From the NCBI RefSeq assembly GCF_028682455.1, contig NZ_JANHLD010000001.1, positions 1,116,001 through 1,180,000 of the forward strand: a stretch of 64,000 bases of DNA. The letters are read 5' to 3'. A program made the translations under genes and the position numbers. The notes under the pieces were generated by a model. The model did no database searches and was not told where the DNA came from. It was given only the letters and a program-made list of their open reading frames with translations. This stretch comes from Pseudomonas putida. Its GTDB lineage: Bacteria > Pseudomonadota > Gammaproteobacteria > Pseudomonadales > Pseudomonadaceae. This document shows, piece by piece, positions 1 to 64,000 of the stretch (its first letter is position 1; every line of letters begins with the position of its first letter).

Positions 1-399
1 TTTTTGTATACAGGGAATAAAGCATTGCCTGGGGCTGATCCCTCCCGCACCCGGCGTCGCCACCCGCTACGCTTCCAGCATTCTCGATCAATGCAGACAA
101 CGGTGAAGCATATCCTGATCGCCGACGAACAACCCCCTTTCGCCTGCAATCGCCGGCGGACGCGATGCCCATGGTCTGGTTCGACCCGCACGCGGGCGCC
201 AAGATCACAGCTACCGGTTCCACGCCGAGCCACAGCTAGCCGGCCAGGCGCAAGACCTGGCGGCGGTGGCTCAATGAACCGGACTACGGCCGCTTCGCGG
301 CCGATCGCGGATGAATCCGCTCCCATCGAGCTGGCCGATCAAGACAGTTGCTCGCGCAGAGGAAGCGCCGTCCGGCCCCGCGACAGCGCCGTTCGCCCT
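1..399. other. gene-free stretch, probably decayed sequence with a REP-like end
   Basis: No convincing gene is seen. Short open frames on the plus strand give Arg/Pro/Ser-rich translations typical of non-coding GC-rich DNA. A possible relic starts at the ATG at 90 (MQTTVKHILIADEQPPF, faintly like the start of a response regulator) but loses any resemblance within about 20 codons. Bases 280-320 (GGCCGCTTCGCGGCCGATCG, then GGATGAATCCGCTCC) resemble REP-type DNA common in Pseudomonas gaps. Confidence 0.4.
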
Positions 400-1275
400 C
401 TACAGTGACACCAGCACATCACACTGGGATTCGTTGAGGACATGCTTGGTGATGCTCCCGATCAACAGCTCTTCCAGGGCGCTTTCACCCTGTTTGCCGA
501 TCACGATCAGGTCGCAGTCCAGCTCCAGCTCTTGCTCGACGATGCGCCAGGCCGGGTCGCCATGCACGACGATTTGCCGGGCATTGACCAGCCCCGCGAC
601 GTCGCTCAAGGCCGCGAGTTTTTCCACGGCGTCTTTTTTGATGACATTGCGGTAGTGGGTGAGGGTGTCCTGGTCGATGTGGGCGAAGCGCATGCTGCCC
701 TCGAAGGGGGCTTCGTATACGTGCAGCAGGGTGATTTCGGCCTGCGGGGCAACCGATTGCGCGAGTTTGATGGCGCGAAGCGATGAAGGCGAGAAATCCA
801 CGGGAACGAGCAGGGTACGGTAGGCGTCGCGGGGTGGGTGCTTGACCACCAACATGGGGCAGAGCATGCGGCTCAGCATTCGTTGCACGGTCGAGCCCAG
901 CAGCAGGCGACGGGCCAGGCTCTGCCCCTTCGCTCCACACACCAGCAGGTTGCTGCGCTTGTCTTGCACCACGCGGGTGATTTCCGTGGTGACCGAGCCT
1001 GTCGCGACCTGTACGCCAGGGGCGATCTCATAGCGCTGGAACAGCCTGTTCGCCAGTTCGTGAGTCTTCTCGCTTGCAGTCTCCAGCTCGCGTTTCAACA
1101 AGTCGTCGTCAGGTACCACCAGTTGCTTGAGACGCTCGAAGGGGGCGGGATTGGCGACGTAGAGCAGATCCAGCGCGGCCTGCTGCGCCTTGCTCAGTTC
1201 AGCCGCCCGCTCTGCCGCGTTGCGGGCAGCGGTGGACAAGTCAGTGGCAACCAGGACGTGGTTCAACGGGGACAT
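400..1275 (-). CDS. universal stress protein, two tandem UspA domains
   Basis: 291-residue cytoplasmic protein of two Usp domains in tandem (roughly residues 4-145 and 150-290). Each domain keeps the ATP-binding signature G-x2-G-x9-G-S/T: GAKGQSLARRLLLGS in the first and GKQGESALEELLIGS in the second. Tandem Usp proteins are associated with anaerobic, osmotic or oxidative stress survival, but their biochemical role is usually unknown. The start at MSPLNHVLVATD is chosen because AAGGAG lies 7 nt upstream; the frame stays open for another 25 codons upstream without Usp similarity. It stands alone on the minus strand, upstream of a small membrane protein gene on the same strand. Confidence 0.88.
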   Translation of the reverse strand: MSPLNHVLVATDLSTAARNAAERAAELSKAQQAALDLLYVANPAPFERLKQLVVPDDDLLKRELETASEKTHELANRLFQRYEIAPGVQVATGSVTTEITRVVQDKRSNLLVCGAKGQSLARRLLLGSTVQRMLSRMLCPMLVVKHPPRDAYRTLLVPVDFSPSSLRAIKLAQSVAPQAEITLLHVYEAPFEGSMRFAHIDQDTLTHYRNVIKKDAVEKLAALSDVAGLVNARQIVVHGDPAWRIVEQELELDCDLIVIGKQGESALEELLIGSITKHVLNESQCDVLVSL

Positions 1276-1370
1276 GGTAGGGCTCCTTGTGCAGTCCGTG
1301 CGTTGGACCATCCTCTCGCGAACCGAGCCTGGTGTCTTGACCTGCGTCACCTGTTGTCGCCGATGGGCAA

Positions 1371-1583
1371 TCAGCCTTCTCGTGAAATCGGCACGCCAGG
1401 GCTCGATTTAGGTCCGGCGGCTGCCCAGGCGATCAGGCCCAGCACCGGCACAAAAACAATGAACACGATCCACAACATCTTGCGGTCCGCCCGGCTCTTG
1501 CTGCCGATGATGCGTTTGATGGCCCAGAGTTCGACCAGGGTGATCAGTACTGCGAGCGTGATCCAGATATGACCGTTTTCCAT
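1371..1583 (-). CDS. small membrane protein, PLDc_N-type domain
   Basis: 70-residue protein with two predicted membrane helices (about residues 6-23 and 38-56) joined by a basic loop (KRIIGSKSRADRK). The W-x-I/V...P-x-L/V-G-x-I pattern resembles the small PLDc_N family (phospholipase D/cardiolipin synthase N-terminal membrane domain) found as free-standing proteins in many bacteria. No catalytic HKD motif is present, so it is not a phospholipase. GGAGG lies 6 nt before the ATG at 1583. An in-frame extension to 1700 exists but has no ribosome site. Function unknown. Confidence 0.7.
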   Translation of the reverse strand: MENGHIWITLAVLITLVELWAIKRIIGSKSRADRKMLWIVFIVFVPVLGLIAWAAAGPKSSPGVPISREG

Positions 1584-1696
1584 GTAAGCCTCCAGTGGGT
1601 TCTGGAAGTTAGGTGCATCGAAATGGTCAGGGTTCATTCCGATTTGGCTGATAAAGAAGGGAAGGGGAGCAGGAGCATTACCCGCTCCCCCATTGG

Positions 1697-2527
1697 TCAA
1701 CCTCGAACGAAGGCGAGCAGGTCGGCGTTGATCGCATCGGCGTGGGTGGTGGGCATGCCGTGCGGGTAGCCCGAGTAGGTTTTCAGCGTGCTGTTCTGCA
1801 ACAGTTTGGCCGACAACAGTCCGGAGTTTTCATACGGCACAATCTGGTCATCATCGCCATGCATCACCAGCACCGGGATGGTGATGCGTTTGAGGTCTTC
1901 AGTGAAGTCGGTCTGCGAAAAGGCGACGATCCCGTCGTAATGCGCCTTTGCGCAGCCCATCATGCCTTGGCGCCACCAGTTGCGGATGATGCCCTCCGAT
2001 GGTTTCGCGCCAGGGCGGTTGTAACCGTAGAAGGGCCCGGCTGGAACGTCATGGTAGAACTGTGCGCGGTTGGCTTTGAGCTGGGCCTGCAAGTCGTCGA
2101 AAACCGACTTCGGCAAGCCGCCAGGATTGCCTGGGGTCTGAACCATCAATGGCGGCACGGCGCCGATGATGGCGGCCTTGCGTACCCGGTCCTGGCCATG
2201 GCGAGCGATGTAATGAATGACTTCGCCACCACCGGTGGAGTGCCCCACATGGACGGCACCCTGTACGCCAAGATGGTCGACCACGGCCGCCACGTCATCG
2301 GCATAGTGATCCATGTCGTGGCCATCCCAGACCTGGCTGGATCGCCCGTGGCCGCGGCGGTCGTGCGCAACGACCCGGTAGCCGTTGTCCAGGAAGAACA
2401 GCATCTGCGCATCCCAGTCGTCCGAACTGAGTGGCCAGCCGTGATGAAAGAAGACCACCTGGGCATCGCGTGGGCCCCAGTCTTTGTAAAAGATCTCGAC
2501 ACCGTCCTGCGTAGTGACATACCCCAT
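1697..2527 (-). CDS. alpha/beta hydrolase, non-heme chloroperoxidase type
   Basis: 276-residue alpha/beta hydrolase of the cofactor-free haloperoxidase/esterase group, of usual family length. It has the oxyanion region HHGWP (28-32), the nucleophile elbow GHSTGG with Ser97, the acid in HGDDDQIVP (about Asp227) and the His in YPHG (His256). Such enzymes act as esterases or perhydrolases; the physiological substrate cannot be read from sequence. AGGAGA sits 7 nt before the ATG at 2527. The gene diverges from a MerR regulator, and a promoter with the 19-bp spacer typical of MerR control (2649-2679) points towards this gene, so it is probably induced through that regulator. Confidence 0.85.
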   Translation of the reverse strand: MGYVTTQDGVEIFYKDWGPRDAQVVFFHHGWPLSSDDWDAQMLFFLDNGYRVVAHDRRGHGRSSQVWDGHDMDHYADDVAAVVDHLGVQGAVHVGHSTGGGEVIHYIARHGQDRVRKAAIIGAVPPLMVQTPGNPGGLPKSVFDDLQAQLKANRAQFYHDVPAGPFYGYNRPGAKPSEGIIRNWWRQGMMGCAKAHYDGIVAFSQTDFTEDLKRITIPVLVMHGDDDQIVPYENSGLLSAKLLQNSTLKTYSGYPHGMPTTHADAINADLLAFVRG

Positions 2528-2648
2528 GTTCGCATCTCCTGTATGAAAGGGCGGCCACGATCGGCATCGTGTGCTGAGCGTGGCCGTTATTGAACAGAGT
2601 GCAGCCGATCCCATCCCAACAGGCGGCTCGCCGCTTGGCCGCCAAATC

Positions 2649-2679
2649 ACTTTAGGTTTAAAGTCAGCTTCAAGGTCAA
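2649..2679 (-). promoter_or_regulatory. MerR-type promoter for the hydrolase gene
   Basis: On the minus strand, -35 TTGACC (2679-2674) and -10 TAAAGT (2654-2649) are separated by exactly 19 bp, the overlong spacer diagnostic of promoters activated by MerR proteins. The spacer carries an imperfect dyad (CCTTGAAG ... TTTAAAC). It lies only about 20 bp upstream of the divergent MerR gene and would give a leader of about 115 nt before the hydrolase ATG. Confidence 0.7.
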
Positions 2680-2699
2680 TGGCTTTTTTTGGGTGGACT

Positions 2700-3146
2700 A
2701 TGAGAATAGGCGAACTGGCGAAAATCAGCGGATTGGCGCCGTCACGCATCCGCTTCTACGAAGCGAGCGGCCTGATCAAGTCGGTAGCGCGCAAAGCCAA
2801 TGGATACCGGGACTACGCACCTGACACCGAGTGGGTCCTGGAGATCATCACGGGCGCACAGGCTGCGGGTTTTTCGTTGGAGGAAATCCGTCAATTGCTG
2901 CCGACGAATGCGAACGGTTGGCGTCACGAAGGACTGCTTGGCGGGCTCAAGCGCAAGGTCGAGGAAATCGAGATCCTGCAACAGCGGCTGGCCCAGAACA
3001 AAGCGCAACTCCTGCTGGTCATCGAGGGTATCGAGAGCAAGCCCGAAGGCATGGCCTGCGTGGACAATACCCAGTTGTTGCTGCATCGCCTGCGCGAAGA
3101 GGGCGGGGAGGCCGCAGGCCGCCGTAAAGGCACGCCTGCCAAGTAA
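2700..3146 (+). CDS. MerR family transcriptional regulator
   Basis: 148-residue MerR protein. The N-terminal winged helix begins MRIGELAKISGLAPSRIRFY, with the usual second motif NGYRDYAPD, followed by a long coiled coil (about residues 80-125) for dimerisation. Only one Cys is visible in the effector region (MACVDN), so it lacks the paired cysteines of metal- or redox-sensing members; the ligand is more likely organic. The ATG at 2700 aligns with family starts and has GGGTGG just upstream. It is divergent from the hydrolase gene, and the MerR-type promoter between them suggests it activates that gene. Confidence 0.87.
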   Translation: MRIGELAKISGLAPSRIRFYEASGLIKSVARKANGYRDYAPDTEWVLEIITGAQAAGFSLEEIRQLLPTNANGWRHEGLLGGLKRKVEEIEILQQRLAQNKAQLLLVIEGIESKPEGMACVDNTQLLLHRLREEGGEAAGRRKGTPAK

Positions 3147-3186
3147 CCCCGCGAGCGGCCCTCAAGCCAACAAGTCCGGCGCTCCC

Positions 3187-3861
3187 CTACATCCCCACCT
3201 TGCCCTTGAGCTCCGCCTCGCTCCACACCCCGCCGAGCGGACCGCCTGGAAGTCCTTCATTGGCCCTCGACAGCGGGAACAGAACCGGCACGAACCCCGC
3301 ATCGCGCACCAGGCGAGCACCCACCTCCCGGGCCTGGGCGTCGTCGGCAAACACCGGCAGGGCCTTGCCGTTGCCAGACTGATCTTTCATGGCGGCATAG
3401 CCGAGGGCGTTGAACGCCCGTACCAGGTGCGCACCGGGCAGATACTGCTGGTCGGCCTGGGCAACACCCTGGTCCAGCGCCGCAACCCCGACCTCGCCGT
3501 CGCGGCCGCTGAAGGGGTTGCTGGTGCTCAACACCACCTTGCCGTCCAGCTTGCCCTTGAGCTGCTCGGACAAGCTCGGCATCGCGCCGTAGGGCACACT
3601 CAACACAATCACCTCGCCCCAGGTCGCGGCCTCGCTTACCGAGCCTGCCCTGGCGTTGGGACCAGCGGAGCTGACCAGGTCGGTCAGCGTCTCGGGGTGG
3701 CGCGACGAGAACATCACGGCGTGCCCGGCCTTTGCCCACAGCGTACCCAGCGTGCCACCGACCTTGCCGGCACCGATCACGCCGATCTTGAGGGAATCGG
3801 CCATCGCCTGGCTGGCGCACAGGACCAGGCCGGCGACCATCAGCATGAGAGTTCTGACCAT
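3187..3861 (-). CDS. NADP-binding oxidoreductase, F420-dependent NADP reductase-like, with apparent signal peptide
   Basis: 224 residues. Residues 1-21 look like a Sec signal peptide (MVRTLMLMVAGLVLCASQAMA). Then comes a Rossmann start, KIGVIGAGKVGGTLG, typical of NADP-binding F420-reductase-like proteins (DUF2520/ProC-like fold), with SSRHPET after strand 2, a usual phosphate-binding position for NADP. Pseudomonas makes no classical F420 system, so the redox partner is unknown. AGGAGC lies 8 nt before the chosen ATG at 3861. An internal Met at MADSLKIG would give a cytoplasmic protein but has no good ribosome site. Export of an NADP-binding protein is odd and is raised as a finding. Confidence 0.72.
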   Translation of the reverse strand: MVRTLMLMVAGLVLCASQAMADSLKIGVIGAGKVGGTLGTLWAKAGHAVMFSSRHPETLTDLVSSAGPNARAGSVSEAATWGEVIVLSVPYGAMPSLSEQLKGKLDGKVVLSTSNPFSGRDGEVGVAALDQGVAQADQQYLPGAHLVRAFNALGYAAMKDQSGNGKALPVFADDAQAREVGARLVRDAGFVPVLFPLSRANEGLPGGPLGGVWSEAELKGKVGM

Positions 3862-4026
3862 GTGCTGCGCTCCTGATTGAACGGGGTTGTTATCACCGTA
3901 GTCGAGCCGGCCTCGAGCGTCTTGCAAAAAGACCGTATCGACCGATCACTCCCCTCAATACAGTGGCATCAACCAAAGGCATCACACCGGGCATGAATAC
4001 AATTTGTCCGACAGTGCTAACGCGCA

Positions 4027-4044
4027 TTGTTCAGTTGTGAACAA
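4027..4044. promoter_or_regulatory. 18-bp palindrome, candidate operator before the arylsulfatase gene
   Basis: TTGTTCA-GTTG-TGAACAA is a perfect 7+7 inverted repeat with a 4-bp centre, 108 bp upstream of the arylsulfatase ATG in the 291-bp gap between divergent genes. Its size and symmetry suit a dimeric repressor. No local regulator is obviously linked to it. Confidence 0.45.
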
Positions 4045-4152
4045 CAGTGGCAGCCAATCAGCACGATCATGCACAGGCCATGGAGGCTTCTGATTCCCGG
4101 CCGCCGCTGCTTCGCTGCCCAGTTGCACAACTCGTTGATCGGAGAATAAGAA

Positions 4153-5718
4153 ATGCTGTGTGCTCGACAATGGTTCATGCGCGTTGCGTTGGTGGCCGTC
4201 CCGCTGTTGGGGGGCATCACGCAAGCCACTGCTGCACCTCAACCGAATATCCTGGTGATCTTTGGCGATGATGTCGGCGTCAGCAATATCAGCGCTTACA
4301 ACCAAGGGCTGATGGGCTACGAAACGCCCAGCATCGACCGCATCGCCAAAGAGGGCACGACCTTCACCCACGCCTATGGCGAGCAAACCTGCACCGCCGG
4401 GCGCGCGGCGTTCATCCTTGGCGAGCATCCCTTTCGCACGGGGTTGCTGACGGTGGGCATGCCGGGCTCGCCCCACGGCATTCCAGACTGGGCACCGACC
4501 CTCGGTGATGCCATGAAACAACAGGGCTATGCCACCGCTCAGTTCGGCAAGAACCACCTGGGTGACCGCGACGAACACCTGCCGACCAAACATGGTTTTG
4601 ACGAGTTCTTTGGCAACCTCTATCACATGAATGCCGAAGAAGAACCAGAAACCTACTACTACCCGAAAGATCCCCAATTCCGCAAAAAATACGGCCCGCG
4701 CGGTGTGATCCACTCCTACGCGGACGGCAAGATCGAAGACACGGGGCCGTTGACCCGAAAGCGCATGGAGACGATCGACGATGAATTCGTGCAGTCTGCC
4801 GAGAATTTCATCGACAAATCCCATGCCGCCAAGAAACCCTTCTTCGTCTGGTTCAACAGCACACGCATGCATGTCTGGACTCACCTGAAAGAAGGCTCGC
4901 AAGGCAAGACCGGGATCGGCCTTTATCCTGACGGCATGGTCGAACACGATGAACAGGTCGGTCAGTTGCTGAAGAAGCTCGACGACCTGGGTATCGCAGA
5001 CAACACCATTGTGATCTACACCACCGACAACGGCGCGCAGAAGGCCACGTGGCCCGAGTCTGGCAGCTCACCGTTTCACGGTGAGAAGGGCTCTTCCTTC
5101 GAAGGCGGCCATCGAGTACCGCTGCTGGTCAAGTGGCCGGGTACGCTCAAGCCAGGCACTCGCAGCAACAACCTGATTGCCCATAACGACTGGATGCCGA
5201 CCCTGGCCGCCGCGGCCGGCCTGCCCAATCTTCGTGAAGGCCTCGCCCAGGGCATGACCCTCAATGGCAAGCCATTCAAGGTGCACCTCGATGGTTATGA
5301 CTTCCTTCCATTCTTCAAAGGTGAAGCCAAGGAAAGCCCTCGCGAGGAGTATCTGTACTTCGGCATGGGCGGTGAGTTGAACGCCTTGCGCTGGCGTGAC
5401 TGGAAAGTGAGTTTCGCCAACGTCGAGGGAGGCGTAGCGTCGGGTTCGCGCAAGGTCAGCAACATGCCAATCATCACCAACCTGAAGGCGGACCCGTACG
5501 AAACGGCGCCCTACGAGTCACGGATGTATGCGCGCTGGATGGCTGACCAGGTCTGGCTGTTCGTGCCCGTGCTGGACAAGGTCCAGAAGTTTCTCGCCAC
5601 CTTGCCGCAGTATCCCTTCCAGGAAGGCGTGAACCTCAATCCTGCGAACGTCAACTACCAGACGCTCAAGGCTGCGAAAGTCATGCAGCAGGTTCAGCAG
5701 CTAAAGCCTGCCCAGTAA
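4153..5718 (+). CDS. exported arylsulfatase
   Basis: 521-residue sulfatase (alkaline-phosphatase superfamily) hydrolysing sulfate esters in the periplasm. A signal peptide covers about residues 1-28 (ending ATAAP). Metal-binding Asp39-Asp40 follow in ILVIFGDD. The sulfatase signature CTAGR at residues 80-84 places Cys80 as the residue converted to formylglycine; the third position is Ala where most Cys-type sulfatases have Pro. GKNHLGD and YTTDNGAQ supply further active-site and metal residues. GGAG precedes the ATG at 4153. No formylglycine-generating enzyme or anSME gene is in the window. The next gene, a DUF1254 exported protein, starts 57 bp downstream and is probably co-transcribed. Confidence 0.87.
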   Translation: MLCARQWFMRVALVAVPLLGGITQATAAPQPNILVIFGDDVGVSNISAYNQGLMGYETPSIDRIAKEGTTFTHAYGEQTCTAGRAAFILGEHPFRTGLLTVGMPGSPHGIPDWAPTLGDAMKQQGYATAQFGKNHLGDRDEHLPTKHGFDEFFGNLYHMNAEEEPETYYYPKDPQFRKKYGPRGVIHSYADGKIEDTGPLTRKRMETIDDEFVQSAENFIDKSHAAKKPFFVWFNSTRMHVWTHLKEGSQGKTGIGLYPDGMVEHDEQVGQLLKKLDDLGIADNTIVIYTTDNGAQKATWPESGSSPFHGEKGSSFEGGHRVPLLVKWPGTLKPGTRSNNLIAHNDWMPTLAAAAGLPNLREGLAQGMTLNGKPFKVHLDGYDFLPFFKGEAKESPREEYLYFGMGGELNALRWRDWKVSFANVEGGVASGSRKVSNMPIITNLKADPYETAPYESRMYARWMADQVWLFVPVLDKVQKFLATLPQYPFQEGVNLNPANVNYQTLKAAKVMQQVQQLKPAQ

Positions 5719-5775
5719 GCGCCGGCCCCTTTGCACACTGCTCTCATCGAAGATTTCACTCAGCACGGAGCTGAC

Positions 5776-7275
5776 ATGAATTACACCTCTGACGATGCGC
5801 GTTCATGCCCGGTAAAAAGCACACTTCGCAATGTTGCGCTTGCGGCCCTTGTCGCTGGCGTTTCCACCTATGTCTCTGCCGGCCAGCCCCCGGCCAGTGA
5901 GCCTGTAGCGTCCACTCCCGTAGCCTTGAGCGCAGCTTCAGGCCAATCCGCGGGGTGGCGGGAGGAGTACGCTTACGCGGTTGGTATCCAGGCGTACATT
6001 TACGCCTACCCGCTGATCTATCTTTCCGAGCTTCGCTACAAGTGGGCCAATGACGCAACCTCCTACCCCTATGCGGCACCGAACCACTTCTACCATTTCC
6101 CCAATATCGCCGACGCCAGTTATAAGGATGGCGGTTCCCCGAATAACGATACCCTCTACTCGTGGGGCTTTCTTGACCTGAGCAAGGAACCCGTGGTGAT
6201 AGCGCATCCAGACATGGGCACGCGCTACTTCACCTTCCAGCTGGCGGACATGTATGCCGACAACTTCGGGTTTATAGGCAAGCGTACAAGCGGTTCGAAG
6301 GCCGGCGCATTTCTGGTGGTTGGCCCGAACTGGAAAGGTGATCGACCCGCCGGCATCAAGGGGATTATCCGCTCGCGTACGCCCAGCGCCCTGGTTTTTG
6401 GCCGAACCTTCACCGCAGGGCCAGAAGACGTTCCAGCGGTCAACCAGCTCCAACAACAGTTTCAAGTTGTCCCACTCAGTTTGTGGGGCAAGAAGGGCGT
6501 AGCGCTGCCCGAGAACCGCAACGTCATGAAGCCCTTCGAGCGTAGCGCCGATCCGCTGGCCGACTGGAAAACCATCAATCGAATGATGGATGAAAACCCG
6601 CCACCCGCAAAAGATGCGCAGCTGGCCAAGCTGTTTGCCAGCGTCGGCATCGGTGCTGGCCAGGCCGGTACCTTCGATCGGCTCAACGAGCAAACAAAAC
6701 GGGGCTTGGCGCGCGCCGCGACAGAAGGGCGACGGCTGGTGCAAGCCATGGCCACTCAAGGCGTCAGTTCGAAGTTGGTCAACGGCTGGCTGATCACGCC
6801 GCATACGTTTGGTCGCCAAGGGTTGACCGACGAATTCGGCGGGCGTGCGGCGTGTGCCAAAGGCGGGATCATCTGCAACGACGCCGAGGAGGCGGTGTAC
6901 TTTCCGGCGTATGTCGATGTAGACGGCAAGGTATTCAACGGCGCCAATCACTACACGCTGCGTTTCGAAAAAGGCCAGCTGCCTCCCGTCAATGAGTTTT
7001 GGTCAGTCACCCTGTACGGCCCTGACTTCAACCTCGTCGATAACCCCATCGACCGATATGCGATACGCAGTCGCACCCCTGGCGTCAAACAGGATGCAGA
7101 CGGTTCGACGACGTTCTACCTACAGCCTGATTCACCTGGCCCGGATAAAGAGTCAAATTGGTTGCCGACGCCAGAACAAGGCCGCTTCAGCATGCTGCTG
7201 CGAGCGTACTTGCCAAAGCAAACCGTGCTCGACCAGACCTGGGTTCCGCCAACAGTGAAGGTGGTCACTCACTAG
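5776..7275 (+). CDS. exported DUF1254/DUF1214 domain protein
   Basis: 499 residues starting at the ATG at 5776, with GGAG 6 nt upstream; an upstream TTG in the same frame is less likely. A membrane or signal segment lies at about residues 20-40 (NVALAALVAGVSTYVSAG). DUF1254 follows at about 65-200 (the AYIYAYPLIYL and NNDTLYS motifs are characteristic) and DUF1214 at about 370-485 (LPPVNEFWSVTLYG; YAIRSRTPG). Proteins of this pair of families are widespread, periplasmic or secreted, and have no established reaction. The gene follows the arylsulfatase at short distance on the same strand, so a joint role is plausible but unproved. Confidence 0.85.
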   Translation: MNYTSDDARSCPVKSTLRNVALAALVAGVSTYVSAGQPPASEPVASTPVALSAASGQSAGWREEYAYAVGIQAYIYAYPLIYLSELRYKWANDATSYPYAAPNHFYHFPNIADASYKDGGSPNNDTLYSWGFLDLSKEPVVIAHPDMGTRYFTFQLADMYADNFGFIGKRTSGSKAGAFLVVGPNWKGDRPAGIKGIIRSRTPSALVFGRTFTAGPEDVPAVNQLQQQFQVVPLSLWGKKGVALPENRNVMKPFERSADPLADWKTINRMMDENPPPAKDAQLAKLFASVGIGAGQAGTFDRLNEQTKRGLARAATEGRRLVQAMATQGVSSKLVNGWLITPHTFGRQGLTDEFGGRAACAKGGIICNDAEEAVYFPAYVDVDGKVFNGANHYTLRFEKGQLPPVNEFWSVTLYGPDFNLVDNPIDRYAIRSRTPGVKQDADGSTTFYLQPDSPGPDKESNWLPTPEQGRFSMLLRAYLPKQTVLDQTWVPPTVKVVTH

Positions 7276-7290
7276 CCGGATCCGACAGAA

Positions 7291-7314
7291 AAGGGCTTGC
7301 CCGGGTAAGCCCTT
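7291..7314 (+). terminator. hairpin after the DUF1254 gene
   Basis: AAGGGCTT-GCCCGGGT-AAGCCCTT forms an 8-bp stem starting 15 bp after the DUF1254 stop codon. There is no U-tract, so it may act as an mRNA end stabiliser or REP-like element rather than a strong terminator. Confidence 0.45.
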
Positions 7315-7433
7315 GACTCGATTTGTTGCGCGAAAAAATTGTTGACCTTCCTGATGTGTCAAGTCCGATAACTGATTCGAAAGCTGATTGATCTCAGCAC
7401 ATACAAGTCGAATCCAGCCGAGGAAGGCACACG

Positions 7434-8600
7434 ATGAAGCGCAACCGCGTAACCCTGATCTCTGCGACGATAGGTGTCGCGCTCACGCTGGCTGGCTGCA
7501 AGGAGACGGTGCCGTCCGCCGCACCGGCGCAACCACCCAGTGTTCCGGTTGCAGAGGTGATCGTTCGCCCGGTAACGCCCTTTGTCGAGTTCACAGGTTC
7601 GCTCACTGCCGTCGAACGGGTCGAACTGCGTCCGCGCGTGGCTGGCTATATCCAGGACGTCAGCGTGCCGGAAGGACGCCTGGTTGAAAAAGGCAGCAGG
7701 CTGTTTCTCATCGATCCACGGGTATTCCAGGCTGCGCTGAATGTCGCTACGGCGCGCCTGCGGGAGGCCGAGGCGGCAGCATTGCTGGCCCAGCAGGAAC
7801 ATTCCCGGGCTGAAGAGCTGTTTGCCAAAAAAGTGGTTGCCCGCGATCGCCTGGACACGGCGATTGCCTCGCGCAATGCCGGCAAAGCCCAGGTAGACGC
7901 CGCCAGGGCAGCGCTGGAGGCGGCGCAACTGGACCTGAGTTTCACCCGCGTCACCGCGCCGATCAGTGGCCGTGTCGGCCATGTGCAGGTCACCGAGGGC
8001 AACTATGTCACCAATGGCGTGACACCCCTGACGACCATTGTCTCGGTCGATCCGCTGCATGTGTATTTCGATGTCGACGAACGCACATACCTGCGCTCAC
8101 TGGCACCTGGGCGGAGCAAAGCGGTTGCCGATGCCTCGCAGGCGCCGAAGGTGATGGTGGCGCTGCTGACCGACAACGCCTATTCACGCCCCAGTCGCCT
8201 GGACTTCCTGTCCAACGCTGCTGATCGTGGAACGGGTACGGTGCGGGTTCGTGCGATTGTCGACAACCCCGATGGCCAGCTGACGCCGGGGCTTTTTGCC
8301 AAGGTCAGGCTGGAAACCGGTGCGCCGCAGGATCGGGTGCTGATCGCCGATCATTCAATCGGTACCGACCAGGGCAGCCGTTATGTGCTGGTGGTCGATG
8401 AAGGCAACAAGACGCAATACCGGCCGGTGGAGCTGGGGCCGATGATCGATGGCTTGCGTGTCATCAATCAAGGCCTGCACGCCGGGGAGCGCATTGTCGT
8501 CAAAGGGCTGGTGCGCCCTGACATGCAGATCGCTCCTCAGGTGGCTGCGATCGACGGCACGCCAATCGACCTGTCGAACATCGTAGGAGACGCGCCATGA
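7434..8600 (+). CDS. RND efflux periplasmic adaptor lipoprotein, MexE-type
   Basis: 388-residue membrane fusion protein linking an RND pump to an outer-membrane channel. It has a lipoprotein signal peptide with lipobox LAGC (Cys22), then beta-barrel/lipoyl segments (RVELRPRVAGYIQDV), an alpha-hairpin at about 95-165 rich in Ala/Glu, and the second lipoyl half FTRVTAPISGRVG. Length and order match the HlyD-like RND adaptors. GAGGAAGG lies before the ATG at 7434. Its stop overlaps the pump start by 4 nt (ATGA), so the three genes form a translationally coupled operon. No regulator gene is adjacent, and no nod-box of the MexT type was recognised upstream. Confidence 0.9.
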   Translation: MKRNRVTLISATIGVALTLAGCKETVPSAAPAQPPSVPVAEVIVRPVTPFVEFTGSLTAVERVELRPRVAGYIQDVSVPEGRLVEKGSRLFLIDPRVFQAALNVATARLREAEAAALLAQQEHSRAEELFAKKVVARDRLDTAIASRNAGKAQVDAARAALEAAQLDLSFTRVTAPISGRVGHVQVTEGNYVTNGVTPLTTIVSVDPLHVYFDVDERTYLRSLAPGRSKAVADASQAPKVMVALLTDNAYSRPSRLDFLSNAADRGTGTVRVRAIVDNPDGQLTPGLFAKVRLETGAPQDRVLIADHSIGTDQGSRYVLVVDEGNKTQYRPVELGPMIDGLRVINQGLHAGERIVVKGLVRPDMQIAPQVAAIDGTPIDLSNIVGDAP

Positions 8601-11600
8601 CGTTTCCGCGTTTCTTCATCGATCGCCCGATCTTCGCCATCGTCCTCTCGGTGCTGATGATGATCGCAGGCGCGGTGGCCTTCTTCCAGCTGCCCCTCAG
8701 TGAATACCCGGCGGTTACGCCACCCACTGTACAAGTGACCGCCGCCTATCCGGGCGCCAACCCCAAGGTCATCGCCGAGACAGTCGCGGCACCGCTCGAG
8801 CAGGCAATAACCGGTGTGGAGGGCATGCTCTACATGTCTTCGCAATCGGCAACGGATGGCCGAATGATCCTCACGGTCACCTTTGCCCAGGGGACCAACG
8901 CCGACATGGCTCAGGTCCAGGTGCAAAACCGGGTCTCGCGCGTGTTGTCGCGGTTGCCCGAAGAGGTGCAGCGCCAGGGCGTGGTCACACAAAAGACCTC
9001 GCCGGACATTCTGATGGTGGTTCACCTGCTGTCGCCCGACAAACGCTACGACCCCCTGTACATCTCGAACTACGCCTACCTCCAGGTGCGCGACGAGTTG
9101 TCCCGCATCCAGGGTGTCAGCGATGTCCTGGTGTGGGGCGCTGGCGAGTACAGCATGCGCCTCTGGCTCGACCCGGACCTGATTGCCGCGCGCGGGCTGA
9201 CCGCTGGCGACGTGATTGGCGCAGTACGTGAACAGAACGTACAGGTGGCGGCCGGCTCGGTGGGCCAAGCGCCCGATTCCACCGCTGCATTCCAGATCAC
9301 GGTGAACACCCTCGGCCGCTTGAGCGACGAACAGCAGTTCGCTGACATCATCATTCACACCGGCGACAACGGCCAGGTGACCCGGCTGCGCGATGTCGCA
9401 CGGGTCGAGATGGGTGGCGATGCCTATGCACTGCGCAGTTTGCTCGATGGCGAACCGGCGGTTGCCTTGCAGATCATCCAGAGCCCCGGTGCGAATGCTC
9501 TGGATGTTGCCCAGGCGGTGCGTGAAACCGTACAGCGGCTTGAAGGTAACTTCCCTGCAGGACTCAGTTCGCGCATTGCCTATGACCCGACGGTGTTCGT
9601 TCGCGCTTCGCTGGAGACGGTGGCGACCACGTTGCTCGAAGCGATCCTGCTGGTGGTCATAGTGGTCGTGGTGTTCCTGCGCAACTGGCGGGCTTCGCTG
9701 ATCCCGCTGATGGCCGTGCCGGTGTCCCTGGTCGGTACTTTCGCCGTGATGCACCTGATGGGCTTTTCCCTCAACACCTTGTCGTTGTTCGGCCTGGTAC
9801 TTTCAATCGGTATCGTCGTCGACGATGCGATCGTGGTGGTCGAGAACGTCGAGCGACATATCGAGAATGGCGAGCCGCCTCTCCAGGCGGCACGGCGTGC
9901 CATGGACGAGGTGACCGGTCCGATCATTGCGATTACCTCGGTACTCGCTGCGGTATTCATCCCGACCGCGTTCCTGAGCGGCTTGCAGGGCGAGTTCTAT
10001 CGCCAGTTCGCGCTCACCATCGCCATCTCGACCATTCTCTCGGCGGTCAACTCGCTGACCCTGAGCCCGGCACTCGCCGGCATGCTGTTGCGTCCGCGCA
10101 AGGCCGGGATCGCCCGTGATCCGCACAGCCTGCAGGGGCGCGTTGCGGCTGTGCTGCAAGCGCTAGGGCGGCCATTGCAGCGTGTCCCGGGTATTTATGG
10201 CAACACCGTGCGCAAGGTCGTGCGGGTCAGCGGGGTGGCACTACTGGTGTACGTTGGGCTCCTGGGCCTGACCTTCTTCGGCTTCCAGGCCGTTGCGCCG
10301 GGCTTCGTGCCGATGCAGGACAAGTACTACCTGGTCGGCATCGCCCAATTGCCGAACGCGGCATCGCTGGATCGCACCGAAGGCGTGGTCAAGCAGATGT
10401 CCAAGGTTGCGCTGGCCGAACCCGGTGTTGAAAGCGTCGTTGCGTTCCCCGGGCTGTCGATCAATGGCTTCGTCAATGTCCCGAACGCCGCAGTGATTTT
10501 CATCATGCTCGACCCGTTCAAGGACCGCGCGACGCCTGAGCTCGGGGCGGCCGCGATTGCCGGGCGCCTGCAAGCGCAATTCGCCACGATTCCCGACGGC
10601 TTTCTCGGCGTGTTCCCGCCACCGCCGGTGCCTGGCCTGGGGGCTACCGGTGGTTTCAAGATGCAGGTCGAGGACCGTGGCGGTGCTGGCCTTGAAGCCC
10701 TGGTCCAGCAGACCCGGATCCTGATGATGAAGGCCAACGAGTCTGGCCAGCTGGCAGGGCTGATGACCAGCTTCGACATCAATGCGCCGCAGCTCGACGT
10801 GGTCATCGATCGTACCCAGGCGAAAAGCCAGGGGGTGAAGCTTGCGGATGTGTTCGAGTCGCTGCAGGTCTACCTGGGCTCGCTCTACATCAATGACTTC
10901 AACCGCTTTGGCCGCACCTACAAGGTGACCGCCCAAGCCGATGCCGACCATCGCATGCAGGCCGAAGCCATCGGCCGCCTGCAGGTTCGCAACGAGGCGG
11001 GGGCGATGTTGCCGTTGTCTTCGTTTGTAACGGTCTCGCCGAGCTCCGGCCCGGACCGGGTGATCCGCTACAACGGCTACCCCTCGGCCGATATCACCGG
11101 CGGCGCGATGCCCGGGGTCAGTTCGGGGCAAGCGGTGGCGGTCATGGAGCGTCTCGCCAAGGAGGTGTTGCCAGAAGGCATGAGCGTTGAGTGGACCGAC
11201 CTGACCTACCAGCAGAAACTGGCCGGTGATAGCGCGTTGTTCATCTTCCCGCTGTGCGTACTGCTCGCCTACCTGATCCTCGCGGCGCAGTACAACAGCT
11301 GGTTGCTGCCGCTGGCGGTGCTGCTGATCGTGCCGATGTGCCTGTTGAGCGCAATCATCGGCGTGTGGATCGTGGATGGCGACAACAACGTCTTCGTGCA
11401 GATTGGCCTGGTCGTGCTTGTGGGCCTGGCCGCGAAGAACGCCATTCTCATTGTCGAGTTTGCACGAACGCTGGAAGCCCAGGGATCGAGCACGCTGGAC
11501 GCGGTGGTCGAGGCGTGCCGATTGCGGCTGCGGCCAATCCTGATGACCTCGCTTGCCTTCATAGCCGGTGTCGTGCCGCTGGTGCTGGCGAGCGGCGCCG

Positions 11601-11773
11601 GGGCCGAGATGCGCCAGGCGATGGGCGTCGCGGTGTTTGCCGGGATGCTCGGGGTGACCTTGTTCGGCTTGTTCCTGACACCGGTTTTCTATGTGCTGAT
11701 CCGCGCCCTGACGGTTCGCTGGGAGCGGTACAGGGAAAAATTGCAGCCGCAGCTGGAGGAGAGCAGCTCATGA
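8597..11773 (+). CDS. RND multidrug efflux transporter, MexF/HAE1 type
   Basis: 1058-residue inner-membrane proton-driven exporter. It starts MTFPRFFIDRPIFAIVLSVL (TM1) and has two large periplasmic loops (about 35-335 and 560-870). The TM4 proton-relay motif IGIVVDDAIVVVENVERH has the paired Asp, and the last helices (GVTLFGLFLTPVFYVLI) are family-typical. The N-terminal third is closely MexF-like (GVEGMLYMSSQS), so the pump most likely belongs to the MexEF-OprN branch; actual substrates cannot be read. It is coupled to its neighbours by ATGA overlaps on both sides. Confidence 0.92.
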   Translation: MTFPRFFIDRPIFAIVLSVLMMIAGAVAFFQLPLSEYPAVTPPTVQVTAAYPGANPKVIAETVAAPLEQAITGVEGMLYMSSQSATDGRMILTVTFAQGTNADMAQVQVQNRVSRVLSRLPEEVQRQGVVTQKTSPDILMVVHLLSPDKRYDPLYISNYAYLQVRDELSRIQGVSDVLVWGAGEYSMRLWLDPDLIAARGLTAGDVIGAVREQNVQVAAGSVGQAPDSTAAFQITVNTLGRLSDEQQFADIIIHTGDNGQVTRLRDVARVEMGGDAYALRSLLDGEPAVALQIIQSPGANALDVAQAVRETVQRLEGNFPAGLSSRIAYDPTVFVRASLETVATTLLEAILLVVIVVVVFLRNWRASLIPLMAVPVSLVGTFAVMHLMGFSLNTLSLFGLVLSIGIVVDDAIVVVENVERHIENGEPPLQAARRAMDEVTGPIIAITSVLAAVFIPTAFLSGLQGEFYRQFALTIAISTILSAVNSLTLSPALAGMLLRPRKAGIARDPHSLQGRVAAVLQALGRPLQRVPGIYGNTVRKVVRVSGVALLVYVGLLGLTFFGFQAVAPGFVPMQDKYYLVGIAQLPNAASLDRTEGVVKQMSKVALAEPGVESVVAFPGLSINGFVNVPNAAVIFIMLDPFKDRATPELGAAAIAGRLQAQFATIPDGFLGVFPPPPVPGLGATGGFKMQVEDRGGAGLEALVQQTRILMMKANESGQLAGLMTSFDINAPQLDVVIDRTQAKSQGVKLADVFESLQVYLGSLYINDFNRFGRTYKVTAQADADHRMQAEAIGRLQVRNEAGAMLPLSSFVTVSPSSGPDRVIRYNGYPSADITGGAMPGVSSGQAVAVMERLAKEVLPEGMSVEWTDLTYQQKLAGDSALFIFPLCVLLAYLILAAQYNSWLLPLAVLLIVPMCLLSAIIGVWIVDGDNNVFVQIGLVVLVGLAAKNAILIVEFARTLEAQGSSTLDAVVEACRLRLRPILMTSLAFIAGVVPLVLASGAGAEMRQAMGVAVFAGMLGVTLFGLFLTPVFYVLIRALTVRWERYREKLQPQLEESSS

Positions 11774-13263
11774 AAAACCTTGTCCAGAACCTGCTGCTAC
11801 CCCTTGGCGCGGCCTTGCTGCTGGGCGGGTGTGCGGCGGTAGGCCCCGACTATTCTGCGCCATCGGCGACGGCGCGCTATCCGGTCAGTTTCGGGGAGGG
11901 CTCGCAGGGGCTCGGCCCGGGAAATGTCGAGGTCCAGTGGTGGCGCGCCTTTGATGAGCCGGTGCTGGTGAGCTTGATTCAGCGCGCACTCGCCGCCAAC
12001 CATGACATCGCCATCGCAGCCATGCGCCTTGAAGAAGCCAAGGCCATTCTGCGCGAGAACCGCCAAAGCTTCCTGCCGAGCGGCGGGCCTGCCTTCGGTT
12101 ATGAAAGTTTCAAGCGCAGCGATGCTGAAACACCCTCCGGGCAGGCGCGGCATATCGAGACCTATCGCGCTTCAGTCGATGCCTCGTGGGAAATCGACCT
12201 GTTCGGTCGCGTGCGGCGATCCGTGGAGGCGGCCCAGGCCCAAGCGGGCTCGCGCGAGGCGCTGCTGCGCGATGTGCAAGCCAGCGTCGCTGCGGCGGTG
12301 GCGGCCACCTGGTTCGAACTGCGTGGTCTGCAAGTCGAACGGGCAGTCGTTGACGACATCAGTAAAAGCCAGCGCGAAAGCCTGCACATGGTCGAGCGCC
12401 TTGTCCAAGCGGGTTCCGCCCACGAAGTCGACCGGCTGCGTGCCGAGGCGTTCCTGCACGCTGTAGAGGCTACCGCCCCGGACCTTGAACGGCGCCGCGC
12501 AGCGTCCAGCAATGCCTTGGCGGTGCTTCTCGGTGAGGCGCCGCAGACCTTCGGGTTGCCTGCTGCTTCAGCCGAGCTACACACCCTGGCCATTCGAACG
12601 ATCGGGATAGGCGACCCCGCCGGGCTCCTGGCTCGGCGTGCCGATATCGTCGCAGCCGAACGCAACCTTGCCGCCGCGACGGCGCAGATCGGCGTGGAGA
12701 CCGCCGGCCTGTATCCCGAGGTGCAGGTGCGGGGTTCGCTCGGCCTGGTTGCCGGCAGCCTTGATGCGTTGAACGACGCCGGAGCCCCCTCGAACTTCAT
12801 TGCCCCGGTGATTCGCTGGTCGCTGCTCGATCGTGGGCGGGTGCGCGCGCGGATTGCCGCCAGCGAGGCCCGCAGCCAGCAAGCGTTGCTCCTCTACGAG
12901 CAGACGCTGTTGCGCGCCTTGCAGGAAACCGATGATGCCTTCAAAGGCTATGGTGCCGCAGGTAGCACCCTGGCGCTCCAGCTGCTGGAGTCAGCGGCAA
13001 GTCGCGAGGCAGCGCGTCTTGCGCGGGAGCGTTTTTCAGCAGGCGAGGGGCTTTACCTGGAGGTGCTGGAGGCCGAGCGATCCGACTTGAACAGTCGGCG
13101 TGCGCTGGCGGTCGCCCGTACCAATCAGCGCCTGGCGGTGGTCAGCATCTACAAGGCGCTGGGGGGTGGCTGGGAGGTTTGCACGCAGCCGGACCAGGAC
13201 TGCAGCGGCGCGGGTGAAAGCAAAAGCTTGTCATTTGTGCGACAGATCAGCGCCAGGCCTTGA
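11770..13263 (+). CDS. RND outer-membrane channel lipoprotein, NodT/OprN-type
   Basis: 497-residue TolC-like outer-membrane factor completing the tripartite pump. It has a lipobox LGGC at Cys21, then the family's N-terminal VGPDY and WWRAFDEP motifs, two OEP repeats with long alpha-helices (about 60-270 and 275-470), and SLGLVAGS. The ATG at 11770 overlaps the pump stop (ATGA). The last codons and stop overlap the -35 of a CueR-type promoter that serves the next gene, so the copper gene is separately switched even though it lies in tandem only 58 bp downstream. Confidence 0.9.
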   Translation: MKNLVQNLLLPLGAALLLGGCAAVGPDYSAPSATARYPVSFGEGSQGLGPGNVEVQWWRAFDEPVLVSLIQRALAANHDIAIAAMRLEEAKAILRENRQSFLPSGGPAFGYESFKRSDAETPSGQARHIETYRASVDASWEIDLFGRVRRSVEAAQAQAGSREALLRDVQASVAAAVAATWFELRGLQVERAVVDDISKSQRESLHMVERLVQAGSAHEVDRLRAEAFLHAVEATAPDLERRRAASSNALAVLLGEAPQTFGLPAASAELHTLAIRTIGIGDPAGLLARRADIVAAERNLAAATAQIGVETAGLYPEVQVRGSLGLVAGSLDALNDAGAPSNFIAPVIRWSLLDRGRVRARIAASEARSQQALLLYEQTLLRALQETDDAFKGYGAAGSTLALQLLESAASREAARLARERFSAGEGLYLEVLEAERSDLNSRRALAVARTNQRLAVVSIYKALGGGWEVCTQPDQDCSGAGESKSLSFVRQISARP

Positions 13264-13290
13264 CCTTCCCCCGTTGGGAGGCTTCAAGCT
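13260..13290 (+). promoter_or_regulatory. CueR-type promoter/operator for copA
   Basis: -35 TTGACC at 13260-13265, a 19-bp spacer, then -10 CAAGCT at 13285-13290. The spacer holds CTTCCCCCGTTGGGAGGCTT, close to the CueR operator pattern ACCTTCC...GGAAGGT. The -35 contains the TGA stop of the upstream outer-membrane-channel gene. The leader to the copA ATG is about 25 nt. Confidence 0.75.
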
Positions 13291-13321
13291 TTCGTCAACA
13301 GCACATTAGAGGAGTAATCCA

Positions 13322-15877
13322 ATGGCTTCTGTCGAGGTTCAACCAGGCTCCAAATCACCCGTGTCTTCCAGTCGTCTGAGTCTGCCGGTCGATGGCATGA
13401 CCTGCGCCTCTTGCGTAGGTCGGGTCGAGCGTGCGCTCAAGGCGGTACCCGGCGTCGATTTGGCTGCAGTCAACCTTGCCACCGAGCGCGCCGATATCAC
13501 CTTCAACGGCCAGGCCGACCCACAGGCGGCGGTCACTGCCATCGAGCGCGCAGGCTATGCCGTGCGCGAAGAGACCCTTGAGCTGGCGATCGAAGGCATG
13601 ACGTGCGCCTCCTGTGTTGGCCGTGTCGAGAAAGCGCTGAAGAAAGTCCCGGGTGTGCTCGAAGCCAACGTCAACCTGGCGACCGAGCGCGCTCGGGTGC
13701 GCCACCTGGCCGGAGTGGTGTCGGCCGCCGACCTGGAAGCGGCAATCAAACACGCCGGGTACAGCGCCCGCCGTTTGTCTGCTGAAACCCAACAGGCAGG
13801 CGATGCCGACGGCGACCGCCGTGAACGCGAAGCCCGCGGATTGCGGCGCTCCTTGCTGATTGCGGCGGTCCTCACCTTGCCGGTGTTCATCCTGGAGATG
13901 GGCTCGCACCTGATACCCGGCATGCACCATTGGGTGATGGAAAACATCGGGCAGCAGACTAACTGGTACATGCAGTTTGTCCTCGCTACCCTGGTGCTGT
14001 TCGGTCCGGGGCTGCGCTTCTTCCACAAGGGCGTGCCCGCGTTGTTGCGCGGCGCTCCAGACATGAACTCGCTGGTCTCGGTCGGTACCGCTGCAGCCTA
14101 TGGCTATTCGGTGGTAGCCACCTTCGTCCCCAAGGTGCTGCCGCCAGGCACCGCCAACGTTTATTTCGAAGCCGCGGTGGTCATCGTTACCCTGATCCTG
14201 CTGGGGCGCACGCTTGAGGCACGCGCCAAGGGCAAGACCTCGCAAGCCATCAAGCGCCTGGTCGGGCTGCAAGCCAAGACCGCGCGCGTCGAGCGCAATG
14301 GCAAGACCCTCGAGGTTGCTCTCGACGAGGTCACCACTGGCGATATTGTATTCGTGCGTCCGGGCGAGAAGGTGCCGGTCGATGGCGAAGTCATCGAGGG
14401 CTCCTCCTACGTTGACGAGAGCATGATCAGTGGCGAACCGGTGCCCGTGTCCAAAGGCGTGGGCGCCGAAGTGGTCGGCGGTACGATCAACAAGACCGGG
14501 GCGTTCAGTTTCCGCGTCACCAAGGTCGGCGCCAACACTGTGCTGGCCCAGATCATCCGCCTGGTGGAGGAAGCACAGGGCTCCAAGCTGCCGATCCAGG
14601 CACTGGTCGACAAGGTGACCATGTGGTTCGTGCCAGCAGTGATGCTCGCCGCCACGCTGACTTTCCTGGTCTGGCTGGTGTTCGGTCCGGAACCGGCGCT
14701 GACCTTCGCCCTGGTCAACGCCGTGGCGGTGCTGATTATCGCCTGCCCATGCGCCATGGGCCTTGCCACACCGACCTCGATCATGGTCGGTACCGGGCGG
14801 GCGGCCGAGCTCGGCGTACTGTTCCGCAAGGGCGAAGCCTTGCAAGCGCTGCGTGATGTGACCGTCGTTGCAGTCGACAAGACCGGCACCTTGACCAAAG
14901 GCCGCCCGGAACTGACCGACCTGATCACCGCCGAAGGCTTTGAGTACGACGAAGTGCTCGCCCTGGTTGCAGCGGTCGAGACCCGCTCCGAACACCCGAT
15001 AGCCGAAGCTATTGTGGTGGCGGCAGAACAGCGCGGCCTCACAGTCGCTGCGGTCGAGCGATTCGATGCCACACCAGGCTTCGGTGTGTCTGCCACCGTC
15101 GCTGGCCGCACCGTCGCCGTGGGCGCGGATCGCTTCATGACCCAGCTTGGTCTTGATGTGTCCGGTTTCCTGGCCACTGCCAAGCGCCTCGGCGAGCAAG
15201 GCAAGAGTCCGCTGTATGCAGCGATCGACGGCCAACTGGCAGCGGTGATTGCGGTCGCCGACCCAATCAAGGAGTCGACGCCCGAGGCCATCAAGGCGCT
15301 GCATGCGCTTGGCCTGAAGGTCGCGATGATCACCGGCGACAACGCGGCAACCGCAGCGGCGATTGCCAAGCAGCTGGGTATCGATGAGGTGGCCGCCGAA
15401 GTCCTGCCCGACGGCAAGGTTGCGGCACTGAAGAAATTCCGCAGCGAGGGTGCGCGGGTAGCGTTCGTCGGTGACGGCATCAACGATGCGCCGGCACTGG
15501 CCGAAGCCGACGTCGGCCTGGCCATCGGTACCGGCACTGACGTGGCGATCGAAGCGGCCGACGTGGTGCTGATGTCGGGTGACCTGCGCGGCGTGCCGAA
15601 TGCCATCGCCCTCAGCCAGGCGACCATTCGTAACATCAAGCAGAACCTGTTCTGGGCCTTCGCCTACAACGCGGTGCTGATCCCGGTCGCGGCGGGGGTG
15701 TTGTACCCGGTGAACGGCAGCTTGCTCTCGCCGATTTTCGCCGCAGCGGCGATGGCGCTTTCCAGCGTATTCGTGCTCGGCAACGCGCTGCGGCTCAAAC
15801 GCCTGCAGGCTCCGCTGTCGGTTGAATCGCGCGCCGAGAGCGCCGCAAGCAGCAACGCCGCCGTACCGGCGAATTGA
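13322..15877 (+). CDS. copA: copper-exporting P1B-type ATPase
   Basis: 851-residue Cu(I)-translocating ATPase of the inner membrane. Two N-terminal HMA metal-binding domains each carry GMTCASC (Cys28/Cys31 and Cys95/Cys98). Downstream are the actuator TGES-like loop ([10 protein letters not shown]), the membrane metal site CPCAMG, the phosphorylation motif DKTGTLTKG, the P1B marker SEHPIAEAI, and the hinge [10 protein letters not shown]. Order and length are those of bacterial CopA/CueA. GAGGAG lies upstream of the ATG at 13322. The CueR-type promoter immediately upstream predicts Cu(I) induction. The downstream reductase, small protein and copZ make this a copper-handling island. Confidence 0.93.
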
Positions 15878-15882
15878 CCCTT

Positions 15883-15911
15883 GATCAACCCGGCCTGCGG
15901 GCCGGTTGATC
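15883..15911 (+). terminator. hairpin between copA and the reductase gene
   Basis: GATCAACCCGGCC, a 3-nt loop, and GGCCGGTTGATC form a 12-bp stem with one bulged C directly after the copA stop. There is no U-run, so it may only attenuate read-through into the downstream reductase gene or protect the copA mRNA end. Confidence 0.5.
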
Positions 15912-15935
15912 CAGCCCCTTGAGAAGAGCGTCCTG

Positions 15936-16955
15936 ATGAAACAGATCGAGATACGCCAGGCCGGACGGACCATCGTTGTGCCAGACGGTATGACGATCCT
16001 GGAAGCGGCCCTCGCCGACGGTATCGCCTACCCCCATGGCTGCCGGTCCGGGCGCTGCGGGTCGTGCAAGTCACGGCTGATCAGTGGCGAAGTGGAGCTG
16101 CTGGAACACAGCCGCTTCGCGCTCTCGCAGGAGGAGAAGTGCCTGGGGCTGGTCCTTGCCTGTCGGGCCCTCCCGCGAACCGATGCGATCGTCGCCTGGC
16201 TTGGCGGCGACGAGCAGCTGCCGGTCCATCCCCGTCGTCAGCTCAACTGCCGGGTCAAAGCCATCGACAATGCCACCCACGATATCAAGCGTATCCAGCT
16301 CGATATCGGCGAGGCCGAGCCGCTGGCGTTCACCGCAGGCCAATATGCGCAGCTTACCTTCCCGGGTGCGCCTGGCCGCGATTACTCGATGGCGAACCGG
16401 CCTGGCGAGCGAGTGCTGGAGTTTCACATACGACGGGTGCCGGACGGCGCCACCACCGGGCGCGTTCACCAGCTGTTGCAGCCCGGCGACCCGGTAGCGC
16501 TCGAAGGGCCGTTCGGCTCTGCCTGCCTGCGCGAGCAACACACCGGGCCGATCTTGTGCATCGCCGGTGGCTCGGGCCTTGCGCCTATCAAGGCGATCGT
16601 CGAGGCAGCCGTTGCCCAGGGCATGAAGCAACCGATCCACGTTTATTTTGGGGCGCGCAGCGAGCGTGACCTCTATCTGGTCGAGCACTTCCAGGCGCTG
16701 GCGCGACAGTACGCCAACCTGAGGTTTATCCCTGTGCTCTCGGACGTCGCCGTTACGGGGCATTGGCGTACCGGCTACGTCACCGATGCGATAGCCCACG
16801 ACCTGGCCGATCTCGATGGCTGGAAAGCCTATGTGGCAGGGCCGCCATTGATGGTGGAGGCGGCTATGCAGATCACCCAGGCCCGCGCACTACGTACCGA
16901 AGACCTGCATGCCGACGTGTTCTTCACGCCTGCGGGAGAAAATGAGGAGACATGA
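15936..16955 (+). CDS. 2Fe-2S ferredoxin/FAD/NAD(P)H oxidoreductase in the copper island
   Basis: 339 residues with three modules. The N-terminal plant-type [2Fe-2S] domain has ligands in the C-x4-C-x2-C pattern (HGCRSGRCGSCK) and a fourth Cys in LACR. A ferredoxin-reductase FAD domain follows at about 98-200, with RDYSMAN for flavin binding. The C-terminal NAD(P) domain has CIAGGSGLAPIKA near its start and the end motif DVFFTPAG. This layout equals the reductase components of ring-hydroxylating or multicomponent monooxygenases (PhoA2/AscD type), but no oxygenase is nearby. Lying between copA and copZ, it may donate electrons in copper stress, for example Cu(II) reduction or Fe-S repair; this is inference. 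The ATG at 15936 fits the domain start; ribosome site weak. Confidence 0.82.
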   Translation: MKQIEIRQAGRTIVVPDGMTILEAALADGIAYPHGCRSGRCGSCKSRLISGEVELLEHSRFALSQEEKCLGLVLACRALPRTDAIVAWLGGDEQLPVHPRRQLNCRVKAIDNATHDIKRIQLDIGEAEPLAFTAGQYAQLTFPGAPGRDYSMANRPGERVLEFHIRRVPDGATTGRVHQLLQPGDPVALEGPFGSACLREQHTGPILCIAGGSGLAPIKAIVEAAVAQGMKQPIHVYFGARSERDLYLVEHFQALARQYANLRFIPVLSDVAVTGHWRTGYVTDAIAHDLADLDGWKAYVAGPPLMVEAAMQITQARALRTEDLHADVFFTPAGENEET

Positions 16956-16956
16956 T

Positions 16957-17208
16957 GTGAACAAGTTAGTTGTTACTGCCCTGATAGTTGCCACTATTGC
17001 ACTGGCTTCCCCTGCGATCATGGCAAAAGGCGGTAACCCGCATAACAATGGCAATTATGATTTAAAGAAGATAGACACTACGCCGCTGCTGGTGTGGCGA
17101 AATGGAAAGTTGGTGAAAAACCCAGCGTACGCAATCGAGCGCAGCAACGCCCAGGACCAGTCTAGGCAAGCCTCCCGCGCCAGCGAAGAAGGCATGCAAG
17201 ACGAATGA
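16957..17208 (+). CDS. small exported protein of unknown function, copper island
   Basis: 83 residues from a GTG start at 16957, one base after the reductase stop, with AGGAG 7 nt upstream inside the reductase 3' end. A signal peptide spans about residues 1-23 (ending PAIMA), leaving a mature protein of about 60 residues starting KGGNPHNNGNYDLKKID. It contains LLVWRNGKLVKNPAYAIE and a polar tail with several Gln/Ser/Glu and no Cys; His/Asn and two Met are the only possible metal ligands. The coding AT content is higher than its neighbours. I do not recognise a family. Tight coupling to the reductase gene suggests a shared role. Confidence 0.7.
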   Translation: MNKLVVTALIVATIALASPAIMAKGGNPHNNGNYDLKKIDTTPLLVWRNGKLVKNPAYAIERSNAQDQSRQASRASEEGMQDE

Positions 17209-17236
17209 CTCGTTGGTTTATTTCGCTTCAAAGTGA

Positions 17237-17267
17237 TTGACCTTGCCCCACGGGCAAGCACTAGACT
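17237..17267 (+). promoter_or_regulatory. CueR-type promoter/operator for copZ
   Basis: -35 TTGACC (17237-17242), 19-bp spacer, -10 TAGACT (17262-17267). The spacer carries a perfect dyad CTTGCCC-CAC-GGGCAAG, the symmetry expected for a CueR dimer. It lies 33 bp before the copZ ATG. No cueR gene is in the window, so the regulator must act in trans. Confidence 0.82.
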
Positions 17268-17299
17268 TTTTGAACGTCGTCAATAATCAGGAGATACAG

Positions 17300-17494
17300 A
17301 TGCATAGTTTCCATGTTCCCAATATGACCTGCGGTGGCTGCGCAAAATCGGTTACCAATGCACTTAAAAGTATTGATTCGGACGCGAAAGTTGAAACTAA
17401 CCCGTCAGCTCGCGAAGTGAAGGTCGAAAGTTCGCTGGACAGGGACGCTTTCGTCCAAGTGCTTGGCGAAGCCGGCTATCCCGTCAAGCAGTAA
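17300..17494 (+). CDS. copZ: copper chaperone CopZ-like (HMA domain)
   Basis: 64-residue single HMA domain with the Cu(I)-binding loop NMTCGGC (MxCxxC) near the N-terminus and the usual beta-alpha-beta-beta-alpha-beta pattern ending AGYPVKQ. It would carry Cu(I) in the cytoplasm to the HMA domains of CopA or to CueR. AGGAG lies 7 nt before the ATG at 17300. The CueR-type promoter directly upstream gives it its own copper induction, separate from that of copA. Confidence 0.9.
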   Translation: MHSFHVPNMTCGGCAKSVTNALKSIDSDAKVETNPSAREVKVESSLDRDAFVQVLGEAGYPVKQ

Positions 17495-17553
17495 CCCGTG
17501 GTTTGCAGGCCGCACCTGGCCTCATCGCTGGCAAGCCAGTTCCTGCAGGCTTG

Positions 17554-18471
17554 TCAGCGGCGGGCTGAAAGCTGCTGCGGCGCTAGAAATGCATCATGGA
17601 AGTAGTTTCGAAACGCACTCATCGCCGGGCTGAACTCCCGCTCCCGGTGCCAGGCCAATCCCACACTCATCGGCGTCACCTTGTCGGTAATCGTCAGGGT
17701 TTCGATCCGTTTGCCTTCCAGCGACCAGGGCCGGTGCACCAGGTCCGAGAGTATCGCCACGCCACTGCCGTTGGCCACCATGCTGCGCACCGCTTCCACC
17801 GAGCTGGTGCGCACGCGCACGTTAGGGCGTTGGTGCGCGTGTTCCCAGTAGCGCATGGCGCTTTGTTCGGCTTCATCGACGGTCAGCAGGATGTAGGGTT
17901 CCCTGGCCACGTCGGCCAGGCTGACGGCGGACTGTTCGCACAGAGGGTGGTGGCTGGGCAGCCATAGGCGGCGTTCGGAGTTGAACAGGGTTTCGGAGAC
18001 GATGTCCGGGTGGGTGAGGTTGGCGGTGAGTACCACGGCCATGTCGAACTGGCCCTGCAGCAGGCCTTGTTCGATGGATTCCCTCTCCTGCTCATGCACT
18101 TCGATGGCCACGTCCGGGTGCCAATGCCCCAGGCGTTGCAAGTGGTGGGGCAGGAAGTAGCCGATCACCGTGTAGCTGGCGGCCAGGCGCAGCAAGCCGC
18201 TGGCACGCACGTCGGGCAGCGGGCTGTTGAGGGCGTCGTCGACGCTGCGCAGGATCACGTAGGCCCGATTCAGAAAGTGCCGGCCGGCATCGGTCAGGCT
18301 CATGCCCTGGGCCGAGCGCTGGAACAGCAGGGTGCCCAGCATGGCTTCCAGCTCCTTGATGGCGGTGGTTACCGCCGATTGGGAGATGTTCAGGTGGATC
18401 GCCGCTTGCGAGATCTGGCCGATCTCGGCAGTGGCAACGAAGTAGCGCACCTGGCGCAAGGTCAGTGACAT
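17554..18471 (-). CDS. LysR family regulator, divergent from pxpA operon
   Basis: 305 residues. The N-terminal LysR winged helix starts MSLTLRQVRYFVATAEIGQISQAAIHLNIS (shown by its first and middle parts) and is followed by a linker helix and a periplasmic-binding-like effector domain (about 90-295). It starts at the ATG at 18471 with GGAG upstream. It is transcribed away from pxpA across a 125-bp gap containing a small palindrome, the classic layout for a LysR regulator of the adjacent operon; it probably responds to the substrate of the pxp enzymes. Confidence 0.87.
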   Translation of the reverse strand: MSLTLRQVRYFVATAEIGQISQAAIHLNISQSAVTTAIKELEAMLGTLLFQRSAQGMSLTDAGRHFLNRAYVILRSVDDALNSPLPDVRASGLLRLAASYTVIGYFLPHHLQRLGHWHPDVAIEVHEQERESIEQGLLQGQFDMAVVLTANLTHPDIVSETLFNSERRLWLPSHHPLCEQSAVSLADVAREPYILLTVDEAEQSAMRYWEHAHQRPNVRVRTSSVEAVRSMVANGSGVAILSDLVHRPWSLEGKRIETLTITDKVTPMSVGLAWHREREFSPAMSAFRNYFHDAFLAPQQLSARR

Positions 18472-18515
18472 GAAGGCTCCGGCCGGGCAGGTATCTGTTT
18501 TTCAGAAGATGCCCT

Positions 18516-18529
18516 ATCTGTTAATAGAT
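18516..18529. promoter_or_regulatory. candidate LysR operator, ATCT-N6-AGAT
   Basis: ATCTGTTAATAGAT lies in the divergent LysR/pxpA gap, about 45 bp from the LysR start and 68 bp from the pxpA start. A related TATCTGTTTTTCAGAAGAT lies just to its left. Assignment to the adjacent LysR protein is by position only. Confidence 0.35.
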
Positions 18530-18596
18530 CTTCCCAAGGGGTGGGGAGGAATCTAACGTGGCCTGCAGGTAGTGACAAGTGTCAGGAGCGAGCACC

Positions 18597-19355
18597 ATGC
18601 AGGCAGTAGATTTCAATTCGGACATGGGCGAAGGCTTTGGTCCGTGGACCATCGGCGATGGCGTCGACAATGAGCTGATGGGCTTCATCAGTTCGGCCAA
18701 CATCGCCACCGGTTTTCATGCCGGCGACCCCGGCACCATGCGCCGCACGGTCGAGCAGGCCAAGCGCCTGGGCGTGGCGGTCGGCGCGCATCCGGGCTTT
18801 CGCGACCTGGTCGGTTTCGGCCGCCGGCACATCAACGCGCCGGCCCAGGAGCTGGTCGACGACATGTTGTATCAGTTGGGTGCCCTGCGCGAACTCGCCC
18901 GGGTCCAGGGCGTTGCGCTGCAGCACATCAAGCCCCACGGCGCGCTGTACATGCACCTGGCCCGGGACGAAGAAGCGGCGCGCTTGCTGGTGGAGAACCT
19001 GCAGCGCCTGGAGCCTGAGCTGTTGCTGTACTGCATGCCCGGCTCGGTGATCTGGCGGGTTGCCAACGAGCTCGGCCAACCGGTGATCCGCGAGTTCTAC
19101 GCCGACCGCGAATACGATCTCAGCGGCTCCATCGTCTTTACCCGGAACGTGCGTGCCTACGACCCCGCCCAGGTGGCGGCGCGGGTGTTGCGTGCCTGCC
19201 AGGAAGGCGTGGTGCGCACGGTCGAGGGGGAAGACCTGGCGATCGAGTTCGACTCCATCTGCTTGCACAGCGACACGCCCGGTGCCCTGGCGCTGGTCGA
19301 AGCCACGCGCAAGGCGCTCGACAGCGCGGGGATCATCGTGCGCGCGCCGCGCTGA
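18597..19355 (+). CDS. pxpA: 5-oxoprolinase subunit A, LamB/YcsF family
   Basis: 252-residue LamB/YcsF protein. It starts [15 protein letters not shown], the family signature, with HPGFRD (about 62-67), KPHGALY and a conserved C-terminal CLHSDTPGA. In PxpABC it is the subunit that, with PxpBC and ATP, opens 5-oxoproline to glutamate. The length equals E. coli PxpA (about 244). AGGAG precedes the ATG at 18597. It is first in a five-gene operon with BCCP, biotin carboxylase, pxpB and pxpC, so the substrate may be carboxylated before PxpA acts. Confidence 0.9.
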
Positions 19356-19448
19356 ATCCGGGGCAAGCACCCAGTGCCAACGTCGCCGGGGGCTGCCCAC
19401 CCATTTTTTTTGCCTGCCTTTCTACAACTAATTCCAAGAGGAACAGAC

Positions 19449-19694
19449 ATGGCCGAACACACTGTTATCACTCCATTGCCCGGCACCTTCTACCGCAAGG
19501 CCACCCCTGATTCGGCGGTCTACGTCGAGGAAGGGGCGCAGGTCAGCGCCGACACCGTGATTGGCCTGATCGAAGTCATGAAGCAGTTTTCCGAACTGAC
19601 CGCGGGGGCGGCAGGGCGGCTCGGCGCCTTCCTGGTGGAAGACGGCGACCCGGTGGAACCGGGTCAGGTCATCGCAACGCTCGACCCAGCGTGA
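19449..19694 (+). CDS. biotin carboxyl carrier protein, short AccB-type
   Basis: 81 residues, essentially a bare biotinyl domain: ITPLPGTFYRK, then the biotinylation loop IEVMKQF with Lys45 (the usual motif is EAMKM), then DPVEPGQVIATLDPA. It lacks the N-terminal half of the AccB of fatty-acid synthesis, so it is a dedicated carrier for this operon. Preceded by GAGG at 19438-19441. It lies 93 bp after pxpA and 10 bp before the biotin carboxylase gene. Confidence 0.87.
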   Translation: MAEHTVITPLPGTFYRKATPDSAVYVEEGAQVSADTVIGLIEVMKQFSELTAGAAGRLGAFLVEDGDPVEPGQVIATLDPA

Positions 19695-19704
19695 GGGCGT
19701 GATC

Positions 19705-21078
19705 ATGACGCAAGCCATTCGTAAGTTACTGGTCGCCAACCGTGGCGAAATTGCCGTGCGGATCATCCATGCCGCCAAGGCCCTGGGCATTCCCACCGTG
19801 GCCGCCTGCAGCGAGGCGGATATCGACTCCCAGGCCGCGCGCCTGGCGGACGAAGTGCATATCCTCGGCCCGTCCCGTGCCGACAAGAGCTACCTCAATG
19901 TCGAGGCCTTGCTCGGCGCCTTGCAGGTCACCGGTGCCAATGCGGTACATCCCGGGTATGGCTTTCTTTCGGAGAATGCCGACTTTGCCGAGGCGGTGCT
20001 CGCCGCCGGCGCGATTTTTGTCGGCCCCAGCCCGCAGACTATCCGGCGCATGGGCGACAAGGCCGAGGCGCGGCGCACGGCACAAGAGGCTGGTGTACCC
20101 GTGGTGCCGGGCTCGCCCGGTGAGCTGTTCGACGTCGATTCGGCTCTTGAGGCTGCCGAGTCCGTTGGCTACCCGTTGCTGATCAAAGCCTCGGCCGGTG
20201 GCGGCGGGCGTGGTATTCGCCTGGCGGAAAACGCCCAGCAATTGAGTGAAGAGTTTCCTCGCTCCCAACGCGAGGCCCAGGCTGCATTCGGCAATGGCGC
20301 GGTGTACCTGGAACGCTTTATCAGCAAGGCGCGGCACATCGAAGTCCAGGTGTTGGGCGATGGCAAGAACGCCGTGCACCTGTTCGAACGTGAGTGTTCA
20401 CTGCAGCGTCGGCGGCAGAAGATCTTTGAAGAGGCGCCGTCGCCGGCGCTGAATCAGCAGCAGCGCGAAACGCTCTGCGCCAGTGCGGTGCGCCTGACCG
20501 AAGCCCTCGGCTACACCGGTGCCGGGACGCTGGAATACTTGTATGACGACGTCACCGGCGAGTTCTTCTTCATCGAGATGAACACGCGGATTCAGGTCGA
20601 GCACCCGGTCAGCGAGTTGATCACCGGTATCGACCTGGTCCAGGCGATGCTGCGCATTGCCGGTGGCGAACCGCTGGGATTGAGGCAAAGTGACATCCAG
20701 TTGAACGGCGCCGCCCTGCAGATGCGCCTGAACGCCGAAGACCCATCCCGGGACTTCTTCCCCAGCCCCGGGCAGGTAGACACGCTGATCTGGCCGCAAG
20801 GGGAGGGCGTCCGGGTCGATAGCCATCTCTATCAGGGTTACCGCGTGCCGCCTTACTATGACTCCCTGTTGGCCAAGTTGATCGTCCATGGCAGCGACCG
20901 TGCCCAGGCATTGGCCCGTGCGCGCCTGGCGGTGGAGCAGACCACGCTCACCGGCATGGCCAGCACCTTGTCGCTGCACGGCGAACTGCTGCAGCAACCC
21001 TGGTTGCACAGCGCCGATTTTCATACCGGCACCCTCGAAACCTGGCTGGCCGAGCGCCGCAGCGGAGGTAACGCATGA
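19705..21078 (+). CDS. biotin carboxylase, AccC-type
   Basis: 457 residues. The N-terminal domain begins KLLVANRGEIAVRI; the ATP-grasp has the Gly-rich loop KASAGGGGRGIR (about 155-166), the metal/catalytic region EMNTRIQVEHPVSE (about 290-303) and a C-terminal domain. It carboxylates the biotin on the upstream carrier with ATP and bicarbonate. A GTG two codons earlier (19699) is an alternative start. It overlaps pxpB by 4 nt. A second AccC-type gene inside a pxp operon points to a dedicated biotin-dependent carboxylase rather than acetyl-CoA carboxylase. Confidence 0.9.
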   Translation: MTQAIRKLLVANRGEIAVRIIHAAKALGIPTVAACSEADIDSQAARLADEVHILGPSRADKSYLNVEALLGALQVTGANAVHPGYGFLSENADFAEAVLAAGAIFVGPSPQTIRRMGDKAEARRTAQEAGVPVVPGSPGELFDVDSALEAAESVGYPLLIKASAGGGGRGIRLAENAQQLSEEFPRSQREAQAAFGNGAVYLERFISKARHIEVQVLGDGKNAVHLFERECSLQRRRQKIFEEAPSPALNQQQRETLCASAVRLTEALGYTGAGTLEYLYDDVTGEFFFIEMNTRIQVEHPVSELITGIDLVQAMLRIAGGEPLGLRQSDIQLNGAALQMRLNAEDPSRDFFPSPGQVDTLIWPQGEGVRVDSHLYQGYRVPPYYDSLLAKLIVHGSDRAQALARARLAVEQTTLTGMASTLSLHGELLQQPWLHSADFHTGTLETWLAERRSGGNA

Positions 21079-21947
21079 GCACCCCGATCCGTTACAGCTT
21101 TGGCGCAGACGAGCATTTGTTTGCCGAAGTCAGCGACAGCATGTCGCTTGAAGCCTTCTTCAAGGGCATGGCGGTGACGCGCGCGGTGGAGCGCCTGGCC
21201 CTCGATGGCGTACTGGATGTGTGCCTGGCCAATGCGTCGTTCCAGATCCGTTTCGACCCGGACCGCATTGCCCCTCAGGCACTGCTCGAAGCGGTCAAGA
21301 CCGCCGAAGCCGAGGCCGTCGCGCAACGCAGCCTGCACACGCGGATCATCGAGATTCCGGTGCTGTACAACGACCCCTGGACCCACGAAACCCTGATGCG
21401 CTTTCGCGACCGCCACCAGGACCCGAGCGTGACCGACCTGGAGTACGCCGCACGGGTCAATGGCCTGGCGGATGTCGACGCGTTCATCGCCGCCCACAGC
21501 GGTGCACCGTGGTTCGTGTCGATGGTCGGCTTCGTCGCAGGGCTGCCGTTCATGTTCCAGATGGTCGAGCGCGAGCGCCAGTTGCAGGTGCCCAAGTACC
21601 TGAGCCCACGTACCGATACGCCGAAGTTGACCCTGGGCCACGGCGGCTGTTTCGGCTGCATCTACTCGGTGCGCGGCGCCGGTGGCTACCAGATGTTCGG
21701 TGTCACGCCGGCACCGATCTACGACCCGCAGCAGAACCTGGCGTACCTCAAGGAGCACATGGTGTTCTTCCGCCCGGGCGACATCGTGCAGTTCAAGCCG
21801 ATGGATCGTGAGGCCTACGACCAGGCCGTCGCCGAAGTGGAGGCGGGACGCTTTGATCTGCGGATTCGCCCGGTGGAATTCTCGCTGGATGCATTTCTGG
21901 CCGACCCAGTCGGCTATCCCAAGTTGTTGCAGGAGGTGCTGGCATGA
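21075..21947 (+). CDS. pxpB: 5-oxoprolinase subunit B, KipI/AHS1 family
   Basis: 290-residue AHS1/KipI protein. The C-terminal half has the strongest family marks (LTLGHGGCFGCIYSVRGAGG broken here as LTLGHGGCF and GYQMFGVTPAPIYD). It is about 70 residues longer than E. coli PxpB; the extra length is mostly a segment around residues 95-140. AHS1 domains also form half of the carboxyltransferase region of urea carboxylase. The ATG at 21075 overlaps the biotin carboxylase stop by 4 nt, and its own stop overlaps pxpC likewise. Confidence 0.87.
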   Translation: MSTPIRYSFGADEHLFAEVSDSMSLEAFFKGMAVTRAVERLALDGVLDVCLANASFQIRFDPDRIAPQALLEAVKTAEAEAVAQRSLHTRIIEIPVLYNDPWTHETLMRFRDRHQDPSVTDLEYAARVNGLADVDAFIAAHSGAPWFVSMVGFVAGLPFMFQMVERERQLQVPKYLSPRTDTPKLTLGHGGCFGCIYSVRGAGGYQMFGVTPAPIYDPQQNLAYLKEHMVFFRPGDIVQFKPMDREAYDQAVAEVEAGRFDLRIRPVEFSLDAFLADPVGYPKLLQEVLA

Positions 21948-22918
21948 TCAAGGTACTCAAACCCGGCCTCGCCACCTCGGTGCAAGACCTGGGGCGCGAG
22001 GGCTACTACCACCTGGGGATCCCGCCTTCCGGCGCGCTCGATCAGTACGCCTTGAGCGCGGCCAACCAGTTGGTCGGCAACCCGGCCGGTGCGGCGGGGC
22101 TGGAATGCACGCTGCTCGGCCCCGAGCTTGAGTTCCAGCAGGATGCCCTGGTGGCAGTGTGCGGGGCGCACATGATGCCGAAGGTCGATGGCATCGACAT
22201 GCACCCCGACACCGCCTTCACGGTAAAGGCTGGGCAAGTGCTGCGTTTTGATTTTCCCAAAGCCGGCGCGCGGGCCTACCTGGCGGTCGCCGGTGGCATC
22301 GATGTGCCGGTGGTGCTCGGTAGCCGTTCGACCTATGCCCTGGGTGCGCTGGGTGGCTTTCACGGCCGCCGGCTGATTGCCGGGGACGAGTTGCCGGTGG
22401 GGGTCGCCAGTGGCAAGAGCCGGGCCGGGGCGAGCCTGCCCATGGCTTTGCGTCAGTCATTGGGTGGCGAAATCACCCTGCGCGTGGTGCCGGGCTTGTA
22501 TTACGAGCGCCTGACTGCCGCCGCGGCCGACAGCTTTTTCGCCGAAGCCTGGACCGTGGGCTCGGAAGCCGACCGTATCGGCTACCGCTTCAAGGGCGGC
22601 AGTGCGCTGAACTTTCAGCCGCGCGAGCAACCGTTCGGTGCCGGTTCCGATCCGTCGAACATCGTCGACAGCTGCTACCCGATTGGCTCGATCCAGGTCC
22701 CGGCCGGCCTCGAACCTATCGTGCTGCACCGGGATGCGGTGTCGGGTGGCGGCTACGCCATGATTGGCACGGTGATCAGCGCCGACCTCGACCTGATCGG
22801 CCAGATGCAACCCAACCAGAAGGCCCGGTTTGTTGCCGTCACCCTTGAAGAAGCGCTGGAAGCACGGCGTTCCTACAAGAAAAAACTGGCCTGCCTGAGC
22901 AAACTGTTTCCCTCCTGA
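21944..22918 (+). CDS. pxpC: 5-oxoprolinase subunit C, KipA/AHS2 family
   Basis: 324-residue AHS2/KipA protein. It starts MIKVLKPGLATSVQDLGREG, and the family motifs GIPPSGALDQYAL, NPAGAAGLE and YLAVAGGIDVP are evident. The length is slightly above E. coli PxpC (310). It pairs with PxpB; together the two correspond to the carboxyltransferase half of urea carboxylase. It is the last gene of the operon (ATGA overlap with pxpB), followed by a REP-type inverted pair. Confidence 0.9.
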   Translation: MIKVLKPGLATSVQDLGREGYYHLGIPPSGALDQYALSAANQLVGNPAGAAGLECTLLGPELEFQQDALVAVCGAHMMPKVDGIDMHPDTAFTVKAGQVLRFDFPKAGARAYLAVAGGIDVPVVLGSRSTYALGALGGFHGRRLIAGDELPVGVASGKSRAGASLPMALRQSLGGEITLRVVPGLYYERLTAAAADSFFAEAWTVGSEADRIGYRFKGGSALNFQPREQPFGAGSDPSNIVDSCYPIGSIQVPAGLEPIVLHRDAVSGGGYAMIGTVISADLDLIGQMQPNQKARFVAVTLEEALEARRSYKKKLACLSKLFPS

Positions 22919-22923
22919 TCCCT

Positions 22924-22999
22924 GGTAGGCGCGGGCTTGAATCGCGAGGCGGTGGTGTGGCTGATCACGTCATCGCAGGGCAAGCCCGCTCCTACCGGC
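22924..22999. repeat. REP-type inverted pair
   Basis: GGTAGGCGCGGGCTTG on the left is answered by CAAGCCCGCTCCTACC on the right, with about 40 bp between. This is the Pseudomonas REP/REPIN layout, just after the pxp operon. It may act as an mRNA 3' stabiliser. Confidence 0.65.
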
Positions 23000-23039
23000 G
23001 TATACTCCGCGGCCATATCAAGCGCCGGGGGAGAAGTTC

Positions 23040-23516
23040 ATGCGCCAGGTTTTGCTTATCGTTGACGTCCAATCCACATTCAGCCCACCCGAGTGGCTGG
23101 TCGACGGCGTGCGGGCGTTGTCTGCGAGGATACCTGCGGTGGCGTCGGTCGAGTTGCATGATGAGCAGGTAACGCCTTTCCAGCAGCAGCTTGGCTGGCA
23201 CCCGGCGGCCGAGGACGAAAGCCTGGTCGAGGCCGACCAGGTGTTTATCAAGCACGGCTATGGCCAGAGTGCAGAGGCCATTGCGTACTTGAAGCAGTTG
23301 GGCGTCGAGCGGGTGCTGGTCTGCGGTATCCAGACCGAAACCTGTGTGCTGGCCGCCGGCTTTGCGCTGTTCGATGCAGGGCTCAACCCGACGCTGATCA
23401 CCGACTTGACCGTCGGCTCGTCCCTGGACAGGTCTGGCCAGCTGGGGATCGACCTGTGGAAGCATCACTTCCGCCAGGTCACCACCGGTGCCGAGGTCAT
23501 CGCCGAACTGTCGTAG
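23040..23516 (+). CDS. isochorismatase-family cysteine hydrolase
   Basis: 158-residue protein with the Asp-Lys-Cys triad of the isochorismatase-like hydrolases: Asp9 in LLIVDVQ, Lys in VFIKHGYG and the nucleophile in GIQTETCV. This fold includes nicotinamidases, N-carbamoylsarcosine amidases and isochorismatases; the short length fits the YcaC/YddQ-like group with unknown amide substrates. GGGAGAAG lies close to the ATG at 23040. It is a single gene between a REP pair and the converging parA gene. Confidence 0.82.
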   Translation: MRQVLLIVDVQSTFSPPEWLVDGVRALSARIPAVASVELHDEQVTPFQQQLGWHPAAEDESLVEADQVFIKHGYGQSAEAIAYLKQLGVERVLVCGIQTETCVLAAGFALFDAGLNPTLITDLTVGSSLDRSGQLGIDLWKHHFRQVTTGAEVIAELS

Positions 23517-23546
23517 TCGCGGGGCCAGCCCGCGCCTGCAGGACGG

Positions 23547-24320
23547 TTACGCAGCACGCTCCAGGGCGCCCAACAGGTCCACGAACTCCATCGAGAGTTT
23601 GTTGCGCGGCGCCAGGCGGACCAGCGGGATGGACGCTTCGTGGGATTCGCGCATCTTCACCGAGCTGCTCAGGTAAGTCGGCAGAACGGGCAGGCCTTCG
23701 GCGAGCAACTGGTCGATCAGGGTTTGATGAAGGGTGGTCCGACCGGAGAACTGGTTCACCACGATCCCCTCGAGAAGCAGCGACTCGTTGTGGTCGAAGC
23801 GCAGGTCCTCGACCTGGGCGATCACGCTATACAGCGCCTGGCGGGAAAAGCTGTCGCAATCGAAGGGAATGAGCAGCCTGTCGGCCGCCACCAGGGCACT
23901 GAACGTATAGAAGTTCAGCGAGGGCGGGGTATCGATATAGATGCGTTCGTAGTCTTGCGAAAGCTCGACCAGCAACCGGCGTAGCTTGTTGACTTTGAAC
24001 TTGCTCTCAAGCTTGGGCTGGATGTCTGTCAGGTCTGGGCTGGCGGTCACCAGGTGGAGGTTGTCGTACGCCGTTTCGGTGATGGTCACGCGGGATTTCT
24101 TGCTCGCAGGTCCGCTGGACAAGGTCTGCTTGAAAAAGTCGGTGATACCGGACGGGATGTCGTTGTCGAGAAGACCCGTGAGGTAATGCGTTGAGTTTGC
24201 CTGAGGGTCGAGGTCGACCAACAGTGTCCGGTATCCCTCGGCGGCACTGACTGCGGCGAGGTTGCACGCAATGCTGGATTTACCCACTCCACCTTTCTGA
24301 TTGAATACAACTCGACGCAT
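23547..24320 (-). CDS. orphan ParA/MinD-type ATPase
   Basis: 257-residue deviant Walker ATPase with KGGVGKSS (residues 9-16), switch region [10 protein letters not shown] and Walker B-like YIDTPPSLN. It resembles plasmid/chromosomal ParA proteins that pattern DNA, polar or chemosensory cargo. No parB gene or parS-like cluster is beside it, and it is not next to an origin region. AAGGAT lies upstream of the ATG at 24320. Its cargo cannot be inferred from the neighbours (isochorismatase-type hydrolase and SDR). Confidence 0.85.
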
Positions 24321-24437
24321 GAGGCGCTTGATCCTTGAGTAAGGCTACGACTGAATGAAAAATCAGGAGCAGTCCTTAATTTATTACCAAGATGTTTCAG
24401 AATTAAGTCACTTATCCAGAATCCTCCTGACCTCGTC

Positions 24438-24509
24438 TGTAGGAGCGGGCTTGCCCCGCGATAAGGCAGATGCCGCCCACGCAAATCGCTGGGCAAACCC
24501 GCTCCCACC
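24438..24509. repeat. REP-type inverted pair
   Basis: TGTAGGAGCGGGCTTGCCCC (left arm) and GGGCAAACCCGCTCCCACC (right arm) face each other across about 28 bp in the gap upstream of parA and downstream of the SDR gene. Confidence 0.7.
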
Positions 24510-24526
24510 AAGTTCGGTGCAAGGCG

Positions 24527-25321
24527 TCAGGCCAATGTGTCCACCACACCTCCATCCACACGCAAGGCTGCACCCGTTGTCGCCGATGCCTGCCGGGAGG
24601 CCACATAGACCACCAGGCTGGCCACTTCATCGACCGTCGACGCCCGCTGAATGATCGAGCTTGGGCGGTGCTCCATGACGAAGGCGGCGGCGCATTCTTC
24701 CAGTGATCTTCCGCTCTCGGCGACCTCGTCCTTGAGCATGTGCGCCACCCCCTCGGACAAGGTCGGGCCGGGCAGTACCGCGTTGACCGTTACGCCGGTC
24801 CCCGCCAGTCGTTTGGCCAGCCCGCGGGAAACCGAGAGGTTGGCGGTCTTGGTGAAGCCGTAGTGGATCATGTCGGCCGGGATGTTCAGTGCCGATTCCG
24901 AGGAAATGAACACGATGCGGCCCCATTTGCGCTCGACCATGGCCTCGGCATAGGCCCGCGACAACCGTACCCCGGACATCACGTTGACATCGAAGAACTG
25001 TTGCCAGGTGTCGTCCGGCGTGTCGAAGAAGTCTTGCGGGCCGTAGATGCCGACGTTGTTGATCAGGATGTCCACCCGTGGCACCTGCGCAACCAGCTGC
25101 GTGCAGCCGTCGGCATTGCCGACATCGGCGCTCACGCCGCCTACCTTGGCAGCAGCGAATGACTGCTTGATGGAAGCCACCGCAGCGTCTACCGCTGACT
25201 GGCCTCGGCCATTGACGATGACCTCGGCGCCAGCCTCGGCAAGGCCCTTGGCGATGGCGAATCCGATACCCGTAGTGGAGCCCGTTACCAGGGCGATCTT
25301 GCCGCTCAAATCGATTTTCAT
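24527..25321 (-). CDS. short-chain dehydrogenase/reductase
   Basis: 264-residue classical SDR. It has the cofactor motif TGSTTGIG (13-20), NNVG, and a catalytic Ser-Tyr-x3-Lys set in ISSESALNIP and YGFTK. The residue pattern after strand 2 (NGRGQ) is compatible with NADP. The substrate is unknown; SDRs of this length are commonly annotated as 3-oxoacyl reductases without evidence. It is monocistronic and flanked by a REP pair. Confidence 0.88.
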   Translation of the reverse strand: MKIDLSGKIALVTGSTTGIGFAIAKGLAEAGAEVIVNGRGQSAVDAAVASIKQSFAAAKVGGVSADVGNADGCTQLVAQVPRVDILINNVGIYGPQDFFDTPDDTWQQFFDVNVMSGVRLSRAYAEAMVERKWGRIVFISSESALNIPADMIHYGFTKTANLSVSRGLAKRLAGTGVTVNAVLPGPTLSEGVAHMLKDEVAESGRSLEECAAAFVMEHRPSSIIQRASTVDEVASLVVYVASRQASATTGAALRVDGGVVDTLA

Positions 25322-25417
25322 GGCCTGTATCTCGTAGCGAGGGGGTGTCTGAAATCTAGCAGTATTGCCTGGCGACGATCATCGCCGCGCACGGGCCCGG
25401 CTTGCGGCAGGTGGCAT

Positions 25418-27145
25418 TCACAGGAAGGGCAAGGCTTGTGGCAGGTCCAGTTCCAGCGCCCAGCGCAGTGGTCCGCCGTCGCCCGGGGTAATAACCTGGG
25501 CCTTGGCCTGCAAGCGCAACAGCAGGCGCTGGATGCTCGCATGGGCCAGCAGGGCGCGGGTGTCCTCGGGGGGCGGCTCGACCCAGGGCGACAGCACAAG
25601 GCTCAGGCGCAGCAAGCCTCGTGGCTGGATAGTGGTGGTCAGGTGCAGGTCGATCCGCGCCGGCAACGCTACCCGTTGCAGGTAGCCGAACAGGCTGTCG
25701 AGCAACTGTCGGTAGTGGCGGGCGTCGATCCAGGCGCATTGCAGGGCGCGCAGGCCGGGACCAATGTCCAGCTGGCAAGCTTGGGCGGCGAGTCGCTGGC
25801 GCCAGGGGGCGAGGAGTTCATCGGTCAATAAGCCCAGGTTGTGGGCTTCGGTGTGTGCCTCCTGTTCGTGGGCATCCAGCGCCATCACTTCATCGACCCG
25901 GGCCAGGCTCTGGCGCATGTCGTCCAGTTGCCTGGCCAGCGCGTTCAGGCTGGGCTGCGGGTTGTCGGTGCCGGGTTGCAAGGCCTGGTTGAGGTTCTCT
26001 TGCATGCTCTGCAGCAGGGCCTGCAGCTCGTGGCTGACGGCCACCAGCGTGGCGCTCTTGAGGTGGCTTTCAAACCGCGCCTCGGCCCCTTCGTGGCGCA
26101 GGGTGGTGAGTAGCTTGTCGCGCTCGGTCAGGTCGCGCATGCCGCCGAGCATGGCGATCAGTTTGCCGGCCTCGTCACGAAACGGCGTGCACCAGATATG
26201 CAGGGCGGTTGGCACCCCGGAGATGTCGACCACAGCCTCGGTCATGAAGGGTTCTTCACGGATCACCGCCTCGCGAAAGCGCAGCCATGAGCGCTCGCGC
26301 ATAGGCGCCGCGAGCCACAGCGCCCGGTCGATGGTTGTGCCGCGGATCATCTCGAAACTTTCGCCGGTGTAGGTCAGGTAGCGGCGATTGCACATCAGCA
26401 GGTGGCCTTCCAGGTCGCGCACGAACATGGGGTAGGGCGCCGAGTCGAGCAGGCCCCGCAACAGGCCGTATTCGCGCAGCTGTCGCGGGTCGACCAGCGA
26501 ACCCTGTACCCGCCCGGTGTCATCGCCGGCCACCAGGCCATGGTTGCGGGCGACTTCCAGCAGTTGGAAGTCATTGTCGACCTTGAGCTTCTGGTGCAGG
26601 CGCGCCTTGTAGGTGCTGACGGTCTTGTAGCTCAGGCTCAGTTGCCCGGCGATGTCCTTGTTGTTCAGGCCCTGGCTGAGCATCTGCAGTACGGTCAGTT
26701 CACGGCCGGAGAGCTGCTCCAGTTCGCTTTCGCCCTCCTGGCGCGGCGCCTCGGTGCGGGTTGCCTCGCGGGGGAAGTAGCTGCGCCCGTGGCTGACCGC
26801 CTGCAGGGCATGTTCCAGCTCGGTCAGCGCCTCGGTCTTGCTCACATATGCGTCGGCCCCGGCCTGTAGCGAGCGGGCAGCGTACAGGCTGGCCTCCTGG
26901 ACGCTGTACACCAGCAGCTTGATGCCCTCATGGCTGGCGCGCAGGCGGCGCAGCAGGTCCAACCCGCCCAGGCGCGGCACCAGCAGTTCGAGAATCACCA
27001 GCTCCGGGTGCAGTTGGCGGCATTTGTCCAGGGCATCCTGGCCGTTGTCGACCTCGGCCAGCACCTGGTGGCCCGTGCGCGCAAGCAAGGCCCGCAGCCC
27101 GTCGCGAACGATGGGCAGGTGGTCCACGAGCAGCACTGTGCTCAT
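25418..27145 (-). CDS. fused regulator: receiver, LuxR HTH, PAS and degenerate histidine-kinase module
   Basis: 575 residues. A NarL-type receiver (1-120) has Asp8, Lys103 and Glu53 where the phospho-acceptor Asp is expected (ILELLVP, against the usual LLDLNMP). A LuxR HTH (about 143-205) has LSGRELTVLQMLSQG and NKDIAGQLSLSYKTVSTYK. A PAS domain follows at about 225-340, then a kinase-like region with a retained H-box VAVSHELQALL (His372). The C-terminal part (about 430-575) sits where HATPase_c should be but lacks recognisable N, G1 and G2 boxes. A receiver plus HTH in front of PAS and kinase-like modules is unusual. The ATG at 27145 fits the receiver start. The gene diverges from the autotransporter gene, its likely target. 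Confidence 0.85.
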   Translation of the reverse strand: MSTVLLVDHLPIVRDGLRALLARTGHQVLAEVDNGQDALDKCRQLHPELVILELLVPRLGGLDLLRRLRASHEGIKLLVYSVQEASLYAARSLQAGADAYVSKTEALTELEHALQAVSHGRSYFPREATRTEAPRQEGESELEQLSGRELTVLQMLSQGLNNKDIAGQLSLSYKTVSTYKARLHQKLKVDNDFQLLEVARNHGLVAGDDTGRVQGSLVDPRQLREYGLLRGLLDSAPYPMFVRDLEGHLLMCNRRYLTYTGESFEMIRGTTIDRALWLAAPMRERSWLRFREAVIREEPFMTEAVVDISGVPTALHIWCTPFRDEAGKLIAMLGGMRDLTERDKLLTTLRHEGAEARFESHLKSATLVAVSHELQALLQSMQENLNQALQPGTDNPQPSLNALARQLDDMRQSLARVDEVMALDAHEQEAHTEAHNLGLLTDELLAPWRQRLAAQACQLDIGPGLRALQCAWIDARHYRQLLDSLFGYLQRVALPARIDLHLTTTIQPRGLLRLSLVLSPWVEPPPEDTRALLAHASIQRLLLRLQAKAQVITPGDGGPLRWALELDLPQALPFL

Positions 27146-27296
27146 GCGCAGTTACCTCCGAGGCGGTTCCCGCCCAAGCATAGTTCAGTACGGTCGAGAG
27201 TCACTCCTACAAGGGCGTGGATGTTGCTCCGACATAAGCCTCCCCGGCACTCGCGCAGACTGCACGCACCCCATTTCCAGCGCCCGCGAGGCTGCC

Positions 27297-30200
27297 ATGA
27301 AAACCTTCACCCGTCATCCACGCCCTCCGAAGTTCCAGCGCAGCTGCCTGGGCCAGGCCATCGGCCTGGTACTGGCGGGACTGTTCAGCCTCAACGTGAT
27401 TGAAGCCGAAGCCGAGGACAACGCCATCGAAGCACCGGCCCGGGACGTCGACCCACCCTCGGCCGCCGGCGTCATGGCCAGCCCGTCCTACCTGCAGCTC
27501 GCCCTGCAGGCCAGTGAAGACGCCCCCCGGGTGTTTGCCGCACGCCTGCTTGGCGCCCCGGCACCGATCAACGTCACCGTTGCCGACGGCATTGGCATTG
27601 CCACTGCCGGCGCCCACGACGATGCCACCGTCAACCTGGCTGCCGCGCGTACCGTGGGTGTACTGGCCCAGGGCGCCAGCAGCGTCGGCTTCAACGGCGG
27701 CACCGTCAACAGCAGCGCACTCATCGCCGCCAACGCTGCCGGCCAGACCGGCCTGCTGGCAAGCAATGGCGGCCAGCTCAGCGGGAACGGCGTGACCGTC
27801 AACCTGGCGCCCAAGGCCTCCAATGGCGTTGTACTCACCGTCAGCAACATGACCGGCGTCAGCGCCAAAAGCGCTGGCCAGGTATCGCTGCGTGACAGCA
27901 ACGTCAGCATGGGCGGCAACGTCAGCGGCCTGAACAACCAGGGCCTGGTGGCCAGCGGTAGCGGCAGCCACATCGATTTTGCCGGCGGCAGCGTCAGCAC
28001 CCTGTCGAAAGGTTCGGTCGCTGTCGTGGCGCAAGACGGTGGCAGCATCCGCCTGAGCGAGGGCAGTGTGATCAGCACCACCGGTGCGCCCAGCCCGACC
28101 ACCGCCAGCCATGGCCTCAAAGCCACTGGCGCTGGCAGCCGGATCGATGCAAGCGATGTAGCGGTCAACGTCGGTGCTGCGGGGGCAAGTGCTGTCCGCG
28201 CCGAGGACGGCGCGCACATTCAGCTCAAGGACAGCACCCTGCTCAGCACTTCGGCGGCCTCCAGCACCAGCAGTACGGCCATCCTGCATGCGCTCGGCGG
28301 TGCCTCGATCGAGGCCGACAGGTCTCAGGTCAGTGCAACCGGCAACTACCTCGGCGGTGTACGCGCCGACGGCGCCGGCAGCAGTGTCACGGTGAAAAAC
28401 GGCAGCAGCCTGTCGATCAAGGGTTCCGGCAGCGCCGCTGACTATGCCTCGGGCGCCCGCGCCATGAACGGTGGCGCGGTTGTCCTGCAGGACAGCACGG
28501 TGTCGACCCAGGGCACTTTCAGCCATGGCGTCTCGGTGGAAGGCAGTGGCTCCCGGGCCGATGTCTCGAACAGCAGCATTAATGTGGACGGTGCTCGCTC
28601 ACACGGTATCTACGTCAAGGATGGCGCCAGTGCCGCGGTGAACAGCAGTAAGATCAGCCTCGATACTGTTCCCGGCAATGCCGGCCCCTGGGGCCTCGGC
28701 GCGTTGGTCGAAGGCACTGGTTCATCCCTGCGCCTGGACGACAGTGAAGTGCGCACCACCCAGAAAACCAGCTATGGCGCACGTGCCCTGGCAGGTGCCA
28801 ACCTGGAGATCAACAACGGCCTGATCGACACCCAGGGCAATTACTCGACCGGCCTGACCGCCGCCAGCTCGACTGTGGTGGCCCGCAACCTCACCATCAC
28901 CACCTCGGGTAACGACAACGCCATGGGCGTCGTCGCCGATACCGCTTCCACCATTACCCTGTACGGCGGCTCGGTGACCACCACCGGCAACGGCTCGCCG
29001 ATCTCGTCCAACCTGACCTTTCCCCATGCCCTGGCCTCCCGCAACCCCGGCGCGCAACTCAACGCCTATGGCACCAGCGTGCGCACCACCGGCACCCAGG
29101 CGTACGGCGCGGCGGTGGACGACGGCGGCAGCATGTTGCTCGATGGCCTTTCGGTGCAGACCGAAGGCCAGTATTCGGTAGGCCTGTACGCCGGCATCGG
29201 CAAGCTCAAGCCCTCTGCGGTGAGCCTGATTGCCCGCAACGTCAGCGTCGAAACCCATGGCGACCAGGCCCCCGGTGCGCTGGTCAGCCGCCAGTACCAG
29301 GCCGATGAAGCCAAGCTGGAGCTGTTCGATTCGACCGTCAGCACCCACGGCCTGCGATCCCACGGCCTGCAGGCGGAGTCCGGGGCGCAACTGAGCGCCA
29401 GCAACACCTCGGCCAGCACCACCGGTGTCAGTGCCCTCGGCGCCCTCGCCAACAACACCGCCCATGTCGATCTCGACCAGGTCGGGGTGAACACCAGCGG
29501 TGACCTGGCCCACGGCGCCGTAGCCAAGAACGGGGGCGTACTGGCCGCCAGCGCCAGCGTGATCAACGCCTCCGGCCAGGAGGCCGCCGCACTGTACGCC
29601 CAGGGCACCGATACCCTCACGGGCAAGGCAACCATCGACAACAGCGTGCTGCACAACCGTGACGGCGCCACCGTCGGGGTGGCCGGGGTGGCCGACATCA
29701 GCCTGATCGACTCCATCGTTGGCGGCAGCGGCCAATGGCTGAATGTCGACAGCGCAGTGGCCAGCGACGGCAGCACCATGCCCGACATGGGCACCGGCCA
29801 GTGGCAGGGCGTGGGCAGTACCCTGGCCAGCGCCGGCAATGCGCGGATCGATGTATCGGGTTCGGTGCTCAACGGCTCGGCACGCACTGCTGCAGGCAGC
29901 GACTCCACGGTCAGCCTGAGCGACACCAGCATCTGGAACCTGACCGGTGAATCGAATCTGGGCAGCCTGCGCAACGAAGCCAGCCTGATCGATTTCAGCG
30001 CCCCGGTAGGCGGCAGTTTCAAGAACCTGACCGTCAACAACTACCACGGCGACAACGGCACCATTGCCCTGAACACCTACCTGTACACCGACAACTCGCC
30101 TTCGGACAAACTGGTGGTGGATGGCGGCACGGCCGATGGCAGCAGCAACCTGATGATCAAGAACGCCGGCGGCCCCGGCGCCCTGACCCAGGGCAATGGC

Positions 30201-31472
30201 ATCATGGTGGTCGATGCAGTCAACGGCGCCACTACCGATACCGAGGCCTTTCGCCTGCTCAACCGGGTCAAGGCCGGCCCCTATGAATACACCTTGCATC
30301 GCGCGAGCCAGGACGACAGCAACGGTGAAGCCTGGTACCTGCGTTCCACCAAGGATGCCGACCCTGTGGATCCGGTAAAACCAGTAGACCCGGTGAATCC
30401 AGTCAACCCAGTCAACCCGGTAGATCCGCTCGACCCTGTGGTCAACCCGGTTCCCGACACCCCGGTACGTCCACAGGTGCCCAATTACCGTGCAGAAACC
30501 TCGCTGTACCGTGCGCTGCCCTCGATGCTGCTGCACTACAGCCACGCGATGGTCGATACCCTGCACGAGCGGGTTGGCGAAGAGCGTCGCCTGGCCACCG
30601 ATCCACTGCCTGGCGAGGCCGTCGATACCTACGGCCCGAGCCTGGGCTGGGGTCGCCTGATCTACCGCAAGGGTGAGCAGGACCTGGGCGACGGCGCCAG
30701 CGCCGACTATCGCATCCACGCCTTCCAGGTGGGTGCCGACCTGTACCGCAACGACGACATCGATGGCAGCACCGACCAGGCCGGCCTGTCGCTGAGCATC
30801 GGTCGCATTGCCGGCAGCGTCGAACACAACGATGGCGCCAATGCCGGTGATGACCTGCTGCGCGCCTACGGTGTGGGTGGCTACTGGACCCACTTCGGCC
30901 CTGAAGGCTGGTACCTCGATGGTGTGCTGCAGTTCAACCAGTTCGACCTCAAGACCAGCCCCAACGACCTGGACGGTCTTAAAACCCGCGCTCGTGGTGT
31001 GACCGCCTCGCTGGAAGCCGGCTACCCGTTCCATGCCGAGAAAGACAAGGACCTGCACGTGGAGCCGCAAGCCCAGGTGATCGTCAGCAAGATCAAGGTC
31101 GACGACACCCATGACGAAGCCTCGGATGTACGCTTCGACGACGTCGACTCGCTGACCGGCCGCATTGGTGTACGCATCGACAAGGACTGGTTCCGCGAAG
31201 ACGACAAAGGCAAGATCCACCGCACCAATGCCTGGGTCCGTCCAAGTGTGTGGCACGAGTTCAAGGGCAAGGCCAAGACTGAGTTCTCGTCGGCCGATGG
31301 CTACATTCCCTTCGGTACGGACATGAGCGGCACATGGGGTGAGATGAACATGGGCGTGGACTACCAAGTCAACGAACGCACGACGGTGACGGGTTCGCTG
31401 GGTTACCAGAAGGCGTTTGGCGAAGACAGCAGGAGCTATGAAGGCATGATCGGGATCAAGGTCAAGTTCTGA
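27297..31472 (+). CDS. type V autotransporter, beta-helical passenger with C-terminal barrel
   Basis: 1391 residues starting at MKTFTRHPRPPKFQRSC (27297). An extended signal peptide with basic N-region ends near residue 38. The passenger (about 90-1010) is built of many short Ser/Thr/Gly/Asn-rich strands with recurring patterns such as STQGTFSHGVSVEGSGS and SYGARALAGANLEINN, the signature of a pertactin-like right-handed beta-helix. A Pro-Val-Asp/Asn linker follows (1022-1052), then an autotransporter beta-barrel (about 1110-1391) ending in the canonical terminal Phe (IKVKF). It probably presents or releases an adhesin-like passenger. No protease or esterase motif is seen. A longer upstream frame overlaps the regulator gene and is not coding. 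Confidence 0.9.
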   Translation: MKTFTRHPRPPKFQRSCLGQAIGLVLAGLFSLNVIEAEAEDNAIEAPARDVDPPSAAGVMASPSYLQLALQASEDAPRVFAARLLGAPAPINVTVADGIGIATAGAHDDATVNLAAARTVGVLAQGASSVGFNGGTVNSSALIAANAAGQTGLLASNGGQLSGNGVTVNLAPKASNGVVLTVSNMTGVSAKSAGQVSLRDSNVSMGGNVSGLNNQGLVASGSGSHIDFAGGSVSTLSKGSVAVVAQDGGSIRLSEGSVISTTGAPSPTTASHGLKATGAGSRIDASDVAVNVGAAGASAVRAEDGAHIQLKDSTLLSTSAASSTSSTAILHALGGASIEADRSQVSATGNYLGGVRADGAGSSVTVKNGSSLSIKGSGSAADYASGARAMNGGAVVLQDSTVSTQGTFSHGVSVEGSGSRADVSNSSINVDGARSHGIYVKDGASAAVNSSKISLDTVPGNAGPWGLGALVEGTGSSLRLDDSEVRTTQKTSYGARALAGANLEINNGLIDTQGNYSTGLTAASSTVVARNLTITTSGNDNAMGVVADTASTITLYGGSVTTTGNGSPISSNLTFPHALASRNPGAQLNAYGTSVRTTGTQAYGAAVDDGGSMLLDGLSVQTEGQYSVGLYAGIGKLKPSAVSLIARNVSVETHGDQAPGALVSRQYQADEAKLELFDSTVSTHGLRSHGLQAESGAQLSASNTSASTTGVSALGALANNTAHVDLDQVGVNTSGDLAHGAVAKNGGVLAASASVINASGQEAAALYAQGTDTLTGKATIDNSVLHNRDGATVGVAGVADISLIDSIVGGSGQWLNVDSAVASDGSTMPDMGTGQWQGVGSTLASAGNARIDVSGSVLNGSARTAAGSDSTVSLSDTSIWNLTGESNLGSLRNEASLIDFSAPVGGSFKNLTVNNYHGDNGTIALNTYLYTDNSPSDKLVVDGGTADGSSNLMIKNAGGPGALTQGNGIMVVDAVNGATTDTEAFRLLNRVKAGPYEYTLHRASQDDSNGEAWYLRSTKDADPVDPVKPVDPVNPVNPVNPVDPLDPVVNPVPDTPVRPQVPNYRAETSLYRALPSMLLHYSHAMVDTLHERVGEERRLATDPLPGEAVDTYGPSLGWGRLIYRKGEQDLGDGASADYRIHAFQVGADLYRNDDIDGSTDQAGLSLSIGRIAGSVEHNDGANAGDDLLRAYGVGGYWTHFGPEGWYLDGVLQFNQFDLKTSPNDLDGLKTRARGVTASLEAGYPFHAEKDKDLHVEPQAQVIVSKIKVDDTHDEASDVRFDDVDSLTGRIGVRIDKDWFREDDKGKIHRTNAWVRPSVWHEFKGKAKTEFSSADGYIPFGTDMSGTWGEMNMGVDYQVNERTTVTGSLGYQKAFGEDSRSYEGMIGIKVKF
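30360..30452 (+). repeat. Asp/Asn-Pro-Val triplet repeats in autotransporter linker
   Basis: Ninety-three bases encode 31 residues built almost only of DPV, NPV and KPV units between the beta-helix and the barrel. The codons vary, so the array is conserved at protein level more than as perfect DNA repeats. Its length could vary between strains by slippage or recombination. Confidence 0.75.
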
Positions 31473-31476
31473 CAGG

Positions 31477-31519
31477 CATCGCGGGGCCCGCTCCTACAGA
31501 TGGAGTGGGCCCCGCGATG
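31477..31519. terminator. bidirectional terminator/REP hairpin
   Basis: CATCGCGGGGCCCGCTCC and GGAGTGGGCCCCGCGATG form an 18-bp stem with one mismatch and a 7-nt loop, placed exactly between the convergent autotransporter and MFS genes (4 bp from each stop). Confidence 0.72.
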
Positions 31520-31522
31520 GTT

Positions 31523-32740
31523 TCAGGCCTTTTTGACCGAAGGCAACAGCACCGTCAGAATCCCCAGCAATGGCAGATAGGAACACAACCGGTACACCGC
31601 CTCGATCCCGTGACTGTCCGCAAGATGCCCCAGCAGCGCCGCTCCAATCCCGCCAAAGCCGAACATCAGGCCAAAAAATACCCCCGCAATCATGCCGACG
31701 TTCCCCGGCACCAACTCCTGGGCAAACACCACGATCGCCGAAAAGGCCGACGCCAGGATGAAGCCGATGATCATGCTCAGTACACCGGTCCAGAACAGGT
31801 CTACGTAAGGCAGCGCCAGGGTGAAGGGCGCAGCCCCCAGGATCGAGAACCAGATCACCGCCTTGCGCCCGATCCTGTCGCCGATAGGGCCGCCAAAGAA
31901 GGTGCCTGCCGCCACAGCGCCCAGGAACAGGAACAGGTACAACTGCGAGTTGGCGATCGATACGTCGAATTTCTCGATCAGGTAGAAGGTGAAGTAGCTG
32001 GTCAGGCTGGTCATGTAGAAATACTTGGAGAACACCAGCAGTGCCAGCACCACCAGGGCAAAGGTCACCCGCCCCTTGGACAACCCGTGGGTCGCCTGGC
32101 TGCCCTGCTTGAGCTTGAACAGGTCCAGGTGGTGGCGGTACCAGCGGCTCAGGCCATACAGCACGGCTATGGCGAACACGGCGAACAGGCCGAACCAGGC
32201 GACATGGCCCTGGCCATAGGGGATGACGATGGCCGCTGCCAGCAACGGGCCGAACGCACTGCCGGCATTACCACCCACCTGGAAGGTCGACTGTGCCAGC
32301 CCGTATCGCCCCCCGGAGGCCAGGCGCGCCACGCGCGAAGCTTCCGGGTGGAAGGTCGAAGAGCCGATGCCTACCAGCGCCGAGGCGAGCAGGATCGCGG
32401 GAAAACTGCCCACGAAGGCCAGCATCAAAATGCCGACCAGGGTGCACACCATGCCGGTGGGCAGCAGCCAGGGCTTGGGGTGGCGGTCGGTGTGATAACC
32501 CACCCAGGGTTGTAGCAGCGAGGCGGTGAGCTGGAAGGTCAGGGTGATCAGGCCGATCTGGGTGAAGCTCAGGCCATAGTTGGCCTTGAGGATCGGGTAG
32601 ATCGACGGCAGTACCGCCTGGATCAAGTCGTTGATCAGGTGGGCGAGGGCACAGGCACCGATGACCCGTATGACCAATGGGCTGGCTTGGCGGGCAACCG
32701 AGGCGCTGGCCAAGGCTGGGTTGAGGCTGGTGGATGACAT
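31523..32740 (-). CDS. fsr: MFS exporter, fosmidomycin resistance (Fsr) type
   Basis: 405-residue major facilitator protein with 12 predicted helices. It has the Fsr-family opening LAHLINDLIQAVLPSIYPIL, the motif A-like loop GYHTDRHPKP, and FHPEASRVARLASGGRYG, characteristic of the family. Fsr of E. coli exports fosmidomycin; natural substrates are uncertain. The ATG at 32740 fits the family start. The gene diverges from an AraC-type regulator across about 104 bp, a pairing often seen for inducible MFS exporters. Confidence 0.87.
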   Translation of the reverse strand: MSSTSLNPALASASVARQASPLVIRVIGACALAHLINDLIQAVLPSIYPILKANYGLSFTQIGLITLTFQLTASLLQPWVGYHTDRHPKPWLLPTGMVCTLVGILMLAFVGSFPAILLASALVGIGSSTFHPEASRVARLASGGRYGLAQSTFQVGGNAGSAFGPLLAAAIVIPYGQGHVAWFGLFAVFAIAVLYGLSRWYRHHLDLFKLKQGSQATHGLSKGRVTFALVVLALLVFSKYFYMTSLTSYFTFYLIEKFDVSIANSQLYLFLFLGAVAAGTFFGGPIGDRIGRKAVIWFSILGAAPFTLALPYVDLFWTGVLSMIIGFILASAFSAIVVFAQELVPGNVGMIAGVFFGLMFGFGGIGAALLGHLADSHGIEAVYRLCSYLPLLGILTVLLPSVKKA

Positions 32741-32844
32741 GCTGAGGCTTCCGCAGGCAAGGGATTCAAGGTTGCAGCGTTATCCTAGGGGCGGCAGAAT
32801 TGCCTGTCTCACGCTATTCGGGCAATTACTCTCGCAAAAAGGGC

Positions 32845-33621
32845 ATGACGATGAAGCCGTTGGCTGTAATCCTGCAAGAAATCGACGACGGCCCCTGGGC
32901 GGTGCGCAGCAGAGCCACCGACTATCCGGAAAACCGCTTCATCGCGCCCCATTCCCACCGCAAGCATCAACTGATCTATGCCATCGAGGGCGTCATGGTC
33001 GTGCATTCGGCCCTGCATCAGTGGACCGTCCCGCCCAGCCGGGGCATCTGGATGCCCAAGGGGCACGTGCACTGGATCCGCTGCATTGGCGAGGTAAAGA
33101 TGCGCAGTGTTTTCGTGCAGCCCGATGAGCGGCTCCAGTTGCCCGACGAAACCCGTACAGTGAGTATTTCACCGCTGCTCAGCGAGCTGATCAAAGCCTC
33201 GGTCGGCATCGCCCAGCCCTGTGCGGCCGACTCGCGAGAGGCGCGGGTTCTGCGCCTGATCCTCGATGAACTGCAAGTCTTGCCGACCTTGCCCCTGCAC
33301 CTGCCGCAGCCGAGTGACCCGCGCCTGCAGCGCATCTGTTCTACCCTGCAAACTGACCCAGGCGACGGATCGACCTTGTCGCAATGGAGCGTGTGGTTGA
33401 ACCTTGACGAGAAAACCATCCAGCGGCTATTTCGCAAGGAGACCGGCATGACCTTCGGCCAGTGGCGCCAGCAAGCGCGCTTGCTGCTGGCCCTTGAGCG
33501 GATTGCGGTGGGCGGCAAGATCATCGATGTGGCCACCGAGCTTGGCTACGACAGCCCCAGCGCGTTCACTACCATGTTCAAGAAGCAGTTCGGCACGACC
33601 CCCAGCCACTTCTTCAAGTAG
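32845..33621 (+). CDS. AraC family regulator with cupin sensor
   Basis: 258 residues. The N-terminal AraC-binding/cupin domain (about 20-110) has APHSHRKHQLIYAIEG and a second barrel stretch PPSRGIWMPKGHVHWI. The C-terminal two-HTH AraC domain (about 160-257) has the second-helix motif VATELGYDSPSAFTTMFKKQ. The layout resembles NimR/YdeO-like regulators of adjacent MFS exporters. The start is ATG 32845, or the next Met two codons on. It is divergent from the Fsr-type exporter, so local control is likely. Confidence 0.86.
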   Translation: MTMKPLAVILQEIDDGPWAVRSRATDYPENRFIAPHSHRKHQLIYAIEGVMVVHSALHQWTVPPSRGIWMPKGHVHWIRCIGEVKMRSVFVQPDERLQLPDETRTVSISPLLSELIKASVGIAQPCAADSREARVLRLILDELQVLPTLPLHLPQPSDPRLQRICSTLQTDPGDGSTLSQWSVWLNLDEKTIQRLFRKETGMTFGQWRQQARLLLALERIAVGGKIIDVATELGYDSPSAFTTMFKKQFGTTPSHFFK

Positions 33622-33637
33622 AGAATGGAGAACCCGG

Positions 33638-34117
33638 ATGATCAGCAAAAATACTATTTGTCTCTGGTACGAAGGCGACGCACTGGAGGCAGCAACGTTC
33701 TACGCCAAGACCTTCCCCGACAGCGCCGTGGGCGCCGTCCACCTGGCCCCAGGCGACTATCCGGCCGGCCAGCAGGGCGATGTGCTGACCGTCGAATTCA
33801 CGGTGATGGGCATCCCTTGCCTGGGCCTCAATGGCGGGCCGATGTTCAAGCACAGCGAGGCGTTCTCGTTCCAGGTGGCCACCGACGACCAGGCAGAGAC
33901 CGACCGCCTGTGGCACGCGATCGTCGATAACGGCGGCGAAGAGAGCGCCTGCGGCTGGTGCCGGGACAAATGGGGACTGTCGTGGCAGATCACTCCGCGG
34001 GTGTTGACCGAGGCCTACACCCAGCCAGACCGTGCCGCCGCCAAGCGTGCGTTCGAGGCGATGATGACCATGACCAAGATCGACATTGCGGCCATCGAGG
34101 CAGCGGTCAGGGGGTGA
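33638..34117 (+). CDS. VOC-fold protein, PhnB/3-dmu-9-like
   Basis: 159 residues with the glyoxalase/VOC pattern of the 3-demethylubiquinone-9 methyltransferase-like (PhnB) family: ICLWYEGDALEAATFYAKTF, then CLGLNGGP and KHSEAFSFQV, and DKWGLSWQITP near the end. These proteins have no methyltransferase fold despite the common label, and most have unknown function. GGAG precedes the ATG at 33638. The gene starts 16 bp after the AraC gene, so co-transcription is likely. Confidence 0.84.
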   Translation: MISKNTICLWYEGDALEAATFYAKTFPDSAVGAVHLAPGDYPAGQQGDVLTVEFTVMGIPCLGLNGGPMFKHSEAFSFQVATDDQAETDRLWHAIVDNGGEESACGWCRDKWGLSWQITPRVLTEAYTQPDRAAAKRAFEAMMTMTKIDIAAIEAAVRG

Positions 34118-34127
34118 GCGGCAGCGC

Positions 34128-35270
34128 TCAGCTGCGGTTTACCCGGATGCTGTTGCGTCCGCCACGCTTGGAGGCATACAGCGCCGCATCACTCTGTTCG
34201 ATCAAGGCTTCCAGTCGCTCCGGTGGCTGCTCGAACAGGTTGGCGCCAATGCTCAAGGTTACCGGCGCAGGCGTCATGAACCCGGAAGTGGCGGCATGAA
34301 ACCGGTCGCGCAACAGGCTGCCCAGCTCTTCGATGCGCTCGTTCGAGGCATTGCCCAGCACGATGATGAACTCATCGCCCCCAAGCCGGGCCGCCAGGGC
34401 GTCTTCGGGCAGCACCGCGCGGATCATCTCGCTCAACGTCACCAGCAGGCGGTCACCCGCGGTATGCCCATAGTGGTCGTTGACCAGCTTGAAGTTGTCG
34501 ATATCGATCAGCAACAACGCACCGGGCCGGGTGCTGGAAACGCTTTTGAGCAGGCCAGGTGCGCGTTTGTCCAGGGCGCGGCGGTTGTACAGCGCGGTCA
34601 ATGGATCGCGCGCAGCCAGGCGCTCGATTTGCTGCTCACGGCGGTGCCGCTCGGTGCCGGTCATCGACAATGCGATGAGCATGATCGCCATCGCGCCTTC
34701 GACCAGGGAAATCTGGATGATCTCGCCGCGAAAGGCCGTGAGGTCGATCAGCGTTCCGGGGACGATGGCGGGTATGGTCTTGGCCAGGTAGAACAGCCCG
34801 TGGGCCAGCAGCACATAGCGCAATTGAACGGCGCCCACGCTCAATGACTTGCCATGGGGGCGCAGCAGGAAGCTGGCCCTGAGGGTCACCACGGCCACCA
34901 GCAACGAGTTGACCACCAGCGTGACCTTCGACCAAGGTTGCTCGCCGGGCAATAGCAACAGTGCCAGCCAGGCGACGAAGATCAGGTACCAGGCACGCGA
35001 CAGTTGCGTCTGGGTGAAGCGCGCGACGCCCAGCAGAAACAACCAGTGCGCGGTGACCAGCAGGCCGTTGGCGAACCAGATGCCGATCAGAATCAGGCCG
35101 CTGCCGCGCAGCAGGGCCAATGTCGAGCCCACGGCTATGGTGGCAAAGCCTGCGCTCCAGAACAGCAGCGAGGGCTCGCGAATGCTGCGCCACTCGATCG
35201 CCAGGTACAGGGCCGCGGCCGCTGCCAGGGCGACGGAAAGCGTCAACAGGGTGGAGGGATCGAGCGTCAT
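34128..35270 (-). CDS. membrane diguanylate cyclase
   Basis: 380 residues. The N-terminal half (about 1-190) is hydrophobic with six or seven predicted helices and no recognised periplasmic sensor domain. The C-terminal GGDEF domain (about 215-378) has an intact signature ARLGGDEF and the preceding substrate region LLIDIDNFKLVNDHYGHTAGD. The usual RxxD inhibitory site before GGDEF is absent (PEDALAARL there), so product inhibition may be weak. No EAL domain is present. It is predicted to make c-di-GMP at the inner membrane. It converges on the VOC gene. Confidence 0.88.
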   Translation of the reverse strand: MTLDPSTLLTLSVALAAAAALYLAIEWRSIREPSLLFWSAGFATIAVGSTLALLRGSGLILIGIWFANGLLVTAHWLFLLGVARFTQTQLSRAWYLIFVAWLALLLLPGEQPWSKVTLVVNSLLVAVVTLRASFLLRPHGKSLSVGAVQLRYVLLAHGLFYLAKTIPAIVPGTLIDLTAFRGEIIQISLVEGAMAIMLIALSMTGTERHRREQQIERLAARDPLTALYNRRALDKRAPGLLKSVSSTRPGALLLIDIDNFKLVNDHYGHTAGDRLLVTLSEMIRAVLPEDALAARLGGDEFIIVLGNASNERIEELGSLLRDRFHAATSGFMTPAPVTLSIGANLFEQPPERLEALIEQSDAALYASKRGGRNSIRVNRS

Positions 35271-35335
35271 GGCTTCACGGGACGGTCAAATGGGTGGGCG
35301 AGGCGGCTGATTGTAAGCGTTTGAAGGGGCCTGGT

Positions 35336-35405
35336 GTAGGCGCGGGATTGCCGCTAGATAGCAATATGCCACTTGGTTGCTATCGTAGGGCAAGCCCGCT
35401 CCTAC
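35336..35405. repeat. REP-type inverted pair
   Basis: GTAGGCGCGGGATTG (left) and CAAGCCCGCTCCTAC (right) enclose a second inner dyad (TAGATAGCAAT ... TTGCTATC). The right arm overlaps the stop codon of the adjacent LysR gene. Confidence 0.6.
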
Positions 35406-36313
35406 CGCCATGCCGATTCGTCGGCGTTGCGGTGGAAGAAATCCCGCAGGTGCTCAATGAACAGCGACACCTTGGCCGACAGGTTCAGCCGCTCCAGGTA
35501 CACCGCATAGATATCCGCAGGCGGAGTTTCATAGTCCCCCAGCACCTCCACCAGGCGGCCCGAGCGCAGGTGGCCGGCGAGATTCCACTCGGCGCGCATC
35601 AAGATCCCGTGGCCATCGAGTGCCCAGTTCAACGCCACCTCGCCGTCGTTGGTACTCAGGCTGCCTCGTACCTTGACCGACTCGGTCTGCTTGCCCCGGC
35701 TCAACCGCCAACTGCCAAAGGCTGCGTCGTTCTGGCGTAGCACGATGCAGTTGTGCTGCACCAGGTCCCTGGGAGTCTGCGGGTGTCCATGAGCCTGCAG
35801 ATAAGCAGGTGCCGCGCACAGCCGCCGACGGTTGGCCGCGATCTTGCGCGCGATCAATCGCGAGTCGGGCAGTTCGCCGAAGCGGATGGCCACGTCGATG
35901 GCATCGTCCGGCAGGTTGATGGGGCGGTCGGTCAGTTGCAGCTGCACCTCGACGTCCGGGTAGCGCCTGGCAAACGAAGACACCGCCGGGCCGACGTGGG
36001 TGCGACCAAACCCCAAGGGGGCATTCACCCGCAGCAGCCCCTTGGGTTCGGCCCGGCTGCTGGACACCTGGCGTTCCATTTCTTCGATCTCACCCAGAAT
36101 CCGCTGCGCATTGATCAGGTAGGTCTCGCCCTCGGCGGTGAGGCTGATGCTGCGCGTGGTGCGATTGAGCAGGCGTACGCCCAGGCGCTGCTCCAGCTGG
36201 GCCAGGCGCTTGGTTACCGCCGGCGGCGTGAGGTTCAGTTCGCGTGCAGTTGCAGCCAGGCTCCCGACCCTTACCAGCAAGGCGAAAAAGGCCAGTTCCG
36301 AGACCGGATTCAT
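35402..36313 (-). CDS. LysR family regulator, divergent from dctA-ttdAB
   Basis: 303 residues. The HTH starts MNPVSELAFFALLVRVGSLA, with TPPAVTKRLAQLEQRLG as recognition region, then an effector-binding domain (about 90-295). The CrgA/DmlR subgroup motif DVAIRFGELPDSRLIARKI is present. DmlR in E. coli controls D-malate use, so this protein plausibly controls dicarboxylate or tartrate use here. It starts at the ATG at 36313, divergent from dctA over 161 bp with an 18-bp palindrome. Confidence 0.87.
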   Translation of the reverse strand: MNPVSELAFFALLVRVGSLAATARELNLTPPAVTKRLAQLEQRLGVRLLNRTTRSISLTAEGETYLINAQRILGEIEEMERQVSSSRAEPKGLLRVNAPLGFGRTHVGPAVSSFARRYPDVEVQLQLTDRPINLPDDAIDVAIRFGELPDSRLIARKIAANRRRLCAAPAYLQAHGHPQTPRDLVQHNCIVLRQNDAAFGSWRLSRGKQTESVKVRGSLSTNDGEVALNWALDGHGILMRAEWNLAGHLRSGRLVEVLGDYETPPADIYAVYLERLNLSAKVSLFIEHLRDFFHRNADESAWR

Positions 36314-36331
36314 ACTTAACCTCAGGTAAAT

Positions 36332-36349
36332 AATGAAGTGAATTTCATT
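36332..36349. promoter_or_regulatory. 18-bp palindrome, candidate LysR operator
   Basis: AATGAA-GTGAAT-TTCATT lies 19 bp from the LysR start and 126 bp before the dctA ATG, in an AT-rich gap. The position fits an autoregulatory and activating LysR site. Confidence 0.45.
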
Positions 36350-36474
36350 GTATTACTGCATTTAAAAAAAACCATTACCTTTGGCCCCCGTGATTACCCA
36401 CAAATAATCTGGGGCCGTTACCGGGCCCCGCCGCCACTCAAAATCCGACTCACAACAATAATGCGGAGAAGACA

Positions 36475-37827
36475 ATGGCCAAGCGATTCATCGGCAAGTT
36501 GTATGTCCAGGTGCTGATCGGCGTGACCGTCGGCATCCTGCTCGGCGTGTTCTGGCCTCAGGTCGGCGTCGACCTCAAACCCCTGGGCGATGCCTTCATC
36601 AAACTGATCAACATGGTCTTCGCCCCCATCATTTTTGCCACCGTCGTGCTCGGCATCGCCAAGATGGAGAACATGAAGGAGCTTGGCCGGGTCGGCATCA
36701 GGGCGCTGATCTATTTCGAGGTGCTTTCGACCTTTGCCCTGATCCTGGGCCTGATCGTGGTCAACTTCGTGCAGCCAGGCCAAGGCATGAACGTCGATCC
36801 CGCCACCCTCGATACCCAGAGCATTGCCAACTACACCTCGGCGGCGGCCAGTGACTCCGGTGGCTTCATCGACTTTCTGCTGAAGGTCATTCCGGCAAGC
36901 GTGACGGAGGCGTTCGCCAAGAACGAAATCCTGCCGATCCTGCTGTTCTCGACCCTGTTCGGTATCGCACTGTCGCACCTGGGGCCGCGTGGCAAACCCA
37001 TGGTCGATGTGCTGGAAGCCTTTTCCCACGGCATGTTCCACATCGTTGGCATGGTGATGCGAGTCGCTCCGCTGGCCGCGTGCGGTGCAATGGCGTTCAC
37101 CGTGGGTAAATACGGGCTGGGGTCGATCGTTTCGCTCGGCAAGTTGATGGCCACCATGTATGTGACCTGCTTCCTGTTCGTGGTGTTCATCCTCGGCTTC
37201 ATTGCCCGCCTGTCCGGTTTCAGCCTGTGGAAGTTCCTCAAGTACATCAAGGAAGAGCTGTTTACCGTACTGGGCACCAGTTCGTCGGAATCGGTGGTTC
37301 CGCAACTGATGAACAAGCTGGAGAAGGTCGGTGTTGCCAAGCCGGTAGTGGGGCTGGTGATTCCATCAGGGCTGACCTTCAACCCTGACGGCCAATGCAT
37401 CTACTACACCATGGCAGCGATTTTCATCGCCCAGGCCACCAACACCCCGTTGACCCTGACCGACCAGTTGATCGTGCTCGGCGTGTTGTTGCTGACCTCC
37501 AAGGGTTCGGCGGGGGTAACCGGCTCTGGCTTCATCACCCTGGCCGCCACCCTGGCATCGCTCGACAACATTCCGGTCGCCGGCATGGTCTTGCTGCTGG
37601 GCGTCGACCGCTTCATGTCCGAGGCCCGGGCCATCACCAACACCATCGGCAACGCGGTCGGCACCCTGGCCATCGCCAAGTGGGTGGGTGCACTCGACAC
37701 GGCGCGCATGGGCCAGGTGCTCGATGGCCGGACCGTACCAGAGCAAGCCCAGCCCCAGTCCCAGTCCCAAGAATCGCAAACGTTGAACCCGACCGTGAAA
37801 CCGGTCACCACAGCCACCAGCGCCTGA
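36475..37827 (+). CDS. dctA: C4-dicarboxylate/proton symporter DctA
   Basis: 450-residue inner-membrane symporter of the DAACS family. It starts [20 protein letters not shown], with the re-entrant-loop Ser-rich motif [12 protein letters not shown], the helix motif [13 protein letters not shown] and [19 protein letters not shown], all diagnostic of DctA. The C-terminus carries an odd Gln/Ser-rich tail ([10 protein letters not shown]). DctA takes up succinate, fumarate, malate and related acids. Placed before ttdA-ttdB, this copy probably imports tartrate or another hydroxy-dicarboxylate. The gap to ttdA is 63 bp. Confidence 0.92.
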
Positions 37828-37890
37828 ACCGCGCGGTGTGCTTTCGATACCTGCAATGACCCGCCTTGTAATGCCGTAAGGAGAATAACC

Positions 37891-38790
37891 GTGGACAAAG
37901 AATCAGCTGTGCTTTCGCTCACCGATACGATGGCGAAATTTACCGCCTACATCGGCAAACGCCTGCCAAAGGACGTCAAGGAAAAAACCGCAAAGTTGCG
38001 GGCCGCAGAAACCAACCCGCTGGCCATCGCCGTGTACGACTCGATGGCCGATAACCAGGAATATGCCGACAAGCTGGACCGTCCGAGCTGCCAGGACACC
38101 GGAGTCATCCAGTACTTCATCTCGGCGGGCGCCAGGTTTCCGCTGCTCAGCGAGCTGGAAGGCATCCTCGAAAACGCTACCCTGGAAGCGACCATCAAGG
38201 GCCCGCTGCGTCACAACGCGGTAGAAACCTTCATCGAGAAGAACACCGGGACCAACACCGGCTCGAAGATTCCCTGGCTGGACTGGGAAATCATCCCCGA
38301 TGCCGACTATGCACTGATCGACGTGTACATGGCCGGTGGGGGCTGCACCCTGCCAGGTTCGGCAAAGGTACTGATGCCGGGCCAGGGCTATGAAGGGGTC
38401 ACCGAGTTCGTCTTCGACGTCATCACCTCGCGCGGTGTCAACGCCTGCCCACCCCTGTTGGTGGGGGTCGGGGTCTCGACCTCGGTGGAGACGGCGGCGC
38501 GTCTCTCCAAGCGCGCCATCCTGCGTCCGGTGGATTCCAGCCACCCCAACGAGAGCGCGGCAATGATGGAGCGCTTGCTGGAAGACGGCCTCAACGAAAT
38601 CGGCATCGGTCCGCAGGGGTTGACCGGTAACAGCAGCGTGATGGGGGTGAACATCGAGTCCTCCGCCCGTCACCCCTCGACCATCGGAGTGGCGGTATCG
38701 ACCGGATGCTGGGCGCACCGCCGCGGCAAGATCCGCATCAATGCCGACCTGACCTACGACATCCTCTCCCACGAAGGAGTAGTTCTGTGA
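37891..38790 (+). CDS. ttdA: L(+)-tartrate dehydratase alpha subunit
   Basis: 299 residues, collinear with E. coli TtdA (303). Family motifs include [12 protein letters not shown] with the cluster Cys, [21 protein letters not shown], and [20 protein letters not shown] followed by [10 protein letters not shown]. This class I hydro-lyase carries an oxygen-sensitive [4Fe-4S] cluster and, with the beta subunit, dehydrates tartrate to oxaloacetate; related two-subunit fumarases cannot be fully excluded. The GTG start at 37891 is supported by AAGGAG upstream. It overlaps ttdB by 4 nt. Confidence 0.87.
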
Positions 38791-39395
38791 AAAAGATCCT
38801 GACCACGCCGATCAAGGACGAAGACCTGGCGGCCCTCAACGTCGGTGATGTGGTGTACCTGACCGGCCAGTTGGTGACCTGCCGCGACGTAGCCCACCGC
38901 CGGCTGATCGAACTCAAGCGCGAACTGCCGGTGGACTTGCGCGGTGGCGCGATCTTCCACGCCGGGCCCATTGTGCGCAAAAAGGATGACGGCAGCTTCG
39001 AGATGGTCTCCATCGGGCCGACCACCAGCATGCGCATGGAGAAGTTCGAGAAGCAATTCATCGAGGAAACCGGCGTCAAGCTGATCGTCGGCAAGGGCGG
39101 CATGGGCCCGGAGACCACCACCGGCTGCCTGGAGAACAAAGCCGTACACGCCGTGTTCCCAGGCGGCTGCGCAGTGCTGGCCGCCACCCAGGTCGAGGAA
39201 ATCGAGCGGGCCGAGTGGCAGGACCTGGGCATGCCGGAAACGCTGTGGGTCAACCGGGTGCGAGAGTTCGGCCCGCTGATCATTTCCATCGATACCAAGG
39301 GCAACAACCTGTTCGAACAGAACAAGCTGCGCTTCAACGAACGCAAGGGCGCGGTGATCGAGAAGATCAACAGCCAGGTTCGCTTCATCAAATAG
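38787..39395 (+). CDS. ttdB: L(+)-tartrate dehydratase beta subunit
   Basis: 202 residues, the same length as E. coli TtdB (201) and clearly alike: [49 protein letters not shown], and [14 protein letters not shown]. It uses a GTG start in GTGA overlap with the alpha-subunit stop, so the two are translationally coupled. With ttdA it forms the heterotetrameric dehydratase. It is the last gene of the dctA-ttdA-ttdB unit. Confidence 0.9.
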
Positions 39396-39556
39396 CCCGT
39401 CGCGGCGGCCATGCCAGGGACGACGTGGCCGCTTCTGGGTCACTGCAAATGCCGGTAGCCCGCCGCCTGGGTGATATCGGCCAAGGGGTGCCGGGTCGAA
39501 CCCGAGCATAGGGTGATCGTCGATCCGCCGTTGATCATCGCGGGGGCCGCGCTGGG

Positions 39557-40225
39557 CTAGCGGCGCTCGGCGACCATCAGCAGTGATTGCGGCACCGGGC
39601 TTTGTGGATGTTGTGGCTCCTGCAGGCTGGCCAGCGAGAAGCCGGCCATGTCCAGCGCGTTGATCCAGCTGGACAGGGTGCGCATGTACCACGGCATGGG
39701 CTGCCACTGCCCCGGGAACCCGGCAAAAGTCTCTTCGCGCCAGCCATCCTGGTAGTCACCCGCCGCGACAGCCCAGGGGTGCAGGGTCTGGATCAGCAGC
39801 ATGCCAGTCGGGGCGAGCAGGGCATGCAGGGCGCTCAGCAGCGGGATGATGTCCTGGTGCAGCAGGGCGAAGTTGGCGCAGACCAGGTCGTAGTCGCGAC
39901 CGATGTCCACCGTGGCGGCGGCCAGTGCCTCGTAGCTGGCCACCTGCACCTGCCGGGAGCCTGCCGCTTGCGCCGCCTTGACCAGGGTCGCATCGCCATC
40001 CACGCCGACCGCTTCGATGCCCCGGTCAGCCAGCGCGCGCAATAGCCAGCCTTCACCGCAGCCCAGGTCGAGTACGCGCTCAGGCTGGCGGCTCAGCACC
40101 GCCAGCAGGATGGCCTGGTCGGTGACCTGGCGACGGCTTTCGATGGCGCCGCTGCGCACCGCGTCGATCCAGGGCAGGGCGTTGTGGTGCCAGCTTTGCA
40201 GGAGGGTGGTTTCGGGGCTGGGCAT
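39557..40225 (-). CDS. class I SAM-dependent methyltransferase
   Basis: 222 residues with motif I VLDLGCGEGWLLRALADRG, the acidic end of strand 2 in AVGVDGD, and DLVCANFALLHQ at the post-I position. It resembles small-molecule methyltransferases; the acceptor is unknown. It starts at the ATG at 40225 and stands alone, with the ttdB gene converging on it. The 161-bp gap to ttdB includes a short reading VIVDPPLIIAGAALG before a stop, possibly the tail of a lost gene. Confidence 0.83.
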   Translation of the reverse strand: MPSPETTLLQSWHHNALPWIDAVRSGAIESRRQVTDQAILLAVLSRQPERVLDLGCGEGWLLRALADRGIEAVGVDGDATLVKAAQAAGSRQVQVASYEALAAATVDIGRDYDLVCANFALLHQDIIPLLSALHALLAPTGMLLIQTLHPWAVAAGDYQDGWREETFAGFPGQWQPMPWYMRTLSSWINALDMAGFSLASLQEPQHPQSPVPQSLLMVAERR

Positions 40226-40314
40226 TCGAGTGTCCGAAATAGGGAAGGTGGGATGGGTTCAAGCATAGGCTGCTATTTTTACAAATTCCGATAACCACCG
40301 TTCGGGAGGTCAGC

Positions 40315-40701
40315 ATGGACCACTACACCGCAGGGTGCCTATGCGGCAACGTACGCCTCGTGGCAACCGGGCATCCTTACCGGGTGGGCATCTGCCACTG
40401 CCTGGATTGTCGCAAGCATCATGGCGCGCTGTTTCATGCCAGCGCGATTTTCCCGGAGGATGCGGTAACCATCGAGGGCGAAACACGCGACTATGCCGGG
40501 CGGTTTTTCTGCCCGCGCTGCGGGTCGTCCGTTTATGCCCGCAGCGCCGACGAAGTCGAGGTGAACCTGGGGTCGCTGGATTCCCCGGACCAACTGGTGC
40601 CCACCTATGAAAGCTGGGTTATCCGGCGCGAGTCCTGGTTGCCGGCGTTCGCGCTGGCTCGGCGATACCCGCGTGATCGTGACGACAAGGGGCGGTCGTA
40701 G
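40315..40701 (+). CDS. GFA-family (CENP-V/GFA) zinc protein
   Basis: 128-residue protein of the glutathione-dependent formaldehyde-activating fold. Zinc ligands are visible as C8-x-C10, the group in GICHCLDCRK, and FFCPRCGS. These proteins were named after Gfa, but most members have unproved functions. GGGAGG lies 6 nt before the ATG at 40315. It is a single gene followed by a strong intrinsic terminator. Confidence 0.87.
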   Translation: MDHYTAGCLCGNVRLVATGHPYRVGICHCLDCRKHHGALFHASAIFPEDAVTIEGETRDYAGRFFCPRCGSSVYARSADEVEVNLGSLDSPDQLVPTYESWVIRRESWLPAFALARRYPRDRDDKGRS

Positions 40702-40721
40702 GCTTGGGGTGACCTACACCT

Positions 40722-40752
40722 CAAAAAAATGCAGCCAGCCTGCATTTTTTTG
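40722..40752. terminator. intrinsic terminator, bidirectional
   Basis: CAAAAAAATGCAG-CCAGC-CTGCATTTTTTTG: a 13-bp stem with A/T tracts on both sides, 20 bp after the GFA stop. On the plus strand it ends the GFA transcript. Confidence 0.85.
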
Positions 40753-40769
40753 AATTACCACCGCCAGGC

Positions 40770-40888
40770 GCATCCCCGGCAGAATCCCTGCCACGCTGGA
40801 ACCCTTCAAGATTCCATCTCCACGGACGGAGCCCATTAGGTATTGCCCCCGCGATACTCAGCCCAGCCGCTTTGGCCGGGCTTTTTTT
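40770..40888 (+). ncRNA. candidate structured RNA or 5' leader ending in an intrinsic terminator
   Basis: Between two intrinsic terminators and before the HPP-CBS gene lie five consecutive small hairpins on the plus strand: GGCAG/CTGCC (40778-40792), GGAA/TTCC (40798-40815), CTCC/GGAG (40818-40831), GTATTG/CGATAC (40840-40857), and the terminator stem GCCCAGCC/GGCCGGGC (40861-40881) followed by seven T. It could be a free small RNA or a riboswitch/attenuator for the gene starting at 40911. I do not recognise a known family. No clear promoter was identified. Confidence 0.45.
40861..40888 (+). terminator. intrinsic terminator 22 bp before the HPP-CBS start codon
   Basis: GCCCAGCC-GCTTT-GGCCGGGC (one A/C mismatch) followed by TTTTTTT. 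Its position just before a start codon is that of an attenuator, or of the end of a small RNA. Confidence 0.8.
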
Positions 40889-40910
40889 ACTGCCAGGTAC
40901 CTCGTTCCCC

Positions 40911-42062
40911 ATGTTTACCCGCGGTCTGCTCCACCGGCTGCTGCCGGCCCCACTGAACATCCCCTTCAAAGAATGCGTTCGCGCAAGTATTGGCGCATTG
41001 CTCGGCCTGTTGCTCGCGGGCCTGGCCTGCAGCCAGGCATTTGGTGCCACGGTGGCGCTGCACTTGCTCGGCCCCCTGGCCGCTTCGGCCGTGCTGTTGT
41101 TTGCCGTGCATTCCGGCGCCCTGGCACAGCCTTGGCCCTTTGTCGGCAGTTATGCCTGCGCCACGGTGGTCGGCCTGGTGCTGCACCACTGGTTTGGCTC
41201 GGCGCTGTGGGTGGCGGCATTGGCGCTGGGGCTGGCGATCGGGGTGATGTGCCTGCTGCGCTGCCTGCATCCGCCTGGCGGTGGGGTGGCAGTGAGCGTG
41301 GTGCTGGCCGACTCGTCCCTGGCGTCGATGGGCAATCAGGTGTTCGAGCCGATCATGCTCAACGCCCTGGTGCTGGTGGCCGTAGCGGTGATCTACAACC
41401 GCCTGACGGGGGTGCGCTATCCGAAAACGGCGGTGCCGCGCAAAGACCTGCACCACACCGCCGATACCGTGCCCGCCGAGCGGGTGGGGGTCAGCGGGGC
41501 AGACCTGGACCATGCCCTGGAAGAACTGGGCGAGTTTGTCGATGTGACCCGCGACGAGCTTGAGCGGATCATCCTGGCCACCGAGCAGCATGCCTTGCAG
41601 CGCAGTCTGGGCGGGATTACCGCCGCGTCGGTGATGTCGCGCGATGTGCAGCAGGCCACGCCGAGAACCACCTTGCAGGAGGCGTGGCAGCAGCTGTCGA
41701 GCCACCATTTGAAGACCCTGCCGGTGCTGGATGACACGCGTCGGTTGGTGGGGATTGTCAGCTTGAGCGACCTGGTCGGACCGGCGATGTCCCAGGCACG
41801 TTTCAGCTGGCGCGGGCTGTTCGGTCGGCAACCGAAGGTCGTGCTCGAGCAGATCATGAGCCGGCCGGTGGTCACCGTGCGCAGCGATGAGCCCGCCGTG
41901 GCGCTGATTCCGCTGCTCAGTGAACAGGGGCTGCATTGCTTGCCGGTAATGGACGGTGAGCAGTTGGTCGGCGTGATCACCCAGACCGACCTGATCGCCG
42001 GGCTCAAGCGGCATGTGCTCAGCTCGCCGGTGCGTTCAGATGACCGGGTCCCAGCGTTGTGA
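40911..42062 (+). CDS. HPP-family membrane protein with two CBS domains
   Basis: 383 residues. The N-terminal HPP domain (about 1-165) has four or five predicted helices and the family motif LHPPGGGVAVSVV. A linker helix leads to two CBS domains (about 240-300, VMSRDVQQATPRTTLQEA; and 322-378, IMSRPVVTVRSDEPA) that probably bind an adenine nucleotide and gate the membrane part. HPP proteins of cyanobacteria and chloroplasts transport nitrite; bacterial HPP-CBS proteins are uncharacterised. The start is the ATG at 40911; an upstream Met at 40872 would fall within the terminator. Its 3' end overlaps the converging LysR gene by 27 bp. Confidence 0.83.
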   Translation: MFTRGLLHRLLPAPLNIPFKECVRASIGALLGLLLAGLACSQAFGATVALHLLGPLAASAVLLFAVHSGALAQPWPFVGSYACATVVGLVLHHWFGSALWVAALALGLAIGVMCLLRCLHPPGGGVAVSVVLADSSLASMGNQVFEPIMLNALVLVAVAVIYNRLTGVRYPKTAVPRKDLHHTADTVPAERVGVSGADLDHALEELGEFVDVTRDELERIILATEQHALQRSLGGITAASVMSRDVQQATPRTTLQEAWQQLSSHHLKTLPVLDDTRRLVGIVSLSDLVGPAMSQARFSWRGLFGRQPKVVLEQIMSRPVVTVRSDEPAVALIPLLSEQGLHCLPVMDGEQLVGVITQTDLIAGLKRHVLSSPVRSDDRVPAL

Positions 42063-42899
42063 CCAGTCGCTTTCACTGGCCACCACCTGCTGCAGCACGC
42101 TGATCGCCTGTTGCAGGGCCTGGCTGTCGCGCTCGCGGGCGTAGACCAGGTAGGTGGGGTAGGTGAATTCCGGGGCTTGCGGCACGCGTTCGAACACGCC
42201 GCTGTCCAGGTAGGCCTGGACCACCCGGGTACGGAAGTAGCCGCTGCCGCCATGTTCGAGAATGTACTGCAGCGCCAGCGGGCCGAGGTTGAAACTCAGG
42301 GCCGGGCGCGCGCACTCGGGCAGGGCGGCATCGTGCTGGCGGCGAAAGGCCTGGCCCCAGTCGATGTAGATGTAGGGTTCGGGCTTGTCCTTGCGGCGCA
42401 CGCGAATCAGCTTTTCTTCCATCAGTTGCTCCACTTGCAGGCCGGGGCCATAGGTGGGCTGGTAGACCAGCACGGCGTCGAGCACGCCCATTTCTACCTT
42501 GCGCAGCAGCGATTCGCCGTCGCTGACTTCACTGCGAATGGCATGGCTGGGCATCGCCCGGTGCAGGGCACTGACCCAACCCAGCACCATCGGATTGCCC
42601 AGGCTCACTTCGCCGCCGATGTGCAGCACCTGGTGGCAGCCCTGGGGCAACGGCAGGTCGCGGCGGGCTGCTTCCCAGGTTTGAACCAGCTGATTGGCAT
42701 ACACCACGAAGGCTTCGCCATCGGCCGTGAGGCTGGCGCCGCTGCGGCTGCGGATGAACAACTGGCAGGCCAATTGTTGTTCGAGTTTCTGCACCCGGGC
42801 GGTAATGGCGGTCTGGGTGACGTGCAAGCGTTCGGCGGCGGAGACCAGGCTGCCGCTGCGGACGATTTCAAGAAAAGTGCGGGCCAGCTCGATATCCAT
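42036..42899 (-). CDS. LysR family regulator
   Basis: 287 residues from MDIELARTFLEIVRSGSLV (ATG 42899). The HTH includes HVTQTAITARVQKLEQQL, with an effector domain at about 90-280. Upstream in-frame Met codons (for example 42929) have no better ribosome site and would add a non-conserved leader. No divergent gene partner is close: the HAD gene upstream runs the same way. The target is unknown. It converges on, and overlaps by 27 bp, the HPP-CBS gene. Confidence 0.83.
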   Translation of the reverse strand: MDIELARTFLEIVRSGSLVSAAERLHVTQTAITARVQKLEQQLACQLFIRSRSGASLTADGEAFVVYANQLVQTWEAARRDLPLPQGCHQVLHIGGEVSLGNPMVLGWVSALHRAMPSHAIRSEVSDGESLLRKVEMGVLDAVLVYQPTYGPGLQVEQLMEEKLIRVRRKDKPEPYIYIDWGQAFRRQHDAALPECARPALSFNLGPLALQYILEHGGSGYFRTRVVQAYLDSGVFERVPQAPEFTYPTYLVYARERDSQALQQAISVLQQVVASESDWSQRWDPVI

Positions 42900-43004
42900 G
42901 GAGGTTGCCGGGTGGGGAAGGTTGCCCATTCTAGTGTGTTGGCACCGAAATGGGGCAGGGGGCAATTGTCTTCGCCCCGCGATGAGGCCACTACAGCCTG
43001 CACA

Positions 43005-43715
43005 TCAAGCGTCGTCTGGATTACGGCCGCTGTGCGGCCGATCGCCGGCAAGCCCGGCTCCCACACGGCGGGCCTGGATCAATTCCCACAGCCGCGCGTC
43101 TTCAAAATCGGCCACCACCAGTTGTGCTCCGGCCGCCTGCAGGGCCTCGGCAGACTGGCTGGTAGAGATTCCCACCGTGAAGATCCCCGCAGCGCTGGCA
43201 GCAGTCACTCCCGGTACCGAATCCTCGAACGCCAGGGCATGCGCCGCGCGCGTGCCAAGCCGCTCAAGGCCGGTGAGGTAGGGCAGCGGATCCGGCTTGG
43301 CACGGGCCAGTTCTTCAGCCACCAGCACATGTTCGAAACGCCCACCCAGAGCCATCGCCTCGAGCATGTGCTCGGCATTGGCCCGCGGCGCATTGGTGAC
43401 TACGGCCATGCCGATGCCGTGCCGTTCGGCATGTTCAAGCAGGCGCAGCAGGCCGGCGGTGGGTTGCAGGGTCGGCGACAGGGCACGAAAGCGTGCCTCC
43501 TTGAGATCGGCGAAGGCCTGGTGCGCGGCCAGCGGCCGGTCGGGGAACAGGTAGCGGCACAGGTCGGCGTTGGCCCGGCCGCTGACGTGGGCGTCGAATT
43601 CGGCTTCGGTCAGCTCCCGGCCTTCTTCACGCAACAGCTGTTGCAGGGCCAGCAGGTGGAGGTTGTCGGTATCGGTCAGGGTGCCGTCGAGGTCGAACAA
43701 CAGGGCTTCAAGCAT
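43005..43715 (-). CDS. HAD-superfamily phosphatase/phosphomutase, beta-PGM type
   Basis: 236 residues with the HAD motifs: nucleophile loop LLFDLDGTLTDTD (residues 5-17), motif II VVTNAPRANAE, motif III Lys in ARAKPDP, and motif IV EDSVPGV. The cap after residue 18 is of the helical C1 type, as in beta-phosphoglucomutase and sugar-phosphate phosphatases. The substrate is unknown. The ATG at 43715 fits the motif spacing. It diverges from the SOS cassette. Confidence 0.86.
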   Translation of the reverse strand: MLEALLFDLDGTLTDTDNLHLLALQQLLREEGRELTEAEFDAHVSGRANADLCRYLFPDRPLAAHQAFADLKEARFRALSPTLQPTAGLLRLLEHAERHGIGMAVVTNAPRANAEHMLEAMALGGRFEHVLVAEELARAKPDPLPYLTGLERLGTRAAHALAFEDSVPGVTAASAAGIFTVGISTSQSAEALQAAGAQLVVADFEDARLWELIQARRVGAGLAGDRPHSGRNPDDA

Positions 43716-43785
43716 GTCGGGGGTCCGCTGCAAAGGCTGTCCAGCATAACCCGATCAAGGGGGCTGGTCAGCGGGAGACGAAAAG

Positions 43786-43799
43786 AGTACAAATGTACT
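43786..43799. promoter_or_regulatory. LexA2-type SOS box
   Basis: AGTAC-AAAT-GTACT is a perfect palindrome matching the GTAC-N4-GTAC operator described for the second LexA of Pseudomonas putida, rather than the E. coli CTGT-N8-ACAG box. It overlaps the first possible start codon of the lexA2 gene, predicting autorepression and SOS induction of the whole cassette. Confidence 0.88.
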
Positions 43800-44413
43800 C
43801 CATGAATACTTTATCGCCCAAACGCAGCGCTATCCTCACGTTCATCCGCGACCGCATCGCCGATCACGGCCAGCCGCCGAGCCTGGCCGATATCGCCACG
43901 GCCTTCGGCTTTGCCTCGCGCAGCGTGGCGCGCAAGCACATCCAGGCCCTGTGCGAGGCCGGTTTCATCGAGGTCACGCCCAACCAGGCCCGGGGCATTC
44001 GCCTGGCCGGTGCCTTGCGCCGCCCCGAGGTGCTGGAGATCCCGGTATTGGGCCAGGTGGCGGCGGGGCGGCCGATCGGTCCCGACGTCGACATCCACGA
44101 GCAACTCATGCTCGATGCCCACCTGTTCAGCCGCTCGCCCGACTACCTGCTCAAGGTGCGTGGCGACTCGATGCTCGACGACGGCATCCTCGACGGCGAC
44201 CTGGTCGGCATCAAGCAACAGGCCGAGGCCCGCGACGGGCAGATCATCGTCGCGCGCCTGGAGGGTGAGGTGACCATCAAGCGCTTCGAGCGGGTCAGCG
44301 CCCGGCATTACCGCCTGCTGCCACGCAACCCGGCCTATGCACCGATCGACATTGGCCCAGGCCAGGACTTCGTCATCGAAGGCGTGTTCTGCGGCCTGGT
44401 GAGGCGCGGCTGA
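43793..44413 (+). CDS. lexA: LexA repressor, second copy (LexA2)
   Basis: 206 residues. The winged-helix DNA-binding domain (MNTLSPKRSAILTFIRDRI; helix region PPSLADIATAFGFAS) precedes the S24 peptidase domain with the self-cleavage Ala-Gly bond in GQVAAGRPIG, catalytic Ser in GDSMLDDG and Lys in GEVTIKRF. The start could be the ATG at 43793, inside the operator, or at 43802; neither has an ideal ribosome site. It is the first gene of lexA2-imuA-imuB-dnaE2 and a repressor of its own cassette. Its stop overlaps imuA by one base (TGATG). Confidence 0.92.
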   Translation: MYSMNTLSPKRSAILTFIRDRIADHGQPPSLADIATAFGFASRSVARKHIQALCEAGFIEVTPNQARGIRLAGALRRPEVLEIPVLGQVAAGRPIGPDVDIHEQLMLDAHLFSRSPDYLLKVRGDSMLDDGILDGDLVGIKQQAEARDGQIIVARLEGEVTIKRFERVSARHYRLLPRNPAYAPIDIGPGQDFVIEGVFCGLVRRG

Positions 44414-45030
44414 TGGGCGCCGTGGTCAGCCTCGACGGGCTGCTCGACCAGCAGCGCGTCTGGAAGGGCCGCCCCCAGGCGCAGCCCCCGGGGCTGCAGC
44501 CCACCGGCCATGCGGTGCTGGATGCGGCGCTGCCGGGTGGCGGCTGGCCAGCAGGTGCGCTCACCGAGGTGCTGCTGGCCGCCGAGGGCTGTGGCGAGCT
44601 GCACCTGCTGTGGCCAAGCCTGGCGCGGTTGACCGCCGGTGGCGAACGGGTAGTGCTGGTTGCACCGCCCTTCGTGCCCTACGCACCTGCCTGGCAGGCC
44701 GCCGGGGTCGACCTGCAGTACATTGCCCTGGTCCAGGCGCACCCGGGCGAGGTGCTCTGGGCCGCCGAGCAGTGCCTGCGCTCGGGCAGTTGCGGCGCGG
44801 TACTGTGCTGGCCGCACAAGGCCGACGACCGCGCCTTGCGCCGCTTGCAGGTAGCGGCCGAAAGCGGCCAGGCCCTGGCCTTTGCCCTGCGTCCGATGCA
44901 GGCTGCGCTCAACCCTTCGCCGGCGGCGTTGCGCATTGCCGTCGATGCCCGCCCGGCCCAGTGGCGGGTGCTCAAGTGCCGGGGCGGGCTGGCTCCGGCC
45001 ATGCCCATTGCCTGCCCCGGGCGAGGCTGA
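44413..45030 (+). CDS. imuA: translesion synthesis accessory protein ImuA
   Basis: 205 residues, a RecA-like/SulA-like accessory protein. It has the opening GLQPTGHAVLDAALPGGGWPAGALTE (RecA-family N-terminal strand and loop, here quoted in part) and LVLVAPPF-type Walker B-like strands, but no intact Walker A GxxxxGKT. ImuA works with ImuB and DnaE2 in damage-induced mutagenesis. It is coupled to lexA2 through TGATG and followed by imuB after 6 bp. Confidence 0.88.
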   Translation: MGAVVSLDGLLDQQRVWKGRPQAQPPGLQPTGHAVLDAALPGGGWPAGALTEVLLAAEGCGELHLLWPSLARLTAGGERVVLVAPPFVPYAPAWQAAGVDLQYIALVQAHPGEVLWAAEQCLRSGSCGAVLCWPHKADDRALRRLQVAAESGQALAFALRPMQAALNPSPAALRIAVDARPAQWRVLKCRGGLAPAMPIACPGRG

Positions 45031-45036
45031 TGGATC

Positions 45037-46449
45037 ATGCTCTGGGCCTGTATCCTGCTGCCGCAGCTGGCACTCGACGCCGTGCTGCGCGGGCGCGACG
45101 ATCCCGACACGCCGCTGGTGCTGCTCAGCGGGCCGCCCCAGCGCCGGGTGCTGCAGGCGGTCAACGCGGCCGCCGCCGCCCTGGGCTTGCGCGCCGGCCA
45201 GCCGTTGACCACCGCCCAGGCGCTGGCGGGGCATTTCACCTGCGTTGACCACGACCCGGCCGCCATCGAGCCGCTACAGCAACTGCTCGCCGCCTGGGCC
45301 TATCGCTTCAGCTCCCAGGTCAGCCTGCATTACCCGCGGGTGCTGCTGCTCGAGGTCGAGTCCAGCCTGGGGCTGTTCGGGCCCTGGCCGGCATTCGAGG
45401 CGCGCCTGCGGGCCGAGCTCGGTGCCCTGGGGTTTCGCCACCGTATCGTGCTGGCCAGCAACCCGGTGGCCGCGCGCATGCTTGCCAACTGTCATGACGG
45501 CCTGGCGCTCACCGATCCCGAACAGACCCGCGCCGCCCTCGAGCAACTGCCCATCGAGCGGGTCGGCTTGCCTGAACAGGCGGCCAGCGCCTTTGCGCGC
45601 ATGGGCCTGCGCCGGCTCGGCCAGGTCATGGCGTTGCCGCGCCAGGCCCTGGCCCGGCGTTTCGCCGCCCCGGTGCAGTTGCACCTGGACCGCTTGCTCG
45701 GGGTGCGGCCCATGGCCTTGGCGTTCTACCTACCGCCGGATCGTTTCGATGCCCGCCTGGAGCTGAATTTTGATGTGGAGTCGCACCAGGCCCTGCTCTT
45801 TCCGATGCGCCGCCTGATCAACGACCTGGCCGCTTTCCTGGCCGGGCGCGACAGTGGCGTGCAGCGCTTCACCCTGCACCTGGAGCACGGCGAAGGTCCC
45901 GACACCTGTGTGGCCGTCGGCCTGCTGGCTGCCGAGCGTGACCCGCAGATGCTCTTCGAACTGGCCCGTGGGCGCCTGGAGCAACTGCAACTGGGCGCGC
46001 CGGTGCGCAACCTGCGCCTGCTGGCCGAAGACCTGCCGGCCTTTGTGCCGCAACACAGCGAACTGTTCGACCCGCGCCCGCAGCAGAATCAGCCCTGGGA
46101 GCAGTTGCGCGAACGCCTGCGCGCACGCCTGGGTGACAGCGCGGTACGCAACCTCGCGGCCCAGGACGATCATCGCCCCGAGTGCGCCTGGCGCCTGGAC
46201 AGCGCCGCCAAGCTGCCGCCAGCGCCCAGTGCGCCGCGCCCGGGCTGGCTGCTGGCCGAGCCCCAGGCCTTGCCGGGGGTGGGGGTGCAGCTGCTGACGG
46301 GGGCCGAGCGGATCGAGTCCGGCTGGTGGGATGGCGGTGACATACGCCGCGACTACTACCGGGTACAGACCCCGACCGGGCTGTATGCCTGGGCCTACCG
46401 CAACCTGGGTGAGGATGGTCCGCTGTGGCTGCAGGGCTGGTTTGCATGA
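45037..46449 (+). CDS. imuB: ImuB, catalytically inactive Y-family polymerase homologue
   Basis: 470 residues with the Y-family polymerase fold. The catalytic acidic residues are missing: the N-terminal strand reads [18 protein letters not shown] where DinB-type enzymes have D-x-D, and the second site reads [12 protein letters not shown] where SxDE is expected. This agrees with ImuB being a scaffold that links DnaE2 and ImuA to the beta clamp. It starts at the ATG at 45037, 6 bp after imuA, and overlaps dnaE2 by 4 nt. Confidence 0.9.
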
Positions 46450-49400
46450 GCGCGCTCCAGGGCTACGCCGAACTGCACTGCCTGTCGAATTTCAGCTTCC
46501 AGCGTGGCGCCTCCAGCGCCCGGGAGTTGTTCGAGCGCGCCCGCCAGCACGGCTACCAGGCCCTGGCCATCACCGACGAATGCACCCTGGCGGGAATCGT
46601 GCGGGCCTGGCAGGCGGCCAGGGCCGTCGACCTGGCCCTGATCGTCGGCAGCGAAGTGCGCCTGCACCAGGGGCCCAAGCTGGTGCTGCTGGCCGAGAAC
46701 CTGACCGGTTACCAGCACCTGTGCCGGTTGATCACCCTGGGCCGGCGGCGGGCGCAAAAGGGCACGTACCAGTTGCTGCGCGACGATTTCGAGGCGCCGC
46801 TTGAGGGGCTGCTGGCCCTGTGGGTGCCGGATGGTCACGCCGATGACAGGGCCACCGGGCACTGGTTGCGCGAGCGTTTCGCCGAGCGCCTGTGGCTGGC
46901 GGTCGAGCTGCACCGTGGCGCCGACGATGGGCTGCGCCTGCAGCAGATGCAGGCCCTGGCCGAGGCGTTGCAGATCCGCGTCGTGGCGGCAGGGGATGTG
47001 CACATGCACGCCCGGGGGCGCCGCGCCCTGCAAGACAGCATGACGGCCATCCGTCACCACTGCACCGTGGCCGAGGCCGGGCAACGCCTGTTCGCCAATG
47101 GCGAGCGTCACCTGCGCCCGCTGGCGCAACTGGCCGAGCTCTACCCACAGGCCTTGCTCGACGAAACCCAGCGCATTGCCGAGCGCTGCCGTTTCGACCT
47201 GAGCCAGCTGTGCTACCAATACCCCCGCGAGCTGGTCCCGGCTGGCCAGACGGCCAGCAGCTGGCTGCGCCACCAGTGCGAGCAGGGGCAGCGCCGGCGC
47301 TGGCCGAGGGGCATCGAAGAGCAGGCTCGCGCGACCCTGGAGCATGAGCTCGAACTGATCGCCGAGCTGAACTACGAAAGCTACTTCCTCACCGTGCATG
47401 ACATCGTCACGTTCGCCCGTGGCCAGGGCATTCTCTGCCAGGGGCGAGGCTCGGCGGCCAACTCGGTGGTGTGCTACGTGCTGGGCATCACCGAGCTGGA
47501 CCCGATGAAGAGCCATTTGTTGTTCGAGCGCTTTCTGTCGCGCGAGCGTGATGAGCCGCCGGATATCGACGTCGACTTCGAGCACGAGCGGCGCGAAGAG
47601 GTACTGCAGTATGTCTTCAGCCGCTACGGTCGCCATCGCGCCGCCTTGACCGCGGTGGCCAGCACCTACCATGCCGCCGGCGCGGTACGCGACATCGCCC
47701 GGGTGCTGGGCCTGCCGGTGGCGCAGATCAACGCCCTGGCCGACTGCTGCGGGCGCTGGAGCGACCGCCTGCCGCCGCCCGAGCAACTGCGCGAAGCCGG
47801 CTTCGATCCCGACAGCCTGATGCTGCGCCGGGTGCTGGCGCTGACGGGCGAGCTGATCGGCTTTCCCCGGCACCTGTCCCAGCACCCGGGCGGCTTTGTG
47901 ATTTCCGAGCAGCCCCTGGACACCCTGGTGCCGGTGGAAAACGCCGCGATGGACGGGCGTACGGTGATCCAGTGGGACAAGGACGACCTCGACCTGGTCG
48001 GCCTGCTCAAGGTCGATATCCTCGCCCTGGGCATGCTCACGGCCTTGCGTCGTTGTTTCGACCTGCTGTATCGCCACCGTGGCCGTGAGCTGACCCTGGC
48101 CACCGTCCCCGCCGACTGCGCCGCGACCTATGAAATGATCGGCCGCGCCGACACCGTCGGGGTGTTCCAGATCGAGTCACGGGCGCAGATGGCCATGCTG
48201 CCGCGGCTCAAGCCGAAGAATTTCTACGACCTGGTGATCGAGGTGGCGATCGTGCGCCCCGGGCCGATCCAGGGCGACATGGTCCACCCCTACCTGCGGC
48301 GGCGCCAGAACCTGGAACCAGTGACCTATCCATCGCCTGCGTTGAAGAAGGTGTTCGAGCGCACCCTGGGGGTGCCGCTGTTCCAGGAGCAGGTCATGGA
48401 ACTGGCGATGGTTGCCGGTGGCTACTCGGCGGGCGAGGCCGACCAGCTACGCCGGGCCATGGCCGCCTGGAAGCGCCACGGCGGCCTCGAGCCGCACCGC
48501 GAGCGGCTGATCGTCGGCATGCGTGGCAATGGCTACAGCAGTGAGTTTGCCGAACGCATCTTCGAACAGATCAAGGGCTTTGGCAGCTATGGCTTTCCCG
48601 AGTCCCATGCCGCGAGCTTCGCCTTGCTGACCTATGCCAGTTGCTGGCTCAAGTGCCATGAACCGGCGATCTTTGCCTGCGCGCTGATCAACAGCTGGCC
48701 GATGGGCTTCTACAGCCCTGACCAGATCCTCCAGGACGCCCGCCGCCACCATATCGAGATCCGCCCGGTGGACGTGTGCCACAGCGACTGGGACTGCAGC
48801 CTGGAGCCGGGGGCAGGGCAGGCGCTGGCCCTGCGCCTGGGCCTGCGACAGGTGCGCGGCTTCAGTGAGGCCGATGCCCGGCGCATCGAGCAAGCCCGTG
48901 CCGGGCGTGGCTGGCGTGATGTCAGCGACCTGTGCCTGCGGGCACAGCTCGATGCCCGTGCCCGTGAACTGCTGGCCGATGCCGGCGCCTTGCGCGCCCT
49001 TGCCAGCGACCGCCACCAGGCTCGCTGGCAGGTGGCGGCGGTGCAGGCGCAGTTGCCGTTGTTCGCGGCCGTGGAGCCTGCCGTGGAGGTGCCGGTGGAC
49101 TTGCCACGGCCCTCGGTCAGTGAGGACATGTTCGCTGACTACGCCAGCGTCGGGACTACCCTGGGGCCGCATCCGCTGACCTTGCTGCGTGGTCGCCTGA
49201 ATGCGTTGGGCTGTCGCAGTTCGAAGGCGCTGGAGGAGGCCGGGCACGGCGACAAGGTCAGCGTGGCGGGGTTGGTCACCGGGCGCCAGCGCCCGGGGAC
49301 TGCCAGCGGCGTCACCTTCGTGACCCTGGAAGATGAGTTCGGCAACGTCAACGTGGTGGTCTGGCGCGACTTGGCCGAGCGTCAGCGGCGGGCCCTGGTG

Positions 49401-49532
49401 GGGGCACGGCTGTTGCGGGTGAGCGGAAGGCTCGAGAGTGAAAGCGGGGTGCGGCATCTGATTGCACAGCGCCTGGAAGACCTCAGCCCCTTGTTGCAGG
49501 GGCTGGAGGTGCGCAGCCGGGATTTTCATTGA
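46446..49532 (+). CDS. dnaE2: error-prone DNA polymerase DnaE2
   Basis: 1028-residue C-family polymerase. The PHP domain starts [16 protein letters not shown] with several metal-ligand positions altered relative to DnaE1. The palm contains [14 protein letters not shown] and [15 protein letters not shown] with catalytic acids, and the C-terminal OB domain (about 940-1000) is present. It lacks the tau-binding tail of replicative DnaE, fitting the shorter length (DnaE1 about 1170). It is the polymerase of the SOS mutasome with ImuA and ImuB. It starts at the ATG at 46446 by ATGA overlap with imuB. Confidence 0.93.
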
Positions 49533-49548
49533 CCCAACGGGGTGGAGC

Positions 49549-50376
49549 TCAAACCATCGCCAGGTGCTGCTTGCGCGTCGGTACCGGGAAGGCGCGGTCG
49601 ATGGCGCGCAAATCTTCGCTGTTGAGCACCAGGTGGGCTGCCGCCGCATTCAGGCGCACATGTTCTGGGTCCACGGCCTTGGGGATGGCAATCACGCCGT
49701 CCTCGCGTGTCACCCAGGCCAGGCTCACCTGCGCCGGGGTCGCACCATGGCGCTCGGCTATCTCTTCCAGGGTCGGGTGCTTGAGCAAACGCCCGGCCTG
49801 GGCGAGCGGGCAGTAGGCCATGGTGGGCAGCTGGCGCTTGTGGCTCCAGGGCAGCAGGTCGAATTCGATGCCGCGCTGGGCCGGGTTGTACAGCACCTGG
49901 TTGGTGGCGCAGTGGCTGCTGTATTCATGCAGTTCGCGCAGGTCGTCGACATCGAAGTTCGACACCCCCCACCGGCCGATCTTGCCAGCCTCGCGCAGGC
50001 GCTCGAAGGCCTCGACGGTTTCTTCCAGCGGGTACTGGCCGCGCCAGTGCAGCAGGTAGAGATCGATGTAGTCGGTACCCAGGTGCTTGAGGCTGCGTTC
50101 GCAGGCAGCGGGTACGCCGGCATGGCTGGCGTTGTGCGGGTAGACCTTGCTGACCACGAAGACCTGGTCGCGGCGCCCGGCGATGGCCTGGCCAACCACC
50201 TGTTCGGCGCCGCCTTCGGCATACATCTCGGCCGTGTCGATCAGCGTCAGGCCCTGTTCGATACCCTGTTGCAGGGCCGCCACTTCGCGGCTGCGCTGGC
50301 CCGGGTCTTCGCCCATGTACCAGGTGCCCTGGCCAATGGCTGGCACCTGTTGGCCGGCAAGCTTTACTGTACGCAT
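49549..50376 (-). CDS. aldo/keto reductase
   Basis: 275 residues with the AKR tetrad: Asp and Tyr in LIDTAEMYAEG, Lys in VVSKVYPHN, His in YLLHWRG. GWGVSNFDV (as RWGVSNFDV) and the C-terminal cofactor segment VIAIPKAV support NADP binding. It is close to the AKR5 YajO/PhP-like group; the substrate is unknown. The start at 50376 overlaps the upstream LysR gene by 13 bp, so the two are coupled in a LysR-AKR operon. Confidence 0.87.
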   Translation of the reverse strand: MRTVKLAGQQVPAIGQGTWYMGEDPGQRSREVAALQQGIEQGLTLIDTAEMYAEGGAEQVVGQAIAGRRDQVFVVSKVYPHNASHAGVPAACERSLKHLGTDYIDLYLLHWRGQYPLEETVEAFERLREAGKIGRWGVSNFDVDDLRELHEYSSHCATNQVLYNPAQRGIEFDLLPWSHKRQLPTMAYCPLAQAGRLLKHPTLEEIAERHGATPAQVSLAWVTREDGVIAIPKAVDPEHVRLNAAAAHLVLNSEDLRAIDRAFPVPTRKQHLAMV

Positions 50377-51269
50377 GTCACCTCCTGGAGTCGGGAATGT
50401 TGCTGCAGCACCTCAAGCAGCGCCTGGGCCGCTGCCGAGAGTTTATGGTCGGCCAGCAGGCTGACGCCAATGCGCCGTTCGATACTCGGTTCGACCAGGG
50501 TGACGCAGCGCGCGCCGAGTTCTTCCATCTGGCCGATGCACAACGCCGGTACCGCGCTGACCCCCAGCCCGTTGGCGACCATGCGGCCGATGGTCGACAG
50601 CTGGTGGCTCTCGAAGGCCACCGCCAGCTTGCCGTGTTCGGCAGCCAGGTGCTGCTCCAGCAACAGGCGCACCGCCGAAGGGCGCTGCAGGGCGATGAAG
50701 TCTTCGGCGAGCAGTTCGCGCCAGGTCACTTGCTGTTGTCGCGCCAGGGGCGAATCAGCCGGCACCACGGCGACGAAGCGGTCCAGGTACAGCGGTTTGA
50801 ATATCAACGGTTCGCTGGCGTCCGGTTCGAAGCCGATGCCCAGTTCGACGCGCCGGTGGCGCACCAGTTCCAGTACTTGTTCGTTGATCACGTCGTGCAC
50901 GGTGACGTTGACCCGCGGGTAGCGCTGGCGAAACACCTTCAGCGCTGCCGGCAGCAGGTTGCCGGCATAGGCCGGCATGGCGGCGATGGCCACCCGGCCC
51001 AGTTGCAGAGTAAAGCGCTGGCGCAGCAGTTCTTCGGTGTTGTCCCAATCGGCCAGCAGTTGCCGGGCCAGCGGCAGCAGCACCTCGCCCTCGGGGGTCA
51101 GGCTGACGCTGCGGGTGGTGCGGCTGAGCAGGGCGCCGCCGAGGTTGTCTTCCAGGGCCTTGATGGTCAGGCTCAGGGCTGGCTGCGACAGGTGCAGGTG
51201 CTCACCGGCCTGGGCAAAGCTCTGGTACTTGGCGACGGTGATGAAGGCGCGCAGCTGTTTGACGTTCAT
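50364..51269 (-). CDS. LysR family regulator, divergent from CoA-transferase genes
   Basis: 301 residues. The HTH MNVKQLRAFITVAKYQSFAQ is followed by HLSQPALSLTIKALEDNLGG and a CbbR/CynR-like effector domain with GIGFEPDA. It is divergent from the CoA-transferase operon across 137 bp of AT-rich DNA and coupled to the downstream aldo/keto reductase gene. It probably controls one or both, but the inducer is unknown. Confidence 0.87.
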   Translation of the reverse strand: MNVKQLRAFITVAKYQSFAQAGEHLHLSQPALSLTIKALEDNLGGALLSRTTRSVSLTPEGEVLLPLARQLLADWDNTEELLRQRFTLQLGRVAIAAMPAYAGNLLPAALKVFRQRYPRVNVTVHDVINEQVLELVRHRRVELGIGFEPDASEPLIFKPLYLDRFVAVVPADSPLARQQQVTWRELLAEDFIALQRPSAVRLLLEQHLAAEHGKLAVAFESHQLSTIGRMVANGLGVSAVPALCIGQMEELGARCVTLVEPSIERRIGVSLLADHKLSAAAQALLEVLQQHSRLQEVTCVQ

Positions 51270-51406
51270 GGGGGTGGTCTATTCTTTTGAAAAATTAATC
51301 AAATGATCATAAAAACAAAATTAACAAATAAGTCTATTGGGGTGAAGATGCGTCAAACGCTAACCGGCACCCCTGTCGGTTCAACAACTACAAAAGGCGG
51401 ATCAGC

Positions 51407-52105
51407 ATGGCCGGACTGGACAAGCGCGTAGCAACCTATGAACAGGCCCTTGAAGGCCTGACCGACAACATGACTGTACTGGCCGGTGGTTTCGGCTTGT
51501 GCGGCATTCCTGAAAACCTCATCAACGAGATCAAGCGCCGTGGCGTCAAGGGCCTGACCGTGGTCTCCAACAACTGCGGCGTCGACGGCTTCGGCCTGGG
51601 CGTACTGCTCGAGGATCACCAGATCCGCAAGATGGTCGCCTCCTACGTGGGTGAGAACGCCGAGTTCGAGCGCCAGCTGCTCAGCGGCGAGCTGGAAGTG
51701 GAGCTGACCCCCCAAGGCACCCTGGCCGAAAAAATGCGCGCCGGCGGCGCCGGCATCCCGGCCTTCTTCACCGCCACCGGCTACGGCACCCCGGTTGCCG
51801 AAGGCAAGGAAGTGCGCGAATTCAACGGTCGCAAGTACATCCTCGAAGAAGCCATCACCGGTGACTTCGCTATCGTCAAGGGCTGGAAGGCCGACCACTA
51901 CGGCAACGTGGTGTACCGCAACACCGCGCAGAACTTCAACCCGCTGGCCGCCACCGCCGGCAAGATCACCGTGGTCGAGGTCGAGGAGATCGTCGAGCCG
52001 GGTGTGCTGCTGCCCACCGAGATCCATACCCCGGGTATCTATGTCGACCGGGTGATTGTCGGCACCTTCGAGAAGCGTATCGAAAAACGCACCCTCAAAG
52101 CCTGA
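51407..52105 (+). CDS. 3-oxoacid CoA-transferase subunit A
   Basis: 232 residues, family I CoA-transferase alpha subunit (ScoA/AtoD type). It has [16 protein letters not shown], the GGFGLCG glycine loop, [12 protein letters not shown], and [12 protein letters not shown]. With the next gene it moves CoA from succinyl-CoA or acetyl-CoA to acetoacetate or another 3-oxoacid, feeding ketone-body or short-chain acid use. The ATG at 51407 follows AAGGCGG. It precedes subunit B by 36 bp. Confidence 0.92.
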
Positions 52106-52141
52106 CCCATCCCCGAACAGAACAACAAAGAGATCCTGACC

Positions 52142-52798
52142 ATGGCACTTACCCGCGAACAAATGGCCCAGCGCGTCGCCCGCGAACTCAAGGACGGCTA
52201 CTACGTCAACCTCGGCATCGGCATCCCGACCCTGGTGGCCAACTACGTCCCGGCCGATATGGACGTGATGCTGCAATCTGAAAACGGCCTGCTGGGCATG
52301 GGTGAATTCCCCACCGAAGCGCAGCTGGACGCCGACATGATCAACGCCGGCAAGCAAACCGTGACCGCCCGCCGTGGCGCGTCGATCTTCAGCTCGGCCG
52401 AATCCTTCGCCATGATCCGTGGTGGTCATGTCGACCTCACCGTGCTCGGCGCCTTCGAAGTGGACGTGGAAGGCAACATCGCTTCCTGGATGATCCCTGG
52501 CAAGCTGGTCAAGGGCATGGGCGGGGCTATGGACCTGGTGGCAGGTGCCGACAACATCATCGTCACCATGACCCACGCCTCCAAGGATGGCGAGTCCAAG
52601 CTGCTGCCACGCTGCAGCCTGCCGCTGACCGGTGCCGGTTGCATCCGCAAGGTGCTGACCGACCTTGCTTACCTGGAGATCGAGGACGGCGCGTTCATCC
52701 TGCGCGAAACCGCACCGGGGGTGACGGTTGAAGAGATCATCGAGAAGACCGCCGGTAAGCTGATCGTGCCGGATGATGTTAAAGAGATGACGTTCTAA
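52142..52798 (+). CDS. 3-oxoacid CoA-transferase subunit B
   Basis: 218 residues, beta subunit (ScoB/AtoA type). The catalytic glutamate lies in SENGLLGMG, and GAFEVDVEGNIASW and GKLVKGMGGAMDLV are diagnostic. It works as a heteromer with the preceding subunit. GAGATCC precedes the ATG at 52142. It ends the operon; a terminator hairpin lies about 160 bp downstream, shared with the converging AhpD-like gene. Confidence 0.92.
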   Translation: MALTREQMAQRVARELKDGYYVNLGIGIPTLVANYVPADMDVMLQSENGLLGMGEFPTEAQLDADMINAGKQTVTARRGASIFSSAESFAMIRGGHVDLTVLGAFEVDVEGNIASWMIPGKLVKGMGGAMDLVAGADNIIVTMTHASKDGESKLLPRCSLPLTGAGCIRKVLTDLAYLEIEDGAFILRETAPGVTVEEIIEKTAGKLIVPDDVKEMTF

Positions 52799-52958
52799 GT
52801 CGTTCGACAGGGCCCCATCACGGGGCAACCGTGGGAGCGGGCTTCGTGCCGTTCCAGACAACCCGCTGGTGCTGTTCCTGCCGTGGTTTCTGGGAATCCC
52901 CTTGCAGTACACGCCACCGGTGATGCCGACGCCGGCTGGCTGATGGCATTGCCAGCAA

Positions 52959-52991
52959 CGAAAAACGCCCTGCAGTGCAGGGCGTTTTTCG
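52959..52991. terminator. bidirectional intrinsic terminator
   Basis: CGAAAAACGCCCTGCA-G-TGCAGGGCGTTTTTCG is a perfect inverted repeat with A- and T-tracts on either side, between the convergent CoA-transferase and AhpD-like genes and 13 bp from the latter's stop. Confidence 0.88.
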
Positions 52992-53004
52992 TGGTGGGGA
53001 CGAC

Positions 53005-53442
53005 TCAGCCGGGGATCATCGCAAAGCCGACGCCGAAGCGGTTCCAGGCGTTGATGGTGGCGATGGCCAGGGTCAGGTTGGCCACTTCGGTTTCGCTGAA
53101 GTGCTCCAGCAGTTCACGGTACTGATGCTCCGGGGCACGCAGGTCGGGCAGGCGGGTCAGGCTCTCGGTCCAGGCCAGGGCGGCGCGCTCGCGGGGGGTG
53201 AAGTAGGCGGTTTCTTCCCAGACGCTGAGGGTCTGCAGGCGGGCTTCGGTTTCCCCGGCCTTGCGCGCATCGTTGGCGTGCATGTTGACGCAGTAGGCGC
53301 AGCCGTTGATTTGCGAGGCGCGCAGGCGGATCAGCTCCAGCAGCGAATTCTCCAGCCCGGATTTGCCCAGGGCCATTTCCAGGCCGACCATCGCCTTGTA
53401 GGCTTCGGGTGCGTGTTTGGCCCATTCGATACGATTGCTCAT
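53005..53442 (-). CDS. carboxymuconolactone decarboxylase/AhpD-like protein
   Basis: 145 residues, all-helical AhpD-like fold. The redox/active motif is NGCAYCVNMHANDARKAG (CxxC plus His), and ERAALAWTESLTRL lies before the second helix pair. Such proteins are alkylhydroperoxidase-type reductants, often induced by oxidative stress. The ATG at 53442 fits the family start (MSNRIEWAKHAPEAYKAM). The gene lies beyond a shared terminator from the CoA-transferase operon. Confidence 0.87.
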   Translation of the reverse strand: MSNRIEWAKHAPEAYKAMVGLEMALGKSGLENSLLELIRLRASQINGCAYCVNMHANDARKAGETEARLQTLSVWEETAYFTPRERAALAWTESLTRLPDLRAPEHQYRELLEHFSETEVANLTLAIATINAWNRFGVGFAMIPG

Positions 53443-53532
53443 TGATCTACTCCAGTCAGGTCCGCGTCGGGCGGCGATGGCACTACCTTAGCGCTGCGCC
53501 GGCCGGGTTCGAATAGCCAATTGCGGCAAATG

Positions 53533-54975
53533 TCAGGAGGCCAATTCGTCGAGGCGTTGCAGGGTATCGCGCAACCGGTCCAGGGCCGGGTCGATGTCCA
53601 GCAGTTCGATGGCGCCAAAACCGATCAGCAGCCCTGAACGCACCGGGGCCTGGGCATGGAAGGGGGCGAGCGAGTAAAGCCCGACCTCGACCTTGCGGGC
53701 CATGTCGATGACGAACTGCACGTCCAGGTCGCCCTTGGCCAAGGCACTGAGGTGATAGCCGGCGGTGGCCGGAATCACCTCGAACCAGGGCGCCAGGTCC
53801 CCTTGCAGGCGCTGCACGATCCGCGTGCGACGCGCGGCGTACACCTCATGCACGCGGCGGATGTGCTTGAGCAGCGAGCCCTCACTGATGAACCGCGCCA
53901 GCGCCCACTGGTTGAGGGTGGGGGTGTGCCAGTCGGTCAGTTGCTTGGCGATGCACAGGGCTTCGCGCAGTGCCGGCGGTGCGATCGTGTAGCCCAGGCG
54001 AAGCTCCGGCAGCAGGGTCTTGGAGAATGTCCCGACATAGGCCACCAGGCCGTGACGGTCCATACTCTGCAAGGAATCGGTGGGCCGGCCTTCATAGCGA
54101 AACTCGCTGTCGTAGTCGTCTTCGATGATGATCGCGCCCAAGGCCGCCGCGCGCGCCAGCAAGGCCTCGCGACGTACCTGGCTCATGGGCATGCCCAGCG
54201 GGAACTGATGCGAGGGGGTCACGTAGATCAGGCGGGTGTCGTCGGCGATCTGATCGACGCACAGGCCTTCGCTGTCGACCGGCACATACTGCAGGTCGGC
54301 GCCCTGGGCCAGGAACAACTGGCGCACCGGGGTGTAGCCGGGGTCTTCCATGGCTACCTTGCTGCCAGGTTCGATCAGTACCCTGGCGATCAGGTCCAGG
54401 GCCTGCTGGGCGCCATTGCACACCAGCACGTCGGTGTTGCTGCAACGCACGCCACGGGCGAAGGCGATGTGCCGGGCGATGGCTTCGCGCAGCTCCGGCA
54501 GGCCCTGGTGCGCAGCGTAGCGGGCGCTGCTGGTGCGGATCTGGCGCAGCGCGTACTGGTTGCAACGGCGCCAGTCGTCGAAGGGGAACTGGCCCTTGCT
54601 CGAGGCACCGCCGATGAAGTCGTAACGCAGGGTGGCCGAGCGCATGTCGGCCAGCGGATTGGCCCGGGCCAGCCATTTTTCCAGGGCCTGGGCGCTGGCC
54701 AGGGCAATGGAGGGTGCGGGTGTCGGTGCCTGGGTGGGGGCAGGGGTGATGAAGGTACCCTTGCCCACCTTGCCGCTTAGCAGGTTGTCGTAGGTCAGGC
54801 GTGAATAGGCTTCGGCCACGGTCTTGCGCGATACCCCCAGTTGTTCGGCCAGCAGCCGTGTGGGCGGCAACTGGGTGCCGGCTGCCAGGCGGCCGCTGTC
54901 GATACCGTCGCGCAGTTGTCGGTAGAGCTGCTCGGCCAGGCCCTTGCTGCCGTGCAGGCTGATATGAAGTTCCAT
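53533..54975 (-). CDS. MocR-type regulator: GntR HTH fused to aminotransferase
   Basis: 480 residues. The N-terminal GntR winged helix (about 8-75) has YRQLRDGIDSGRLAAGTQLP and VSRKTVAEAYSRL. A linker rich in Pro/Thr/Ala (PAPTQAPTPAPS) is followed by a fold-type I aminotransferase domain (about 115-475) with the PLP Lys in GTFSKTLLPELRLGY. MocR/PdxR proteins use PLP or an amine ligand to control vitamin B6, GABA, taurine or other pathways; the target here is not evident. The ATG at 54975 aligns with the HTH start; an extension upstream is unlikely. Confidence 0.87.
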   Translation of the reverse strand: MELHISLHGSKGLAEQLYRQLRDGIDSGRLAAGTQLPPTRLLAEQLGVSRKTVAEAYSRLTYDNLLSGKVGKGTFITPAPTQAPTPAPSIALASAQALEKWLARANPLADMRSATLRYDFIGGASSKGQFPFDDWRRCNQYALRQIRTSSARYAAHQGLPELREAIARHIAFARGVRCSNTDVLVCNGAQQALDLIARVLIEPGSKVAMEDPGYTPVRQLFLAQGADLQYVPVDSEGLCVDQIADDTRLIYVTPSHQFPLGMPMSQVRREALLARAAALGAIIIEDDYDSEFRYEGRPTDSLQSMDRHGLVAYVGTFSKTLLPELRLGYTIAPPALREALCIAKQLTDWHTPTLNQWALARFISEGSLLKHIRRVHEVYAARRTRIVQRLQGDLAPWFEVIPATAGYHLSALAKGDLDVQFVIDMARKVEVGLYSLAPFHAQAPVRSGLLIGFGAIELLDIDPALDRLRDTLQRLDELAS

Positions 54976-55142
54976 GCTGGGGTGAATCCACGCGCAGTTG
55001 ACTGACGCCGAGAGTAACCGATTTACCCCGCACCTGCCGTTGATCCCCTGGACCGACGCCCGGCCAATGGCACGCCACACTTTAAGGGTCGGGGTTCTCC
55101 GGCACACCGGTGAACCTCTTGCACTCGAACAGGAGCGTCGCC

Positions 55143-55397
55143 ATGTACCTGCGAACTCTGTCGGGCCTGGGCTTGAGCCTTGGCCTGTTGCTGACCGCTA
55201 CCGCCCAAGCCGATACCCCAACGGCTGTCTACCACTACGGCATGCCGCTGGACATTGCCCAGGTGCTCGACATGAGCGAGCCCGCCACCGAACTTTGCGA
55301 TGTGGTGCAGGCCCGCATGGTCTATGTCGACTCGGCGGGCCAGCAACACACCCTGCAGTACCTGAAGCTGGCGCAGGCCTGCAGCGACCACGATTAG
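55143..55397 (+). CDS. small exported DUF2790 protein
   Basis: 84 residues with a signal peptide ending TAQA (about residue 23). The mature DUF2790 has [32 protein letters not shown] and a final LKLAQAC, with two conserved cysteines. The family is largely confined to Pseudomonas and has no known function, though members are often copper- or stress-associated by context. GGAG precedes the ATG at 55143. Its last four bases overlap the converging aldo/keto reductase gene. Confidence 0.85.
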
Positions 55398-56197
55398 TCC
55401 CAGGCCGGTGCCAGGCTTTCGGGGTTGGTCAAGCGCAGGCCGCTGTCCAGCGTGGCGATGCGTGCCATGTCATCGTCGCTCAAGGTCAGTTCGCGGGCCT
55501 TGAGGTTGCCGGCCAGGTTTTCGCGGCGGGTCGAGGATGGGATTACCGCATAGCCCTGTTGCATCGCCCAGGCCAGGGTCACCTGCGCCGGGGTGGCGTT
55601 GTGCTGCCCGGCGATCTGCTGGATCACTGGGTCTTGCAGGACCTTGCCGTAGCCCAGGGTCATGTACGAGGTCACGGCGATGCCCTGGTTGCGCATGAAT
55701 TCGACCAGGGTGCGGTTCTGCAGGTAGGGGTGCAGTTCGATCTGGTTGGTGGCGATGGCTTCCTTGCCGACCACCGCGATGGCCTGGCGCAGCAGGTCGA
55801 TAGTGAAGTTGGACACACCGATCTGGCGGGTCAGGCCCTGGGCCCGGGTTTCTTCCAGGGCGCCCATGAACTCGGCGACCGGCACCGCGCCCTTGGGTGA
55901 CGGCCAGTGGATCAGGGTCAGGTCCAGGTAGTCGGTGCGCAGCTTGCTCAGGCTGTCCTTGAGGCTCGGGATGAGCTTGTCGGCCGCCAGGTTTTCCGTC
56001 CAGATCTTGCTGGTCAGGAACAGCTGGTCACGGGGCAGGCCACTGGCGGCCACGGCCTGGCCGACCTCGGCTTCGTTGCCATAGATCTGTGCGGTATCGA
56101 TGGCGCGGTAACCCAGGGCCAGGGCCTGACTGACCGAGTCGATCACGACCTGGTCCTTGAGGCGGAAAGTACCGAGGCCCAGCAGGGGAATAGACAT
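55394..56197 (-). CDS. dkgB: 2,5-diketo-D-gluconate reductase B (aldo/keto reductase)
   Basis: 267 residues, the same length as E. coli DkgB. AKR tetrad: Asp/Tyr in [12 protein letters not shown], Lys in LTSKIWTEN, His in [22 protein letters not shown] and the cofactor segment [14 protein letters not shown] place it in AKR5. It reduces 2,5-diketogluconate and methylglyoxal with NADPH. AAGGAG lies 8 nt before the ATG at 56197; an extended frame to 56347 is not coding. Upstream lies a divergent TetR gene. Confidence 0.9.
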
Positions 56198-56346
56198 AAA
56201 GAGGCTCCTTGGAAAGGGCGGTTGCACATGAGGCGTGCAGTATTGCGACTGTATAGCGTGGGAAAAATCCCCGTTACAACACAACTTTTTTGCCTGCGAC
56301 GCACGAATCCGCCAAGCCTGGTGGTAGCCTTGCCAGGTCAGTCGCA

Positions 56347-56979
56347 ATGGATCTGGTCATGACCCGGCACAAGCTCAGCATTCGTCAACGCAATGTTGAC
56401 AACATCCTCCTGGCGGCCGAACAGGTCTTTGCCGAAAAAGGTTTCGCCGGCACGGCCATGGCCGATATCGCCGAGGCGGCGCAGTTGCCGCGCAGCAATG
56501 TGCACTACTACTTCAGCACCAAGGCCGAGCTGTACCAGGCGGTGTTGTTCGGCCTGCTCGAGGTGTGGAAGCAGGATGCCTTGTGCTTCGAACTCTACGA
56601 TGATCCGCGTATCGTGCTGTCCAGCTATATCCGCGCCAAGATGATCCATTCGCGGACCCGGCCATATGGCTCCAAGGTCTGGGCCAACGAGATCATTCAT
56701 GGTGCGCCGAACCTTGGCGCGGCGCTGGATGATCCGCTCTATGGATGGGCGAAGATGAAGGAAGCCAAGATCCGCCAGTGGATCGAGGATGGCCGGATCC
56801 TCGCGGTGGAGCCGTCGGGGCTGCTGTACATGATCTGGGCGTCGACCCAGCACTATGCGGACTTCAGCCACCAGGTAGGGCTGCTCAACGATCACCAGCC
56901 GCTCTCCGACCTGCAGTTCGAGCGGGCGGTGCAGACGGTGACCAGTGTGATCCTGCGCGGAATCGGGCTGGAACCGTAG
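56347..56979 (+). CDS. RutR-like TetR family regulator
   Basis: 210 residues (E. coli RutR has 212). The TetR HTH is at about 18-62 ([33 protein letters not shown]) and the C-terminal domain is of the YcdC/RutR type. [12 protein letters not shown] near residue 170 is almost identical to RutR. RutR senses uracil and controls pyrimidine use, so this protein is a good candidate for control of the preA-preT-hydA genes about 3 kb away. Start ATG 56347 or 56359. It diverges from dkgB. Confidence 0.86.
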
Positions 56980-56985
56980 GGGCGG

Positions 56986-57465
56986 TTATCGGCCTGCGAA
57001 GGCCTTGAGGCCTTCGCCTTCCAGGCGGTAGCGCACCCACTCATCCTGCGGTTGCGCGCCCAGCGAGCGGTAGAACTGGATCGCCGGTTCGTTCCAGTCC
57101 AGTACGCTCCACTCCAGGCGCCCGCAGTCGTTGTCGCAGGCTTCCCGGGCGATGTGGCGCAGCAAGGTCTTGCCCGCACCGCCGCCGCGTTGTTCCGGGG
57201 TGATGTACAGGTCTTCGAGGTAGATGCCGTTGCGCCCCAGCCAGGTCGAGTAGCTGTAGAAGTACACCGCATAACCAATGGCCACGCCGTCGCGTTCGCA
57301 GATCAGGCTCAGGGCCTTGGCGCCGTCGTCGAACAGGGTGCGTTCGACATCCTCCACCGAGGCGATCACTTCGTGGCGGGCACGTTCGTAGTCGGCCAGT
57401 TCAGTGATGAAGGCGAGAATCCGGGCAGCGTCTTCGCGTCGGGCAGGGCGAATGTGCAAGGTCAT
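56986..57465 (-). CDS. GNAT N-acetyltransferase, diamine acetyltransferase-like
   Basis: 159 residues with the GNAT core: IRPARREDAARILAFI at the start, EDLYITPEQRGGGAGKTLL carrying the acetyl-CoA pyrophosphate loop (RGGGAGK), and VLDWNEPAIQFYRSLGA. The pattern is that of the SAT-like group (spermidine/spermine or related small amines). The substrate is unproved. Its 3' end converges on the TetR gene with 6 bp between them. Confidence 0.86.
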   Translation of the reverse strand: MTLHIRPARREDAARILAFITELADYERARHEVIASVEDVERTLFDDGAKALSLICERDGVAIGYAVYFYSYSTWLGRNGIYLEDLYITPEQRGGGAGKTLLRHIAREACDNDCGRLEWSVLDWNEPAIQFYRSLGAQPQDEWVRYRLEGEGLKAFAGR

Positions 57466-57513
57466 GGCAGGCGTCCGTGGGGGCTGGTAAGGGCGTTTAT
57501 CTTAACAAGACAG

Positions 57514-57580
57514 ACGCGGGCTTGACCGGCGATATGATGTGATGGTTGGATCGGCTTCGCGGGGCAAGCCCGCTACTACA
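57514..57580. repeat. REP-type inverted pair
   Basis: GCGGGCTTGACCGGCGAT (left) and TTCGCGGGGCAAGCCCGC (right) face each other in the gap between the divergent acetyltransferase and tam genes, ending 12 bp before the tam start. Confidence 0.6.
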
Positions 57581-57591
57581 AGGACCCTGCA

Positions 57592-58356
57592 ATGACCTGG
57601 TCAGCCGAGCAATACAGCACTTTCGAGAACGAACGCACCCGGCCGGTGCGCGACCTGGTGGCCGCACTGCCGCAACGGGCGATCCGCACGGCCATCGACC
57701 TGGGGTGCGGCCCGGGCAATTCGACCCAGGTGCTGGCCGAGCGTTATCCCGAGGCAGCCGTCACCGGCCTGGACAGCTCCAGGGACATGCTCGCCGCCGC
57801 CCGCCAGCGCTTGCAGGGCATCGAGTTCGAACTGGGGGATATCGGCACCTGGACCGCGCCCGAAGGCATGGACGTGATCCTGGCCAATGCCTCGCTGCAG
57901 TGGTTGCCCGATCACGCGCTGCTGTATCCGCACCTGGCCAGGCAATTGACCGAAGGCGGCAGCCTGGCCATCCAGACTCCCGACAACTTCGACGAGCCGG
58001 CCCACCGCCAGGCGCGGGAGATCGCCAGCCGTGGCCCCTGGGCCGACAAGATCGGCGCGATCAAGCATCCGCCTCGGCACAGCGCCGCCTTTTACTACGA
58101 CGTGCTCAGCCCGCACTGTAGCCAGGTGGATGTGTGGCGTACCACCTACTACCACCCGTTGATGGGCGGCGCGCAGGCGGTGGTGGAGTGGTTCAAGGGC
58201 TCGGCCCTGCGCCCTTACCTGGCTGCATTGGACGAGCAGGAACAGGCAGACTTTCTCCAGCTGTACCTGCAGGCCATGGAACACGACTACCCGGCGGCAG
58301 CCGATGGCAAGGTGCTGTTGCCATTCCCACGCCTGTTCATCGTCGCCACGCGCTGA
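57592..58356 (+). CDS. tam: trans-aconitate 2-methyltransferase
   Basis: 254 residues, close to E. coli Tam (252). It starts MTWSAEQYSTFENERTRPVR (family-typical), SAM motif I AIDLGCGPGNSTQVLAERY, and ILANASLQWLPDH. It methylates trans-aconitate, an inhibitor of aconitase, with SAM. AAGGACC precedes the ATG at 57592. Its 3' end overlaps the converging DUF2784 gene by 20 bp. Confidence 0.92.
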   Translation: MTWSAEQYSTFENERTRPVRDLVAALPQRAIRTAIDLGCGPGNSTQVLAERYPEAAVTGLDSSRDMLAAARQRLQGIEFELGDIGTWTAPEGMDVILANASLQWLPDHALLYPHLARQLTEGGSLAIQTPDNFDEPAHRQAREIASRGPWADKIGAIKHPPRHSAAFYYDVLSPHCSQVDVWRTTYYHPLMGGAQAVVEWFKGSALRPYLAALDEQEQADFLQLYLQAMEHDYPAAADGKVLLPFPRLFIVATR

Positions 58357-58702
58357 AGCACACCCACAGGTAGACCGGTGCATTGACCAGCACCACCACG
58401 CCCCCGAGCACCCACTGGATGCCCGGGGTGAGGCCGGCAGGGTAGATGATCGGCCAGATGTAGTGCTCGACGAAACCGCCCGCATAACCTGCCATGCCGG
58501 CTGCCTGGCGCAGGCTGTTTTCCCAGTCGGTGAGGGGGCAGGGCAGGTGCAGGAACTCCACGGCGATGCCCCAGCACATCGCCGGCAGGTGCCACCAGAT
58601 TGCGCCGCGCCACTTGAGCAGCAGCAGGCCGCCCAGCAGCACGAACACGATGAACAGCAGATGAAACAGCACCAGTCCATCGGCGCCCAGGCGGTAGAGC
58701 AT
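58337..58702 (-). CDS. DUF2784 membrane protein
   Basis: 121 residues with four predicted helices. The family pattern is evident: LVLFHLLFIVFVLLGG near the N-terminus, then HLPAMCWGIAVEF and CPLTDWENSLRQAAG in the centre. Function unknown. AAGGAC lies upstream of the ATG at 58702. It converges on tam with a 20-bp overlap and diverges from the LysE-type gene. Confidence 0.85.
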   Translation of the reverse strand: MLYRLGADGLVLFHLLFIVFVLLGGLLLLKWRGAIWWHLPAMCWGIAVEFLHLPCPLTDWENSLRQAAGMAGYAGGFVEHYIWPIIYPAGLTPGIQWVLGGVVVLVNAPVYLWVCFSAWRR

Positions 58703-58844
58703 GGCTAGGGGGTCCTTGCGTGTTGAATGTGCCTACGCACCATCATAGAAGTATTCGTTGCTGGCGCCGTGCCGCTCGATCACAGGCGTTGTGATGGCGA
58801 CGCCTTGCAGGCATTCTGGTGGTTTTCTGCCCGCGGAACCTGCC

Positions 58845-59474
58845 ATGGATGCATCCACGCTGTTGCTCTACGTCATCGCTGCCAGCGCGGTGATGATCAC
58901 CCCCGGCCCGGCCATGCTCCTGGCCCTCAACAATGGCGCCTCCCACGGTATGCGCGTGGCCGGTTTCGGCATGGCCGGGGCGATGCTGTCGGACCTGCTG
59001 CTGATCGGTGCCGTCGGTTGCGGCCTGGGGGCCTTGTTGCAGGCTTCCGAGCAGCTGTTCAGCCTGGTCAAGTGGGTGGGCGCCGTGTACCTGCTGTACC
59101 TGGCCTGGGTACTCTGGCGGGCGCCGGGCCATGCCCTTGAACGTGTGCCGGTGAATGCCGGGGCCACTGGCCGCTCGGCGTTCCTGCGTGCCTTGTTCGT
59201 GGGCCTGTCCAACCCCAAGGGCCTGCTGTTTTTCTCGGCCTTTTTGCCGCAGTTCATCCGCCCGGACCAACCGGTGGCCGAGCAGTACCTGGTGCTGGCA
59301 ATCACCAGCGCCGCGCTGGACGGGGTGATGATGGCGGTGTATGCCTACGGCGGCCGGCATGCCATGCGCCGGTTTTCGGTGCGCACCATGCAGTGGATCA
59401 ACCGCAGTTGTGCCGGCATGCTCGCGGCCCTGGCGGTCGGCCTGAGCCTGTACCGACGCAACGACCTGCACTGA
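58845..59474 (+). CDS. LysE/RhtB family amino-acid exporter
   Basis: 209 residues with six predicted helices and the LysE signature MITPGPAMLLALNNGASHGM near residues 18-37; VGLSNPKGLLFFSAFLPQF is the second typical element. It exports an amino acid or derivative; the substrate is unknown. The ATG at 58845 matches the family start, MDASTLLLYVIAASAVM. A terminator hairpin follows directly. Confidence 0.9.
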   Translation: MDASTLLLYVIAASAVMITPGPAMLLALNNGASHGMRVAGFGMAGAMLSDLLLIGAVGCGLGALLQASEQLFSLVKWVGAVYLLYLAWVLWRAPGHALERVPVNAGATGRSAFLRALFVGLSNPKGLLFFSAFLPQFIRPDQPVAEQYLVLAITSAALDGVMMAVYAYGGRHAMRRFSVRTMQWINRSCAGMLAALAVGLSLYRRNDLH

Positions 59475-59480
59475 CAGCAC

Positions 59481-59517
59481 AACGACGAGGGAGGCTCAGT
59501 GAGCCTCCCTCGTCGTT
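59481..59517. terminator. perfect hairpin, bidirectional terminator
   Basis: AACGACGAGGGAGGCTCA-G-TGAGCCTCCCTCGTCGTT, an 18-bp perfect stem, separates the convergent LysE-type and preA genes. Only two T follow, so termination may be partial. Confidence 0.75.
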
Positions 59518-59540
59518 TACCTCACCTGCATGCCCGCGCT

Positions 59541-60815
59541 TCAGGACGCTTCGCGGTAGGGGTTGCGCGGGTCGTGCTGCCAGTCGAGAAACGGCTTGCC
59601 AGTGTCCTGCGGCACCATCTCGATGCAGTCCTCCACCGGGCAGGTGATCTGGCACAGGTTGCAGCCCACGCACTCGGCGTCGATCACCTCGTAGCGGTGG
59701 CTGCCGTCGGCCTGCTTGAGGTTGGCGATGGCCTGGTGCGAGGTGTCTTCGCAGGCGATGTGGCAACGGCCGCAGCCGATGCAGGCATCCTGGTCGATCC
59801 GGGCGATCACCTGGTAGTTGATGTCCAGGTACTTCCAGTCGGTGGTATGGCCCACGGCGCGGCCGCTGAAGTCCTGCAGGCTGCGGTAGCCCTGGCTGTC
59901 CATCCAGCGCGAGAGCCCGTCCTTCATGTCTTCGACGATGCGAAAGCCATGCAGCATGGCGGCGGTGCACACCTGCACGGCCCCGCAGCCCAGGGCGACG
60001 AACTCGGCGGCATCGCGCCAGCTGCCGATGCCGCCGATACCGCAGATCGGCAGGCCGCGGGTGGCCGGGTCGCGGGCGATCTCGGCGACCATGTTCAGGG
60101 CGATCGGCTTGACCGCAGAACCGCAATAGCCGCCGTGGGTGCTCATGTCGCCGACAATCGGCAGGGCGACCATGCGCTCGAGGTCGACGCTGGTGATCGA
60201 GTTGATGGTATTGATCAGCGACACCGCATCGGCGCCGCCACGGTGCGCGGCACGGGCAGACTGGCGGATGTCGGTGATGTTGGGGGTGAGCTTGACGATG
60301 ACCGGCAGCGAGCAGTGCGTCTTGCACCAGCGGGTGACCTGCTCGACGTACTCCGGTACCTGGCCCACCGCCGCTCCCATGCCGCGCTCGGGCATGCCGT
60401 GGGGGCAACCGAAGTTCAACTCGATGCCGTCGGCACCGGTGGCCTCCACCAGGGGCAGGATGGCTTTCCAGGACTCCTCGACGCACGGCACCATCAACGA
60501 CACGATCAGCGCGCGGTCGGGCCAGTCCTTTTTCACCTGGGTGATTTCGCGCAGGTTGATTTCCAGCGAGCGGTCGGTGATCAGCTCGATGTTGTTGATG
60601 CCCATGACCTCGCGGTTGACGCCGTAGTGGGCCGAGTAGCGTGACGACACGTTGACCGCGGCCGGGTCTTCACCGAGGGTTTTCCAGACCACGCCACCCC
60701 AGCCGGCCTGGAAGGCACGGACCACGTTGTAGGCTTTGTCGGTGGGCGGGGCGGAGGCCAGCCAGAACGGGTTGGGCGCCTTGATGCCAGCGAATTCGAT
60801 CGACAGGTCAGCCAT
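59541..60815 (-). CDS. preA: NAD-dependent dihydropyrimidine dehydrogenase, catalytic subunit PreA
   Basis: 424 residues (E. coli PreA 411). An FMN-binding dihydroorotate-dehydrogenase-like barrel starts LSIEFAGIKAPNPFWLASAP, with NFGCPHGMPERGMG. The C-terminus has two [4Fe-4S] ferredoxin motifs: CIGCGRCHIAC and CVGCNLCQITC with the final CP pairing. With PreT it reduces uracil or thymine to the 5,6-dihydro form. It starts at the ATG at 60815, overlapping the preT stop by one base. It is the last gene of the pyrimidine operon in this window. Confidence 0.93.
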   Translation of the reverse strand: MADLSIEFAGIKAPNPFWLASAPPTDKAYNVVRAFQAGWGGVVWKTLGEDPAAVNVSSRYSAHYGVNREVMGINNIELITDRSLEINLREITQVKKDWPDRALIVSLMVPCVEESWKAILPLVEATGADGIELNFGCPHGMPERGMGAAVGQVPEYVEQVTRWCKTHCSLPVIVKLTPNITDIRQSARAAHRGGADAVSLINTINSITSVDLERMVALPIVGDMSTHGGYCGSAVKPIALNMVAEIARDPATRGLPICGIGGIGSWRDAAEFVALGCGAVQVCTAAMLHGFRIVEDMKDGLSRWMDSQGYRSLQDFSGRAVGHTTDWKYLDINYQVIARIDQDACIGCGRCHIACEDTSHQAIANLKQADGSHRYEVIDAECVGCNLCQITCPVEDCIEMVPQDTGKPFLDWQHDPRNPYREAS

Positions 60816-62182
60816 TATGCAGCCTCCACATTGAGCATCAGTTGGGCATGGATGGCCTCGGCGGCCAGCTTGCCGTGCTGCACGGCCTGGACGGTCAGGT
60901 CCTGGCCCAGGTGGGTACAGTCGCCGCCGGCATACACCCCGGGCAGGCTGGTGCGCATCTGTTCGTCGACACGGATGCGTTCGCCATCGCGGGCCAGGGC
61001 CTGGGCGCTGGCGTCACTCAAGGCCTGGTCGTCGAAGGCCTGGCCTATGGCCTTGAAGATCGCATCGGCGGCCAGTTCGAAGGTTTCCCCGGTGGTCTGC
61101 AGGCGGCCCTCGACCATCCGCGTACGGGCAAAGCGCATGCCGCGCACCCGGCCCTGGTCGTCGAGCAATACCTGTTCGGGCTGGGCCCAGGTCAGCAGGC
61201 GCACCTGGTTGTCCTTGGCGATGTGCTGTTCGTGTTCGGTGGCGCCCATGTCCTCGGTGCCACGGCGGTACACCAGGTTGACATCGCGGGCACCGAGACG
61301 GGCCATCTGCACCGCCATGTCGATGGCGGTGTTGCCGGCACCGAGCACAATGCAGCGATCGGCCAGGGGCAGGGCGCCGAGGTCGTCGGCCTGGCGCAGT
61401 TCACGGATGTAGTCGGTGGCGGCCAGCAGGCCCGGGGCACTTTCGTCGGCCAGGCCCAGCTGGCGACTGGCGTTGAGGCCAAGGCCGAGGAACACCGCGT
61501 CGAACTGTTGCTGCAGATCGGCCAGGCTCAGGTTCTTGCCCAGCACCTGGTCATGACGGATCTCGATGCCGCCGATCTGCATCACGAAGTCCACTTCACG
61601 CTGGGCGAAGTCGTCGACCACCTTGTACTTGGCGATTCCGTATTCGTTCAGGCCACCGGCCTTGGGCCGGGCCTCGAAGATCACCACGTCATGGCCGTGC
61701 CAGGCCAGGCGATGGGCGCACGACAACCCGGCAGGCCCGGCGCCGACCACGGCAATGCGCTTGCCGGTACTGGCCGCGCGCTGGAACGGATGCTCGGCGA
61801 ACTCGGCGTGGTCCAGGGCGTAGCGCTGCAACTGGCCGATCAGCACCGGGGCGCATTCCTGGTGATGGTTACGTACGCAGGCTTGCTGGCAGAGGATTTC
61901 GGTGGGGCACACCCGCGCGCAGCTGCCGCCGAGGATATTGGCCTCGAGGATTTTCTGCGCCGCGCCCTGGACGTTCTCCTGGTGGATGTTGCGAATGAAC
62001 GAGGGGATGTCGATATCGCTGGGGCACGCATTGACGCAGGGCGCGTCGTAGCAGTACAGGCAGCGCGAGGCTTCGAGCGCTGCCTGGCGGGCGTTGAGCG
62101 GGGGGGCGAGGTCGCTGAACTGCTCGGCCAGGGTGGCGTTGTCGGCGGCTGGTCGGGGGAGGTGGTTGAGGGAATCGATCAC
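60815..62182 (-). CDS. preT: NAD-dependent dihydropyrimidine dehydrogenase, PreT subunit
   Basis: 455 residues, glutamate synthase small-subunit-like flavoprotein. The N-terminal Fe-S region has CLYCYDAPCVNACPSDIDIP and CARVCPTEILCQQAC; the FAD Rossmann motif is VVGAGPAGLSCAHRLA, and the second nucleotide motif VLGAGNTAIDMAVQMARLG. It passes electrons from NAD(P)H to PreA. The GTG start at 62182 has GAGGAA upstream; longer readings would run into the REP pair. It is coupled to preA by a one-base overlap. Confidence 0.91.
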   Translation of the reverse strand: MIDSLNHLPRPAADNATLAEQFSDLAPPLNARQAALEASRCLYCYDAPCVNACPSDIDIPSFIRNIHQENVQGAAQKILEANILGGSCARVCPTEILCQQACVRNHHQECAPVLIGQLQRYALDHAEFAEHPFQRAASTGKRIAVVGAGPAGLSCAHRLAWHGHDVVIFEARPKAGGLNEYGIAKYKVVDDFAQREVDFVMQIGGIEIRHDQVLGKNLSLADLQQQFDAVFLGLGLNASRQLGLADESAPGLLAATDYIRELRQADDLGALPLADRCIVLGAGNTAIDMAVQMARLGARDVNLVYRRGTEDMGATEHEQHIAKDNQVRLLTWAQPEQVLLDDQGRVRGMRFARTRMVEGRLQTTGETFELAADAIFKAIGQAFDDQALSDASAQALARDGERIRVDEQMRTSLPGVYAGGDCTHLGQDLTVQAVQHGKLAAEAIHAQLMLNVEAA

Positions 62183-62209
62183 GGTGGTTTCCTCTTTTTT
62201 ATTGTTCTG

Positions 62210-62281
62210 TGTAGGAGCGGGCTTGCCCCGCGATAGCGATCGTCCAGTCACATCGCATCGCGGGGCAAGCCCGCTCCTACA
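62210..62281. repeat. REP-type inverted pair with perfect arms
   Basis: TGTAGGAGCGGGCTTGCCCC...GCGAT on the left is the exact reverse complement of ATCGC...GGGGCAAGCCCGCTCCTACA on the right, about 25 bp each, spaced by about 22 bp. It lies between the dihydropyrimidinase and preT genes and could tune read-through or mRNA stability within the operon. Confidence 0.75.
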
Positions 62282-62284
62282 GCT

Positions 62285-63781
<1,497 letters not shown>

Positions 63782-63803
63782 TCATGACAGCGTAGGTCAA
63801 AAA

Positions 63804-63821
63804 CCTGTCATCGCTGACAGG
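63804..63821. promoter_or_regulatory. palindrome CCTGTC-N6-GACAGG, copy 1
   Basis: CCTGTCA-TCGC-TGACAGG, a perfect 7+7 inverted repeat 73 bp upstream of the hydA start codon. It shares both outer 6-bp arms and the 6-bp centre length with copy 2. Candidate operator. Confidence 0.5.
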
Positions 63822-63946
63822 AAATGAATCTAGTCGGCGATTATGGATAGGGCAAATAATTAATAAATAAGCTTATAAACATCATAATAATTTGATTTTT
63901 AACGGTTTAATCAATTTATTGGTCGACTGGGAAAACGACCAGTGGT

Positions 63947-63964
63947 CCTGTCGTTCTTGACAGG
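63947..63964. promoter_or_regulatory. palindrome CCTGTC-N6-GACAGG, copy 2
   Basis: CCTGTC-GTTCTT-GACAGG, 143 bp from copy 1 centre to centre, on the far side of the AT-rich tract. The identical arms with different centres suggest a shared protein site rather than a duplicated sequence. Confidence 0.5.
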
Positions 63965-64000
63965 TTGTGGAAATGGTCAAGATTTCACATGGGCACCCGT

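Follow-up and report, generated by a model that had tools for sequence, protein, structure and literature searches.

How might a regulator assembled from two-component parts control its target when its receiver lacks the phosphorylated aspartate and its kinase module looks dead? This question is raised by a gene in a 64,000-nucleotide stretch of a Pseudomonas putida genome (hereafter the window) that lies divergent to an autotransporter gene (Table 1). A sequence-only reading of this DNA had described a receiver with Glu53 at the phospho-acceptor position and Lys103 kept, followed by a LuxR-type helix-turn-helix (HTH), a PAS domain and an H-box with His372. Sequence and Pfam bear out all of these elements, and Glu53, Lys103 and His372 are all present. 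The receiver (REC) and GerE HTH are of the NarL/FixJ type, the phosphorylatable aspartate is absent, and position 9, the second metal-binding acid, is histidine.

Table 1. Positions in the window of the fused regulator, its domains and key codons, the neighbouring autotransporter gene and the putative operator.
Feature	Position	Strand	Basis or remark
Fused regulator gene, 575 aa	25418..27145	minus	single ORF: receiver, LuxR-type HTH, PAS, kinase remnant
Receiver (pseudo-receiver), residues 4-114	26804..27136	minus	Pfam Response_reg 6e-20
Glu53 codon, phospho-acceptor position	26987..26989	minus	sequence
Lys103 codon	26837..26839	minus	kept in 102/102 family sequences
GerE/LuxR-type HTH, residues 144-198	26552..26716	minus	Pfam GerE 4e-18
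PAS domain, residues 228-343	26117..26464	minus	Pfam; PDB match 6zj8
DHp-like helical pair, residues 346-430, with His372	25856..26110	minus	predicted models
CA-like remnant, residues 431-575, HATPase_c-shaped by prediction	25421..25855	minus	without N, G1, G2 box residues
Putative operator, direct repeat TCCTACA - 16 nt - TCCGACA, 23 bp apart	27205..27234	plus	pattern counts
Divergent autotransporter gene, likely target	27297..31472	plus	Pfam AC_1 6e-39, Autotransporter 9e-41
Autotransporter beta-domain	30648..31400	plus	Pfam

The C-terminus had been described as lacking recognisable N and G boxes, and the family alignment agrees: the window regulator has none of the five ATP-box residues that were scored (N, D, G, G, G), and Pfam gave no HisKA or HATPase_c match up to E 1. 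An intact ATP lid is likewise absent, although 10 of 102 family sequences keep at least four of the five box residues. Structure prediction gives this region a HATPase_c-shaped fold without the box residues. The model of the DHp and CA folds has a pLDDT of 91.7, with Foldseek and VIA-align matches that speak to fold only, and from these models we take the C-terminal fold to be kinase-shaped with high confidence. The full-length model has a pTM of 0.45 and so does not give the arrangement of the domains. His372 falls in the H-box column, yet that column holds histidine in only 10 of the 102 family sequences.

For the PAS stretch, the BvgS PAS structure 6zj8 (4e-16) was the only PDB match at 1e-5, and residues R243, N253, W318, P321, G327 and G335 are invariant among 40 aligned sequences. 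We found no membrane helix in the window regulator (highest 19-residue hydropathy 1.28) and, by Pfam, no periplasmic sensor domains and no REC-Hpt tail. Like one-component PAS-HTH regulators, the protein carries a sensor-type and a DNA-binding domain in one chain without a membrane part. Unlike them, it is built from two-component parts, with the receiver, DHp-like and CA-like folds retained.

A protein search, in which the 7995 candidates with the most shared words were scored, gave 87 matches. Those covering 61-100% of the window regulator (P0001-P0064) were kept and those to REC or kinase only (P0065-P0087) were left out. Pooling with ORFs from the fetched loci, excluding ORFs of 420 aa or fewer, gave 108 sequences; six identical or contained sequences were removed and 102, including the window regulator, were aligned. 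Position 53 is Glu in 78, Asp in 22, Gly in one and missing in one. Homologues with aspartate, which the sequence-only reading had taken as the sign of a local variant, do exist (22 of the 101 with a residue there). Glutamate is the majority state and the site has changed at least nine times, and a local variant is ruled out. Position 81 is Ser in 78 sequences, Thr in 23 and Ala in one; an acid occurs at position 9 in 22 of 101 (12 with Glu53 and 10 with Asp53). A single member (L161 15815-17827, G356:C1:1780929) combines Asp53, the H-box histidine and five of five box residues, and would be a self-contained two-component protein. Since it is the only one of the 102 with this full set, loss of catalysis as a one-strain quirk is ruled out.

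A quick tree of 101 rows (P0033, which has no receiver, was left out) requires at the fewest nine changes between Asp and Glu at position 53, six between histidine and another residue in the H-box and three in the ATP boxes; the tree is unrooted, so the directions of change are not set, and the tool warned of long branches that meet. Members with intact boxes lie on both sides of the tree midpoint. The family is best read as decaying repeatedly.

Stand-alone relatives suggest how such a chain may have arisen. The control loci were L041-L110 less L042, which had no passing ORF in the 180-330 aa range; in all 69, the best match within that range is a stand-alone REC-HTH protein. Asp53, the first acid and the lysine are present in 69/69 of these proteins and the second acid in 67/69. 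In 44 of the 69 loci there is, no more than 400 bp away, a kinase ORF resembling the one at L053 (736-1239 aa), always downstream on the same strand (44/44), and 41 of these 44 kinases are 1172-1239 aa long. The one scanned, from L043, contains two SBP_bac_3 domains, PAS, HisKA, HATPase_c, REC and Hpt. At the L053 locus of P. aeruginosa PA7, the regulator is followed by a shorter kinase (PAS, HisKA, HATPase_c, REC, Hpt), which matches the fused L036 protein at 35% over 377 aa (PAS-HisKA-HATPase) and the window regulator at 34% over 169 aa (PAS and the start of DHp). The fused domain order, REC-HTH-PAS-kinase, is that of the genes, regulator then kinase. On the simplest reading, a BvgA-like regulator and the PAS-kinase half of a BvgS-like protein were likely fused, the sensor part and REC-Hpt tail being lost. 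Neighbouring genes would have joined, the periplasmic, membrane and C-terminal REC-Hpt parts of the kinase would have been lost, and the catalytic residues would then have decayed.

Phosphorylation independence of the window regulator is well supported at the residue level, because it has Glu53, His9 and no ATP-box residues, and because the H-box residue is not histidine in 92 of the 102 family sequences. The sequence-only reading had proposed a constitutively competent DNA binder gated by PAS and kinase-like dimerisation instead of phosphorylation; the last element stands on the sequence, and constitutive competence and PAS gating keep their conditional standing. We assign a probability of roughly 60% to the reading that the regulator is likely a fusion of a BvgA-like protein with the PAS-kinase half of a BvgS-like one, carrying Glu53 and none of the five ATP-box residues, that is predicted to act as a PAS-gated switch of the divergent autotransporter gene through CTACA-type half-sites. 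To judge from its sequence, it is likely a phosphorylation-independent, PAS-gated, one-protein version of BvgAS. Retention of His372 in the window regulator and its two nearest relatives weighs against this reading.

In the proposed mechanism, Glu53 together with Ser81 and Lys103 would keep the receiver in or near its active state. The PAS domain and DHp-like helices would form and gate a dimer, placing the HTH domains on the half-sites, with PAS likely replacing phosphate as the input. The dimer would bind the repeat, and the autotransporter gene and the regulator's own gene would be activated. Glutamate alone at the phospho-site is often insufficient (PMC4395418, PMC12632262; papers cited by PMC number are quoted from excerpts throughout), and ChxR still bound DNA when the glutamate at this site was changed to Asp or Ala (PMC4395418). 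BvgS is governed by coiled coils flanking its PAS domain (PMC5829827), a precedent on which gating without catalysis could readily be modelled.

Rates of substitution bear on whether the PAS domain does more than dimerise. In comparisons with L151, L150 and L031, dN/dS was 0.04-0.15 for REC, 0.03-0.04 for HTH, 0.14-0.19 for PAS, 0.25-0.38 for the DHp-like and 0.20-0.38 for the CA-like region; the values are rough, since they come from simple counting and dS exceeds 1 in several regions. By this measure the window regulator is constrained and its kinase remnant is looser. It could instead be a constitutively active activator in which PAS and the kinase remnant hold a permanent dimer, so that the amount of protein and not a ligand sets the output. 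Glutamate at the phospho-site can be phosphomimetic in many regulators (PMC12632262), and the kinase remnant, at 0.20-0.38, evolves faster than REC and HTH, as such a protein would allow. The invariant PAS residues and the PAS dN/dS of 0.14-0.19 are harder to explain by dimerising alone, and we consider a permanently active protein unlikely.

A PAS-gated switch of the adjacent gene, the reading we prefer, can also be examined through the company that family genes keep. Among 398 genomes of the genus, 33 full-length matches occur in 18 (at most three matches were scored per genome), with a clear E-value gap, 3e-113 to 1e-85, below them; two more genes from another search bring the family to at least 35 genes in these 18 genomes. 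A search of 369 genomes of the class found a member, at E 1e-92, in the window's own genome alone. The best 80 named contigs include one full-length member outside Pseudomonas (L035, Silvimonas terrae), and a Rahnella sequence (L040) matches over residues 1-388 only. The window genome has two members, the window regulator and G000:C2:257804, which has Asp53 and adjoins a two-partner exoprotein gene.

Twenty-seven of the 35 counted family genes lie within 6 kb of a match to PF03797 (autotransporter) or PF05860 (two-partner exoprotein), where 0.70 would be expected by position; the members share ancestry, and these loci are not independent draws. Among the listed stand-alone regulators of the same 18 genomes, the figure is 1 of 13. 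Four more family genes (G125:C136, G027:C3:641934, G321:C12 and G376:C170) have a YadA anchor (PF03895) at a distance of 1.7-4.4 kb; the 18 genomes hold only six such anchors. The neighbour of G376:C15 runs off the contig end and matches no Pfam model, but it shares 56% identity over 450 columns with the passenger of the window autotransporter. In total, 32 of 35 family genes are near a type V gene encoding an autotransporter, two-partner exoprotein or trimeric adhesin. No type V neighbour was found at the other three (G321:C3:94440, G356:C1:3619572 and G027:C4:746557); the gene close to the first of these encodes a very large cadherin/Ig-repeat protein. Among 33 labelled rows of the tree, the neighbour switches class at least six times, which suggests that the family is linked to type V export rather than to a single lineage of adhesins. 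The family is real and conserved, and it unites known parts (pseudo-receiver, pseudokinase, BvgAS) in one fused protein with a tie to type V adhesins.

Eight further full-length members lie on named contigs, and a type V neighbour was found for three (L031, L034 and L035) and not for L033, L036, L037, L038 and L039. The neighbour of L033 is SbcC-like. The members at L036 (9926-11797), L037 (9926-11794) and L039 (10001-11794) have Glu53 and at least four of the five ATP-box residues without the H-box histidine; they adjoin apparent purine-catabolism genes (a permease and a hydroxyisourate-hydrolase-like gene, named by eye), with no adjacent type V gene found. On the short contig of L038, a large Ig-like/VWA gene cut by the contig start (2-3370) lies two genes from the fused regulator, and its product is a possible surface target outside type V.

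Two loci are compound, with two fused regulators each. G027:C3:619386-643496 also carries three autotransporter matches and a YadA anchor, along with four direct repeats; G356:C1:1769879-1782482 has two autotransporter matches and two direct repeats. In the window itself, the autotransporter start was placed at the ATG at 27297, and the same start aligns in L151, L150, L031 and L152. An 881-aa antisense ORF (28722-31367, minus strand) covers much of the autotransporter gene and is probably a by-product of base composition. Elsewhere in the window, by eye, are a ParA-like ATPase gene (23547-24320, minus strand) apart from any obvious partition partner and an apparent 5-oxoprolinase cluster with a biotin carboxylase (18579-22918).

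The gap between the regulator and autotransporter genes is 151 bp and holds TCCTACA at 27205 and TCCGACA at 27228. The patterns below were read off these loci beforehand, so their counts test specificity and are not blind discovery. Upstream of 44 family genes, 11 kb in all, there are 21 copies of TCCTACA, spread over 17 of the genes (L032 and L153 in this set are the same sequence); the other 893 kb of the loci have 85. The direct repeat TCCKACA-N15-16-TCCKACA occurs once in the window genome, at the regulator-autotransporter gap, and 20 times in the 18 genomes (102 Mb; reversed control, 3); 10 of the 20 lie within 600 bp of a family gene, where 0.008 would be expected. The palindrome TGTAG-N8-CTACA was found 46 times in the same 102 Mb versus 129 for its reversed control, so the pattern is not an intrinsically frequent one; 11 of the 46 fall no more than 600 bp from a family gene (0.019 expected). 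The same palindrome occurs once in 69 control loci (1.38 Mb; L041-L110 without L053). An autotransporter neighbour by coincidence is ruled out by the position expectation (27 of 35 versus 0.70) and the repeat counts. The sequence-only reading had suggested that the regulator acts on the divergent autotransporter gene; with type V linkage at 32 of 35 family genes and a repeat in the shared gap, that link is much stronger than it could have known.

The spacing of the repeats at family genes, 22-23 bp, is close to the 22 bp that separates bound BvgA dimers (PMC7250471). Compared with the primary site at Bordetella fha, the L168 site matches 12 of 14 bases and the best stretch of the window 6 of 14. 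No perfect inverted repeats (at least six pairs, gap up to 12) were found in the intergenic region of the window, where what is shared is the direct repeat, and no sigma-70-type promoter or terminator in 27100-27330. Operator-like palindromes also occur away from counted family genes at G000:C2:877115 and G307:C1:2881829, which may mark further targets. Another palindrome, at G321:C3:393533, lies 2.3 kb ahead of a two-partner exoprotein match and hints at a family gene in that genome beyond those counted.

The exact form TCCTACA-N16-TCCGACA has 25 sites in the 398 genomes (reversed control, 3). Five are at the five best-scoring family genes, one each (G000, G187, G307, G347 and G376). The other 20, one per genome, are in genomes where no family gene was found, which weighs against the preferred reading and would suit a modulator that forms heterodimers with canonical BvgA/EvgA-like regulators or competes with them for half-sites, as a coincidence detector or an antagonist. 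Possible partners are at hand, as the window genome encodes at least two stand-alone relatives that are 45% and 43% identical over REC-HTH, and heterodimers of atypical regulators are known, as in WhiI/BldM (PMC12632262). A palindrome or direct repeat within 600 bp marks 20 of the 35 counted family genes (neither was found at 15), which fits a dedicated local switch better, and we regard modulation of other regulators as quite improbable. That the gene is a decaying two-component relic without function is very improbable indeed: catalytic residues have changed repeatedly (at least six histidine and three ATP-box changes on the tree), but Lys103 is invariant, REC and HTH are under strong purifying selection and shared repeats recur at family genes.

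For the family as a whole, the PAS-gated reading extends to a BvgAS-type system fused into a cytosolic protein, in which phosphotransfer has repeatedly been lost, Glu53 would freeze the receiver in an on-like state, and PAS and pseudokinase would form the switch of a dedicated local controller, used repeatedly for type V adhesins, with its own CTACA-type operator at each copy. We hold this broader proposal to be evenly balanced.

BvgA/BvgS and EvgA/EvgS are the closest known systems: among solved structures, the REC-HTH of the window regulator is closest to EvgA and its PAS domain to BvgS. In Bordetella, BvgAS controls FHA (two-partner secretion) and pertactin (an autotransporter). Unlike BvgAS, the window regulator is one chain, with Glu53 and no ATP-box residues, and Venus-flytrap domains, a membrane part and a REC-Hpt tail were not found. 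The pseudo-histidine kinases DivL and RetS keep the kinase fold as a scaffold, and both structures are among the fold matches of the window C-terminus. DivL and RetS act on other kinases; in the window regulator, by contrast, a DNA-binding regulator is covalently joined to the module, from which the ATP-box residues have been lost. As in ChxR and other aspartate-less receivers, the window REC has glutamate in place of the phospho-aspartate, the commonest replacement at this site (26%; PMC4395418). It differs from ChxR-type pseudo-receivers in being fused to PAS and a dead-looking kinase, an arrangement not found in the excerpts of PMC12632262 or PMC4395418. No paper on the fused architecture or its type V link was found in the literature searched (open-licence papers only).

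How bacterial pseudo-receivers are activated and inactivated was called a mystery in a 2025 paper (PMC12632262). Here, one small locus unites a candidate input (PAS and a dead-looking kinase), a pseudo-receiver, a DNA-binding domain, a likely operator and a likely target, and relatives of the regulator range from one member with all the checked catalytic residues to others with none. Because these parts lie at a single locus and the relatives span this range, gating in cis as a replacement for phosphorylation is directly testable. For Pseudomonas, the family also offers a genomic starting point in the search for type V adhesin regulators.
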